Positions 1 to 64,000 of a stretch of 64,000 bases of DNA are shown piece after piece. The notes under the pieces are model-generated. The model was not told where the DNA came from. It worked only from the letters and a program-made list of their open reading frames with translations, and searched no databases. How positions within the stretch are numbered: position 1 is the first letter of the stretch; each line of letters starts with the position of its first letter. The translations under genes and the position numbers were made by a program. Origin of the DNA: Rhizodiscina lignyota (lineage: Eukaryota; Ascomycota; Dothideomycetes; Aulographales; Rhizodiscinaceae); contig ML978128.1 in the NCBI GenBank assembly GCA_010015805.1, forward strand, positions 1,240,001 to 1,304,000. The letters run 5' to 3'.

Positions 1-231
1 TGTCATCCAGGAACGAGATTCCAGTGTCTAGTCTTACAAGTTGGAAGATATTTTTCTTCTACCTGAACTATACTAGAATTAAGGGTGCAACCACAACAGA
101 AGCCACTTTGATAGCTCTTGCCCAAGTTCGAACTGCATTGTCGACATTATAAGCTAGCGCATCAACGGCGGCCCCGCGTATTTGTTGCTGGGGTGCAGCT
201 AGACAAATCTTCACTCCAACAACAACGCGTT

Positions 232-2274
232 ATGAGAACCGTTGTTGCTCGACATTCAGCCTTTTCTTCAAGCAAGCTTCGAAATGGCCTCTCACACTCC
301 TATGGAGTCTTCTCAATCCCCTACGGAATCTTCTCGCGCTTCTATGGAGCCTTCTCCAAGCCCTCCACTCGTGGTATCGCTCAACCGGCACTTCGCGCTC
401 GGTTTTGCTCGAGTGAACGACTCCGCCTGGTGAAGTCGCATATTCGAGATGTCCAAAGGAAAGATCTTACCACACTTCGCAGTTTATCGACACCGGATCA
501 CAAGAATGAGACCATCTACGCGTTGGCCACTGCCCCAGGCACTTCGGCTATTGCAGTAGTGCGCGTATCTGGTCCTGCATGCAAGAATGTGGGTTGAGAA
601 CGCATCAAGGGTACCACTTATAGACTATCAACTAACGTATTGCACAGATATACTATCTGCTCTCCCTGCGACACACCCTTCCAAGCCCTCGGCTAGCTGT
701 CCTCCGCACGCTCTACGATCCAGCAGATGATGGCATCCTCGACCCGGGTGCATTAGTTCTCTACTTCCCAGCGCCCCACTCATTCACCGGAGAAGATGTG
801 CTCGAGCTGCACATTCATGGCGGTCCAGCAACGATCACAGCGGTGTTAGCAGCCGTACCACAGTGCGCTGCACACTTTGAATGTCCCGAATGCAAAGAAG
901 TCGGGGCCGGTCATGCAATCCGCTACGCTGAACCCGGGGAATTCACCCGTCTTGCTTTCCTCAACAAGCGTCTCTCCCTACCGCAGATCGAAGCTCTGTC
1001 AGCGACTCTCTCTGCGCAAACAGAACAACAGCGGCGCGTGGCAGCGCGAGGCTCGCGCTCGGCACTGTCAGATACGTACGAGGCATGGCGCATGAAACTT
1101 CTTCTGGCGCGCGGCGAGCTCGAAGCGATCATTGACTTTCATGAATCAGAAGACTTTGACGAAACGCCCGAACAGTTGGCGAAGAACGTTGCGCAAATGG
1201 CGCGTGGGTTGTTGGAGGAGATCAAGCTACACAGAGCGAATGCTGTCAGGGGTGAGCTGCTGCGCAGCGGCATTAGCGTCGCGTTTCTAGGAGCGCCGAA
1301 CGCGGGGAAGAGCAGTCTGCTCAACAGGGTTGTGGGCAGAGAAGCCGCAATCGTGAGCCGCGAGGCTGGCACCACGAGGGATATTGTGGACGTAAACGTG
1401 GATTTGGCTGGATGGTACGTTAAATTTGGGGACATGGCGGGACTGCGCGGCAGCAACAGTTCAGGCCACGCGACCTCTGAGAAGGATGAAGTGGGCGAGG
1501 TCGAACAGGAAGGCATCAGGCGCGCGAAGGAGCGGGCGCTGCAATCGGACGTTGTCGTCGTGATCCTCGCCGTCGAACTGGACCCCGAGAACGGCCAGCC
1601 TGTCTTACGCATCGATCCCGAAGTCGTCGCAACGGCGCACGAATGCGCGACGCAGGGCCGCGCAGTCCTCGTTGCCATTAACAAGACCGATAAGCTCGAT
1701 TCGGCCGAAGACGATAATTTTGGCCCCAAAATTATCGCAGCGTGGCGGAAGGAGGTTCAGGCTTCCCTGGGCGTCGAAGAGGGCAGGATCTTCGCTATAT
1801 CCTGCAGGTCCGAGGCAGAGCCGCAAACTAGCCCCCAAAACCAGCCCGGCGGTACAACCACACCAGACCCCGGCCACATCCAAGCCTTCCTGCACGGCCT
1901 GACGTCGACGTTTTCGTCGCTCACTCAGCCCCTGGTCCCCAATCGGGACCCTGCCAATGAAACATATCTCTCCGATATGTCGATTTGGCAGGACTCCTTG
2001 GGGGCCTCGGAGCGCCAGCGAGTGCTGCTGGAGGAGTGTATGGGCCATCTGGAGGTATTTCTGGCCCATACACTCCAACAGCAGAGCTTCGACGTCGTCG
2101 TGGCTGCGGAGAGTCTCCGGGCCGCGGCAGACTGCCTGGCCCGGGTCACCGGGCGTGGGGAAGGCGGAGATGTGGAGGAGGTTCTCGGTGTGGTGTTTGA
2201 GAAGTAAGCCGGCCCGAAGTATTACGGAAACATGAAACTGACACTAGAAGCACAGGTTCTGCGTAGGGAAGTGA
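232..2274 (+). CDS. MSS1: Mitochondrial tRNA-modification GTPase MSS1 (MnmE/TrmE family)
   Basis: Exons 232-588, 648-2203 and 2256-2274; phase is kept and the product is 643 aa. The family works with MTO1/MnmG to install carboxymethylaminomethyl-type modification on wobble uridine of mitochondrial tRNAs. The first ~70 residues are Arg/Ser-rich with no acidic run, like a matrix presequence. The N-terminal folate-binding part follows (TIYALAT.., SGAIAVVR-like start, then GEFTRLAFLNKR). The G domain shows GAPNAGKSS (P-loop), TTRD, DMAGLRG (usually DTAG) and NKTD. The exon-2 frame runs into a stop right after FEK, but a GTAAGC donor at 2204 and a CACAG acceptor join a 19-nt last exon that supplies FCVGK, the C-terminal CxGK motif with the catalytic cysteine. 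The ATG at 232 was chosen because the upstream extension has no ATG. The 3' half of exon 2 contains three strong inverted repeats (see findings). Confidence 0.95.
1712..1737. repeat. Perfect inverted repeat, 12-bp arms, inside MSS1
   Basis: The arms CGATAATTTTGG and CCAAAATTATCG are exact reverse complements with a 2-nt spacer. They lie in coding sequence just after the NKTD motif. Nothing suggests a terminator here, since the ORF continues through it. Confidence 0.9.
1950..1992. repeat. Compound inverted repeat inside MSS1
   Basis: The outer arms CCTGCCAA / TTGGCAGG (8 bp) enclose a 4x4 internal loop, then inner arms ACATATC / GATATGT (7 bp) around a 5-nt loop. The sequence is coding. Confidence 0.85.
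2033..2076. repeat. Perfect inverted repeat, 15-bp arms, inside MSS1
   Basis: GGAGTGTATGGGCCA and TGGCCCATACACTCC are exact reverse complements separated by 14 nt, all within the C-terminal helical domain coding region of MSS1. Confidence 0.9.
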
Positions 2275-3089
2275 GGGGACGGGACTGGCGGTGCGGCGGG
2301 GGGCTCTCTTTGCTCTCCGAGCACTAAGTACATACAAATGGAAAGCTCTAACTCCACTCTTCAATTGCCAGTAGAGATCCCAGATTGAATCAACGTGTTG
2401 CTCGAGTAACAAGCTGTGACCGTGCCGTCATGGAATACACAAAGCCTGTTGCCGGCTACAACACCATAAGGAAGGCAACAGAAGAATGCTCTGCCGAAGT
2501 TGGAACAATACCGACGAACAGGTATAACTCTGTAAAACTCTTCGGCGGCAGCCTCAACACATAGGATCTGGCAGATATTGAGTAATATCTCGTGCGTCAC
2601 TAACACGTTTGCAGCATAGATTTGAAGGATTGTGCATCAAGACCTGAACTCCGCTCTATTTTTCCGATCTATTGCCCGAGTACCATAGCAGGTACCATAC
2701 CAACATTCCTCGTGAGACAAGAAAGAAGAATTGGAAAGGGGGGTAGACAGAAAGAAAGACATTTGAAGAAGGATTACAATAAGTATAAAAAAGGCCCAAG
2801 CCCAGCCGGCAGAAAGAAGGAAACACCAGACGACCCGCTATGCCGAAAGAAAAGACGAAAATGAGGAAGACGAATCGAAGACGCTGAACGCAGCAACAGA
2901 AGAAGCAAACTGCAGAATCCACCGCCAACGCTCCAGGCGCCGATGCATCACGAGTCCTTCACCTCCCTCCTCCTCCTCCTCCCAGCAACCCGAGGGCGCC
3001 CGGTCCAGCCAGTGCGGAGTGTGCCATGATGAAATATGTACGCCGTAAATCCCGCCAGCCATATGTACAAATCCCACCCGTGCGCCGAC

Positions 3090-3116
3090 TTAGTTGTAGC
3101 CGCCGCGTCCAGACAT
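3090..3116 (-). CDS. Micro-ORF 3, octapeptide MSGRGGYN
   Basis: The ORF is 9 codons with stop TAA, 74 nt downstream of micro-ORF 2, and starts in an ACACCGATGTC context. It adds a Ser after Met and uses different Gly codons (GGA, GGC, GGC) from the other copies, but keeps the GRGGYN core. A stop in the -2 to -1 codon region of the leader and the immediate stop after Asn make it a closed frame. Confidence 0.48.
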   Translation of the reverse strand: MSGRGGYN

Positions 3117-3190
3117 CGGTGTCGCTGAAATCAGAAATGAAATTGGTGAAGTGAAGATGAAAAGGTAGATGTGTCGGAGAGGCGCAGCGT

Positions 3191-3214
3191 CTAGTTGTAT
3201 CCGCCGCGACCCAT
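3191..3214 (-). CDS. Micro-ORF 2, heptapeptide MGRGGYN
   Basis: The ORF is 8 codons with stop TAG and starts in a strong CATCACCATGG context, close to the Kozak optimum. It lies 189 nt downstream of micro-ORF 1. The peptide is identical to ORF 1 despite synonymous differences. The flanks on both sides show no similarity to those of the other copies, so this is not a simple recent tandem duplication of a larger unit. Confidence 0.5.
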   Translation of the reverse strand: MGRGGYN

Positions 3215-3403
3215 GGTGATGATGATGAAGACGTGGAAGATTATTTTTGAAATTGTGCGATTTGAAATGTTTGTTGGAGATGAGGCACAGCCGAAACCGA
3301 GGAACGTGCGTGTGTCTGTGTGGTGTTGTTGTATGTGGTGATGATCAGATGATGTGAGAGTAGATGAGATGTGTTGATGTATCCGTGCAAGCGACGACGC
3401 GTA

Positions 3404-3427
3404 TTAGTTATATCCGCCGCGACCCAT
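3404..3427 (-). CDS. Micro-ORF 1, heptapeptide MGRGGYN
   Basis: The ORF is a complete ATG-to-TAA frame of 8 codons, preceded by the C/T-rich leader and the context TTCAAA just before the ATG. It encodes the same peptide as micro-ORF 2 but uses TAT for Tyr and TAA as stop, whereas ORF 2 uses TAC and TAG. The start context is A-rich at -3 to -1, which is good for fungal initiation. It is too short for ordinary gene finders. Translation is inferred from peptide conservation only. Confidence 0.5.
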   Translation of the reverse strand: MGRGGYN

Positions 3428-3960
3428 TTTGAAGAAAGGTTGAATATAGAAAATTCGGAATTGAGAGTGTCGAGGTGATTTGTGACAAAAGAAATACGAA
3501 AAGTTGGTGCCTGAAGGAGGTCGAGGACGAAGGAAACCGGTGTATGAAGTGACTCTTTGAGAGGGTTTGCGAGGTGCAGGAAGGTGTGGATGGAGAGATG
3601 TGATTTGACTGTAGGAGAAGGGGATTGCTGTTGACTGAAATCGAAAATCGTTTGACGTTACTTGTATTGGGTCGGGGGCTGAGTGTCGAGGACGTGACTC
3701 TTTCTCCGTTAACGAACGAGACGCTGCGTACGCTCTGCAGGAATTAAGGCGCTGTCGAAGAGTGGAAAATTAGAAAAGAGGATTGAGAGTGCCAGAAAGG
3801 ACTGCCTGCGAAGGAAAGCTGTAACGAGCGGCTTGCTAGGAAAAGAAGAGAAGAGAAAACGGAGAGAACGAAGGAAACGGTTGCTGCCTGTGAGGCCGGT
3901 CGAGTGCTTTGCTGTCTGGAATTTGATGATGCTAGAACCCTGGAGAGCCGTGCGAGAGGC

Positions 3961-3972
3961 TCTACTTATATC
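3961..3972 (-). promoter_or_regulatory. TATA-like element upstream of the micro-ORF unit
   Basis: The minus strand reads GATATAAGTAGA, a good TATA-box match, about 540 nt upstream of the first micro-ORF. A start site some 30-40 nt downstream would give a long C/T-rich leader. This is inferred from sequence only. Confidence 0.4.
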
Positions 3973-4083
3973 AACAGCCCTGTGATCGCCGTGGTCAGGG
4001 CAGCAGATGCACCATTGCTGATGCCTCTCAGAACTCAAAAATAAGACAGGTGTAGTACTTCCCGGACGGGAAAGCCGCGCCAC

Positions 4084-6365
4084 TACTGCATCGGACGTCG
4101 CAGCGCTCGAAATGGATCAGGGCCACGAGCTGCGCGTGGGGCAGCGAGCACTGAGTCGAAGACAGGCCGCATAGCCACGGGCCTTGTGCCGTCGGCCAGT
4201 GTGGGAGAGCCAAGAGGGTGTGCGATGAGTGATGATGGAGATGACAAAGGGCTGCAGGAGTAACGGTCGAGGCCTCCACTTCAGGTCTAAATGCGTGCCA
4301 TGCCCGCTCCGGCGACGGTATTGGCCAGCTCAAGGTCAGCGCGGAAAGCAAGCGAACGAAAGCCGCTGAACAGCTCTCTCCACCGCCAGCATTCGTTTAC
4401 CGCTCGTGCGCCACAGATCACACCTCGACGTTGGCTTGCTGCCCGCCATTCTGCGGCGCATGCGTGCCACGCCTTTTACCGCTCGAATGTGGCTTGAAAA
4501 TTGACCGCCCGCTGGCATCTGTAACAGGTTGATAATGATGCGGAGAGAGTCGAGTCGTCTGGATCGGGACAGTCGTCCGATGTATCTGGTCGCTAGCCCT
4601 ACGGCCTGCATTGGCGCTGAGATGGGCAGCGATCGTCATCTGGTTAGTAAGGCGTGCAGCACTGCGCACCGAAGAGGCAATCTGTGTGATTTCGAAGCAG
4701 CCTTCTGGAATTCCCGCGACTTCGCTTTCGCCATCCGTCCACTATATTCAACCCGTTACTCCAACATCGCCTGCCCCAAACGGCCGTTCTGCGAAGTCCG
4801 GCTGCAACCGTCGATCCGTTGGTAGGGCTGTTCCACCCTATGTTCCTGAAATAGCCCCCACTCCACTGCCTCGTCATCAGCACTGTGAAGCTCCTCTGTC
4901 ACGATGTAGCGAGCGCAAGGCATCGTGATTCGTATTATCGCCTGCTGGGGTTCTCCGCCTGCCGAGCACTGATGCCTATACATGACCCGGGCCGAAGATT
5001 GGTCTGTTGTCTGGCGTGGGGGATGGCAAGGCATTCTACGAAACGTCGTGCTGTTGCGCAACTAGGAGCAAGCTTCCGGCGCCTTGTCACATTATCGACA
5101 TCATCGCCCAGTTACGCGATCTGCCTCGAGAATGTTGTGTAAGCTCCGGAATCAGTTGCATTCTCACAGAACCAGGAGCGCGGTGTTCTTCGCATGCTGT
5201 GTCGGTCACGGAGCCGTGGTCGAAATGCGGGAGGTCGTACTCGCCAAAAGTTGAAAGGCAGTTCCTGCATCCATACGGTTTTCCTAGTGCGCGCGACATC
5301 GCCAAGATTGGCATTCTCAACGAAGCAGATGTCGAAATTCATTGTGGGCGGGCCGTGCTTATCCAGCTCGACCCAGTGCAGCGGCTTGGGGACGTTAGCG
5401 GCATGTAAATTTAGTTGGTGGCGCCGTAAGGCAGGCCAATAGGCTCTCGTGTGGAGTTTTGCACACCTCCACTGCCGACTGACCGATTCAAACGTGAACG
5501 CCAGGGCTGTGCCGTCCCGCATAACCACACGGAGAATGTGCGGTAGTGGCTGGAGAGAAGGTGGATGGTCGAGATACCGCTCTGCCCTAAGAAGCGGCTG
5601 AACCCCTTCTGCACGTTATAGGCCGCTCCTGTGGCTTCTGTCGCGCGAAAGCTTGTGTCCAACGAACGTGTTCAGCTCCGAAGCATAGGGAGACTTTGGG
5701 TATTCTGACACACCAATGAGTACACGCCTTGTACGCCTGTATCGGAGAATTGCCGGGCTTGGATATGGCGCAGTTTCGACGTTGCAGCCAAGTCACTGAA
5801 GTTGCAGAGGGATTCTGGTAGGACAGGCATGTGAAGGAATCCCTGAGATAAGGCACCGGTACTCATCGATCTCCCTGAGCCTTGCTTGTGCGATCGATCT
5901 CGAAGAGGCCATGCTGTTCATCTGGAATGCGCGAAATCCATCACGATCCTTCTCCCACGCCGCTGCATCATATCGGCTTGCCTAACCATTCGTGTGTTCG
6001 GAGACGACGTTTGACTCGTTGGACGGAGGCCCTTTCGGTGACTCCGAATCGCAAAGTAAGGGCCGTACATCCTCCCCGCATCTCGAGCCCATGATTCATG
6101 AAGTCAAAGTTAAGCTCGTAAATACGTGTAGTATAGATGAGGGGTTTACTCAAGGGTTCCATGCACGGTGTCTCCTGAGACGGGGTTGGAAAAGGAAGCA
6201 CCAACTCCTCCATCATACTCTTATCTCATTATTCATCAATTTCTCAAGCAATGGTATTGTCATAGTAATTCAGACATGATAGCAATTCTGCAACTTCTCC
6301 ACGTGTAGCTCGTATGTTCTCTCAACGGTGGCCCCACGCCATCGTACTGCGTCCATCGCGCTCTA
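4084..6365. other. Gene-free stretch with a possible gene relic on the minus strand (about 5870-4640)
   Basis: No intact coding model could be built. On the minus strand several protein-like fragments occur in different frames, for example one around 5866-5672, one around 5662-5411, one around 5528-5250 and one around 5300-5100. They lie in a consistent order, as expected of an old decayed or heavily rearranged gene. I cannot assign the fragments to a family. The region between 4084 and 4640 shows only short ORFs on both strands. Confidence 0.25.
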
Positions 6366-7688
6366 TCAGAGGGAGTATGAGCTGATGTAGTACTGCAAGC
6401 CGTCAGCATCGAGATAGTAGCCGCGGAACAGTTGTTCAGCTCACTGTGAGGACAGAAGGGTCATCGCTATCTTCGTTGTTGCTCAGGAAGACGTAAAGTA
6501 TTAGGGCGTGATCGTCACAGAAACCTGCGCGGCATGTTAGCACAAGGGAACACCGTTACGGCAGCAGCGAGATTACAAGCAATGACTCTTCCACTGAGCC
6601 TTCCCACTGACATGACTTTGCCCCAATCTCGCCCGTCGATTCTAACAGTTGCCCACCCCTCTTCGCTCTTCCCGTCTGCACTTCCTAGCTCTCTCATTCT
6701 TGTGCTGGCATGATGACGGATGCCCTCCTCGCCTCCTTCCACTTGAGCTGGATCGAGATCTGGATTCTGAAGGCCCGTCCAGAGCGTTGAGATATTCATT
6801 GCATCTGTTCTGATACTCAGTCTCAGACAGCCGTGCATGTTCGCCGAAAGCTCCAAACGAGGAGTAGAGTTTGAGTTCCCAGACGTGCCCGACTTCGAAG
6901 CGAGTGCTAATTTCGTGAATCGGTCCGAGATGCTCTTCAACTGGATCAGAGGTGGCAGTTGGATATGCACATCTGGCTCACGACACCTCGGCTCGTGAAT
7001 GCCGTCCACGTTACTTTGGCTGAGGACACGGACGGGGATATCTTGGGTCACAATCGTCTCCCGCTCACGAGAGCTGCTGTTGAAGTCGACACTCGATGCT
7101 CGATCATCCATCGCATCTGGATCTTGTCGAGCGGAAGATGCGCCGAAGGCATCAACCCCAGTTCGATAGGAAACTGTGTTGATTGTGAGGCACAGTACAG
7201 GCAGGCTATCTTTCTTGGTGAGCCTGATGTTGGCCGATGTAGCATTCAGGGCGGATTTGAGAGCGCGCTGGAGCTGTACAACGGGTACTTCGAGGTTGAT
7301 GACATCGTTGTTGGCCGACTGAATCGTATATTGCTCGAAGATAGTGTCCTTCGACGGTCAGCTTTGCATGCGCGATGGAACTATCAAAGCGAAGATTCAA
7401 CTTACTTTCGCCAGCACGCTATATCACGACCACACGGTCAGTAGTGGGAAACTATATAGATATAGACATCACTTACGCCCAAACCTGAGTTCCTTGTTCA
7501 GGTATTATCGTGAAGCGGATTTCATTTTCGTCTAGCCGAACCCACGCCACTGCTCCCAAGGACGCTATGGAGGCAGTAAATTCTAGTCCAAGCGCATTAG
7601 CGATCTGATCTAGCTCTAAAATTTTCAAATCTTTACTACACTTACTGTTAAACGTGTTGATGTTCTGTATGGAGGCCTTGAACCGCAT
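6366..7688 (-). CDS. HUS1: DNA-damage checkpoint clamp subunit HUS1
   Basis: Exons (minus strand) 7688-7646, 7582-7477, 7418-7406, 7348-6577, 6524-6445 and 6392-6366; 346 aa, in phase. HUS1 is one subunit of the Rad9-Rad1-Hus1 (9-1-1) PCNA-like ring that loads at damaged DNA and activates ATR/Mec1 signalling. Family landmarks are the start MRFKASIQNINTFN, then VAWVRLDENEIRFTI, PEQGTQVWA, DTIFEQYTIQSAN, TQDIPVRVL, HEPRCREPDVHI, LQLKSISDRFTKLALAS, ELSANMHG, the GWATVRIDGRDWGKV segment and the end LTYYISSYSL. The third exon is only 13 nt (VLAK) and is needed to link VWA to DTIF at the family spacing. Intron 1 is 63 nt, so it can be read through in frame and could mislead gene callers. The internal variable loop is Ser-rich, as usual. 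Confidence 0.93.
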
Positions 7689-8306
7689 CGCGACGCGTTG
7701 GACGCGCGATCATACGCGACAGTCGTGGTATCGGAACGTTGAGTAGTTTGCCTTATACATCCCCGGTCATAAAATATTTCTATTTTGAAGCTTAGGGAGA
7801 CAAGACGGAGAAGAGCGGAAGGTGTTGCGTGATGTATTGTCGAGAGAATGTTAAGCTGTGGCGGGTGAGGTTATGTATGGGACGACTTTGGAGGGACCGC
7901 GCTATGCACTACGGTCAAAGTTTACCGACCACGCTTCATAGCAAAAGTATTGCAAGCCAGAGTTTTATTACGCTAGCAGTCTCAAGTTCATTAATTGCTA
8001 TACGACAGCTTGCGAACAATTCACTGTTCTTCGAAATCTGAGTCATTAAGGTGAGAGCCATCATATGGTCGAATTATAGAAATACTGAGTGTTCAACACC
8101 AGTTCAAAGAGAAATCAACACTCTTCAAATAGCACGGGATTATCAGGGCAGCTGTGTTTATGTTCCTTGTAGAGTGTACGAGAGTTAGTCAGGCCAGATG
8201 AATTGCATTAAGTCTGAATTAATGCTATGTGTTCCTCCGATCCGATCCAACATTTGTTCCACCATCAATTATCCATTGCTTGTTTCCTCCTCGTCGCCGC
8301 CTGCCT
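7689..8306. other. Intergenic between HUS1 and a small orphan gene
   Basis: This holds the HUS1 upstream region (minus strand) and the downstream region of the next minus-strand gene. It is relatively A/T-rich around 7960-8200. I see no gene or structured element. Confidence 0.5.
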
Positions 8307-8938
8307 CTACCGGCCATCCTCCCGTCCACCGTCCCCAGCCCCAGGCACATCCACGCTCGAGTCATCAGAGAGCACCGTCCACGGATCACCCTCCCTGCTG
8401 TCCACCAAGGTCAACTCATCACCCATGGCAGCATCCCACTGCACCGGTGGAGTAGCTGGGGGAACCACACGCGGCGCAGGCATGCCATTCTCCTGTCGAG
8501 CGAGTGCGATCGCTTCGAGTTGGCGGTGGAATGGCTCGTCGCCACGGATATCGCCAAGTCCATCTGGTAACACTGGAGCCGGCAGAGGGTGTGTTCGTGG
8601 CCGGTTTGGCGTGTTCTGGAGTATAGGTCCAGGTGTTGGGCCAGGTGTTTGCCTTGGTGTTGTGCGTGGTGTGATGTCGCTGCGCGGAACGAACACTGGT
8701 GCATCAGCTCGTAGGCGAGAGTCTCGCGCCCCTTGCGGCGGATTTTGGTGGCGGTGGCCGAGCTGCGGGTCTGGCTGTTGCTGCTGTACAGAGTGCCGGG
8801 CCGGGGCTATTGAGAGTATAATATCATATATTCATGAGAGGATTGTTGTTATTTTGACCGACCGTTCGATGTTTGTTCCTGGTGTGCACCAGAATCTCTC
8901 TGGCCGTGACCAGCGCGGCTTGGAGCAGAGTTGTCCAT
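8307..8938 (-). CDS. Small proline-rich protein of unknown function
   Basis: Exons 8938-8863 and 8806-8307 (minus strand); 191 aa. The 56-nt intron has a weak GTCGGT donor and an AATAG acceptor, and the join keeps phase. I do not recognise the protein. It starts MDNSAPSRAGHGQRDSG, has a Gln/Pro/His segment, then a run of TPRTTPRQTPGPTPG-like Pro/Thr repeats, an amphipathic helix-like piece (DEPFHRQLEAIALARQENG), and an acidic C-terminus (LTLVDSREGDPWTVLSDDSS) ending in Gly/Asp residues. It looks largely disordered. No signal peptide or membrane segment is visible. An upstream in-frame ATG exists at 9031 but would add an A/T-rich, UTR-like stretch, so 8938 was preferred. It could be a lineage-specific regulator; function is not inferred. 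Confidence 0.5.
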
Positions 8939-9260
8939 TGTTAATGAGATGTAGGAAGAAGAAGGAAGCAAGAGCTTGGAAATATTGACTACTAATATAC
9001 TAAATGGTCGTGTTAGCAATTGGAGTAGCATGAGTCAGAACAAACAATAATAAGTGGAGAATAAGTGTTGATATAGCCGTGAATGTGCGTGCTTTGACCC
9101 AAACGCGAGCTGAGAGTATCGTACCATACATGAAATCATTACTCTAACACCGCGGTAAACCAGTCTAGGCGTTAACCGCGTTTTCTGTTACTGTTGATTG
9201 ATCGTGGATTCTGCTTGTCCTCCTGGCAAATAATGCAAGAGGATGGACTATGTTGAGCCC

Positions 9261-10490
9261 TCACAGTTTCCATATCTTCCAGCCTCTGGAGACAACATTG
9301 AAGTTGGCAAAATAGCCACCAAGCGGCCCCTGAACTTCCCGTCCACCAATCCAGGCCTTCTTACCCGCCCAAAGATCAATAAAGCCATCTGGGCCTGAAA
9401 TTAGAATGAGTTTTGTGCCAGACTGTTGGCCGAAGTCCTCTTCTTCCTCTGCAACCCGTCTCATTTGTCTCGCAACGTCCTTCGGCTTGACGAACTTGTG
9501 GTCCTCGTCCGCAAAATACTCAGTCGTTAACCCTCCAGGTCGATCGTCCGTGCCTTGCGGTGTGCGTCTGAATTGCTTCTTCAATGCCTCAAGCTCCTTG
9601 ACAACAACGCTCTTCTCCACTTCCGCAGATTTTACTGTGCCCCGCGCAGGAGTGTGTGACGGCTTCTCGTTCTGGCCGAACCCAAACGCATTCCAGCGAC
9701 TGATCTTTGACCAGGGATCCCAGTCTGAGAGCTTCCGTCTAGTGTCCGACTTCAACGGCGGCCCTGTTGGCACATCGTTCTCCCCGCCTTGAATTTCGTC
9801 CTTCCTGCGCGTATTCCAGAGTATATGTATCCTTGTGCCAGGCCGACGAGCCAATATGTGTGCTACTTGCATCGCCGGCGCAATGCCTGTTCCACCAGCA
9901 ATGAATATGACCTCGCGAACGTCAGGTGGAAGCTCGAACTCTGGGAAGGGCCCGCGAAGAGCAACAGTTGAGGATAGAGGGAGGGAATGGAGATAATTGG
10001 AGACTTCGCCATTCTTTTCGGCGCGAATCAAAAATCGAAGGTCTCCGGGCTGTTGATTCTGCGATTCTGGTGCATGATTCTGTGCGCCGTTGGAGGAGGT
10101 AACGTTCGAGTCGCCTTCCTGTTCAACTGGAGCAGGAGGTAATGGTGTATACGACCGTGCTATCTGTAACTGAGGTTGCTTTGCTTGTACACTCCATACT
10201 CCTCGTTGCCAAATCTCTTGTAAGCTTTGGTCACTCTCTTTCTGTCTTTGTATAGCTCCGCCATGGTCAACGTCTGGACACCGTAGAGTAAAGATGCTAC
10301 TCGTAGAGGATACTGGTTGCTTCGATACGATCGTGTAAGGAGTGAAAGTTTGAGGGTTGAGGGCGTCTCCGTCTTCTAGGTCGCCTTTGGTTTGGAAATG
10401 TCGATATGTTGCACCTCCGATGACGCCGCCAGCGAGACAAATTATCAAGCCACGCGTTGGCCGAATGGACGCGAAGCGAGCTCGTGTCAT
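9261..10490 (-). CDS. CYC2: CYC2-like mitochondrial FAD/NAD(P)H oxidoreductase
   Basis: One exon, 409 aa. The fold is that of ferredoxin/cytochrome-b5 reductases. Residues ~13-30 (GLIICLAGGVIGGATY) form one membrane anchor after a basic, presequence-like N-terminus. The FAD-binding RxYT motif appears as ARSYTPLPP, and the NAD-binding segment as VIFIAGGTGIAPAMQVAHIL. The C-terminal domain continues with ISGPDGFIDLWAG and ends GYFANFNVVSRGWKIWKL. In yeast, Cyc2 is an inner-membrane flavoprotein that aids cytochrome c haem attachment. A long hydrophilic insertion (about residues 240-340) between the NAD motif and the C-terminal segment is larger than in typical b5 reductases and fits fungal CYC2-like proteins. 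An alternative name would be generic FAD-binding FR-type domain protein. Confidence 0.8.
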   Translation of the reverse strand: MTRARFASIRPTRGLIICLAGGVIGGATYRHFQTKGDLEDGDALNPQTFTPYTIVSKQPVSSTSSIFTLRCPDVDHGGAIQRQKESDQSLQEIWQRGVWSVQAKQPQLQIARSYTPLPPAPVEQEGDSNVTSSNGAQNHAPESQNQQPGDLRFLIRAEKNGEVSNYLHSLPLSSTVALRGPFPEFELPPDVREVIFIAGGTGIAPAMQVAHILARRPGTRIHILWNTRRKDEIQGGENDVPTGPPLKSDTRRKLSDWDPWSKISRWNAFGFGQNEKPSHTPARGTVKSAEVEKSVVVKELEALKKQFRRTPQGTDDRPGGLTTEYFADEDHKFVKPKDVARQMRRVAEEEEDFGQQSGTKLILISGPDGFIDLWAGKKAWIGGREVQGPLGGYFANFNVVSRGWKIWKL

Positions 10491-10868
10491 TCGAGGTCAA
10501 GAGAATTGTGGAATGGTCCCGCTGCCTAATTGACCTCAGAGATGTGACAAGAGGAGCTCAACAGGAACAAGTTGTGATCTGTGTAATTTGATGTGGTAGG
10601 GTAGGTCGAAGGCCATGCAAAACTTGGCTTCCGTGGGGCCGCCCCTGGACCCGGGAGGATCACCCAAGCTCGGTGTCTATCCTACCTAGGTTTAGCTACA
10701 AAGCTCCCAGAACCTGGGTGCTCCCCTCCCTGGGAGGTTGAGGAAAGAGGACGCTGATAGATATCGGGGCTAAAACTCTATTTCGACTTCACAAGTTAGT
10801 ACAGGGATGTCATTTCAAATGTCCTGACCGTTAAGATCTACAGAGTAATTCGTCCTCTAAACTATACG
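10491..10868. other. Intergenic between AIM32 3' end and CYC2 start
   Basis: The region contains the CYC2 promoter (minus strand) and the AIM32 3' flank is immediately left of it. The stretch 10630-10740 is C/G-rich with several CCCGGG/CTGGGAGG-type words that pair only imperfectly. I see no gene. Confidence 0.45.
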
Positions 10869-11994
10869 CTACAGCAAAAGTAACTTGCCCTCCTGAGCAA
10901 TGCCGCCTCGATAGAGCTCCTTAATCACTTTCCCTTGCAGTATTGTCGAAGCGACAATGCCTTCAACATGTTCTGGTCTTACTCTTCCATACCAAATGCC
11001 TGAACCAGCCAGTGGGTTCTCAGGAAAGGAAGGTGGCACGTAGATTATGACGTTGCCAGCAAACTTGTGGCCGCCAATGTGACTGATCAAACCAACCCGA
11101 GCAGTCGGCTTCTCAGAAGCTCCTCCGAAACCAAGACTTCCCACAGCTCCCTGGAGCACCTCGAAGCCTTGCATGGTGAGCTTCTCTTCGAACTCAGATC
11201 TGAATAATGGTCCCATGGTGCCACAACGAGAATCGCGACCACCGTGACCGCAGATCAAGACCAGGACTTCTTGCACGGGCCGTGATCCTTTGAACTGATC
11301 CTGCAGCGCTGTATCACGAAGCAGATTCTGCTTCTGTTGCTCCGGGAGAACCGAATGCATCTGGTGTAACTGAGTCGGCAAGACGAACGCTTTCACCATT
11401 TGTTCGAGACCTTCTGGTTTCAACGGTATATCAGGGAGGTAGCGAAAGGAGGGTAGAAGGAATACAGAGCCCTTGTTGGACGATAGTTGATGGGGAGACT
11501 CGAACGAAGAATTCGTGATCATTACATTGTGGTATGGCTACGTAACATGTCAGATCATATGCTCCAAATACACAATAAATGCGGCTGCCAGCGATTTTGG
11601 GGTAACAAGAGAGCGTAAACCCACGAACGTCACTGAATTTGCCTCCCCGACCAAGGAGGTCTTTCAATCCTCGCGCCATAACAGATACCTCATCTTCCTC
11701 AATTTTGCTTGTCCAGTCATCTTTGCCGGTACTTATCAAGACCTGTTCAGCATATGGTGCCATTAGTCCATTTATGGAATGCTCAACATCGATGTCAAGG
11801 CCCGAAGGCATTGGTCGACACGCGCATGTTGGCGAAGGACAGGTTTCAATGATTGGGAAAGGCGGTGGTATATGCGCGCGAATGCGAGAGGCGGAGCGCG
11901 TCCATGTGAGAGGCCGAAGGCGTGGCAGCTGAGATTGTGGGATAGTTCTAGGAACTCGCCATAGCCACGACATTCCCGATAGATCAGGCAACAA
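10869..11994 (-). CDS. AIM32: AIM32, mitochondrial thioredoxin-like [2Fe-2S] ferredoxin
   Basis: Exons 11994-11629 and 11537-10869 (minus strand); 344 aa. Aim32/Apd1 proteins have a thioredoxin-like ferredoxin domain whose [2Fe-2S] cluster is held by two Cys and two His. Here ICGHGGRDSRCG gives Cys-x8-Cys and LISHIGGHKFAGN gives His-x3-His, matching the Apd1 ligand spacing. Other landmarks are PSGLDIDVEHSINGLMAPY, a tryptophan-lysine segment DDWTSKIEEDE, and GIWYGRVRPEHVEGIV near the end. The intron (91 nt, GTTCGT donor) was placed to restore GGKFSD-PYHNVMITNSSF. The N-terminus is Arg/Pro-rich, as for a mitochondrial protein. A second ATG at 11973 (MSWLWRVPR) is an equally good start. Role in redox quality control of mitochondrial import is known for yeast; here it is inferred by homology. 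Confidence 0.85.
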
Positions 11995-12485
11995 GAAGGT
12001 TAGGCGTTAAGGAGGTGAACAGCCGGCAAAACAAAAGTCTGGTGTCAGGATCACCTCCGATCACTTCCGCCGATCGCGTGAAGCTGTTTGCTCCTCTGCT
12101 AAGCAGCGTGCGGGCGCATTCGTCAGGTCCTGTGCGTCGTGTCAAATTCACTTTTACTTGCGCCTATGCAGCTGTGAAGGAGTGAACGTGAATTTCGGGT
12201 CGCATTTTGCCTCCATGTAGGTTGAAGCTTTCCTGCTGTGGCGCGTGATCCGAGGCACCAGCCACAGTTGTCGTAATTGGGCATCCCGTGCCTTCCAGGT
12301 TCCACGTTGCCCCGCGGTTCAATTACTGAGGTCTTGGCGACGATACCTATATTACCCTCCAGACACACCGCGCTCCATCCTGAGACTTGTTCCGATTTGA
12401 CCTTCCTTTCCCCTTGACCCTTCCCTTTGTCAGCCTCAACAACACCACCCTCTGTCTGCTCAAGTCGGATTCGCGCGAGCTCGAC
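11995..12485. other. Divergent promoter region, AIM32 / WW-domain gene
   Basis: The 490-bp gap separates two divergent genes. From about 12380 the plus strand is C/T-rich, as a leader of the WW gene would be. No coding sequence is supported. Confidence 0.5.
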
Positions 12486-13517
12486 ATGGCGGATTTCGCC
12501 CCGCCTACGGTATGTAGCTCACTCAGGCGTCCCTCCACGTAAGCGTCTGCTGCGCAAAGCTAATGCCTCATAGGGCCCACCTCCTCCAAAGGTGCCCGAC
12601 GGCTGGAAAGCTCAATGGAATGGTATGTCTCTATTTTCCCGCTGTTCGTTCATTGCGTTCGAGGATCCGGTGCCTTTCGACTGTTCAAAGGCTAACTCCG
12701 CGCAGACCAGTACAAAGAATGGTTCTACGTGAACATTTACACCAAGAGGTCGCAATGGGAGAGGCCCGATGAGCCAGTCTATCCACCCCCCTCTGGCGAT
12801 CCTGACGCTCCTCCTTCTTACGATCCTCACGCTGCGCAACACCTTGGCCCGGAGAAGACTGGCCTGAGCTCGAACAATCCCTACGGTCCCGGCGGTCCGG
12901 GAAGCTCAAGCCATCAGGATATCACCGAGGATGAGAGGCTTGCACGTCAGTTGCAAGAGGAGGAGAATGCGCGCGGAGGAGGATCGGATCGTGGTGCATC
13001 GGATAGCTACTACAGCCACGGCGGCTCGTACGGTGGAAGCCCACAGCCGCAGCATTACAACGACCAGCTGCCCCCGCGTCCGGACGATACTGCACGCGGC
13101 AGCAAAGGAAAGGGTTTCCTAGGCAAGCTGCTCGGTGGCAAGAGCCCGAAGCCGCAATATGGTCAGCAGTATCCACCCCCGCAGCAGCAGTCCTACTATC
13201 AGGGAGGCCCGCCCCAAGGACAGTACGGTGGACCACCTCCGGGACAATATGGAGGCCCTCAGTACGGCGGCTACCCTCAACAAGGCTATTATCAGCAACC
13301 GCAGTATTCTCCTCCCCCACAGCAGTATGGTGGAAGACAAAGTGGTGGTGGTGGATTGGGTGTTGGTACGGCTGCAGCACTTGGTGTTGGAGGCGGCCTT
13401 TTGGGTGGTGTTCTCCTGGGTGAGGCGATTGATGGCGGCGATGGCGGTGGTGATGGTGGTGGTGATGATGGCGGCGGAGATGGTGGCGGTGGCGACTTCG
13501 GAGGAGGCGACTTCTAA
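12486..13517 (+). CDS. WW-domain protein with Gln/Pro/Tyr-rich middle and Gly/Asp tail
   Basis: Exons 12486-12509, 12574-12622 and 12706-13517; 294 aa. The only defined domain is one WW domain at residues ~14-45: PDGWKAQWNDQYKEWFYVN..TKRSQWERP, with both signature Trp and the terminal Pro. WW domains bind proline-rich PPxY-type ligands. The middle has PPPSGDPDAPPSYDP, the helical DERLARQLQEEE, and a Gln/Pro/Tyr-rich stretch (QYPPPQQQSYYQ..). A hydrophobic glycine segment (GVGTAAALGVGGGLLGGVLLGEAI) precedes the end, which is almost only Gly and Asp with a Phe-containing finish (GGDFGGGDF). The architecture resembles yeast WWM1, whose overexpression effects involve the metacaspase, but orthology is tentative. 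Codon use in the Gly/Asp tail is repetitive (GGTGGTGAT), so length may vary between strains. Confidence 0.85.
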
Positions 13518-14149
13518 GTCGGCCAAATTGGGTCACAATTCTTCTGTGCTACATCATGAAGAGCAAAGACAGCTTCAGACACTGAACCGGAGTTTGGCAT
13601 TCACTATCATATCCTGTTTCCAGAAGTAAGATACATCCAGAATACTTTATTTGCAAATGTGCAAGTCTTTCGGTCTACCACTTTACGCGGAGTTTGCCCG
13701 TTGACCTCAATTCGGCTCAGATACTGATATCGAACCACCTCATATGCCAATGCCTAAGTTAGATCTGCCTTAGAATAAACTCACTCTGGCTCCTGTTTCA
13801 GTCGTTGTTGCAGAGTAATTCGAATTCGAGATATCTCTATTCGATTTGGGCAGGAGTGCTGGTAAACCAGACAGCTGGATTGCTATTGGAATATCAGAGG
13901 CCTCTACAGACGTAGAAGTTAAGGAGCAGCATGAATTAAGAGCCTCCCTCTTCTACTTGGATGAGATTGGTGACCACTCTACAACTGGGTTCCCATTGGA
14001 CTATGGAACGCTTCAGCAAGCATTAAGGGCAAAGCATCAAGGTCCAGTATCCAGACTTATTACATTGCTAGTGCACCAAGTTGTACAGCATATATCGTTT
14101 CATTTCTAGTGCGTGCCCAAGCCATCTTCACCTATGCACTTATAGAGAA
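13518..14149. other. Intergenic, A/T-richer, with one unassigned open frame
   Basis: A plus-strand frame at 13846-14109 encodes ~87 residues with protein-like composition (for example DSWIAIGISEAST, ELRASLFYLDEIGD) but begins without ATG and has no splice partner that I can see. It may be chance or a gene fragment. The rest is 3' flank of the converging neighbours. Confidence 0.3.
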
Positions 14150-15297
14150 TTAAGAATCCAGAACTTCTTCGGCGACCGCTTCGGCCTCGCGGTTGCGTTC
14201 TTGAAAGTGCTTCTCCTGCGCGTTTCGCACCATCTCCCCGACCCCGTTCATGATCCACCTGGATTCATCATTGAGCATGATGCCCACATTGCAGTCTTCA
14301 TGGCCATCCAGCGTCTCAATGATGTGGCGGGCCTCGATGAAAGCATCCAGGATCCCGCTCAGCGAGCAATCGAAGTGGATACTGGCCTCTCCGTCCTTGA
14401 AACGCGCATAGATTCCAGCCGATTTAAGCTGCTTGCAGAATACCATGAAGCCCTCCCCCTGCCTGGTCCTGCAGACCTTCGACATCATACTGCGAGAACG
14501 CAGGTCATCTTCCGCCATGGCCTTGGCAATCTCACAGCCACCACCGTCGACCAAGAGAAAGCGCGCCTTTATGAGAACATCTGCTAGCTTCTCGACGATT
14601 TCCGACTGGACGTTCGCGATTGTGTCTGGGACTGTGTTAATCATAAAGCCATTGCGCTAATGGTGTGAGACAGTTTTTACGTACCAAAGATGTCTGTGGG
14701 CATGCGATTCCAATCGAACTCGTAATTGACTCGACTACCTTCCACTAACAAGCGTGCCCTGAGGCATTCCGAGATCGCGGCAGGATTGTCGGAGACTATC
14801 TTCTCGGTTACCTCCTCCCTGACGAGGGGCTCGAAGTCGAAAGGCATATTTAATAGCCACGATACGAGAAGCACTGCAGCTTTGCGCGGGTCCGGTTGGT
14901 GGGCGTTGACATAAAGCGCATCGTATATCTTGATCCAGTGGCCCTTGAAATGCCTCACAAGATGAACCATGTTGTACTTGTCGCAGAGCACGGCCACGTT
15001 GACGAGAGTGTTGAACGGGAGATGGAACGACACGTCGTCGAACTTGAGGTGCGCAATGTTGAGCAATACAACCAGCGCGTTGACATCGTCGTCGGGCATA
15101 GCTATGTCTGGGAAGAAGGAGAATTGTGTGTCGTCGGACTTGTCGTTGTCCTTCATCATCTTCGCCCATTTGCTACTTGCGAGCGACATTGCCTTTTTAG
15201 ACACCAGCATGCGGACGTGTGAGCCATCCTCTTGGAAGCCGACAAGCAGAAACAGGTTTCCAGCGGGGTCAAATGTGATGTCCTCTATGGTTGCCAT
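14150..15297 (-). CDS. BTB/POZ-domain protein
   Basis: Exons 15297-14685 and 14631-14150 (minus strand); 364 aa. The 53-nt intron has a GTACGT donor and joins PTDIF to VPDTIANVQ in phase. The first ~200 residues match fungal BTB proteins: DGSHVRMLVSKKAMSLASSKWAKMM (the region where a BTB dimer forms), a FPDIAMPDDDVNALVVLLNIAHL segment, then LVNVAVLCDKYNMVHLVRHF, the conserved helix after the BTB core. The C-terminal half (NVQSEIVEKLADVL.., CRTRQGEGFMVFCKQLKSAGIY) is common in large ascomycete BTB families of unknown role. These proteins often act as Cullin-3 adaptors, but that is not shown. The ATG at 15297 (MATIEDITFDP) was used because the longer frame starts with TTG. The protein is predicted soluble. 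Confidence 0.82.
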
Positions 15298-16460
15298 GTC
15301 GATGTTTTGAATGCTGATATCCGTGTAGAGAAGGAAACTTGACAAATGGCGCCGATGTTCAATGGAAGACAGATGGGAGCGTTGTTGCAGGTTGGAAGCA
15401 TGTTTGAAAGAGAGAACGTTGTTGTGTTGTTAAATACTGCAGTCCAGCGCGGTGTTGCTCCCAGTTAGATGAAACGAGTTTTATCCCACCTTCATGTGTT
15501 GGAAACGATATAAGCTAGCTCAAGGTTGACACCGCTCTGACATCGAAAGCGATATAGACTTCTTTTCACTCAGCCTTGCTCCCTGCATTTTGAATTTTGT
15601 TGTGTGATGTGCCACACATTGAGTGGGGTATCTCAAAGTCAGACGGACAGCAGCCCAACGGTTTGCCCGCACCATACGGGAAGCCTCGTGCGAATTAAGC
15701 CCACTGGAATCTACCGATTTGTAACTACTCCAGCTGCCAGTTGTGGCCAGTCCTCTTATATCGCTCTTCGATTCAGGCGAGATCCCGACAGCTGCCCTTG
15801 ATGTCAACCTTCATTAGTGAAGCAAGTTCAGAGATTCGCAGTACCGTGACATGTCTTAACCGAATGATGTCCAGTTCAGGAAGACGATCATACTCAGCTA
15901 CCTGTTCCAATTGGTGTGTAGTGCATCACTCCGGATTCTCCTTCGCTGTTGCTTGAATAATTAAATAGAAAGGGGCCTATGAAGTTCGAGGAGACGAGCA
16001 ATGCAATGGGCATTAATGACTTAGCTGGGAGGAAGAAAGACAAGACAAGATCCTGCCAATGAAACTCTTCGAGATTTGATCAGACAGATGTATTCATCCA
16101 AAGAAGATAGTCAAATACTACCACCCACCACTTGACAGATGTCGGGTCTCTCATCAGTTCGAAGTCGAGGTCACCTAATCGGTGCGGCATCTCCGGAGAG
16201 GCCTCGGCCGCTTCGATCCTGAAAAGGACTCGAGCTTCCATAAAGAGAGCTAGTGCTCGATTGGAATGAGCTTACAACTCCTATCGGTCTTCTCATGGAC
16301 GACAAATGTCTCATGAGAAGACAGCAAGGACGCGACGAGGTCTTAGCCGGGACACCGCATAGGGTTAGGGTTATCGGAGTCTTTATCGATTAGACACCTT
16401 CGAAGCTATTCTCTTTTATCAACGTCATTAGACATGCTGCTCTCTGAAACTTTGAAATAA
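15298..16460. other. Intergenic, 1.16 kb, divergent promoter region
   Basis: The stretch separates the divergent BTB and TDA3 genes. It contains only short ORFs. A short telomere-like AGGGTTAGGGTTA lies at 16371-16383. No RNA gene or repeat family was recognised. Confidence 0.45.
16371..16383 (+). repeat. Short interstitial telomere-like repeat
   Basis: AGGGTTAGGGTTA gives two units of the fungal telomere repeat TTAGGG. It lies about 80 bp before the TDA3 start and is too short to be a former chromosome end by itself. Such motifs can also bind Tbf1-type factors in promoters. Confidence 0.6.
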
Positions 16461-17783
16461 ATGCCCTCAACTTTATCCCGGCTTTCTACCATCGGCAAAC
16501 AAATCTTGAATTCAAACATGACTGTACATACCGAGCCTAAAAATATTGTGATCATTGGTGGAGGGATAATTGGGTGCACAAGCGCCTACATGATCTCACA
16601 CCATCTATCCTTCGATCCCAGCAAAACCAGCATAACTCTTCTTGAAGCGACGAAAATTGCTGGTGGTGCTTCAGGGAAAGCAGGCGGTCTTCTAGCACTA
16701 TGGGCATATCCTTCATCTATCGTGCCCTTGAGCTACCGACTCCACAAGGAATTGGCGGACAAGCATGGCGGAGCCGAGCGATGGGGTTACAGAGCAGTGT
16801 ACTGTGGACAATTAGAAACAAAAGGGCGCTCTGTCACCGGGCCAACCGTTAACGGCAAAGAAGACAGACCGACCGACGAAGCAGATGGCGGCGCCTTGAA
16901 TGAAAATGGAGCAGAGAGCGTATCATTGCAGAAACGATCAAAGGAAGCTCTCGCAATGTTACGTGCGGGAGGAGTACCGAAGGGCCTGGACTGGGTAGTA
17001 CCTAACGCTGATATGGCCTACGATGATATGGGGAATCCGACCAATACAGCGCAGGTGCATCCATATCTGTTTACGACCTCAATGGCTGAGCTGGCGCAAG
17101 AGAAAGGAGTCAAGATTGTCTATGGGGCAGCCACAAGCATAGACCATTCGTCAAATGCAGTCACGGGCGTGACTTATGAAGACAAAGAGACTGGCGAATC
17201 AAAAACTCTAGAAGCCGATACAGTTGTCCTATCAGCAGGACCTTGGACACAGCAAGTCTATCCACCAGCGCCAATTGCAGCACTTCGTGCCCACAGCGTT
17301 ACAATCCGGCCGTCACGTCCAGTATCGGCTTATGCACTGTTCACACATATCATCATGCCAGGAGACAAAAAGACCGGTAGAAAGGCCAAGGGAGTGACTC
17401 CAGAAATCTACGCACGACCCAACAATGAGGTGTATGCGTGTGGGGAAGGCGACCATCTCGTGCCTCTGCCAGCAACGACGGATCTTGTTTCTGTGGATCA
17501 GCAACGGTGTCAGGACATTGTCGACCAAGTCTCTAGTATCAGCGATGAGCTGCGCGATGGAGAAGTCACTGCGAGACAGGCCTGCTATCTGCCGAATGTG
17601 AGCGCCGGCGGAGGACCACTGATCGGAGAGACAGGTATCAAAGGCTTCATCATGGCAGCTGGACATACATGCTGGGGCATACAGAATGGACCTGGCACTG
17701 GTAAGCTCGTGAGCGAATTTGTGTGGGAGGGTAAGGCGAAGAGTGCAAAGATTGGCTCATTAGATCCGAGGAGTTATATGTGA
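16461..17783 (+). CDS. TDA3: FAD-dependent oxidoreductase, TDA3-like (DAO family)
   Basis: One exon, 440 aa. The N-terminal Rossmann FAD-binding motif is NIVIIGGGIIGCTSAYMI, followed by the family segment TLLEATKIAGGASGKAGGLLALWAYP. Downstream come TMAELAQEKG-like and VVLSAGPWTQQVYPPAPI (second FAD-contact region), and near the C-terminus GETGIKGFIMAAGHTCWGIQNGPGTGKLVSEFV, the usual DAO glycine-rich end. Yeast Tda3 is a DAO-family protein linked to endosomal retrieval; the substrate is not established. The ATG at 16461 was used; an internal ATG at residue 20 (MTVHTEPKNI) would leave the FAD domain intact and may be the true start. The gene converges on ECM16 with only ~40 bp between stop codons, so overlapping 3' UTRs are likely. 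Confidence 0.88.
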   Translation: MPSTLSRLSTIGKQILNSNMTVHTEPKNIVIIGGGIIGCTSAYMISHHLSFDPSKTSITLLEATKIAGGASGKAGGLLALWAYPSSIVPLSYRLHKELADKHGGAERWGYRAVYCGQLETKGRSVTGPTVNGKEDRPTDEADGGALNENGAESVSLQKRSKEALAMLRAGGVPKGLDWVVPNADMAYDDMGNPTNTAQVHPYLFTTSMAELAQEKGVKIVYGAATSIDHSSNAVTGVTYEDKETGESKTLEADTVVLSAGPWTQQVYPPAPIAALRAHSVTIRPSRPVSAYALFTHIIMPGDKKTGRKAKGVTPEIYARPNNEVYACGEGDHLVPLPATTDLVSVDQQRCQDIVDQVSSISDELRDGEVTARQACYLPNVSAGGGPLIGETGIKGFIMAAGHTCWGIQNGPGTGKLVSEFVWEGKAKSAKIGSLDPRSYM

Positions 17784-17823
17784 GAGAATGCAAGTCTGCG
17801 TTGCCACATTCCGTCGCTGCAGC

Positions 17824-20800
17824 TTATTCTACTATTTCCTCAAGCACCCACCCTCGCCCGACTAACCGTTTTTGTTTCACTTTCCAGCTCCTCAGTGGCC
17901 ATGGTGTGCTCCCCTTATCTCCAATTAAGCTGACGACACACTCGCATATCCGCCTGTCTTGTCCGATCATCTCAATTTTCCCTACTGGCTTTCCCCATTC
18001 CAGCAAGGGTGTCTCTCGCGCAAGTACAGCCAACTGTGCCCCTGAAACAGGCGTCAAGGGATGCATGCGCACTTTGCCCGTGCTGTTCTTTTGGAGATGA
18101 GAATAGACTACGTATTGCGGAAGCTTTGCCGCGGACCGATGGGCGAGCAAAGAGTTTGGATGCAAGTACACGAATTTTTGAGAAGGATCCGTTCCAGTCC
18201 CGCCCATATATGAGGATTGGGAGGAGAATAAGGTGATGTAAGGTACATCTGTGGCACGGCTTGGTTTCCTTGACATTTCTGGAGGGACTGGTGCCAGATC
18301 CGCTCGGATTGCCACCTGGTCAATGAAACCCGCGGCCGTTGTCGTTCGTAGAAGATGTACTTCCGCATCTGATGGGGTAGGGACCTTCATACTGAAGGGT
18401 CCAACAGACCCGGGATGGTTTCGGCGGCTAATGGTTGTCAATTGCTCTCGTAGTTGCGTTGCCTCTTTCATCGCCTTGCCGCGGAGGAAGTTTGAAGAGC
18501 AAAAATCTTCTATATCTCTTTCGCTCTGGCGACCTGCAGCCTCCCAAGAGTAGGCACATAGAGCCGTGAAGAATTTGATAGCGTCTGAAGCAGCATCGAG
18601 GTTTGAAAACTGCGCTTGGACTCTATTGTAAGCCTTTCGTCGCGCTTCTCTTGCCGCCTTTTCCTCGTCAGACTCGTCGTCAGACACATTTTGTTCTCGG
18701 ATGTGGCCTGTCTGATTCTGAGGAATAAACATCTCTGGGGCAGAGAGAGCCGATACCAATGCAATGGTTAGAGACATGCATCCTTTGTCTTGACCAATGA
18801 GCAGCATACGCGAGAAGCGAGGGCTCAAAGGGAAACTTGACAGTCTCTTGCCCATAGGTGTAACATTGCCTTCCAGTGAGATTGCACCGAGGCACTGCAG
18901 CAGTCTTTCAGCCTTCTCGAGGTTCTTCCGATCCGGAGCTGTCGGAAATGGAAAGTTGATAATATTGGGCAGTCCCATGCCTTTCAGCTGCAAGACAACT
19001 TCTTCCATAGGCGTCCTTAGGATCTCGGGCTCAGTGTGTTTCGCAAAATGTGCCTCATATAGTGCACTAGAGTACAACCTGTAGCAGTGGCCGGGTCCCG
19101 TACGTCCAGCTCTACCAGCTCGCTGTGAGGCGCTCGCTTTGCTAATCCAATCAATCTCGAAGCTCTGGACACCGCTCCGCAGGTCATACTTCTTCTCTTT
19201 TGCGCGTCCGCAATCAAAGACGTATCGAATACCCGCAATGGTAAGACTGGTCTCTGCAATGTTGGTAGCGAGGACAATGAGACGAGAGCCATCCGGTGGA
19301 GGCTCAAATATTCGTAACTGATCTTTCGTGGGGAGCTGAGAGTAAAGCGGAAGCACGTGGACTTTTAGATCGGATGATGCTTGAATATCCTCAGCTGTCT
19401 GACCAACATCGAATTCTTCCTCGTCTTCGTTGTCGTCTTCATTCTCCTCGTCGAGGCCGTGAATATCTAAGTCGTCCTCAGATTCATCGTCTTCTAAACC
19501 TCTGTTCCTCCCGATGACCATATCTTCAGCCTCTAGAGGAGCTGATCAATGTTAGCAGTGTTTCGCGTAGTTATAGTAAATAATCTTACCATCAACCGCA
19601 GAAACTGTAGCATTCACAGCCTTGACAGCGCCAGTATTAGCGGTGGTCAGAGATTGCTTCAGTCTCTTCTCAAGAGCTACAATCTCATTCTGGCCAGTCA
19701 AGAAAACAAGCATTCCGCCAGGAGGTAGTTTTTTGTGTCCACGGCTGACTTTCTTGAACGCCTCCTCCACATAGTCCGACTGCGTTTTACGTGAAAAATG
19801 TATTGTGACAGGATACTGTCTGCCTTCCGCCTGAACAAGTGGTGGGGGCCCTTGTGGGAAGAGTCTCTGATTCTCGATGAAGTCTTTGATACGAAGCGTG
19901 GCTGACATGATGATCAACTTCAATGGTTTTCGAGACACATCTCTTTGCGCATTCTCAGCTCGAACGTTGAGTACGACTCGGCTGAGCATGCCTATGAGAA
20001 TGTCGGTATTGACACTTCGCTCGTGAGCTTCGTCGATAATGACCGCAGAGTACTTCTCCAATGAGATGTCTTGAGAAATCTCTCGCAATAAAATGCCATC
20101 AGTCATGAATTTGATTGCAGTCTCTTGACTGACATTTGAGTGATCGAAGCGAATCTGCGTAGAGTTAGGGACTGGAAATGGAACTACCGACTATGTAACG
20201 TACCTGATATGACACTTTTCGCTTGAATGAGCCCAGTTCGTTACCCACTCTCTCAGCCATACTGACAGCAGCAACTCTCCGAGGCTGAGTCACACCTATC
20301 ATGCCAGGCGTTGGACCAGACTTGTCGCCATAGCCAGCTTCAAAGAGAAATTGGGGGACTTGGGTCGTCTTGCCACTACCTGTCGCGCCCCAGATAACGA
20401 CAACATCGTTATTGTGGATGGCTTCCATTATCTTCTGCTCTTCAGCGACAACGGGCAGCGCTAGTCGAGCCTCTTGGATCTTGGAACTGCGCTCGACGTA
20501 CACGCTGTATGCTTTTCGAGAGCTTCCCTTCTCTGAAACTTCCAGCTCCGGTGGTAATGGATCGGATTCAGCAGGACGCGGCTCGAAATTAATGTTCTGT
20601 GGTAATTTAGGCACATCCATTACGGTGTCAGCGGATGGTGTAAAACCCAAGGCAGCATTTCGTTGTTGCGTCGCCCAAGCCTTGAATCCAGAGATGCCTT
20701 CAGAAGAGCTCTCATCGTCTTCGTCGGTATGTTCTTCTTCATCGCTTGAAGAAGAAGAATCACCTTCACTTGCTTCTTCGTCCGAATCATCTGATTGCAT

Positions 20801-21606
20801 CTCATTTCCAGACTCCTCGCTGCCTTTATCGTCGTCGGAGAAACCTTCCCACTCGGACTCAGAGCCATCGAGAGGTTTTAGGTGCTCATTCAGAATGATT
20901 ATCTGAGGCTTAGGCTGCATCACTCGCTGCCGCTTCTTAATAACTGGCCTTCTATCCTCTCCTAATTCCAAGGGCCGTTTCAGGCCGCCACCGAAAGAGG
21001 CTGCTTCTGGCCTGGAAATGGTCGGTCCAGTGGACTCCTGCTCGTCACCCATAGAAATGGCGGCATCGTCTGCTGTGCTGGTATTGGGCTCATCGTCGCT
21101 TAGTGGCCCGTTGAACGCGTCGCCGTTTGTATCGCCACGAGCACTTAACAAGATGGCATCATTGTCGGCAGAGTTAATGCCAGCTTCGCGTTCATGATAA
21201 GCTCTTGACAATGCGTCCCTCTTGGAATCCGTCACGGCGCCTAGTTTGCGAGAGCTGTGCAACAAGCTCGTATCGACTTTGGTTTGTGCGAGCTTCTTGA
21301 TTAATTCGAGGTTTTCCTCTTTTCGTAATTTCGTCTCCTGTAAGTCGTGAGAATACGCACACTCAAAACACCTTCATATAATCCTACAATGTACTTGTCA
21401 AGCCGCTTCTTCTTTTTGCTTGATATTTTCGGTTGTTGCGCCTGTAATTCTTTTCTTAATTGCTGCCGTCGCTCTTCCTTCTCTTTCTTCGAAGTTGGTA
21501 ACAGCTCCACGGTATTTGAATCGCCATTTTGGACAGCAGAGTTTCCTGTTGCCTTTTGACGTGCTAGTACCCTATGCTTCCTCTGCCGCGGCACAAATTT
21601 CGGCAT
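17824..21606 (-). CDS. ECM16: DEAH-box RNA helicase ECM16/DHR1 (DHX37 family)
   Basis: Exons 21606-21388, 21337-20204, 20154-19590 and 19541-17824 (minus strand); 1211 aa. Dhr1 displaces U3 snoRNA from pre-rRNA in the nucleolus during 40S subunit maturation. The N-terminus is basic (MPKFVPRQRKHRVLARQ.., SSKKKKRLDKYI), followed by a long acidic region with Glu/Asp/Ser runs. Helicase motifs in order: GATGSGKTTQVPQFLFEAGYG (I), TQPRRVAAVSMAERV (Ia), FMTDGILLREI, IIDEAHERS (II, DEAH), IMSATLR (III), LVFLTGQNEI, then TNIAETSLTI (V) and QRAGRAGRTGPGHCYRLYS (VI). The HA2/OB region follows to the C-terminus, ending WVLEEIVE. The three introns are 48-50 nt. The third acceptor has an alternative AG 11 nt further on that would shorten APLEAED to EAED. 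Gene structure is otherwise unambiguous. Confidence 0.95.
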
Positions 21607-21802
21607 ATTCGTGTCATTGGAAAAAGTTCGTGATGGCGGCAGAACTGGGGAATTAAATTCGTTCTCGGAGCGAGCCGAGAGCGGCGAGAGCTTGTTCGCG
21701 CATCTCATTGGCCAGTCCTTAAGGTCTCTTTTGGAGACCGCATGTAGATGTCCACATTCTCAAGAGTCTATACAAGCGCAACTCTACTACACTATTGCTG
21801 AT

Positions 21803-22325
21803 ATGGCTTCCAGAGCCACCTTCGAGGTTCAGCTGGAGCCTTTTCCTGCTCGCTCAAGAACTGCGGCTGGAAAAGTGAACGGACTCGACACCGAAATTAT
21901 GTCAATGTCTTTCGCCGACAAGATCCTCATTACAATTTCACAAGGAGGTCGATTGGCCCACTGGGTAGACTATTCTTGCTATCTATTCTTGATCAGGCGC
22001 TTATATTTTACAGATACATGTTCCTCTTGATACAACATCTCCGGACCCTACCACCTCTGCCAGCGCGAATTTCAGCGATGACCCAGACGCTATGTCCTCA
22101 GACCTCCTACCTCGAGTTGATTTGACTGCTACGACCGTACTCGGAGGAACAGTACCAGAGCGTAACACAGTAGGACAATTAGTCGCAACGCAGACAGCTA
22201 GCGCGATTACCACGAAGAACCCGGACGAGAAGCGGCTTCTCGTTATGGGCCTGGGTCTTGAGAAGGCTGAGCTTGACAGAGCTGCCTTTATGGATTTGCT
22301 GGAGCTTGTTCTGGGGATTGTTTGA
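21803..22325 (+). CDS. Proteasome assembly chaperone 3-like protein (PSMG3/PAC3)
   Basis: Exons 21803-21964 and 22014-22325; 157 aa. The intron is 49 nt. Similarity to the PAC3 fold is seen in the first strand region ADKILITISQGGRLAHW-IHVPLDTTSP, the central TATTVLGGTVPERNTVGQLVATQTASAI (equivalent to the TTKVLLGQDEP..HVFAKNLVAFVS segment of human PSMG3), and the end KRLLVMGLGLEKAELDRAAFMDLLELVLGIV. PAC3 works with PAC4 to build the proteasome alpha-ring in the cytoplasm. The call rests on remembered motif order rather than an alignment, so it is moderately secure. The start ATG lies about 200 bp from the divergent ECM16 start, so the two share a short promoter region. Confidence 0.7.
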
Positions 22326-23290
22326 CCCCCTCTACATGCACCCAAGCATCCTACAATCACATTCACCATGATAAACTCGACACAGGGAGGACTGGCGAAA
22401 GCGATAGGCCGGGATGCGCAAGGAGACGGCTTGGTTCAGCCCCAAGATCATACCTCGCTCTTACATAGCGGTCCACTCGTCTTGTAACTGTGCTGGTTAC
22501 GGGTGTGACATGGCGTCTGACCTTCATGGGACAAGTGCGAGTAGGGGAAGGCGATTGCAACTCTTGTGAGTCTGTTGCCTGATGAGCTGGCCAAGACAAA
22601 AGGGAAACTTGTGAGCTATGACATGGTGCAGAGGACAGAGTGTAACTACTAAGCTATAGTGTAGGACAAGAAGTATTCGTTGACTGAGGGCACATTGAGG
22701 GAATGTCTCAGCTTAAACTTTCCCTCAAATGAATAATGTAGTGTTCCTTCTTCATGTTTGATGTCAGATGTGGGACTCGAACTCCCAATATTGCACTTTG
22801 GACTAAAGGCAGATCGGAATGATACATTTCTGGCAGAAGCATGAGGACACAGCGCATTCCGGCCATAATCACAGCACTTGGGGCGCATCACTCTAAGACC
22901 ATAAACTTCGTATTTCGATCGATCGGGAGTAAAAGGTAAGACGAAAGGGGCCAATTGCATATGAAAAAGGAGCATGTCTAGGCTACAATCTTTTCAGATA
23001 ATCTGCCATTGGGTTTCACAGAAGATCCCCCCAACTTTTATCGCCCGCCTACTACGCTTAACAACCTGAAGCACCCATCATTCCAAATGATCCGTTGCCT
23101 GACACTCGCAATTGTAATTCGAAGGGGAAACTTGACCGTAATATCTGTGTGAATCCCGGCGACGCCGCAGGGATAGCTACACGAGGCTGCGTCGGTGGGC
23201 TTGCGCTGGCTCGATTCTGTTTGACTACTTGATCCAGACCTGCTCACTGTTAGGAATTCGTTTGAGCATCAAGGGACGTTAAACATACCT
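22326..23290. other. Intergenic, 965 bp, 3' flanks of two convergent genes
   Basis: The region lies between the PAC3-like gene and the actin 3' end. It holds only short ORFs and one tRNA T-arm-like palindrome (TGGGACTCGAACTCCCA, ~22771) without a full cloverleaf. The stretch next to 23290 is probably actin 3' UTR. Confidence 0.5.
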
Positions 23291-24858
<1,568 letters not shown>

Positions 24859-25817
24859 TATTGCGACTTTACGGAATGTGGGGCGGTGAAAAGATGGTGG
24901 TGTCGGTGACTAGAGGAAAGCGAGTCGCAATGTCAATGTTTTGAAGAAGGGAGAGCTCGAGAGCCGCAGTGTGCAAAGCTGGTGCTTTGGAGAATGGTGT
25001 TTGCGACTTGGTGGTTGTGGTGTGAAAGTTCTTGCTAGGTGGTCGATGTGGTGCTTTGTGGGAACTCGGGTCTCTTGGCACAGTTAATCAGCGCTCGTTC
25101 CTACCCAATTTAGCGGGGAGGCTGGAGAGCGCGCCCACCTGCGTATCCGTACTTACTGATGAACGCTTACGCCGCTGATAGCAACCACTCTAAGCTCAAT
25201 TGAAGTTGGTTCTTGCACTGAGGGTTCAGCTCCGGCCCAAATGATATCTAATCTAATACTATATGTAACTTGGGAGCCTGGCGTTCCGTAAGCCAGAGCA
25301 AGAGCAGAGCCTTCCGCGTCATCACCCGCCACAGCACGCCTCTATTCCCGCGAAACAGTTTCTTTCAGCCTTCTTGGCAATCGCCTCGCTGACGTATACT
25401 CAAAAAATGCTGCCTAACAAGATCCGTGGTGTCTGCTCTCAGTAGCCTCTACGGACTCGATTGATGACCCTTTTCCGCCGGTCCTAAGGCCGTTTATCAG
25501 GGCCTCGGATCCGCCTCGTGGGGAGAGCTGACTGCAGATACGAAACGGAGGAAGCTCCAACGGAGGAGGGGTCATTGCGGAAGAGGAGCGGGGCGGGGAG
25601 GAGCGGAATGACGCGCCTCGAAGTCTCTGGAGGTTACTCGAAACAAAACGAATACTCGCGAAACCTCCGCGACACGTCCCTGCGGTCGTGTCAGTTGCAT
25701 GCTCAAGTCAAAAACAACACGGACTGCTTTTTCTTCAGACTAAGTAAACTATTTTTCTTAGGCGCTTTTTATACCAACTTCTGATTTCCACGATTCTCAC
25801 TCCAATCTCAATTCAAG
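24859..25817. other. Shared divergent promoter region of actin and FES1
   Basis: The 959-bp gap lies between divergently transcribed ACT1 and FES1. It is G/A- and C/T-rich near both starts, as expected for leaders of highly expressed genes. Part of the actin 5' UTR, possibly with an intron, must lie in the left side. No other gene is supported. Confidence 0.55.
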
Positions 25818-26527
25818 ATGGATGACCAAGGACACCTCAACAATCTCCTTAAGTGGGGTATCGAAAATTCAGCTGCGTCTCGCGATGATTCTTCTGCGCG
25901 TGTAAACACCGATCCACCACGAACCGCTGGTTCTGGCCTATCCCCCGAAGCTTTGGCAGCGTTGCTAGGAGGGCCGTCGGACGCCGACCGCATGCGAGAC
26001 GCCATGGTAGCAATACTCAGCCCAGAAGTAGATCTGGAGAACAAGCTCACTGCTTGGGACAACTTCGAACAGCTCATCGAGAACATTGATAATGCAAACA
26101 ATATGGAGCAGTTGGGCATGTGGACGCCGCTGGTCAAGGAATTAGATAATACTGAAGCAGAATGCCGGAGGATGGCATGCTGGTGCATTGGGACCGCAGT
26201 ACAGAACAATATCAAGGCACAGGAAAGAGTAAGTTTGTGGCCCTATTCTCAAGTCGATATGGACGCTAACGGAGACCCCAGTTGCAGGCCCACGACGCCA
26301 TCCCTAAGCTAGTCGAGCTCTCTATCGAAGACGAAACGCAGGCCGTACGGAAGAAAGCCATCCTCGCACTGTCATCTGGCATAAGAAACTGCCAGCCGAA
26401 CCTTGACGCTGCTGTTAAAGCATTGCCCGAGAACGAGAAACCTAAGAGTTCCATCGACGCAGCCGATATGGGCGCAATAGACACAATAATACAAAAGCTG
26501 CGGGACGACTCGCAGCAAAGGGGGTAA
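25818..26527 (+). CDS. FES1: Hsp70 nucleotide exchange factor FES1
   Basis: Exons 25818-26228 and 26282-26527; 218 aa. Fes1 is a cytosolic armadillo-repeat exchange factor that releases ADP from Hsp70 and helps dispose of misfolded proteins. Signature parts are the N-terminal [14 protein letters not shown].., the ARM-repeat run starting [72 protein letters not shown], and exon 2 [34 protein letters not shown]. The C-terminus is short and ends DDSQQRG. The 53-nt intron was placed between QER and LQAHDA, the family's conserved split. FES1 converges on the epimerase gene with a ~110-bp gap. Confidence 0.95.
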
Positions 26528-26639
26528 AGATGCTGCGACAATTGCATCAAGACAAGACAAAAATAGCATTTGCAGGCGTTTGGCTCAAAAAGAGAGGCTT
26601 TCTACGGCAATGCATGGGTTTGCCGTCCTATCTTTTTCT

Positions 26640-27563
26640 CTATTCAGGTTTACAATATTTCCGCCAATCGTGCTCGTCTTTGAACCCGAGCACTTCTCTG
26701 ATTTTTCTATTGCTCAGTGGTGCCTCCCATTCTCCCATCTTCCTTGTGATCGGCACATTCGGACAAGCCTCCTTCAAGAACTGCTCAGTTGGTACTTTCG
26801 TAGTGATTGTGTCATTCGTCGCATTGAATACTTGGTATCCAAGCCCGCTCTTTTGTATGCACAGATCGCAAATCTGCCCGAGGTCCCTCGCGTCGATATA
26901 GCTCCAAGCATTGCGCTTCCTTGTCATGGGCTCGTTCACAAACTTGTGAAACTTGGTTTCGTACTCGTCTGGCTCGATGACGTTGCCAATGCGCAGGGCG
27001 TAGATGTCGACATCGAATCGCCTGGCAAATGTGCGAGCTATCCTTTCACCACACAGCTTCGACAGAGCGTAGCTGTCCATTGGATCGTTATCATAATCCT
27101 CTTCAAGTGGGAAGGCATGATAATCTGTGTCTCCCTGCGCAAAACAGACACCATATGTCGTCTCGCTGCTTGCGATGATGATCTTCTTTACTCCGAGCTT
27201 GCAAGCTGCCTCGATAACATTGTACGTGGATGCAGTATTAGCCTGGAAGCATTCGTTGTCTGGCACCAGCATGTTACGCGCATAAGCAGCGAAATGGATA
27301 ACAACGTCAGGAGCTGAAGGAATCTCCTTGTCTGCGTAATGGTCGTAGTTGAAATGCGTCGTCAGGGCATTGAAGACCTGGCCTTGATTTGTGATGTCGG
27401 TCTTGAGCGTATAGACATCAGGGTTGTCCAGGGGAATAAGGTCAAGGTTCAGAACTGTGTGTCCGCGCTTAAGCAACTCTGGAATTACATGCTTTCCAGC
27501 TTTTCCTGAGCCACCAGTGAAGACGATACGTTTGCCCATGGTAGCGATTCTGGTAGCGGCCAT
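26640..27563 (-). CDS. NAD-dependent epimerase/dehydratase (extended SDR)
   Basis: One exon, 307 aa. The Rossmann motif is RIVFTGGSGKAGKHVIPELLKRGH, close to the TGxxGxxG pattern. The catalytic area shows ASSETTYGVCF and the YxxxK pair in DSYALSKLCGERIARTFARRF. The substrate-side loop carries NVIEPDEYETKFHKF and a SYIDARDLGQICDLCI segment that often marks UDP-sugar epimerase-like proteins. The C-terminus is FKDEHDWRKYCKPE. The family uses NAD(P) and nucleotide-sugar or related substrates, but nothing here decides the substrate. A second in-frame ATG at 27539 (MGKRIVFTGG) sits closer to the Rossmann strand and could be the real start. The upstream 400 bp are shared with the divergent NTF2-like gene. 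Confidence 0.9.
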   Translation of the reverse strand: MAATRIATMGKRIVFTGGSGKAGKHVIPELLKRGHTVLNLDLIPLDNPDVYTLKTDITNQGQVFNALTTHFNYDHYADKEIPSAPDVVIHFAAYARNMLVPDNECFQANTASTYNVIEAACKLGVKKIIIASSETTYGVCFAQGDTDYHAFPLEEDYDNDPMDSYALSKLCGERIARTFARRFDVDIYALRIGNVIEPDEYETKFHKFVNEPMTRKRNAWSYIDARDLGQICDLCIQKSGLGYQVFNATNDTITTKVPTEQFLKEACPNVPITRKMGEWEAPLSNRKIREVLGFKDEHDWRKYCKPE

Positions 27564-27966
27564 GCAAGGAGGTCAAGAAATGAGTTCGGAAAAGGGACAA
27601 GAGGAATTGGCCTCAGCAAGGACGGGGAGCTCCATTTTATGTGCATCTTGGCGGATAAATGTAAGATGCAAAAATGCAAGTGTCATGTCTGCCCTCTTCT
27701 CGGTGAAGCTTCCGTAGTGGAGCTTTGAGAGCTGGGTCACCGTTGGAGCTCGGCAGCCAATCATAGGCGACGACGTCATCCGTGGCGTTATCGATACCAC
27801 ACCTTGCCGCAGGCTCGGGTCGAGAAAACGCTTTCTTTGCTTCTGTAACGACAAACAGCGTTCCGCTCACCACAAGGGCACTTCTAACCCCTCCTCTACT
27901 ACATGATCGAAATGTGATCTTTTCATATCCATGCCTTGGATACACTTCTTATGACCAGTGAGCTCC
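27564..27966. other. Divergent promoter region, epimerase / NTF2-like gene
   Basis: The 403-bp gap separates two divergent genes. Only short chance ORFs are present, and I see no motif that I would name. Confidence 0.45.
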
Positions 27967-28934
27967 ATGCGTGGAGTCAAAAGAACAGCGTTCCTCCGCG
28001 CAGGCGTGCTTAAGCCGAAGAAACCTCTGTTATTTTTCAATTCCATCCCACCAATTGCTCGGGGCCTCGCAAATGTTCGAGACATAGAAGGCACTTTCTC
28101 ACATGTTTGGTTCAATACTACTCCACGATGTCCTCTGCCGCTCCCCTCACAAGGTCAATTCCAGGATCATGAGCCACCCGACGAACGTACTCTGAAGCTC
28201 GGGAAGAGTAAGGCAACCCGCCCATTGTTTGCAAGGACATGCTAATGTATGTAGCTGTACGCATCTTACATGAACGACTACCAGATCTTCTCGCTTCTCC
28301 TCTCCCACAAGAGATACTCTCTCCACAGATTACTCTTCACCTCTTCCCTTCGACACATCCACATCTTCCTACGGTTACGGGTAAGATTGCGTATACTGCG
28401 GCACTTTGGACTGCGCCTGTAGCATGGGGACGCTTCCCAGTCGTCGGCAATGTTAAACTTATAATCCTCTCAGAGCGCATGGTGCGCAATGGCGGCTCAC
28501 AGTCGCCTTACGGCTATCGGAGTGAGCGACTGATCGTACGTTGGAAAACACGCGGCAAGACAAAAGGCAAAGGCGTCGGTGCACTATATCGCGGCATATC
28601 CGGGTCTGAGAGCAAAAATGGCAGTGTCGACAAGATCACAGAGTTCATAGGAGACGATCCTCGAGTACCTGACGACAAGGAGTTTTGCGGCTTGTTCCTG
28701 TTCGAATTCGACGAAGAGGGCAGGATTGTTAGCCACACTATCGAACATGCGGAAGAAGGCGGCAATTGGGAGAAGATGCCTATGGTAATCAATGTAACCG
28801 ATTGGCTTCTGGGACGAGCTTGGGGAAAGAATAAAGAAGACGAGGTTCCGCCCGGCGTGGTTTTGAACTACCTCGAAACGAGTGGTTCGAGGCGTTCACA
28901 GAAGCACACGAGAGACAGACTCGTTTCGAGGTAG
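27967..28934 (+). CDS. NTF2-like (DUF2358-type) conserved fungal protein with altered C-terminus
   Basis: Exons 27967-28207 and 28255-28934; 306 aa as it reads here. The protein begins with an Arg/Lys-rich stretch (VKRTAFLRAGVLKPKKP), possibly a mitochondrial presequence, and exon 2 starts TVRILHERLPDLLASPLPQEILSPQITLHLFPSTHP. The core GKIAYTAALWTAPVAWGRFPVVGNVKLIILSERMVR and the end FLFEFDEEGRIVSHTIEHAEEGGNW resemble a family with an NTF2-like cone fold; the family name is tentative and function is unknown. The last exon ends within a rearrangement: an 18-bp inverted copy and a 25-bp direct repeat sit at the 3' end, so the final ~15 residues (ETSGSRRSQKHTRDRLVSR) do not look like the family tail, while a neighbouring frame reads WFEAFTEAHERQQMSLE (see findings). 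The assumed start ATG could also be upstream GTG-free; 27967 is the first ATG. Confidence 0.65.
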
Positions 28935-28958
28935 TTCACAGAAGCACACGAGAGACAG
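28866..28958. repeat. Local inverted and direct duplication at a gene end
   Basis: AACTACCTCGAAACGAGT (28866-28883) has an exact reverse complement ACTCGTTTCGAGGTAGTT at 28919-28936. The 25-bp word beginning GTTCACAGAAGCACACG occurs at 28894-28918 and again at 28934-28958, 40 bp apart. Together they look like one template-switch event inside the 3' end of the NTF2-like gene. Confidence 0.9.
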
Positions 28959-29693
28959 CAGATGAGTCTCGAATGAACGCTGGAATGATAATTGATATGG
29001 TACTCCCGTTTGAAAGCTGGGCGTTATGTTGGATTGGTTCATCCTGTTGACAGCGAGGAAGGATGCAAGTCGTGTTCCCGTTTGAACAGCCTGTACATAT
29101 ACCTTTTAACTATCAATATCCACCCCACTCCCTTGCTGTCAAATATGGCTCTGTTACAGTAATACTGCCGCACGTCATAACGTGATCGTACTATGGTCTG
29201 GAACGGAAAGTGAGGCGGGATGCAATTCTCTCATCAGCTCCAATGGACACCCATGACCGGAAACGGTGGGTTTTTCTCACGGAGCGCGAAGAATCGATTG
29301 GCCTTGCATACCCGTCACCTGCGGAGAAGGAGGCTTGCCTCTGCAGCTCGTTGTCGTGTTCGCCGTTGCGTCGACGAATGGGCGCACGGTTGCTGCAGCT
29401 TCGTGGATGAGATGCACGGCCCTCTCCCGGACCGTTCCAAAGCAGAGAGCTTCATCACCTGGGCATGACAGAGCACGACAGCCTTTGCTCGTCTCTTCCA
29501 GCCTCCGCGGCTTCCCTTTGACGCAGTTCTTAAACCGAACAACACCAGGCAGAGCTCCAAGAGCAGACAGTATAGCTATCTACCCCGCGCTCCTCCCTTG
29601 AGAGCAGACCGATCGAGCTGCGCAAAAGCTGCCGGCTGCCTGCCGTCTCCACCAGCCTCTTACATGTGCACAAGACTGCAGCTGTAGAACAGC
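28959..29693. other. Intergenic, EDE1 upstream region
   Basis: This 735-bp stretch precedes EDE1. The right half (29300-29690) is C/G-rich with many short ORFs on both strands and may include the 5' leader. No gene or RNA feature is recognised. Confidence 0.45.
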
Positions 29694-32600
29694 ATGGCAG
29701 ATACCGGTGGTGTCTCATTCGGTGAGTATCGTGCCTCGACGAGTGTCCTTGCATGTTAGACTGACACCTCCTTACCCAGAACACCTCGACATCCTAAATC
29801 TCACAGCGGAGGAGAAGCGCGCTTATAAGCAGCTCTTCACGCAGGCAGACAACGACAGCTCAGGTATAATAACCGGCGAAGTAGCCGTAAAGTTTTTAGA
29901 AAGGACCCTGGTGCCTGGTGCGATATTGGGAGAGGTATAAGGAACTCCGCAAGCCTAGCCGCCGAGGAGATTTTCACTGACAACAACCTGGAAAACAGAT
30001 ATGGCAGATTGCAGATCAAGAGAATCGGGGCTTTCTCACACCAGCGGGCTTTGCTGTGTGCTTGAGACTAATAGGACATTACCAAGCTGGCAAGGACCCT
30101 GATTCGAAGCTTGCTTTTCAGCGTATGGCGCCCAGACAACCGCACCACTGTCGAACCTGAAGCTGATGGTTAATTTGGACAATAGCTGGACCCCTTCCAA
30201 AATTCGATGGCATATCTGTCGCTGCTGGCGCTCCCCCACCATCCGGACCGCCTCCAGGAATTCAACCTCAATTGAGCGGGTCAGCTGGAGGTCCGATCAG
30301 GGTGCCTCCACTGACGCCCGAGAAGGCCGCCGATTATGCGGGACTGTTCGAACGGTCCGGGGCACATAATGGCATAATGTCTGGTAGGTGCATGGACCCA
30401 ATGGCCCTTTTCTGGTGAAGCTAATACTGTGAAGGCGATGCTGCCAAGCAGATATTCGAGAAGGCAAGGCTTCCGAACGACGTGCTCGGTCGTATCTGGA
30501 ACCTCTCAGATACGGAACAAAGAGGGGCTCTGAGTGTCACCGAATTCATCATTGCTATGCATTTACTAGCATCGTTCAAGAGCCGTGCGATGGCCGGCGT
30601 GCCTGCTACCCTTCCGGCTGGTTTGTACGAGGCTGCCGCTCGACGAGGCCCTGTTGCTCGTGGTCCTGGTGGCCCTCCGCCTGGCGGCCCTGGCCCCGGT
30701 CCGATCCCCCGCCAATTTAGTGGAGCGCAGCCTGGGAGAACTTCAAGCCCGCTTGCCCGTACCCCTTATGGAGTTTCTTCGCCTACAACAGCAGCTCCAA
30801 GACAAGATTGGGACTGGGATGTCACTCCGCAAGAGAAGCAACAATATGATGGACTGTTCGATAAGGTTGATATTGCACGCAATGGTTTCATCACTGGAGA
30901 ACAGGCTGTTGTTTTCTTCAGTGAATCCGGTCTTTCTGAAGACTATCTTGCTACGATCTGGGATCTTTCCGACATTCTTTCAGAAGGCAAACTTAACCGG
31001 GACGAGTTCGCCGTGGCCATGTATCTCATCAGGCTTCAACGAGGCAAACCAACGTCAGTGCTACCAACCAGCTTGCCTGAACGTCTGATACCTCCAAGTA
31101 TGCGAAATCAGAGACCAGTATCACAGACCACGGCACCTGCTTTCGACAATGCTGCGCATGCGACAGGGATCTCCAAATCCGCTTCTGAAGATCTCTTCGG
31201 ACTGGATGCCCTGACGTCCTCGCCAACCTCGGCCCAGATCCCTCAGATCCCTCAGATCCCGCAGTCCACTGGCGGCTCTGCTGCTCCTGTAAGAGCAAGT
31301 GCTGATCCATTTGGCAGCCAGCCGAGCTCGCCCAAGTCACCGACTAGCTCGCAGTTCTTCGCTGGCCCCAGCGCTGGAGGCTTCAAACCGTTTAAGCCGA
31401 CTTCAGCCTTCGGCCAAGGTTTGCAGACTCAGAATACTGGAGCATCTGCGGGCTCTGCTGGGAGTGCTCCACGTCAGCCGCAGACGCCAAATTTCGATGA
31501 TCTCCTTGGTGACAACGATCCGGAGATTAGCAAGAAGCTCACGAAGGAAACGACCGAACTTGCCAATATGTCCAACCAGATCGGCACTCTGCGAACTCAG
31601 ATGGAGGAAGTCCAGTCGAAGAAAGTTACCACGGAAAATGACTTGAACAGAACTAGTACCCAAAAGCGTGATCTCGAGCTCAGACTGTCTCAGTTCAGAT
31701 CCCAATACGAGAATGAAATCCGAAATGTGAAGGCTCTTGAAGAGCGCTTGAACGCCTCACGTGCCGATACGGAGAAGCTGAGGAGGGATTATGCAATGGT
31801 TGAAGGATCATTCCAGGATCTGCAAAATCAACACAGACAAGTTGCGGACGCCCTCTCCACCGATCAACGGGAGAATGCTAGCCTTAAGCAGAAGATTAGC
31901 GAGATGAACACCGAGATCAACCAGCTGAAGCCGCAACTTGAGAAGATGAGATCTGACGCGCGACAGCAGAAAGGCTTGGTCGCGATTAATAAGAAGCAGC
32001 TCTCAACTAGCGAAGGCGAGCGTGACAAGATCAAGAATGAAATGAGTGATCTCTCCAAGGCGGCCGAGGAGAGAGCAAGAGCGTCTCCAGCACCGGATAC
32101 CTCATCAGTTATCAGCCCTGCAATCTCAACAGCAAGTCAGAGCACGAATCCATTCTTCCGGCGCACACCACAACAGTCATTCAGCGATTCGAGATCTCCT
32201 GGACCACCTTCTCGTGCAGGTACTGGGACGCAGGAGAACTATGATAATTTCTTCGGCCCATCTTCCTTCACATCACAAGGTGCAGCACCACCGCAGACAA
32301 CTTTCCGTTCCGAATCGAATGTGCCAGCCTTCTCCACCCAAGCCGGATCTTCCGTGATCTCCTCAGAACCTGGTGTCCCAACTCCTTCAACATCCCCGCC
32401 GCTTTCATCGTACCACGAGTCGCCTCAGCCTCCTGCACCACCAGAATCAACGCAGATGACTAGCAAGCAGTTGCCACTTCGTGAACCTGTCGCGCTCACA
32501 GAGTCGCTAGGCTCTTCTGTGCGAGTTGGCACTCCTGGAAGCAGACAAGGTGGCCCAGGGACAGATACGCCTACCAACCTGGCTGCATCGCCTGCCCCAG

Positions 32601-34395
32601 CATCTATCAGCAGCAGAGGTCTCGAAAGAAATGACTCAAACAGGACGGAAACTTTCAATGCCTTCGATCGCGCTTCTAATGCCTCGCCTGCTTCTGGTTC
32701 TGCCGCTATTCCTGGGGCGTTCCCCGATCCATCCCCGGCACAGCGAAGCACAACTGTGGACAGCAAATCGGATTTCGATGCTGCATTTGCCAACTACCCC
32801 AGCACGAAGCAACCACAGGAGAGACAACACACTGGATCATCGCTCAATGGCTCAGTAGCATCAGGGCCTCCATTGAGATTCCACCAAGAATTTCCTCCAA
32901 TTGAGGATGTTGGTCAGGATGATGATAGCGATACAAGCGAAGATCAAGGGTTTGCCGACAATTTCGGATCGCCGGGGCGTAAGAAGGAGGCTGACGCTCC
33001 TCCCGCAGAACCCACAGAACCCTCCGAGTCTAAGTCAAATGATGACACGGACGATCTGTACACGCCGCGGCCAACAATGCAACACCTCGGCTCAAGTGCC
33101 TTGTCTGATCTTCCAGGTCCAAATGCGCAGAAGTCGCCGCCTTCGTACGGCGAGACACTTGCCCTGGAACACAGCCATGGATCGGGGTCGAATTCGTTCC
33201 CTCCAGAATTTGGAGGTCTGCTCCCGAGTCGCGAGGACCCTACAGTCAACACGAGTCCTCCTCCACCGCAAGAGGCGAGGGCGCAGTCACCGGAGGATCG
33301 CTTCGGGGGTCCAGTCGGTGGTGGAGGTGGTCAAGGTCATGCCCTGTTCGGTGGGGGCCCTTCTTCATCGGCCAAGGCATCTAGCCCTCCCCCAGCTCAG
33401 GAGAGCTCGGGCAGCACAGCTAGCGACGCATACCAGTCCGCAGTGTCCTATCCCAGTACACAGAACAAAAGCCCCTCAGGATCACAGCCACCGCAAATCT
33501 CCAAGACAGCCTTTGGTGACGACTTTGATACTGGATTCGATGATCTAGCAGAGGCAAAAGAGGATGAACAAGATGATGGTGACGAATTTATGCCTGCCAG
33601 TCAGCATCATGATGCTTTCGATGAGTTCAATCCTGTCTTCGACAGCCCAGCCGCAAGCAAGACCAACACGATGGCCAGCCTAGCTACTCCCACTGGGAAA
33701 GCTACTACGAGTCAACCTATGGACAATTCATTCGGTGACTTCGAACAAGATATTGAAAATGCTTTTGGCAGCAGCTCAACTTCTGCAGCCAAGTCCGGAG
33801 GTCAGGACACGGGTGCTGGCTCTACCAACTGGGACGATATCTTTGGCAGTGTGGACAAGCACCCCGCCGAATCCAAGCCAGATGTATCTGCCGCTAACAC
33901 TGGCTTCTCCTTCCCCGAGCCTCCTTCCAAGTCCAAGTCCAACTCCCAAGACGATGCTGCCACTTTAACACCTCTAGCAGCAGCGTCAGAGGCAGACAAG
34001 GGTCAGATGCCGCAACTTGGTCGTGCATTGAGCGCTGGAACTGAACACGACGATCCAATCCTTAAGCAGCTGACCGCCAAGGGATATCCACGCACGGAAG
34101 CCCTGAACACTCTTGAGAAGTACGACTATGATTACAACAAGGTATGTCGCGAGTCCTTACCTGCCTTAACCATTGTAAAGAGTCTGTGCTGATCATGTTC
34201 GCTACAGGCCCTCGATGAACTTTCCCAAGGAGATGTCACCCAATTGACGAACATGGGCTTCTCAAAATCCGATGCTGTTAAGGCGCTCCAGGCATACGAC
34301 TACGACCTCAACAAGGTAAGGCACTCCATTTACCCCCACAGAAGTCCCCCAGTACTAATACTCAATAGGCTGCAAACTACTTGACTTCAAAGTAA
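29694..34395 (+). CDS. EDE1: EDE1, endocytic adaptor with three EH domains, coiled coil and UBA domain
   Basis: Exons 29694-29721, 29780-29934, 29999-30122, 30186-30383, 30435-34141, 34208-34315 and 34369-34395; 1448 aa, in phase. Ede1/Eps15 arrives early at clathrin sites and recruits cargo adaptors through EH domains that bind NPF motifs. EH1 is about residues 15-100, EH2 140-220 (AADYAGLFERSGAHNGIMSG..IWNLSDTEQRGALSVTEFIIAMHL) and EH3 293-373 (DWDVTPQEKQQYDGLF..WDLSDILSEGKLNRDEFAVAMYL). Residues ~520-710 form a long coiled coil (ISKKLTKETTELANM.. to SDLSKAAEERAR). A large disordered Pro/Ser/Gly-rich region follows, containing NPF (STNPFFRR) and FDEFNPVF-like words. The C-terminal UBA (NMGFSKSDAVKALQAYDYDLNKAANYLTSK) binds ubiquitin. 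A second copy of the terminal exon lies just downstream and could be used instead (see findings). Confidence 0.93.
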
Positions 34396-34422
34396 TTAAT
34401 ACCTTTTCTTATTTCTGAGTAG

Positions 34423-34449
34423 CTTGCTGACTATTTGACTCCGAAGTAA
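34423..34449 (+). other. EDE1: Duplicate terminal exon of EDE1 (possible alternative last exon)
   Basis: The 27-nt segment CTTGCTGACTATTTGACTCC.. is preceded by an acceptor (TTTCTGAGTAG). If spliced to the exon ending at 34315 it would encode LADYLTPK and a TAA stop, in place of AANYLTSK from the upstream copy. The two copies are 54 bp apart. Whether transcripts use it is not known from sequence. Confidence 0.55.
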
Positions 34450-35497
34450 TATTTCCGCAATTCGCTGAGTGGCATCATTGAATTTCGATACACAAAATTG
34501 AGCTGGTGGTAATACGTGCAGAGGTACGGGAAGGATACATAACAAACGTTCGGTAATCGGATCTGAGAGCGTTTGAGCGGATACCTCACATAGCGAGCAT
34601 GTGGGTCGGTCATTTGAAGCGGCTGGCACCTGTGGTTTTCTTTCCATTCGATCCTTCGCCTGTATAGCTTGGACTTTGAATAATGTAACACCAATGCTTT
34701 TCCAAACTGTGATCAATTTACTTTCAATGGTTGTAATTATATTCGCTTGTTCTAACTTTAGTGGAGCTATTGCGGTCAGACTTTTCGTCTCACCAGATCG
34801 TTTTCCCAGCTGTTGAATCCGATCTCAGTACGGGCGCTTAACCCTTGCAATATTCGTAATGTCGAGATACAACCTCACAGAGGTCGTTCAGATCTGGCTT
34901 GAGAAACTAGTTATAGAACTTAGATCTTCACACGAGTGTGTACAGGTGCCTCGGTGATGGCTCGAGAGTTTTCGAGCCTCCATTAACCTAGCAACTTGCA
35001 CAATTGTATCCTCATAGTTATAAACGTCGAGATTTCAGCTACGGATATCGGCAGAGCACTAGCTGGCTCGACAGTATAACATGATCCGGTAATACCGAGC
35101 AACCCGTTCATGCCAAGCTTTTCCGAAGTTTAAAGGGCTTGGGACGCGGCTTATCTTGATAGACTCTCCTTTCTGCTCCACCCGTCCATCGTCAATTCGA
35201 CTCGAGCTTTCAAGGTCTTTCTTGAGTCTGGTCTCGCAAATTGTCAATATTTCGTTGAATTCAAAGTGGCTGCGTCTACGCGTGCCCTTTCTGCTACACT
35301 ACATCCAAATGATTCAATAACACGTGCTAAAAGGTCTTCTGTGAGACGAATCTCTGTGAAGAGGCGGCAGAAGTCGGCAGAGGCACCTGACTGACGTTTG
35401 GAGAAATTGGCGTCAGGCCATAGTCCTATCTTATCCATCAGTCATTCGAAATTTTCTCACCGGTCAAACTTGGTGGCGATCCATAGTACATTACGAC
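34450..35497. other. Intergenic between EDE1 and the Na+/H+ antiporter
   Basis: The 1.05-kb stretch is A/T-richer than the coding neighbours and shows short ORFs only. It probably includes the EDE1 3' UTR and the antiporter promoter. Nothing further is seen. Confidence 0.45.
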
Positions 35498-37459
35498 ATG
35501 CCTACTCTAAGTGTCGTCAACTTTAACATCGTCTGCGCCACACTTGGAGGATTCATTGCTCTCTTTGGACTCGTATCATTTCTGTGCAAGGAGAAATTCT
35601 ATCTCTCGGAAGCCTGTGTGTACATCAAAGTCGTTTTCGCGGAGAGTGCTGATTTTTGAAACAGTGATATCAACCATTGCTGGAGTCATTTTCTCGCCAT
35701 CGGCAGCGAACCTTATCAGGCCGCTCGAATATGCTCTCGGAAATCAAGAAACACTTGGTACCATCACGCTTTACTTCACCCGACTGGTACTCGGAGTGCA
35801 ACTTGTCATTGCAGGAATCCAGTTACCGAGCAAGTATCTGAAGAAGGAATGGAAGGCCTTGGCCTTGCTTCTCGGTCCTGGAATGGCCTTTATGTGGATC
35901 GCGACGAGTCTTCTTGTCTGGGCTTTCGTCCCGAACCTTAAGTTCGTGTATGCCCTTGCCATTGGTGCATGCGTTACACCTACCGATCCGGTGCTCTCAA
36001 ATTCAATTGTCAAGGGCAAATTTGCCGACAAGAACATCCCCAAAGACTTGCAGCGAATCGTGATTGCGGAGTCTGGGGCAAATGATGGTCTCGGCTACCC
36101 GTTCCTCTTTCTCCCATTGTACCTCATCAAGTTCACCCTGGAGCATGGCGCAGGCTCTCATGGCAATGGAGGTACAGCCGTTGCAATGTGGTTCTACGAA
36201 ACTTGGGTGTATCAGATTATTTTAGGGGTGGTATACGGTGCCACAGTTGGATGGGTCGCAAAAGAGCTCCTGCATTGGGCCGAGGATAGGAAATATGTGG
36301 ACCGAGAAAGCTTTTTGGTGTTCGCCATAGCGCTTGCTGTGAGTGGTCCTCGATGGAGTCAAGCATCTTCCATCAAGCTAACTTAGTTCCACTAGCTCTT
36401 TATCACTGGAACAGTCGGGATGATTGGGAGCGACGATGTACTTGCCTGCTTCATTGCTGGCAATACATTTACTTGGGAGTAAGTTGTGCTGCGACGAAAT
36501 CGCAACAGCGCTAATCAAAGCAGTGACTGGTTCCGAATTGAGACACAGGACGACTCCCTGCAACCAACCGTTGACATGCTGTTGAACGTCTCGGTTTTTA
36601 TCTGGTTCGGTGCAGTCTGTCCATGGAATATGTTTGCCCACAATAACGTCATCCCGGTCTACAGACTAATCTTCCTGGGCATTCTTGTGCTGCTTCTTCG
36701 GCGACCCCCGATAGTGTTCGCCATGCACACTAAAATCCGCCAAATTGAACAATGGCAACAAGCACTATTTGTCGGCTTCTTCGGACCGATTGGTGTGAGC
36801 GCGATCTTCTATCTTTACCTTACGCTCGATTTTCTGCGGACTCAGATAGTCGTTGATGGAAAAGAACGAGACGACGCTGAGAGACTGGGCGAGATTATGT
36901 ATATCGTCATCTGGTTCATTGTGATTTGCAGTATTGTAAGTGTACTTCTTTGAAGGGTTTGACCACTAGCTGACATTGGAAGATTGTGCATGGACTCAGT
37001 GTTCCTCTTGGAAAGTTTGGATGGTATCTCCCCAGAACCATTTCAGCGGCACTGAGCGATACGAGGGACAACGATCCTGCTCCATTCCATATTCGTGAAA
37101 GCGAACGCACATCACAGGAGGGTACTTCCGGAGTAGAATCTCTGGTAGACAATCACCAGATTCAAGCACCGCGACCACTCTATCGCATCGGTCGTTCTGT
37201 GGTTCGTGGACGCAACTCAAGAGGCACATCAGCGGCAGCGACGCCACATACCGTATCCCCACGCGCAGGTACTCCTACCAAAGACATTGAAAGCGGCTCT
37301 CCGGGAGAGTTTAACTCGGCGACTTCGTTACCTCCTGCATCTGGTGTGCTTGAGTCGAGGACTATCCGCTTTCGCGATGAGAGGCCTCATGGAACGGCGA
37401 ATTTTGAACGCGAGACAGAGGCTGGACAGGAGAGAGATATTGAAATTTCGAACACGTGA
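35498..37459 (+). CDS. NHA1: Plasma-membrane Na+/H+ (K+/H+) antiporter, NHA1/sod2 family
   Basis: Exons 35498-35615, 35665-36338, 36396-36478, 36524-36935 and 36983-37459; 587 aa. This CPA-type antiporter exports alkali cations in exchange for H+. About 12 hydrophobic helices are visible, beginning with VNFNIVCATLGGFIALFGLVSFL. The transport core holds two aspartate-containing motifs typical of the family: VTPTDPVLSNSIVKGKFAD and ESGANDGLGYPFLFLPLY. The FITGTVGMIGSDDVLACFIAGNTFTWDDWFR segment follows and is also conserved. The cytoplasmic tail after GKFGWYLPRT is hydrophilic and fairly short (~150 aa), unlike the very long tail of S. cerevisiae Nha1, and closer to S. pombe sod2-type length. 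Intron 2 (57 nt) lies inside the helical core. The substrate range (Na+, K+, Li+) cannot be read from sequence. Confidence 0.92.
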
Positions 37460-37910
37460 AAGATGGAAAGGGGGAAGAAAGGAACATATAATTGTTGAGA
37501 TTTGTGGTGTCTTTTTCCCATTTTAAAAGACATTCATATTCTGCTGGCGTTGCGGAACAATCTCCACTTTAATGATATGATATTAATAACGGCTCCGGAG
37601 GATGCGCTAGGGGGCCGAGCCTTTAAGGATCCTTAGTAGTTTCTTGGGCCCTGCATTCGTAAGAAAAACACATGCCTTAATCAGCTACGTGCGCCTATCA
37701 CAAGCGCGGCCAAGAACGTGCGGCAAGCCACAAAAGGCCCTTTTTAACATTTCGAAGGCGCTTTTAGGCTGACAAGACTGCCCCAAGAAATACATTGTCG
37801 TGTTTGACTTTGCCATTTTGCGCGTGGACAATTTGATTTTGCCGAACATATCAGGTTGACTCGTCCCTTCTTTCTAAAAACATGTTCCGCTGAAGCATCG
37901 TCGTCAGGAG
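37460..37910. other. Intergenic, antiporter 3' flank and next promoter
   Basis: The 450-bp gap between two tandem plus-strand genes is rather A/T-rich with no supported feature. Confidence 0.45.
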
Positions 37911-40083
37911 ATGGAGGATCCACTAAGAGAAACCCCAGCTTCAGGGACTGTTACCCCCGCTCACCATTACCCTCATATCGGCCATCATTCGGGGAGGCGC
38001 CTGAGACAGTTCTTCACGCCGGATGGACGCAGAGTTCACGTCGCTACATCACCAGATGAGTTTGAACATCATAAGAGGAGACTGTCGTCCATCGTGGAAG
38101 AGAAAGACCAGTTCGACATTGTGCTTCACGGCAGTCAGGAACACGTGGAAGCTCTCCGAGAAACACATGCACACCATGAGCGTTCGCGAGAACAACTTCG
38201 CGCGAAACACGGCGACTTGATTGACGAGTTTGAGCGCATCCATAGAGACCTAGATGCGCTTTCTAACGAGCTGCATAACATCTCGGATCACGCAGTTCAG
38301 CTTGATGCTAACTTTAGCAAATATGGATACTCTGCCCATCTCCGTAAGCGACGGCTGGTCTCTGTGACGTTATAGACTCTAACGGGAATTATCTAGGTAC
38401 TCGGGATAGCCCGAATGCCTCGTCTGCGAACTCGCTAATGGAGCCGGCTGATGATTCGTCAAGCCAGCGCGACTGGGACGCTGAAAGGCGCCAGGGCCAG
38501 ACCATGCAGTTCTTCAGGAAGCCAATCCTTCGGCAGTATTTCCACAAGGGCCTTCTTTGGAGAGCACAAGAAACGTACGAAGTCGCTAGCTACGAGCTCT
38601 TCGTAGATCTCTTCTACGTCGGTATCATTGCGATCTCTGGAGACGGAGCTGCCGAAGAAGCCACCGGACAAGCTTTGCTCAGATTTGCAGTTACTTTTGT
38701 TATGAGTTGGAAGTTCTGGAGCGACATCTCGACCGCCATTGCGTGGTTCGATGCGGACGATATTCTGCGGAGGCTCTCGGTGCTCTTCATCCTGACGTGC
38801 CTACTCGGCTTGACAATTAACATGGCGGCATCTTGGGACACGACATGGACTCCACTTGTCGCTTTCTATATTGCGGGACGATGGTTTGGTTCATTGTATT
38901 ACCTCTGGATGGCATACTTGGTCCCGATGGCCCGGTCCTCGATGATCGGAATTGCGATGTGTAACTTTCTCCCTGGCTTCCTCTGGGTAGGCTCCATCTA
39001 TGTTGACGAGCCCAACCGGGAGGCTCTAATATGGCTTGGCCTGACAGTCGACATGTTTGGGATAATGACGCTAATGATGATATTTCGCGGTTGGTCCTTC
39101 ATGCCACTGTGGTTCCGTGACTGGTCCAAAAAACACGTCGAGTTCTACCCTGGAGCGAACATTGAACACAAGATTGAGAGGACGGGCGCGTTTGTCACTC
39201 TCGTTTTTGGCTACTCGGTCGTTGCGCTGCTCTACCAAAGCAGCGCAAAGGTTGGAATCAACGCCTTCTTCGGAAAGGCAGTTCTTGGACTTGTACAAGC
39301 TTTCGCTTTCAACTGGCTATACTTCGAGGTTGACTCGTTCAATTTGCACACCCATGCTATTAGACGTCACGTCTTTTCCGGTAAGCCATGGTTCAAAGCG
39401 GACTTCTCGAGTACCACTAACATGATCAAAAGCGATGATATGGGGAAGCTCCCATCTACCTTTCACAATGGCTTTCGTGCTTGCTGGTGCGGCTCTCTCA
39501 AAGCTTGTGCTGGCACACGATAATCCAAATGCGGACCCGCATGACCTCTTTGGGTCATATGAGGAACGCTCTTTGCCGGAAATCAGTAACGGCCTTCGCT
39601 GGTATTACTGTGCCGGTCTTGCGATTGCCTTAGCGTGCATGAGTAAGCCTCATTTCACTTCAGTGTGTAAGAGTGATGATGCTTTAAACTAACTCTGTTC
39701 GTCTCGTAGGCTTCATATCTTTAGCCCACATCTATAAGGAGATTCCGAATCAGCGGCTATCAAAACCATGGCGAACTGTGGTTCGGCTCGCCATTGCTGT
39801 TGTCATTCTCCTTCTACCGCTAACTCACCGCCTCAATTCCTTGGAACTTATTGCGATTACGACGTCTCTTGTTGTATTCGCTCTTGTGGTAGAGCTCGTG
39901 GGCGCAAGCTGTGTCCATGATCCATTCTGGATGGAGACAAAGAGGCATTGTACTTATGCTGCTCGATGTCATATCAGCAAAAAAGAGCTGGCGGCAAGGA
40001 CCAAGGGCGGCAAGCTCATAGATGTCGAAGAGCTGGCAAGGGACGGAAAGGGAGAGAAAGGCGGATATCAGGAAATCTTATAG
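37911..40083 (+). CDS. LtrA-like multi-spanning membrane protein
   Basis: Exons 37911-38343, 38397-39380, 39433-39642 and 39710-40083; 666 aa. The N-terminal ~190 residues are soluble, with a heptad-like segment (DQFDIVLHGSQEHVEALRETHAHHERSREQL..). A conserved LtrA (low temperature requirement A) region starts at YEVASYELFVDLFYVGIIAISGDGAA, followed by several membrane helices (FAVTFVMSWKFWSDISTAIAW, LFILTCLLGLTINMAA, LVAFYIAGRWFGSLYYLWMAYLVPMA, LGLVQAFAFNWLYFEV). After the short exon 3 (MAFVLAGAALSKLVLAH) two more helices end in a Lys/Glu-rich tail (KGGKLIDVEELARDG). Homologous proteins are widespread in ascomycetes; the bacterial founder was named for a cold-sensitive phenotype and transport function is not proven. 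All three introns are 52-67 nt. Confidence 0.85.
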
Positions 40084-40663
40084 TCAATGTGAATCCTATA
40101 AATGGATATAGACTGGCTTTGCACGATAGCAAACTTACCTCGTACGTACCGCGTGTGCTGCATTATCTTACTATTAATGCGTCCAGCTCTGGTAATGATA
40201 CCTGCCATGTGCACCTTTCATGTCTACGTATCGGGTGCTTAGAAAAGATCTATTTGATGCTGAGGTGAATTCGCACTATCCAATATTTCCTTTTAGACGG
40301 ATCACATGAAACGCGGTTGCGTATCGTTACTTGCGGTTCTGCTTTTCCGTCGCCTCCTCTTCTCACAAGTGGTGTCACCACCGATCAAATTCGGCGAACT
40401 GCCGCCGGAGGTGTACCCTTGCTCCGCTTCCCGTATCCTTAGCACTGCATATACTGACAAGACATGGGTTGCCCGTTGTTAGACTGCGGGGAAGGCGTAG
40501 TGCTTCATGGGTGTCTTGAATTTCCGTGGGATGAAGGATAGCGACGTCGTGATGTAGATCACTGGGTATAGTGTATAAGAACAACGTTTCACCAATTCGG
40601 CGGTGAATTTGAGACACTCTGTTACAATCCATCTCGTACGAAACTTGATAATTATTCATCACC
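40084..40663. other. Intergenic, promoter region of the P450 gene
   Basis: The stretch shows only short ORFs on both strands. No regulatory site that I can name is present. Confidence 0.4.
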
Positions 40664-42441
40664 ATGACAGTATCCCTAGGTACTGTCGGCGAAGCAGGGT
40701 TTGCACATGTTACCGTTCGGAACTGTATGCTGACCTTCGTTGGAATTATTGTATACAAGATCCTTAGTCAAATAATCTACTATCGCTTCTTCCATCCACT
40801 CGCCAAATTCCCGGGTCCTTTCTGGGCGAGTGTGACGCGGCTGTGGATTGCATACCACAACATAAAGGAGGATGAGGTCTATCTCGAGCTTGAAATGCAT
40901 AAGAAGCTTGGTAAGAGTTTCCCATGAAAGGTATGCCTTACGAATCCCGGCATTCTTGACCGTTCCAAAGGACCTGTCCTCCGCATTACTCCAACCCTCT
41001 TGCTAGTTAGCGATGCGACGCAACTACCCAACATCTACAATCGCCAAGCGAACAAGACTCCGCATTACGTGACAGGCTCGTTCGGAGAGACTGAGAGCCT
41101 CTTCAATATGCGCGAACATCGAATTCATGCCCACTTCCGGAAAATCGCTGCAGGACCGTATGCGTTCTCAAATATCAAGAAGATGGAGCCTCTGGTAGAT
41201 GAGAACATGAGAAAGTGGATAGAAAAGATGGATACAATATTTGCACAGAGTGGAAAGGAATTCGAATTTGCGGACTGGGCGGTGTAAGCTCCTCTCAGAA
41301 TGGAACCAGATTTCGCGTCTTAACGGCTCGCAGATATATGGCATACGATATAGTCTCAGAAATCGGCTTTGGAGCTCCTTTTGGATTCATTGATTCCGGA
41401 TCTGATGTCGGGGGCCTGATCCAAGGATTCCATGATGGTTTGCTCCCATTTGGGCTCATGGCACGTTTATGGCCTGCGACAGAATTCATCAAGAAAACTC
41501 CTTTTGGCAAGGCATTCGTAGCTTCCCCAGACCAGGACACTGGCATCGGTGCATTGATGCGATATCGAGACAAACTCATTGCACAACGACAGAAGGATTT
41601 GGAAGCTGGACTTTTGGGCAGAGTTGATCTGTTGCAGACGTGAGTGTACCAGCCTCGCTGTTATAATAGAGGATATCGATATATCTGACACGGAATTCAA
41701 GCTTCCTCGACGCTCGAGATGACAAGGGAGAGCCGCTGGATATGGATTACATCAGAGCGGAAATCCTCCTGATCCTGCTTGCTGGCGCTGACACTACCGG
41801 CACCGCGTTCCAGGGGATGATGTTCCACGTCTTGACATCCGAAGGTGTATATGAGAAGCTGATGAAGGAGATCGATGACGCAACTCGCAGTGGCCATCTT
41901 AGTGCCATGCCTCAATATGATGAGGTCTTGAAGTGCTGCCCATACTACGTCGCCTGCGTGAAGGAAACTATGCGACTGAATCCCAGCGCTCCAAATATAT
42001 TCCCCAGATTGGTCAGTAAAGGTGGGATACAGCTCGAAGGGAAGTTCGTGCCGGAAGGCACAGAAATAACCTGCAATCCGTTCTTGGTTCACCGTGATGA
42101 GAATATATACGGTCCTGATGCTGGAGATTTCAGACCAGAGCGCTGGCTCGAAGATGAGGAGAAGGCAAAACTGTACGAGAAGTACAATTTCACGTTCGGA
42201 TATGGAGCAAGAGTCTGTCTGGGAAAAGACATCGCACTAATGGAATTGTACAAAGGCCCTCTACAGGTGAGTTGAAACCCTCCAATACGATATAGGTTCA
42301 CTGACGATGGCTGAGTTCTTTCGGACATTCCGGCCCCAATTCGTGGATCTTGAAAGGCCGGGTCGATATGTAATCAGAGGTGGTGTGTCATTCTGGAAGG
42401 ACATGTACATGAAGATTGAGAGACGAGCGTCTGTAGTTTAA
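40664..42441 (+). CDS. Cytochrome P450 monooxygenase
   Basis: Exons 40664-40910, 40971-41283, 41334-41639, 41702-42266 and 42316-42441; 518 aa. An N-terminal helix ([23 protein letters not shown]) anchors it in the ER. The proline hinge [12 protein letters not shown] follows. The I-helix oxygen motif is [12 protein letters not shown], the K-helix ExxR is [13 protein letters not shown], and the haem-thiolate loop is [20 protein letters not shown], so all catalytic elements are present. The end is [16 protein letters not shown]. Fungal P450s of this type hydroxylate small or lipophilic molecules, but the CYP family number and substrate cannot be told from sequence alone. The surrounding genes do not form an obvious secondary-metabolite cluster (no PKS, NRPS or regulator within view). 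Splices at 41283/41334 and 41639/41702 use phase-2 junctions. Confidence 0.92.
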
Positions 42442-42578
42442 AGGTTTCGAAGTTACAATTGCGTCGCCTTGACGTAGCAATCTTGATCTTGGAAGTTATT
42501 GAGAGATCCAGTCGTGCCTGTTGTACCCGTGGCGGCTTGTGGCACCTGTGTCGCAAAAGCGGCAAATATGTTACTCTC

Positions 42579-43173
42579 TCAACCAGTTGATGGTGTAGTA
42601 GACGCATCCGACTCTGTTCTTTCGGGCTTGTCCGACTCTATCTCCGTATGGACTTCCTCTTGATCTCCTGAATCACCCTCGAGACGCACTTTCTTCTCTT
42701 CATCTAGCTTTCGGTATTTTCGCCTCGACTTCTTTGCCTTGCTAGCCTTCTTCTTGGCCGCCGCTTGTCTCTTGAGGGCTGTCCTGCTCTGATCGCCTTT
42801 CTCTATCTCTTCTAGCCTCTCACCAAGGATTCTGCGCGCGATTTTGCGGTTTTGACTGCGAGAGCGTGTCTCCTGGCATTTTACGACAAGACCGGACGGA
42901 AGATGCTTCAACTGGACTGCGGAGTTCGTTTTGTTCTGCCTGGCTGTTAGGATAGCCTTAAGTATGAGTGAACTTTTGGTTGCTTACGATTTTCTGACCT
43001 CCCGGGCCAGTCCCCTTTAGAAAATTCTCTTCGATATCCTCATCCTGCACTTGGATTCGAGGTGGAAGAGGCTTTGCGGCAGGTCGATGTGTCTGTGTAA
43101 GCCATCTCGAAGAGAAGAATATTTGATTTGTTCGTCTCCAATTCTGTAATGGAAGTGCTATCCTGCGTAGCAT
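42579..43173 (-). CDS. Mitochondrial class I release-factor-like protein (GGQ domain; ICT1/MTRFR type)
   Basis: Exons 43173-42988 and 42935-42579 (minus strand); 180 aa. The protein starts MLRRIALPLQNWRRTNQIFFSSRWL, an amphipathic matrix signal. The peptidyl-tRNA hydrolase signature is [56 protein letters not shown], with the catalytic GGQ loop intact. The Lys/Glu-rich C-terminal tail (AAAKKKASKAKKSRRKYRKLDEEKKV) is the usual ribosome/rRNA-interacting extension. It lacks the codon-recognition domains of RF1, so it is a rescue-type factor, similar to human C12orf65/MTRFR or ICT1. The 52-nt intron splits the GGQ domain. The gene converges with the P450 gene with ~140 bp between stops. Confidence 0.9.
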
Positions 43174-43411
43174 ATCAAATAATGCAATACCATTCTGAGG
43201 AGAGGCGACTCAAATGAGGATTGTGAGTTTTGCGGATGGATTGACCGCGTTGCGGAGCTTGATATCCGAAAACTCCCTACTGCTAAGTCTCTCTAGTAGT
43301 GCTACCCTGGCGGGTTATCCGGAAAGTTCAGGAGAACGCTTTACGCGTCCGCTACACGCATCTTCTTTCGAAATCCCGAACCACTCTCTACAGCCTGCTC
43401 TGCAACTCACA

Positions 43412-43850
43412 ATGGCGGAAATACTCAGCAATGCGTACTTTGGCATATACGTTGGAGCAATCGCTATCCTTGTTGGGGCCCTTCTACTGTACCCTTCGAC
43501 CATCATGCGTTGGGTGGACCGCAAACGATATCAGTACGAAGTCAGTTTTGCATTGTATATGCTAACATCGACGGAGAAGTTCATATTCAGTAAGCTTTCC
43601 TTCTTCCATCGAATCGCAGAGACAGGCCACACACTGAGACCTCTGCTCAACCTTGGGGACGTCAGCTAATTGCACCGTCTTCGTAGACTCCTTCATCTTC
43701 CTGTTCGCTGCAATGATCATCATTGCTACATCTCTATACCTTCCGGAACACCTCTCTATCGTTGTCAGGCGCGCATTCTACTATCTCGCTGGTGACGATG
43801 GAAGTGTTAGCCAGCCTCCTCTCGAGAGCGCAATCGCGAATGGCAGATAG
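43412..43850 (+). CDS. Small two-helix membrane protein of unknown function
   Basis: Exons 43412-43589 and 43687-43850; 113 aa. Two hydrophobic helices are visible: YFGIYVGAIAILVGALLLYPSTI near the start and NSFIFLFAAMIIIATSLYLPEHL in exon 2. They enclose a short basic loop (MRWVDRKRYQYE) and a segment LTSTEKFIF that is split by the intron. I do not recognise the family, although it looks like a conserved fungal small membrane protein. The 98-nt intron places AAC across the junction. The ATG at 43412 was preferred over an upstream in-frame ATG at 43214 whose extension is low-complexity and not helix-like. Targeting (ER or mitochondria) is undecided. Confidence 0.65.
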
Positions 43851-44546
43851 TGGAAGCACAATCATTCCGTTACGACCTGGATATGGAGTTGCGGCCGCAT
43901 AGGGTTCAATGGATGGCGATCATAACAATGGCGGGTTCAGTCTCCACTGAATGTCATGCTACTTCAAGGTCATAGCGGGCAGTTGAGCGTCCAGTTCGAT
44001 GGCCATAACTCCACATGACTGAAAGAGTATGTGGGGAGAATATCTCCCGTCTAGTTCGTCCGAGGTGCTGCATCAACTCAAATGTGACATGTCACATTCT
44101 TCACAATGCAGCATGGGGCAAGGGGAAGGCGGAATCTCTATTTCCGATTCGTGGACTGGGTCCGGATAGTCATCAGCTCCTGCACTTGGGCTTAGCTGCA
44201 ATTACGAAACGCAACGTTGCCCTATGTCGTTCGAAAGTTCTCGAGCTGATCGCTTATCAACACATGCTGTGAGAGGGTTGGGTTGTGTTCGATGCTGCCT
44301 TCCAATTGATTGCCGCGTCATTTGTATTTATTATAGGTCATGAAAGGCCCCAGCCGTGTGCATAGTGACATCAACATGTATCCTCCCAGAAATGCTGCAA
44401 AGAAACCTGCTGTCGCTCTGCGACTTTGTTCGAGAAATTCACGCCGCTAAAACCGTCAGAGCTCCCTATGACACACGATGCCTTCGAAATCTCAGGATTC
44501 TCCAAGACCTTGCAGAGAGCTATTGCCTAGACGGCATAGATCAGTC
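43851..44546. other. Intergenic, 3' flanks of two genes
   Basis: The stretch lies downstream of both neighbouring genes (one plus, one minus). Short ORFs only; no RNA gene or repeat seen. Confidence 0.4.
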
Positions 44547-45158
44547 TCACATGCCTTCATGCTCGAATATAGCAGCCGCCAGCCTCTGCAGTTGCTCCTT
44601 CCCGTAGTCTGTCGCAGAGATCACCACGCCAAAGCCGCCGCCCTTGATCTTCGTCTTGGACGTAGATTCCGAGATAATAATAAGAATGGCTGGCACATCT
44701 TTAGCGATGATTTTAGGCGTAAAGTTCTTCAGGTACTTCGCCTGGGTTTTCAAAGACTCCTTCGAGGAGCTCGTTCTGGGATCCGGCTCAGCCAAAACAA
44801 GGATGACAGCGGATGCGTGAGGCAGGAATGCATCGTGATAGTCCGTGAATCCTTGGCTGGGCAAATATGGAATGTGTTTGACGCCTTTGTGGTATTGGCT
44901 CAAAGCGATACCGAAGGATTCGAATGGGTCCACATCTTCAGGCGAACCCTGAAGGGTTGGAATCGCTGGTGTGAAGAGCATGATGTTCTCTCCCTCTCCA
45001 AGGCTGGTGAAGTCGTGCAGAGTGTTCTGGTCGATGCGAATATATGAAACCTTAGTGTCGTCCCTCATGTTTGAATGCTGGAGTAGATATGCCAAATTGG
45101 TAATGTCTGAGGTCGAATTCGAGGCAGTGGGCGGAAGGCGATGTTTTGATCTTCCCAT
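44547..45158 (-). CDS. Orphan protein, 203 aa
   Basis: One exon. The reading frame extends upstream to 45365, but the upstream residues are Cys/Arg-poor in order and lack helices, so the ATG at 45158 (MGRSKHRLPPTASNS) was chosen. The protein is soluble, with possible strands around NTLHDFTSLGEGENIMLFTPAIPTL and PHASAVILVLAEPDPRTSSSKES. The Ile-rich segment VPAILIIISESTSKTKIKGGGFGVVISATDYGKEQLQRLAAAIF has a hydrophobic strand-turn-strand feel that might be part of an alpha/beta fold. I could not assign a family. It could be lineage-specific. No secretion signal is visible. Confidence 0.5.
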   Translation of the reverse strand: MGRSKHRLPPTASNSTSDITNLAYLLQHSNMRDDTKVSYIRIDQNTLHDFTSLGEGENIMLFTPAIPTLQGSPEDVDPFESFGIALSQYHKGVKHIPYLPSQGFTDYHDAFLPHASAVILVLAEPDPRTSSSKESLKTQAKYLKNFTPKIIAKDVPAILIIISESTSKTKIKGGGFGVVISATDYGKEQLQRLAAAIFEHEGM

Positions 45159-46877
45159 GACTTGACAATATATAGTGATCGTAACGAAAAAGTACCAGTC
45201 TCTGCGAATTTCTGGTGTTGGTGATTGGCTAATTGCTCCAGCTCCAAGTCTTGCGCTCCTTTGTGTACGATGTTTGAGGCAGGTTGTATCACAGGGCTTA
45301 GTCGGCACGTTAAATGAGGCCTGCACATCGGACGACAAATTTGATCGCGTGATCAATAGTGTCAAGGTGCTATAGAATGTGCTGGAGAAAGATTCGTGCG
45401 GGATTATATGTAGCCTTGAGGAAAAGAAAGCGAACTGAAATGGACTGCGACCACCAATACAACCTCAAACGGGACTACCAAATGAAAGGGACAATTAAAG
45501 AATGCGCGTTGAATATATGTAGATGACAATATCGAAAATCAGCCGTCGCATACAGGGAACATCGACAATGGTTTGGACGATCAATCATTGGTTGTGGGTA
45601 GATGGTTTATTCCAGCTGACAGCGAGTGGTTGTGTCACAGTGAAATTCTCAAAGTTGTGTATGACAACACTCCGGGCACCAGCCGCCTCTCAAGCGGCCA
45701 AAAGCATGGTAAGGGAAACAACCAGTAAGAAATACGACGACTGTGCCAATGAGCGGAAGTCCCGAGACCAGCCTTGAGGTCGCTGAGCCTGCCAAAGCGT
45801 GCAACGCACGAGTGTGTGAGTTACACAGTGAAGACAGAATCAGAAACAGTTGCATGAGATACGGAAATCGACGCAATGGTGATGCTGGAAGGATTCCTGA
45901 CACCATCACTTTGTTCAAGTACTGGCACTGGCACTGCAGAGCTAAGGAGATGATGGCCAGAGTGTGGGGGTCTGAATTCAATGCCAGCCCGCCATGTTGA
46001 CGCAAATGGCTCTATGCCTCTGGCTAAAACGTAGCTCAAAAGAAAGAGTCGCTGCGCAGCAGTCCTTGACCTCAAATGCAATGCAGGGATGGCGGTCCGC
46101 CCAACCGCTCCATTGCAGGTTGCAGATCGTGGAAACGGCCGGTTCGCAGATCCACTAGGTAGAGATGTTGAGGCGTCGGTATCGAAGTCTTGGGTGCCCG
46201 TGCAGTACGTAGTTGCTTTACGGGGTAAAGTCCTCCATTTCAAATGTGTATTCCTAACAATAGCATGGGGAAGATCATGCGTAACATCTCATACGAGGAA
46301 TTGGAAAGTGGTATATCGGCTTGAGGCGATTCATCGACATGTGAGGTGGTTGCTTCGGCAGCGGGTTGTGAGCGGACGCATCACGCGCATTCGTGCCAGA
46401 ATCTTCATTGTATTAGATCCGTGTAACCTGGAGTTCGATAAAGACGTCGTAAATGGCGGGCTCGCTCAACGAATGAGGCAAAGGCCTGCAAAGTGACTGC
46501 TGCACGCCTTCAAGTCGCCACAGACGCGGTCGGTAATTGGGTCGCCACGCCCGCCCAGTGAATCTGCACCTTTCAAAGAAAGCGAATGGTCACGCTGTCT
46601 TGTTGTAGGAAGCGTGCAGCTGTGTGCCCGAGCAAAGACCAAGGTGGAGAGGGAAATAGGAAAGCGAAAAGAAGAAACGAGGAAGGACAATGTGGGAGTG
46701 AAGAAACCAGCCAATCGGATCAAGCCGAGCTAAGTTCAATGCACGTGAACGCGCGTCTGCTTCTACGCGTCGAGTTAAGCACGACACCTTTTTCATTGAT
46801 GTCTTGCAGCGGCAAACGGTTACAAGCATATGAAGCGGCCTCTCTCGACCTCGCCACACGGGCATTGAAATTTCCTA
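45159..46877. other. Intergenic, 1.7 kb, with one doubtful small secreted ORF
   Basis: A minus-strand frame ending at 45649 includes MQLFLILSSLCNSHTR.., which looks like a signal peptide followed by a second hydrophobic stretch (GLPLIGTVVVFLTG), but its length and lack of homologs that I can recall leave it unsupported. A plus-strand 135-aa frame at 46089-46496 is likewise unconvincing. The last 300 bp are the CENP-I upstream region. Confidence 0.3.
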
Positions 46878-49353
46878 ATGGAAGATAGTGAGGACAACGT
46901 AGCCCGGCGCGGGAGCGTGGAAGCAAGCATCGGAGCATTAGCTGCAGGTACGAGTGAAAATGACGTGTTGATATGGAGCTTCTGATCATATTTGCAGCTT
47001 CAAAATTGTCTCCTAGACTCAGAACAGTCAATATCTCCGATCTGACGAATGAAATATGCTCCGAAAGCTACGAAAATGGCTTCGACGTATCTAACTTGGA
47101 AGCAATTGTCAACTTGGTCACTGTGAAGTCGGAACTAGACCAGACTAGCGTTGCGACACTTATCAAGCACCTGTTTCCAGCGGGAAGCGTCCCAAATTCT
47201 GTCGTCTTAACGATCGTCGGCTGTCTCGGACAAGGACAGCTGAAGCCGACTCCTTCGGCTCAAGCCCTTCTTGTGAGATGGCTATCCAATGTGTACTCTT
47301 GCATGGTCGAGCCGTCGATGTTGTCCAAGGTGTACGGCGTCTTATTTGGCCTCTTGGATATGATAAGCTTGAGGTAGGTATAATGTTTCTTGTTCCTGCT
47401 TCACCCATTTGTAACGTCCGTAGGGCTGCCTTGTGTCACCTGCTCGCGCTGATTACTCGCCGTAAGCATGTGCGACCGTTCAGGATACAACAGCTGTATG
47501 TTTCCACTGCCATCATGTCACAAGCCTATAGCTGCTTACCTAGTTTTGACCGGCAAGGCTCGAGCTCACTCACGTGGCCGGGAATGAGCCGTCCTTACTC
47601 GAGCTTCTACGAGTTTACAAAGGCTATTATCCCGATATTATTCTTGGAAATATCGGCACAGGTCGATCTGGTGTCTCCTTGGTATGCAATTCTACTTTCT
47701 CTTACGTCTTTCTTTACTGCGGAGAATCATTTCTAACAAGCTCACAGAAAGCCGATGCGGAATGGAGAACCAGACTTGTCGTCATTCAGAATGCAAATCT
47801 CGGACAAGTACAGCAACATAGCTACAGCAATGGATTCAAGATCAAGAGACACATGCATGTAAAAAACGTTCCGTCTGTCGTGCCACGAGTCCATACTCTG
47901 CGCGCTTTTGAGGTAAGGGACATAACAGCGGCATTTGCAGATGTTGGGGACTAACTCGTCTTTGCATCTGTAGTCTTCCGTGACGCTTGAAGAGGTCGAT
48001 AGCATGGAAGACCTAATTGACGGCCTTGAGAAGATTGAACCTCCAAGTCAACTTGCGTCCGTTGTCGGAGATTCGCTTTTGCACAAGTACTTGCTTCTCA
48101 AACCCAAGGAAGCAACAACAAATCGGTTAGAGCTATGGTTAGCACGATGTTTCGATGAGATTCTCGAGGAAGCCTCGTATGAAGAGAATAAATCCGGCGC
48201 TTTCGAAAAAGAACTTTTGGAGGCTCTGCTAGTCTACGCTAAGATCAACAAGGTACGTTGTTGCGAAAGTTGTGGAACACGCAAACTCACATGAAAAAGA
48301 CGCTCCTTCCTGTAATCGAAGATTTCCTGCGTAACCTTCTAAGGGAACGGGGAGGCACATCTCACATTCCTATTCTTCTCAGTCTACTCACCTTTCTGCG
48401 ACCGCAGGACTTTGGAGGTAAGTGCTATCGATCGTTGCTGGAGTATGTCAGCTCACCCTGTAGTCTTGCACCATGAATTCCTGCAGTATGTAGAGACTCC
48501 CGCAATGCTCAGGGACCCTGGCGCACTGGAAAGGCTTGTGGACTTCTACACGGTCCTGCTACGGCGCTGGACAGTCATACGATCTCACGATCCAACTTCC
48601 TCGATTGTCGATGAACGCATAATTCGAGAACTAAGCCGCCATGTCTCCACGCTGCATGTCTCCGCACTCGCTTCCTCTGCGGCGGAGTCTTCCGTCCTTC
48701 GATATTACGAGCAACTCCCATCCCTTTTCAGATCTTGGGACTCTTCATCCGGCCAAGCTCCCTTGCTGATCCTTCCGCCGCCACAGACTGTCTATCTGTT
48801 AGGCTTTAGTTTTGCGCTCGATAACCTCTCTCGGATCTGCGCGATACTGGCCACATACAAAGTTGCCTTCGAGGAAGGCATCAAGGCCTCGGTACGGTTC
48901 CCATCCGAGACCACTGCCCGGTTCAATGGCTATCTGATGGACTTCTGCAATCTACTTTGGCGGTCTCGCGCGTTCACAACCGCGGATACAAACTCAGCAG
49001 GGTGCCTTTGTCCTGAAGCTCTTGTAGCTTCCCTGAGGACATATGTCGCTGCCGTGGATCCAGAATACAGCATATCCGCCATGTTTGGACTGCCGCACAA
49101 TGCTCTCATCTGCGCTCTGTCCCTGAAAGTTCTTCAGGAGAGTGAAGATGAAGCCGCAGCAAGTGGGATGCCGGAGTTGGCCCGTCATGTTGGTCCAGCC
49201 AGCCAGAGAACTCTGGCAGCTTTAACGAAAGAAGGAGGCTTGACTATCTCGTGGAAAGAATACCGGGTTCAGGTGTTGCAATGGCTTGGTAGGAATGGCA
49301 TTGGGGGCATCATGGAGCTCATGTTTGTCACAATGAAAGACCTTATGAAATGA
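46878..49353 (+). CDS. mis6: Kinetochore protein CENP-I (Mis6/Ctf3 homolog)
   Basis: Exons 46878-46947, 46998-47373, 47424-47495, 47558-47681, 47748-47912, 47974-48252, 48300-48417 and 48464-49353; 697 aa, in phase. CENP-I belongs to the constitutive centromere-associated network and is needed for CENP-A chromatin. The protein begins MEDSEDNVARRGSVEASIGALAAASK, and shows the conserved core RAALCHLLALITRRKHVRPFRIQQLLELTHVAGNEPSLLELLRVYKGYYPDII. Later parts include SSVTLEEVDSMEDLIDGLEKIEPPSQL, typical of the fungal family, and the long C-terminal exon ends LMFVTMKDLMK. Exon 3 is only 72 nt. The acceptor choice for exon 4 (CGGCAAG) was fixed by family sequence, since two nearer AGs would run into stops. 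The size is in the family range. Confidence 0.9.
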
Positions 49354-49709
49354 ACGTAGAACCCCGCAAGATGGCATTCTAAAACCTTTGAACGATGTAT
49401 GATAATGCACAACAAAACCAAGTAACTTCTTACGTGTTGAATAATTCCCCTCTATGAGAGTACAGAGGACGCGGGATACTCTGTGCAGTCCCGGGCTTGG
49501 CACTTCAACTGAGAGAAACGTCATGTCGGCCTCGTGCTTTAACCATCACCTGTACCGTATTTTCTCTTGACTTGAAACTGACATCCGGAATGATCAAAGT
49601 ATACCCAACAGTGCCATATTCAAGATTGGGCAGCGATTTCTCTTGATATAGTCGAACGGAGTTTGGCCACGAGGCCCTGTCATAGTATCATTACTCTCGC
49701 ACAACCACC
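49354..49709. other. Intergenic, tandem-gene spacer before CRT10
   Basis: This 355-bp gap between two plus-strand genes holds the CENP-I 3' flank and CRT10 promoter. No named element seen. Confidence 0.4.
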
Positions 49710-52035
49710 ATGTCGGAACGCGCATTCAAAGAAATCCCAGTGGCCTTTACATCGGCTCAGCCATCTTCAGAGAGGGTAAGAGGTCGAGCATTTTCTTTTC
49801 TCACTCATACGGAGCTCGCTCTCCGTGTCGAGCTTCGCAGTTTCATAGTCTCGACCCCATCCAAGACAACCTCAATCAATCTATTCTGCTGCGGTCATGT
49901 CTAACATGTGAATAGTTTAACTCGTAAGTCGAAAATGAGCTGCATCATTACTGGTGTATGTTCTGATAAATGTAAAGAGGCTTCTTGGAAGACAACCCCA
50001 GCTTTCGAATATCCAAATGGCGAGCCAACTTGGTCAGCCCCCACCCAATCGTCTCCTCTCAGTGCCTTCAACTCTTATACTCATTTACCATAGAGTGCCC
50101 TATCGCAGGTTTACAACCTCTACTTCATATGCTGTGGCTCCAACATCCAGGTCTATGAGCCTTCATTCCCAAAACAGAAGCTCTCCGACACGCCCGTCCT
50201 GATACTTCAGCCGGAGCCTTCAGCTCCTAACCTGAGCGGCTATATCGACCGCCACAACTCACATAGCATCACGCGCCTGCTCGTCGATTTCTTAGGCAGT
50301 GAAGAGATTGTGCTCGTCACCTGTGATGATGGCGATGTCATCGGTTATCGCACTGCGGCTATTAAGCGTGCGATTGAGCGCCGCTCGCAGCCAGACTGCG
50401 AGAAGTCGAATGTTGGCGATGAGGTGAAACCGTTCTGGCAGAAGAACATGGGGATCAGTGCATGGGGCCTATCTGTTCACAGGGAGGCAAGAATGATCGC
50501 AGTGAGTGCGAATACTCGACAAGTCACGGTCTTCGCCTTTGCGCTTGTAGAAGATGTCATGTCAGTCTCCTCCATCTGCGATTGAATCATCAGTTCCATG
50601 CCATAAAGTGACACCTAACATGCTTCAGGTTCCTTGGCGAGGCTCCGGATTGGCCCCACAAGAGACAGTATGACCACACGATACGGCTGCCTCAGGTCCA
50701 AGATAACATACCGAGTGTGGCATTTTGCAACACAGGGGACGATACATTGGGGCAGTTCCTTCTTGCAACAGACATCGAAGGCAACCTGCATCTGTTCGAC
50801 GTGCACAACCAGCTGCTGGTCAGGACCGTCAAATGCGCATTTTGCGCGTTGGTGAATCACAGATGCCTCTGTGATGGAAACTCGGTGTATCGGTCCTTTC
50901 CCCACGCACGTGAGTATCTCTCTGCCAAAGAAGATCCCTATCTCTCGGTGCGTGGGTAAATGAATCAATTCACTAACGCAACCTCCCAGTGTGGGGCGCT
51001 ATATGGCTCGATCGTCGCTCGTTCAGCAAGCAACCTGACATCCGAACTGCAACCGGTTCACGCAACCTGTCCGACGAGGAGCTGAACAAGCACTGGATCC
51101 TCGACATCAGCAGAACGGCCGGCGAGGTGAGGGACGCCTCTCTCGAGTACATCCCCGGTCAAAGGCCAACCACCCCCAGGAGGGAGAACAACGACATCTC
51201 CGACCGAAGCAGCAACACTTCCACACCACAGTCACTACCACAAGATAACAACCACATCCCCGCAATCGCCGACCTCGCCCTCTCCGCCACCTTCCAGAAC
51301 CCCTGGGGCGACGACGCCCTAGGGGTACCCGTGTCCGACGACGACGAAGACGAAGACGACGACGAAGAAGAAGAAGACGATTCAGACTCCGACCCTCCCC
51401 TCCGCCAACGCCTCCACTACCTCCCCTACATGGAGCCTTCAATGGCCCCAATCTTCGCGCAGTCCCCCTCCTGCCCCATCATGCAGCTCTCGCTCCGCGA
51501 AATCACCCTCTTCCAACCCCACACCATGACCCCAGACTCCGACGGCGATGCCACGCCCGCAGCGCAGGCCCACCCGCCAGAGGTGTACCTGCGCCGGCCG
51601 CTGTACCAGCACGTGCCGTCCATGCCGGCGCGGCCCTTCTTCAACTCGGACAGCATGTCGCACTTCGCGCGCCTCTCGCTGACCGCCTACATCCCGGACA
51701 TCGGCGTCGTGCTGGCGGGCAGCCCGGAGGGGCGCGTCGCCGTGCTGTCGCTGACGCAGACGCAGGTCGAGGTGGAGGCCCGCCTGACGCCCTTTTTTAG
51801 CATGCGCCTGGACTGGATCCTGCCGCTGCGCAGCCAGGAGAGGAGCGGGCAGCGGCCGGAGCAGTTGCTGCTGGGCCTGGCGGTGGGGCCGGTGCAGGGC
51901 ATGTTGGGGCGCGGGGGGAAGGTGAGGAGGTGGAGGGTTCTGCTGACGTATGAGGGGCATAATGTGCTGGCTTATGAGATTGCGAGGCCGCGGGCGAGGG
52001 ATGGGAAGGAGAGGGCGAGTGTGTTGGTTGTTTGA
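49710..52035 (+). CDS. CRT10: CRT10-family protein
   Basis: Exons 49710-49775, 49916-49923, 50096-50560, 50629-50909 and 50990-52035; 621 aa, in phase. In yeast Crt10 was linked to transcriptional control of ribonucleotide reductase genes; biochemistry is not established. The fold is probably beta-propeller-like. Landmarks are VYNLYFICCGSNIQVYEPSFPKQ, EEIVLVTCDDGDVIGYRTAAI, GISAWGLSVHREARMIAVSANTRQVTVFAFAL, GQFLLATDIEGNLHLFDVHNQLLVRTV and WGAIWLDRRSF. A central acidic run (DDDEDEDDDEEEEDDSDSD) and the C-terminal VRRWRVLLTYEGHNVLAYEIARPR are also typical. Exon 2 is an 8-nt micro-exon (TTTAACTC) that supplies the phase and residues FNS before ALSQVYNLYF. It is the least certain part of the model, while exons 3-5 are firm. 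The C-terminal exon is very GC-rich with synonymous C/G bias. Confidence 0.8.
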
Positions 52036-53018
52036 CGGAGGTTGCTGGGGATGTTCGCGGAGCTTTTCGGTTGGACGGTCTGGAGGGTCTTTGAGATTCA
52101 ACTTTCGATGCTTCGTTCTCTGAATGGACGTGTTAATAGCCCTTGGCACGAATATGAATGACGAACGAGAACACCATGAACCAATTCAAACTTGGTAACG
52201 ATCGAACAATCTCATTTGACTCGACTCTTTTGACAATCCTACTGTATGTTCACGATAGCCAACCTTTCAAACCCATACCCCCCATATTGATCACAAGCCC
52301 CCTCCCCTCCTTCACATCCATTTCGTTCCTCATATGGACCCCTACCCTCGAGCCTCCCGAGTCGTACCCTACGTAGAGTGTCGAAGAGACATCAAAATCT
52401 CTCCGATGCAGAAATTAAGCCCGATAAACAAGTTCCACAACACTGAAAATTAACGCCGGGAGAATGGAGGGGATGGTTTTTCCTTCCGGACTTTTTGTTT
52501 CGCGCGGGAAGAAAAAATAAGAAATTAAGTTTCGGTTTTCTGTCGAGGGAAGGGTAAAAACGGACAAAGACAAACAGGCCAGGAGGCATAAAACAGGGGG
52601 AATAGAGCCTCTGCACAAAAAAAAGAAGAAAAGGCAAGTGCAAATGGAAGCCAACGCCGTGGACATGGATATAATCACAATTCGCAGCGTGAGAAACAAA
52701 ACATCGAGAAAAGCTTCATTCAAATCCATCAATGGGGAAGACCACCCGTCATACCCTTCAGCCGTGAGTTCGCCGTTCGCCGTTCATGCTCTGTACATAT
52801 GTCTGCCTCGATCGTTCGTTCATGCTGCTCTTGCCACTTTGCTCGTCCTTGCCCCGTCAGACCGACCTCCCCGTGCAATCATCGAAGCGCTATGCTCCAG
52901 CGCTGACGGAAGCGTTGACATACTTGGTGCTAGTTGCGTGTAGCAGCGTCCTTCAACTTCTGACGTCATCCCCAGCTCATGCCATTAAATCTCAAACCGA
53001 ATCATTGGTTGGCCCTTT
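52036..53018. other. Intergenic, convergent 3' flanks
   Basis: The stretch lies between the CRT10 stop and the end of the next minus-strand gene. From 52560 to 52650 it is A-rich. Several short plus-strand frames from 52638 on are chance. No RNA gene or mobile element is supported. Confidence 0.45.
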
Positions 53019-54557
53019 TCAAGAGTGGAAGAGATCCCAAGCCCGACCACAAAGCGAGATGAATTCCTCCTTTTTTCTCTGCCTCGTCTCCGGGCTGTCC
53101 CTCTCCCACCGGCCTTCCGCCCATCTGGCTTCCCGGTCCTCGCGTCTCTCGGCCATCAGAGCCTCACCAGTCCGTCGGCGACCGAGTGCAGGCGGCGACA
53201 TGTCCCTTTCGAATTCATCGCGGTCGCGTCGCCGACTCATTCTATCCGCGCTCGAACCGGGGGCAGAGCCAGAGGGGACTGGGAGACCGTCCCGCTTTTG
53301 GTGTGGCATGGGCGAGGGTGGCGTGGGCGGTTGGTGGCCACCGTAGTGAACGATGCGGGGGAGGAGCTCTTCACGGCCGCCAGCGAGATTGTTCAGCGCC
53401 TCTTCGGCAGACTTGTATTCGCGAGGTCGACCAGCAGATGCTGGCGGAGGTTGAGAAAACTGGCCCTGTGATACGGGAGTGAAGGCTTGATGTTGCTGTT
53501 GCTGAGGTGGAGGAAGACCTGGTGACGGTAGAGGTGGTTGGACGTTGCTGTGGCTCGAATGGCCAGGACTGTTGTTATGTGGGAAGGCGGCAGCGCGGCT
53601 CGATTGCGGGCCGTTCTGGAAGCTGTCGCCGGGGAAGACGTCAGAGATTGGAGGGAGCCGATTGTTCGTCTGTGTGGCGGGGACATGGTGGATGTGCGAG
53701 GTGTTGGAGAGGCCGGATGGTTGGTTCGCAACCTGTCGTGTAAGTGGATGGATACTGCGATTTAGACCAGTGAAGGTCTGGTTCAGAGGGGCGGATTGGA
53801 TGACTCGCTCATTTGCAAATTGTTCATGAGAAGGAGCGTTGATGGACAAGCCAGGCGGTGGGCCTTTGCGCCGCGATGTGCCGGGCGGCTTTGTGGGTCG
53901 AAAAAGGCCACTTGGACCGTCGCCGGTTTGATCTGGTGGAGTGGACTTGTTGCCGGTAGAGGTGCCTTTCTGGCGCGCTTCGATGATTAGCCGTTGCTGC
54001 TCTCGCACATTCATGCTCCTCTGTAATTGTTCCCTCATGCCCGGGTCCTGCGTGTGGAATCCAGGCGACAGGCATGCCAGGCCAACATCTTGAATTGCCA
54101 AGCCAGCACTCTCTTTCGACGTGCGAGGACCAGCGGAGGGTTGGCCGTTCGTGCTGTTGGCGCCCTTGGATAAATCCAAGCGACGAGGGCGATGTCTCGA
54201 ATTTGCCATCTCTGGCGAAGATGGTTCCTTCTTCACGATAACTTTCGGCGGTGGTGCAGCTCTGCTCCTAGTTAAGAGGCGTCAGTCCAACCATTCACAT
54301 GTCAGCATTATTAAGACAGGTTGCACGCACGAGATGGGCGAACTCTTCCCGTCTGACGGAGTTCTCTGCGGTGGACTCTCGTGGTTCGAAGAGGGACTGT
54401 GGCCATTTGAAGGCCGGTTACTTCGAGTCGCTGGTGTGCCTGCGGGCGTGGAGTTCGATGGAGCGATTGCCGGGTATGATCTCGAGCCAGCGGACTGTTC
54501 GATGGACGGCGGCGCCAGGGCCGAAGACGACGGCGGAGGGGCGATGGCAGTGGTCAT
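53019..54557 (-). CDS. Disordered Pro/Ser/Gln-rich protein with a conserved C-terminal segment
   Basis: Exons 54557-54331 and 54267-53019 (minus strand); 491 aa. The N-terminal part (MTTAIAPPPSSSALAPPSIEQ..) and the middle are Pro/Ser/Asn/Gln-rich and likely disordered. A short central helix (DPGMREQLQRSMNVREQQRLIIEARQKG) precedes more disorder, with PPQQQQHQ runs. The most ordered part is the end: REYKSAEEALNNLAGGREELLPRIVHYGG, a charged stretch of Arg/Asp/Glu, then RQRKKEEFISLCGRAWDLFHS. That last piece, with KKEEFxxLC.RAWDLFHS, looks like a conserved motif I cannot place. A nuclear or scaffold role would be a guess. The 63-nt intron has a GTGCGT donor and an ACTAG acceptor. Confidence 0.6.
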
Positions 54558-57500
54558 TGTGTGTGGAGAGGATGGAGATGTTGGGAGAATGGTGTTTGTG
54601 CGGCGAGGTGCGTGGAGAGAGTCGAGGTGGCTCCTCGCAACCGTGAGCGGCGAGTGCAGCAGAGGCTTCGAGGATGAAACCGAGGGGTCCAGTGGCCGCT
54701 GCGGGCGCGGATAAGTGTTGCGTGTGGAGAGGCAAAACGAGCGGCCGGTTCTAGCAGAGCAAACTGCCAGTTCCTGTTGGTGAGGAATAAAGGTGCGTGA
54801 GTGGAGGAAGAGGGGACGGCGTGAGCTGCGAGAGGGAGAGCAGCGCTTGACGGGGACGATTGAGTATTAGGTGGTTGTAGTCAGTATTACCTGCGTGCAG
54901 GGTTGGGTATTATTGGCGTGCTGCAGATTTGGCGGGACAGGCAGGGAGGGAAGGGGGGAGGGTCGAAGGCTCCTGGTACATAGAGCAGAGAGAGCGAGGG
55001 GCTAGAGAGCCGTCTGGCTTGTGCTCCGCTCAGCAGCGATTCCCGCCATCCATCTGGCTGGCGCATTCTAGCCACTCCGGCCTGGCGTGTATCAGGTCAT
55101 GGATCCCCAACCGCTAGGAGCAAACAAGAAACACCCGACGCTCCTGGTAATGAACATCACTTGCCCGACCTGCGCGCAATTACGCTCGACACTTACGAGA
55201 ATGCGGCGAGCTGTTGGACAGCGTGCGACGCCGCGACGGCCAGGCAGGCCGGCCGCTGCATCGGGCAAGAGGCAGCACAGCAGCGAGTACAGCTGCTTGC
55301 AACTCCCTTAGCCCTTGTTTCAGCACGAACGCCATCAACGGCCCGCCGCAGCCAATCACGCCCGCCCGCTGCTTGGCCGGCGCGTGAGCCTCTGCGACGC
55401 GCTGCTGCTGCGCGACCGGCGCGGGTGGCTGCCCCTTCCGCCCACGGCGCTACTCGACAGCGCAGGCTCTGTAACGCAGTTGCAGCCATCACGGCGCGAC
55501 TGTCTCATCGCGCACCTCGTCGCCGAGCGTGCAACGCACCCACTGTTGCCGGCGGAGAGGAGTGCGAGGGGCGAGTCAAACAAGTCAGCGGAGCACGCCT
55601 CAAACATCCAGCGCATCTGCCTGCCCGGCCACTCACCACCGTCCAATCTCGCCGCCGATCAGAACGTTTCCGCCGCAGACGCAAGTTTCTTCTGCAGCGG
55701 GGAGATTGGCTCAATACATTACGGACCGTCATCTGCAACACGCCAGATGCCCGCTGGGATGCAGCTCCGCAGCCGGAAGCGGACGAGCATGCTCGCCCAA
55801 GAGAGACAGCTGCTGCACCTCTCCTCGTGACAAGCCCGTCGCGCCTGCCCATTCGCTCGACAGCCGCCACCCTCAATTGCACGTCCAGGGGCGCGCCCGT
55901 CACTTGCTGCGCTGCTGTGCCATCGCGTCGCTGGAAGCGTTCGCAGCTGTCTGCCCGTCTGCTCCAGCGCTTGACCCGCCAACCGAACGCACGCTATGCA
56001 GCTCCTCTTGCGTGCTTTTCTCTCCTCAACCGCGACGCTGACCATGCACGCCATCCTTGCTAGCGAGCCCATTCTTTTCGCCTTACGAACCTTGGCAGTC
56101 ATCCAATACGCCTGCACGCTGAACAGCTCGCCCGCACTGGAATTTCCACCTATCGCCGTCGCCGGATCTTCATTCCTTCGATCAGCACCCGCGATCTTCC
56201 CGCCCATTGCGTTCTTGCGTCTAATTTTAATCCATCTATATCGTATGCGAGAGCCGTATAAATCAAACGACAATTGCAAACGTCCCGCAAGGATTCATTT
56301 CCTCGATTTTCGGCTGTCGTCTCGACTTTCCAGGCATGTCCATTATTAAGCTTCTCATGACTCCATCGCGCAGTAGGCTCGACACCCCCGCCAATCATAC
56401 AATGTAAGTGATTTGTACCTCGAGCATTGCTCGGGTCATCATACTTTTTCGATATAAACTTCAAACTACGACCAATCATATCGGCTCAACCATGTCTCGT
56501 ATTCTCTCACGGTCAGTCACCAGGAAGAAGAAGACTTGCTACGCTCTTTACGCGAAGAGTGCCTCTCGTCCAGAGGCGACGCATCATTGCCAGACACACC
56601 GCCATCTACGTCAAACGCATTGGAACGTCCACGCCACTTCGAAACATAAACAACCTCTAGCGAGCCCTCGCCTTCACGGCGTCGCCGCATGTCTTGCACC
56701 ATGCAACCACATGCGGCTGGGTATTCTGATCTTAACCAATGACGCGTATTTCCATCTGCTGTAGCGAAGACACGTGAAAGTCAAGAGCAATGGAAGCATG
56801 ACCTCGAATCATTAGCAAACGCCAGACATCGCCACCTGCACATGCGACACCGCACCAAATTCGTCAACAACCAAAACCCGGAAAAACCCAGAGCGCACTG
56901 TTTCGAAAGTGCCGCACGATGCTCTGTGCGACCTGCGCCACATTCCTGTCTCGGGTATCCGTTCTGGCCAAAAAGGTCCAAAGCTTCCGGAAGATCAATC
57001 AGACACCGCCTCAGCGACCTCTCGCTAAGCTCTCAACCTCTCTTTGTACACTTCCCCTCTATCGGAGTGCTCAGACTGAGGTATGCTACGCCTTCCCCGG
57101 CCTCTAAGCCCCTCTTGTCGCACCAGCTGCTTCATACTCGGCGAACAGAAGTGTAAGCGACATAGCGCAGAGCGTCTTCATTTCTCAATATCCGCATTCA
57201 AAACCTGTAGTTGTTACCTGGAGTGCAGCGTGTTACTGCCTTTGCGATTTGGCCGAAACTACATCGAGCCACCCCCACGAGGATGATAGTGAACACGCTA
57301 ACTGAAGCGGCGAACAGACTGTCTTGATGACTATCGCGTCCTAGTTCCCTTATGTCTCATACCCATATAAGTCCATCGTCATTATTTCTATTTCTATTTA
57401 AACGTCGAGGTCTTCTGCGTCTCAATCCGTCTCATACCAAATAAGGTTAGTGTAGCGGTTTATGCTTAAATCTTTATTGAGCCTCAACTGTAGTTGCTAT

Positions 57501-57756
57501 CTTTATATAGTAAGCCAGCAGTCAGAGGGAGGGTCTGTAGCCCCAGTCATCTATTACACGAAGCAGATTCGATAGTTCGAAAATATTGTATATACATTTC
57601 CGAGTCCGCTCGCAGAGTGGACTTTCGCTATGCTACGCTATAAGCCAAACTACCATCACAATGTAATGCGTAAGAACATCCTGGATCTTATACGCACGCA
57701 ATTATAGCTTTGTTCAGATCAATCTGAACCCCTCACATCAGGCCCCTTAAAAACTC
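54558..57756. other. Gene-poor stretch, 3.2 kb, strongly GC-rich between about 55.1 and 56.0 kb
   Basis: The region has many overlapping short ORFs on both strands in high-GC sequence, including one frame of ~300 residues on the plus strand at 55161-56063. Its amino-acid make-up (Ala, Arg, Cys, Thr-rich with no domain) is what high GC gives by chance. From 56400 to 57300 there are short protein-like pieces in different plus-strand frames (for example around 56520-56640 and 56770-56900), which could be a small multi-exon gene or a relic; I could not build a model. 57300-57750 is A/T-rich and quiet. Confidence 0.3.
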
Positions 57757-60063
57757 TCAATCCTCTCCTCCACCGCCACGTGGGGATTTCCCTTCCGTAA
57801 CCGGCCACTTCGGCCCCCAGCTCCCGTCCCGACTCCCCAAACCGCTGTTGCCGAACGGGTCGTCGCTGTCTGTCTCATTCTCGGACCGCGCTTGCGGGCT
57901 CGGGCTCGGCCCGTTCAGCTCCACGTCGCGCGCCACCTCCTCGATACGTCGCGCGATGCTGTCCCTTCTGCTCGTGCTGGGGACGGTGATGCCCAGCCCA
58001 ATAGCTGGACTGCTTGGTCGCGTTGACAATCCGGGGCTTGGAGAGGTCTGCCGTGTGGGTGTGCCCGTGGACTGGCGAAAGGGACTCCGCGTGGGCAGAG
58101 GCGGCGGCGTAAGCGCGTACTCTGGAGTCCTAGGCGAGGGGGTGGGCGTCTTTTCGCGCTCGAGCCGCTGCGCCGTTTGCGCGATCATCCGCTGGCGCTC
58201 TCTGTCGCGACGCAGCTGCGCGCGCTGGGCGAGAGTGAGATTCGCCAGCGGTGCTGCTGTGCTGGGCTCGGCCTCAGTCGCCGATGCTGGTGATGGCGTT
58301 TCTATCTGTCCTTCTATCCCTCTCGCTGTGCTGGGGAGGCTCTTTCGCCTTACAGACGGATACCGCGCGAGAACTCGGCGCGCTTGTGGACCTAGGGGAG
58401 CACGTGGAGCGTCTGGGGCCGACCCTATGCCGGCAATTACAGGTACTGAATGGAATATGCTGCTACGGCTTCCGCTGGACGCTGATTCTGATTCTAGTAC
58501 TGGTTCGAGTTCTGGTTGCTGTTGAACTTGTGCTTGGGGTACTGCTAGATCGGAGAATGGATTCGTGGGTACAGCCGCATCAGAGAATGGATTCTGGCTC
58601 GAGATCTGTCCAGCCGGGCCTGCGACTGCAGACCTGTACCTCTGGTTTGTTGTATACGTGAGCGTGGGCTCGCCAATCTGCATGTCCAAGTTCTTGCTTC
58701 GGAACGAGCGTCTCAGTGAATTGCCAACTTGGCGGAACAGTGGGGCAGCTAAAATTCCGTATACGACATTTCCAGCCTCAGCCTTTTCCACATCGCTTGC
58801 CGGAGTGAACTTCTCCTTGGCTCTGTAGAACGCCTTTGCGACGCGTTTCCGGAAGAAGAGCAAAAGTGCGGCGAGGACAAGGAAAGCTTTAAGATATGTA
58901 AGACGACCTGATCAATGGTTAAGAAACTGTAGAGTTTCTCACCTAGGACGCCCAATACGATCAAGGCGATCTCCGCTCCTTGGCTAAGGCCACCTGAACT
59001 ATCCGATGTTCCTGATTGGGATAACGCAGATTGCGAGGGACTATTGGTCGAAGAGCTTGGCCGTGTCGAAATTGTGCTCAGAAATGTTGGCTCTGTCGTG
59101 TGGGCGTTAGAAAAAGTTCTAGTGGGAGCACCGTCGGACGACTGGAGTAGCGTAGTGCTGGTGGATGTTGGGGCGATGAGTGGAGCTTCCAACGACGAGT
59201 GAGACCCTGGTAGTTGAAATTGGATGGAGAGCTATCTCACCTGAAGTACTGGTTGTAGATATTGGTATCTATACTATGTTAGTAGATAAGTTTAAGGTGA
59301 TGATAGTATCACTTGCCGTTAGAGGTGTTTCTGGATTTGATGTGGAGGAAGAGGGATCAGAGCTCCCTAATGAAGCAGAAGAGCTGAGCGTTGAAGAAGC
59401 AAGAGAAGTTGTTGTAGATGCCGCTGGCTGATAAGTGCTCGATAAAGCTGGAGAGGTCGAGGCTGATTGCGATTGCTTTGGCAAAGACGAAGGTTGTGTT
59501 GGAAGAGGTGGTGGTAGTAGAGATGCAGAAGATGGTGCAGGCATCATTGTAGGAGTTTGCGCCGAAGCAGTTGTAGAGCAGATCGACGGTAGTACTATAG
59601 GTGGACCCGGGCCTCCGTCAGGTGAACGTGCAAGTACGTTTGGGCCCAGGAGTGCTGCAAGTGTTCCGCATTCACAATTCGGTGCGGGTAGCGTGGGTAC
59701 AAGCAGAGGAGAGCCTAGTTGAGCAGCGCGTTGCGCGAGAGAGTCGTCATCTCCGTCGTCGTCATCATCGCTATCATCGCTATCGTCCCCGTCTCCGTCA
59801 CCATCAAGCGTTGGTAAGGGTGCCTGTCCAGTTGAACATTGGCCCCCCGCTGGTGCGGCCGCAGGACTCTGCGAGTCGTTGCCATCATCAGGCTCTGGAG
59901 CTCGGTTTTCCACGTCTCGTCGCAGTCGCTTTGCAGCTCGATTCTCAGAATCTTCTCGTCGTTCGAGTAATTGGGTCCACCGCGAACCGCGTGTCTTCAG
60001 CCTTGATCTTCTTTCTCCGACCAAGCCGGAGCTCGGTAGCTGCCTTGCAATACTCATGCTCAT
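57757..60063 (-). CDS. Single-pass surface membrane protein with two NPFSD endocytosis motifs
   Basis: Exons 60063-59313, 59206-58943 and 58886-57757 (minus strand); 714 aa. One transmembrane helix near residue 325-350, IALIVLGVLAFLVLAALLLFF, is followed by basic residues (RKRVAK), so the C-terminal ~365 residues face the cytoplasm. The outer part is Ser/Thr/Pro-rich, like an O-mannosylated stalk, with a few Cys and an acidic Asp run (DSDDSDDDDD). No signal peptide is visible at the chosen ATG, which is an oddity: an upstream exon may be missing, or the helix acts as signal anchor. The tail contains QNPFSDAAVPTNPFSDLAV, two copies of NPFxD, and long Pro/Ser/Thr/Arg-rich sequence ending EGKSPRGGGGED. 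Overall the design resembles Wsc/Mid2-type wall sensors without a visible WSC domain. The first intron (GTGATA donor) is less certain. Confidence 0.6.
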
Positions 60064-60804
60064 GAGTCCACGAGTCTTGAAAAAAGAACAAAGAGAGTTA
60101 AGAAGGAAAGACAGACAAGTTACAGCGGAAGTGATTCTGAAAAATGCTGCAGCATGTAGTGAGTACTACATTGAGAGGTAGAAGCCATGATCAAGAACGT
60201 GAGAAAGGAAGAAAAACACATCTGGAGCTTGACGTGCGGAGTTGAACGGATTAGACCTGCAACAGCAGGCAGCCCTTCCCTCCCCACGCCCCAAGCGAAG
60301 CTTGTTTCGTGGTTGACTGCGCCTCATTACCTTGGATATAAGATCAGAATCGAAGTGTACAGGCGTGGAACATACTTGCGGACTCGATTCCGCTAGTTGG
60401 AAAGCCCTTGGCGTGTATCAAACAGTGTCTCCAGAGTTGAACGAGCCAACCACCATTTTGCCAGGCGTCTCAGGCCGCGCGGGCCAACCGATGCCGAGCG
60501 CTTTCACCCATATTATTGTAGAACGATCGTTCGGATGTTCGCCGGTATTCGCTTCCAGCTGCAATAATAATATACATATTGCAGCCTATTCACAGAAGAG
60601 GAAGGAGTCCAAGTCTCACCCCTGTGAAGTTCGATCGCTCGGATCTCAAAGAGCCATTCGTCAAATAGTTTTGCCGGCCGGGAGCCAATCGTTGGAACCT
60701 CTATGAAGCTTTGATCTTGCTGGAACTGCCAGAAGCCCGGTTCGAGGTTCAACAATCTAATTAATTCCATACTGACTGTACAAGCCCGGCAGTTGGTTCC
60801 GAAC
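60064..60804. other. Divergent promoter region, surface protein / EMC7
   Basis: The 740-bp gap separates two divergent genes. Short ORFs only. A continuation of the surface-protein gene upstream (for example a signal-peptide exon) could lie in its left half, but none was found. Confidence 0.4.
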
Positions 60805-61567
60805 ATGCTCAAACTCTTCACCCTCCTCTCCGTGCTCCCGGTCTCCCTGGCCGCGTTGATCACCGTCTCGATTCCGAACACACCTCTCGTCAATCCGTCC
60901 TCCCTCCCGGCTTCGACACATGCGACGCTCGACGAACATGGTGTAAAGCTTGACGCCCCAATCACACGCGCAAACACTTTCGTCTTCCACAATGTCAGTT
61001 CCGGAAGCTACTTGCTTTCCGTGTTCTGCAAGGACTACGCCTTTGAGAACCTGCGGATAGACGTCACAGGCGAAGAAGAGAGGATTGAAGCATGGCAGAC
61101 GTTCCGTGGGAATGAATGGGACAACAAAGGGGAAAGCAGAGCCGGCGTGGTGCCAGGACAGGTTGAGGTTCGACCTGTTGTTGCGAAGGACTACTATCAA
61201 CAAAGAAGCGGCTGTAAGTTGAGACTCAAATATGCATTTCCTATCGACCCGCTAACCAGTTTCAACTCGTGCAGTCTCCGTCCTCTCCTTCCTCAAGAGT
61301 CCTATGATCTTGATGGCGCTATTTTCCCTCGTCATGATCGTCGGAATGCCAAAACTCCTTGAGAACATGGATCCAGAGGCACGCGCCGAGTTTGATGAGA
61401 TGCAGAAGACCACCGGCCTTGGAGCTGCCAGCAATCCCGCTAGCGCAATGCAAAACTTTGACCTTGCAGGTTGGATGGCTGGAGCGACTTCTGGTAGTGG
61501 AAGTAACACTCCCGCACAACAGCCAGAAGAAAGAGGTGGAAAAGGTGGGCAGCGGAGACGAGGGTGA
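60805..61567 (+). CDS. EMC7: ER membrane protein complex subunit 7 (EMC7/Sop4-like)
   Basis: Exons 60805-61213 and 61275-61567; 233 aa. EMC inserts tail-anchored and multi-pass proteins into the ER membrane; EMC7 is its lumenal beta-sandwich subunit. The signal peptide is MLKLFTLLSVLPVSLAAL, followed by the carboxypeptidase-like/beta-sandwich domain (ITVSIPNTPLVNPSSLPAS.., NTFVFHNVSSGSYLLSVFCKDYAFENLRIDV). One transmembrane helix is in SPMILMALFSLVMIVGMPKLL, and the conserved ENMDPEARAEFDEMQK follows it. The C-terminus is Gly/Arg-rich (RGGKGGQRRRG). The intron lies between YQQRSG and FSVLSFLKSP. The gene converges with RRP36, whose stop is only ~50 bp away. Confidence 0.92.
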
Positions 61568-61618
61568 AAGCCATTGGGGCAATAGACATATCTACTCTGT
61601 AAACATTGCAATCCACGT

Positions 61619-62794
61619 TCATCCAGATGTCCCTCTTCGCGCAGCCGGCATGGCCCTTCGCTCCCGTACAGCAATCTTCTTGCGTCGTCTATCAATTGCC
61701 CTATCGCGCTGTTTCCCCTTCATGCCCTCGAACTTGTCGATGAGTGCCAGCTTCTTCTGCTCCGACTTCTTGAGGAAGAATGCCTTCTTGCCTTCCGCCA
61801 CCTTCTCCTTCTCCTCACGCTTGTGCTTCTTCGCCACATCCTCCAGCCTCTGCTTCTCCCGCCGCGCCTGCTCTTGGCTTTCCATCCGCGTCAACTCTTT
61901 CTTAAGCCTATCCTTCTCCTCTGCAGAGAGCTTCTCGCCCTTTGACTTCCGCTTCTGGTCCTTCTTCTTGCCCTTGCCCGCCTCCCCTAGCCTTCCCTTC
62001 AGGTCAGCAATTTCGGACTGTCGGTAGTCGTTCAAGAATTCGTAGTTCTTCGCAACTTTGTCTTGTGTGGGCTTTGGTCCTGTTATAGGCATGAACCGTG
62101 GATCCCGTGGGCGAGAGGAAGCTGGTCTATCCGAAGACACGACACTGCGCTTGCGTGAGACTGCCTTATTTGAAGGCATTGCCATGGGTGCATGCTTGGA
62201 CCGTTTCGCGAACTGAGACGTTGGAGCGGCGTCTGGCTCTGAATCGGACTCAGAATCCTCGGAGCTTGTCTCTGAATCTTGCCCAAGACGTGATTGACCG
62301 ACATTTTTAGAGAATCCTTCCTCTTTCTTGTCCAAGGTCTTGGGGACTCTTTGAGCTGGGACTTCATCATGGCCACGCTTTGTCCCACGCAGCTCCCTCA
62401 ACCGCTCTCGCAGGGCCTCCAGCTTTGCTTCTGTGTCCCCTGAAGTGAGATCGCCTCGTTTGCGCTTCCTACTCGCCTCCTCGTCCCTCTCGATTTTGGT
62501 TTGTGCCTTTGCCAATGCGCCAAAAGGCACTTTCCTCAATTGTGCTTGGATGTCGTCGCCTTTACTGCCATCCACCCCCGAGTTGTCCGACTCATCAGAG
62601 GAATTGTCTTCTCCTCCTGTATCCTCTTGGCCTTCTGCTTCCTCCAACTCTTCATCTGACTCCTCAATGGCATCGGCATCACCAGTGTCGAGGATGGAGG
62701 GCGATGAGCCTTCTAGCTCATCAGAGTACGGGTCTGAGGCCGAGTCATCATCTCGTGCGCGCAGATAGCGTGAAAGTGTTTTTAGAAGCGGCAT
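61619..62794 (-). CDS. RRP36: rRNA-processing protein RRP36
   Basis: One exon, 391 aa. Rrp36 is an SSU-processome component needed for early cleavages of pre-18S rRNA in the nucleolus. The N-terminal half is acidic and Ser-rich (ELEEAEGQEDTGGEDNSSDES..). Conserved landmarks are VPFGALAKAQ at ~89, then SRPRDPRFMPITGPKPTQDKVAKNYEFLNDYRQSEIADLK, and the long basic coiled-coil helix (KKELTRMESQEQARREKQRLEDVAKKHKREEKEKVAEGKKAFFLKKSEQKKL), ending FEGMKGKQRDRAIDRRRKKIAVRERRAMP. All are diagnostic for the family. Rrp36 and ECM16, found elsewhere in this window, act in the same process. The gene starts with MPLLKTLSRYLRARDDDS. Confidence 0.93.
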   Translation of the reverse strand: MPLLKTLSRYLRARDDDSASDPYSDELEGSSPSILDTGDADAIEESDEELEEAEGQEDTGGEDNSSDESDNSGVDGSKGDDIQAQLRKVPFGALAKAQTKIERDEEASRKRKRGDLTSGDTEAKLEALRERLRELRGTKRGHDEVPAQRVPKTLDKKEEGFSKNVGQSRLGQDSETSSEDSESDSEPDAAPTSQFAKRSKHAPMAMPSNKAVSRKRSVVSSDRPASSRPRDPRFMPITGPKPTQDKVAKNYEFLNDYRQSEIADLKGRLGEAGKGKKKDQKRKSKGEKLSAEEKDRLKKELTRMESQEQARREKQRLEDVAKKHKREEKEKVAEGKKAFFLKKSEQKKLALIDKFEGMKGKQRDRAIDRRRKKIAVRERRAMPAARRGTSG

Positions 62795-63149
62795 ATTCGG
62801 TAAGAATTATCTCTGGCTCGTTGTGTTCACTGTTGTGGAATGGTAGGTTAAATATTCATTGCCAAGATTTCGAAGTTCCCCACTCGCCAGGTTCTACAGC
62901 GGAGATTTCCGCTCCGCCCCAGGAAAGGGTGATGCGACGCTAGGTCGGATAGCACACGGAAGGCGAGTTTATTCTCTTGTTCAAGTATGATACAAGTCTA
63001 TTCTCCTATTGACGTGTTTTTCGCCTACCTAGCACTCATCTAAACGACGCTTTTGCCCTCCAGTATGCATTGGAAATGCCGAAAAGTGGTATCAAGTTAC
63101 ATCCCCGGCTTGTCCTCAAACCCCTAAAGAACAAGAAAAGACCGCCGAA
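62795..63149. other. Intergenic between RRP36 and CSE1 3' end
   Basis: The gap of 355 bp holds the RRP36 promoter (minus strand) and the CSE1 3' UTR. No other feature seen. Confidence 0.45.
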
Positions 63150-64000
63150 TCAACCCTGTAGAACCAGTTGCAGCGCGGATTTCGCCTCATCACTCAGCCT
63201 CTCTTGGACGTAGTTCGTGATCTTGCCGCTGTGACGGCTATCCGCCTCCCGAAGATACTGGCCCACCCAAACCTTCACATCCGGGATCTGAGGGAAAGGA
63301 TCTTTCACGACCGGCTTGATGGACTGCAGCTGCGTGAAAGTTACGCCGAAGCCCACGTCATCCGTGTCGTCGTTAACCAGGATGTCGTCGTGTTGCGCGG
63401 TTGTGAGCTGGGGCGGGTTGATGAGGAGCTTGAGCAGGGCCTGACAAGTGAGCGCCCATCCCTTCTTGTAGCGCTCGATGAAGGCTTCGCTATCCGCGAG
63501 AATCTTGGTGAATGACACGACGGCGATTTTGCGATCCGAAGGTCGGGTTAGCTTCTGTGTGTCCGGAAGGATGATGCTCGTGTAGATCGGGCGAAAGACG
63601 CTACGTAATTATGTCAGCTTGACGCTTCATTCACCTTCAGGGAACTTACTCGTTCTGAATCTGATCCGTAGTTTTGATGAAGAAGTCGCAACCTAGGCCC
63701 TGTTCATCCCTCGCAGACACGAAATGGAAAAAGCGCGCGAAGCGTAGACTGAAGTTCTCAGTCTTCATCTTTGGATCAGACAGCCTCGTCAACATGATTT
63801 GCAGGATCGAAACGAAGTACGGCTGCAGTGCTGAAACTGGGACAGCTTGAATCAGAGCCTCGAGTAGATCGAATCCTTGATTCTCGCTGATTTTGCTTGA
63901 CGCAAGCTTTTGGAACACACCCAAGATCGGCTCGATTTGACCGTTCTTGACGACAACTTCGGCTCCTCGAGGCATGATTGAGGAGAGGAGACGGACCAAT
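63150..64000 (-). CDS. CSE1: Importin-alpha re-exporter CSE1/CAS, C-terminal part (runs off the window)
   Basis: Partial: exons 64000-63650 and 63600-63150 (minus strand); the gene continues beyond the right edge. CSE1 is an importin-beta-family exportin that returns importin-alpha to the cytoplasm with RanGTP. Visible parts are the HEAT-repeat sequence SSIMPRGAEVVVKNGQIEPILGVFQKLASSKISENQGFDLLEALIQAVP, LQPYFVSILQIMLTRLSDPKMKTENFSLRFARFFHFVSA, and, after a 49-nt intron, VFRPIYTSIILPDTQKLTRPSDRKIAVVSFTKILADSEAF. The tail includes FGVTFTQLQSIKPVVKDPFPQIPDVKVWVGQYLREADSRHSG, which is the standard C-terminus of the family. The frame is open at the window end. Confidence 0.93.

Follow-up and report, generated by a model that had tools for sequence, protein, structure and literature searches.

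Three tandem micro-ORFs encoding (S)GRGGYN peptides form a candidate polycistronic micropeptide unit in a fungus-like genome

The locus lies within a stretch of 64,000 nucleotides, hereafter the window, whose gene content, judged from the encoded proteins, is that of a fungus-like eukaryote. Twenty stop-free stretches, a selection and not every gene, were scanned against Pfam and returned matches to HUS1, an MnmE-type GTPase, RRP36 and EH domains, among others. The best solved relative of the helicase encoded in the window is DHR1, and comparison of the RRP36-like protein with solved structures gave no matches. A tRNA search of the window was likewise negative. On the plus strand, a 352-codon stop-free stretch matching Pfam CRT10 (50977-52035) contains a short tandem repeat (GACGACGACGAAGAAGAA, 2.4 copies, 51337-51380) that would form an acidic run if read in the frame of that stretch.

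Between the MnmE-type GTPase gene on the plus strand and the HUS1 gene on the minus strand lie 4.3 kb (2208-6517) in which no gene was recognised; the only stretch of this interval scanned against Pfam (5115-5615, minus strand) gave no match. Among its stop-free stretches of at least 40 codons, the best codon score (0.10) belongs to 107 codons at 4421-4741 on the minus strand, which falls within the lower part of the range spanned by the training genes. This stretch sits upstream of the TATA-like site listed in Table 1.

The same interval holds three tandem micro-ORFs on the minus strand (Table 1). Our reading of the ORFs and a six-frame search reproduced the frames, peptides (MGRGGYN, MGRGGYN and MSGRGGYN) and coordinates given in the first-pass annotation, and throughout the 64 kb these are the only three places where GRGG[YF] or RGGYN occurs. 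The third differs in length by one additional Ser codon, inserted in frame immediately 3′ of the ATG. All three starts had been credited with good initiation contexts, which holds for starts 1 and 2 (A at −3 and G at +4); the context of start 3 is merely fair because of the C at −3.

Table 1. Features of the minus-strand unit, in the direction of reading (positions in the window).
Feature	Coordinates	Strand	Details
TATA-like element TATAAG	3965..3970	(-)	within TTGATATAAGTAGA; consensus match, not proof
Presumed pyrimidine-rich leader	3428..3940	(-)	513 nt; ATG-free; C+T 64%; predicted 5′ end
Micro-ORF 1, MGRGGYN, stop TAA	3404..3427	(-)	24 nt: ATG GGT CGC GGC GGA TAT AAC TAA; start context TTCTTCAAAATGGGT, −3 = A, +4 = G
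Spacer 1	3215..3403	(-)	189 nt; ATG-free
Micro-ORF 2, MGRGGYN, stop TAG	3191..3214	(-)	24 nt: ATG GGT CGC GGC GGA TAC AAC TAG; start context ATCATCACCATGGGT, −3 = A, +4 = G
Spacer 2	3117..3190	(-)	74 nt; ATG-free
Micro-ORF 3, MSGRGGYN, stop TAA	3090..3116	(-)	27 nt: ATG TCT GGA CGC GGC GGC TAC AAC TAA; start context GCGACACCGATGTCT, −3 = C
74-codon ATG ORF	2838..3062	(-)	longest main-ORF candidate, judged non-coding; codon score 65th/121

The three micro-ORFs are a real, non-random and unusual feature, and the reading that we give them below is coherent but unproven. As a null, the whole window was shuffled 4000 times with its dinucleotide counts preserved, and on both strands ORFs of 5-30 aa that lie within 600 nt of each other and end at different stops were compared. 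The window holds three neighbouring pairs, and one triple, with a common C-terminal 6-mer; not one such pair arose in the 4000 shuffles, nor did a triple with any 5-mer in common (0/4000), while a pair with a 6-mer common at any place appeared in 154/4000. A looser count, in which nested ATGs are scored separately, permits at least three 6-mer pairs in 2/600 shuffles, and the stricter count was therefore relied on. Random sequence is thus ruled out as the source of the three alike micro-ORFs. Since the shuffles model random sequence, and duplication lies outside that model, the null does not extend to copying.

Ahead of the copies, the first-pass annotation had placed a TATA-like element and a C/T-rich leader of about 500 nt, and both are present. 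TATAAG at 3970 is the sole match to TATA[AT][AG] on the minus strand from 4400 to 2200, and it lies 543 nt upstream of micro-ORF 1. Successive minus-strand ATGs fall at 4015, 3427, 3214, 3116 and 3062, so that between 4015 and 3062 there are only the micro-ORF starts. The leader and the two spacers together contain no ATG, against 6.6 expected from base composition (P 0.0006) and 2.5 expected from dinucleotide composition, where the deficit is marginal (P 0.047). ATG-poor stretches also exist elsewhere, with three ATGs or fewer in 113 of 6315 overlapping 850-nt pieces of the minus strand. The 588-nt ATG-free interval before micro-ORF 1 is the second-longest between ATGs on that strand of the window; the longest is at 58794-59543 (751 nt, counted from the ATG at 59544), and parts of it are shared with the stop-free stretches 59269-60165 and 58749-59231.

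The folding energy of the 851-nt stretch is that of shuffled sequence (z −0.06, with 11 of 20 shuffles folding as well or better). A frame other than that of micro-ORF 1 stays open for 138 codons on the minus strand (3244-3657), crossing the leader and extending beyond micro-ORF 1. This stop-free stretch has a coding score of 0.053, below those of all ten training genes (0.089-0.27), and is probably due to composition, with non-AUG initiation as the alternative.

Downstream, the 74-codon ORF opens 27 nt past the stop of micro-ORF 3; the next longest ATG ORF on the minus strand from 3089 to 2208 has 41 codons. Its codon score against its own composition is −0.136 (training genes, 0.042 to 0.176), which ranks the 74-codon ORF 65th among the window's 121 ATG ORFs with lengths of 60-110 aa; with the composition of the window as the reference, the value is 0.023 (0.064 to 0.316 for the training genes). 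By a second measure of coding, in which training genes score optimistically, the stop-free stretch around it reaches 0.033 (training genes, 0.089-0.27). We therefore rejected it as a main gene on the grounds that it scores like non-coding DNA. The earlier statement that no longer ORF follows the copies is thus wrong to the letter, an ATG ORF of 74 codons being there (3062-2838), and right insofar as that ORF appears to be non-coding.

These downstream data bear on the most serious rival explanation, a cis-acting translational sensor, in which a stalling uORF of the MAGDIS kind, dependent on its peptide and present three times over, would set ribosome flow to the remainder of the transcript or its decay. 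A six-residue uORF peptide that arrests near its own stop is described for MAGDIS (PMC11900008), and here starts 1 and 2 stand in strong contexts with an ORF close behind the third stop. That ORF, however, is the longest that the strand offers from 3089 to 2208 and still looks non-coding, as does the stop-free stretch around it, and beyond it the MnmE-type gene converges from the plus strand, its stretch ending at 2207. We regard such a sensor as unlikely, though deserving of serious attention. The uORF cassette that the first-pass annotation offered as its second option is weakened on the same evidence, and with no convincing main ORF among the unspliced ATG frames and a convergent MnmE-type gene we favour a stand-alone micropeptide unit over it.

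Comparison of the copies speaks to whether their likeness resides in the peptide or in the DNA. Seventeen of the 21 aligned positions after the start are common to all three copies, and the four that differ are third positions of two Gly codons, the Tyr codon and the stop. All four differences are silent, so the synonymous codons and stops do vary among the copies as first described. With about one quarter of single changes silent here, the probability of four out of four is 0.003-0.006 (0.0032-0.0058 over three transition/transversion ratios), a value that rests on four sites taken as independent. The pattern is what peptide-level selection would leave, a view that is partly supported, four sites being few.

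The flanks had been called unrelated, and over 30 nt per side they largely are, and in none of six pairwise comparisons does the agreement exceed the 95th percentile for segments drawn at random from that stretch. The exception is borderline: upstream of copies 1 and 2, 13 of 30 bases are alike, exactly at that percentile, and an ungapped repeat search joins the three copies into one 31-nt family that, for copies 1 and 2, extends 8 nt in the direction of the leader. Because micro-ORFs 1 and 2 also differ at just 2 of 24 bases, a duplication of these two is possible. The preference for peptide selection over recent duplication accordingly holds as regards the silent differences and a likeness lying essentially within the frames, and has to be relaxed for this pair.

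As an account of the whole locus, local copying of a short, functionless sequence that is an ORF by chance, too recent for much divergence, seems improbable to us. It draws on the closeness of copies 1 and 2 and is a process that the shuffles leave aside, but it must contend with flanks that are otherwise unalike, with four variable sites that are all silent, with a third copy that differs by an in-frame codon, and with a stretch from 4015 to 3062 that is devoid of any other ATG.

A repeated DNA or RNA element that merely resembles an ORF, such as a binding site for a protein (GGNCGCGGCGGNTAYAACTA), would account for the 17 common positions and for the invariant CGCGGCGG. A binding site, however, needs neither an ATG (or an ATG and one codon) directly 5′ nor a stop directly 3′ in all three copies, and it need not vary at third positions only. 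Rfam has no match at gathering scores in the window, and the three matches at a lax threshold in 2200-4600 are all far below the gathering score. We consider this explanation distinctly improbable.

Splicing was assessed with two donor patterns, GT[AG]NGT and GTANGN. On the minus strand in 3940-2300 these occur at 3731, 2700 and 2335, and neither is found between the copies or anywhere else between 3731 and 2700. The donor-like GTACGC at 3731 has as a counterpart a branch-like TCTGAT and an AG at about 3127, immediately upstream of micro-ORF 3. Joining the two would create an intron of about 600 nt and delete micro-ORFs 1 and 2, which we think unlikely because fungal introns are usually far shorter. 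That the copies derive from a longer protein with GRGG repeats of the Amu1/Par32 kind, as exons spliced together or as decayed remnants, is very improbable: they have the GRGG core in common with its GRGGAGN repeat as reported (PMC4501750), but hidden exons are rejected for want of a donor of the tested patterns between the copies, each copy opens with a separate start and is closed by an in-frame stop in the same position, and the Amu1 pattern GRGGX[AG]N is unmatched.

We then asked where the motif occurs in viral (IMG/VR) and prokaryote genomes, collections that include no fungal genomes. The MGRGGYN-type DNA pattern, which also allows Ser in place of Arg and Trp in place of the stop, was present in three contigs of IMG/VR, and four times in the prokaryote collection, where about 15 would be expected under equal base use. 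Patterns of the MSGRGGYN and M-X-GRGGYN types had no matches in IMG/VR. Three of the seven loci encode MGRGGYN (L002, L004 and L005, the last continuing with W) and four encode MGSGGYN (L001, L003, L006 and L007); each has the motif once, and none has tandem copies. A search of IMG/VR for fungal contigs through the neighbouring HUS1-like protein gave two stretches that matched a pattern, neither of which was confirmed.

The best reading of this anatomy, and one that is partly supported, is a polycistronic unit under peptide-level selection. We favour peptide-level selection because the differences are silent only, the likeness is essentially confined to the frames, the extra codon of the third copy is in frame and there is no competing ATG. 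On this basis the locus could be a dedicated polycistronic micropeptide gene, expressed by scanning and reinitiation in a fungus-like genome, a proposal that we advance tentatively. A capped RNA would begin some 30-45 nt below the TATA-like site at 3970, near 3940, and its AUG-free leader of about 0.5 kb would bring scanning ribosomes to micro-ORF 1 first. Ribosomes can reinitiate after very short ORFs; here, having terminated after the seven codons of micro-ORF 1, they would go on scanning and start again at micro-ORF 2 (189 nt downstream) and, after a further 74 nt, at micro-ORF 3. Removal of the initiator Met would leave two copies of GRGGYN and one of SGRGGYN, the repetition serving to raise the dose of one peptide.

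The peptides of such a gene would act in trans as short arginine-glycine ligands. At a guess, their targets would be readers of GRGG or SGRG, such as the partners of Amu1/Par32-type motifs, NatD or the arginine methyltransferases; the term 'RGG-type' is used for the peptides as a description only. Free peptides that act in trans are usually longer than 6-7 residues, and this weighs against the reading that we favour. N-myristoylation of MGRGGYN was considered and dropped because residue 6 is Tyr, where Ser or Thr is expected.

Should the micropeptide gene prove real, it would mean that length cut-offs make gene finders miss fungal genes whose product is the size of a linear motif. With one peptide encoded three times in one RNA, the locus would also be a clean test system, in which synonymous recoding as against frameshifting separates a function of the peptide from one of the RNA.

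Among cis-acting systems, the MAGDIS uORF is the nearest by peptide size; it is present as one copy, and the uORFs of GCN4/cpc-1 are not known to repeat one peptide. The S-adenosylmethionine decarboxylase uORF that encodes MAGDIS resembles the unit in the window in being very short, and its effect is linked to its peptide, as described in PMC11900008, but it encodes another peptide and stands upstream of a real coding sequence, and the unit shows no convincing one. Fungal leaders of the GCN4/cpc-1 kind are likewise long and contain several short ORFs, which there are read by reinitiation; in N. crassa cpc-1, whose leader exceeds 700 nt, ribosomes have been shown to reinitiate once they have translated a short first uORF (PMC5487733). 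Those leaders precede a transcription-factor gene (a bZIP activator), whereas the longest ATG ORF from 3089 to 2208 here has 74 codons. No such GRGGYN cassette was recognised among the matches listed in a search of the literature on smORFs and uORFs, restricted to fungi in part, and a search for GRGG with uORF and fungi returned none, subscription journals being mostly outside the scope of both.

Three parallels at the level of the peptide are leads, not tests. Fungal Amu1/Par32 proteins are described as having three to six motifs of the GRGGAGN type; mutation of the arginines of four motifs compromised the interaction with Mep1 and abolished inhibition of the ammonium transporters Mep1 and Mep3 (PMC4501750). 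The likeness is a repeated GRGG core followed by Asn; there, however, the repeats (GRGGX[AG]N) lie within one protein, and here GRGGYN, one residue shorter, is on separate peptides and is followed by a stop; the two or more GRGGX[AG]N motifs in one protein that mark that family are absent from the unit. NatD recognises the SGRG at the N-terminus of histones H4 and H2A (PMC12716425), and MSGRGGYN, the third of the three peptides and the only one of its kind, is predicted to expose SGRG once its Met is removed. NatD acts cotranslationally on chains that extend beyond the tunnel, which a ribosome-bound 8-mer would presumably not reach. Finally, the letters GRGGYN occur in the PY-NLS of Hrp1, but as part of a 27-residue signal that ends in PY, according to PMC8140498.

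The system closest in architecture is tarsal-less/polished rice/mille-pattes (tal/pri/mlpt) of insects, described as a 1.5-kb polycistronic mRNA with four smORFs and a common LDPTGQY motif (PMC11475943). The likeness, which here is seen at the level of the DNA, lies in separate tandem smORFs with one common peptide motif. The differences from that description are in motif (LDPTGQY there, M(S)GRGGYN here, with LDPTGQY itself absent from the peptides), in length (products of 11-32 residues there, 7-8 here) and in lineage (arthropod there, a fungus-like genome here), and for these reasons the unit in the window is not a member of the family, though by analogy it may work like one. It is possible, if more speculative than the micropeptide gene itself, that the locus is a fungal counterpart of tarsal-less with an independent origin: an RNA whose only products would be repeated free (S)GRGGYN peptides of 6-7 residues, among the shortest encoded peptides to act in trans, and perhaps a soluble mimic of the GRGG or SGRG of larger proteins. 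If so, a multi-smORF gene of the tarsal-less kind would have arisen outside animals.
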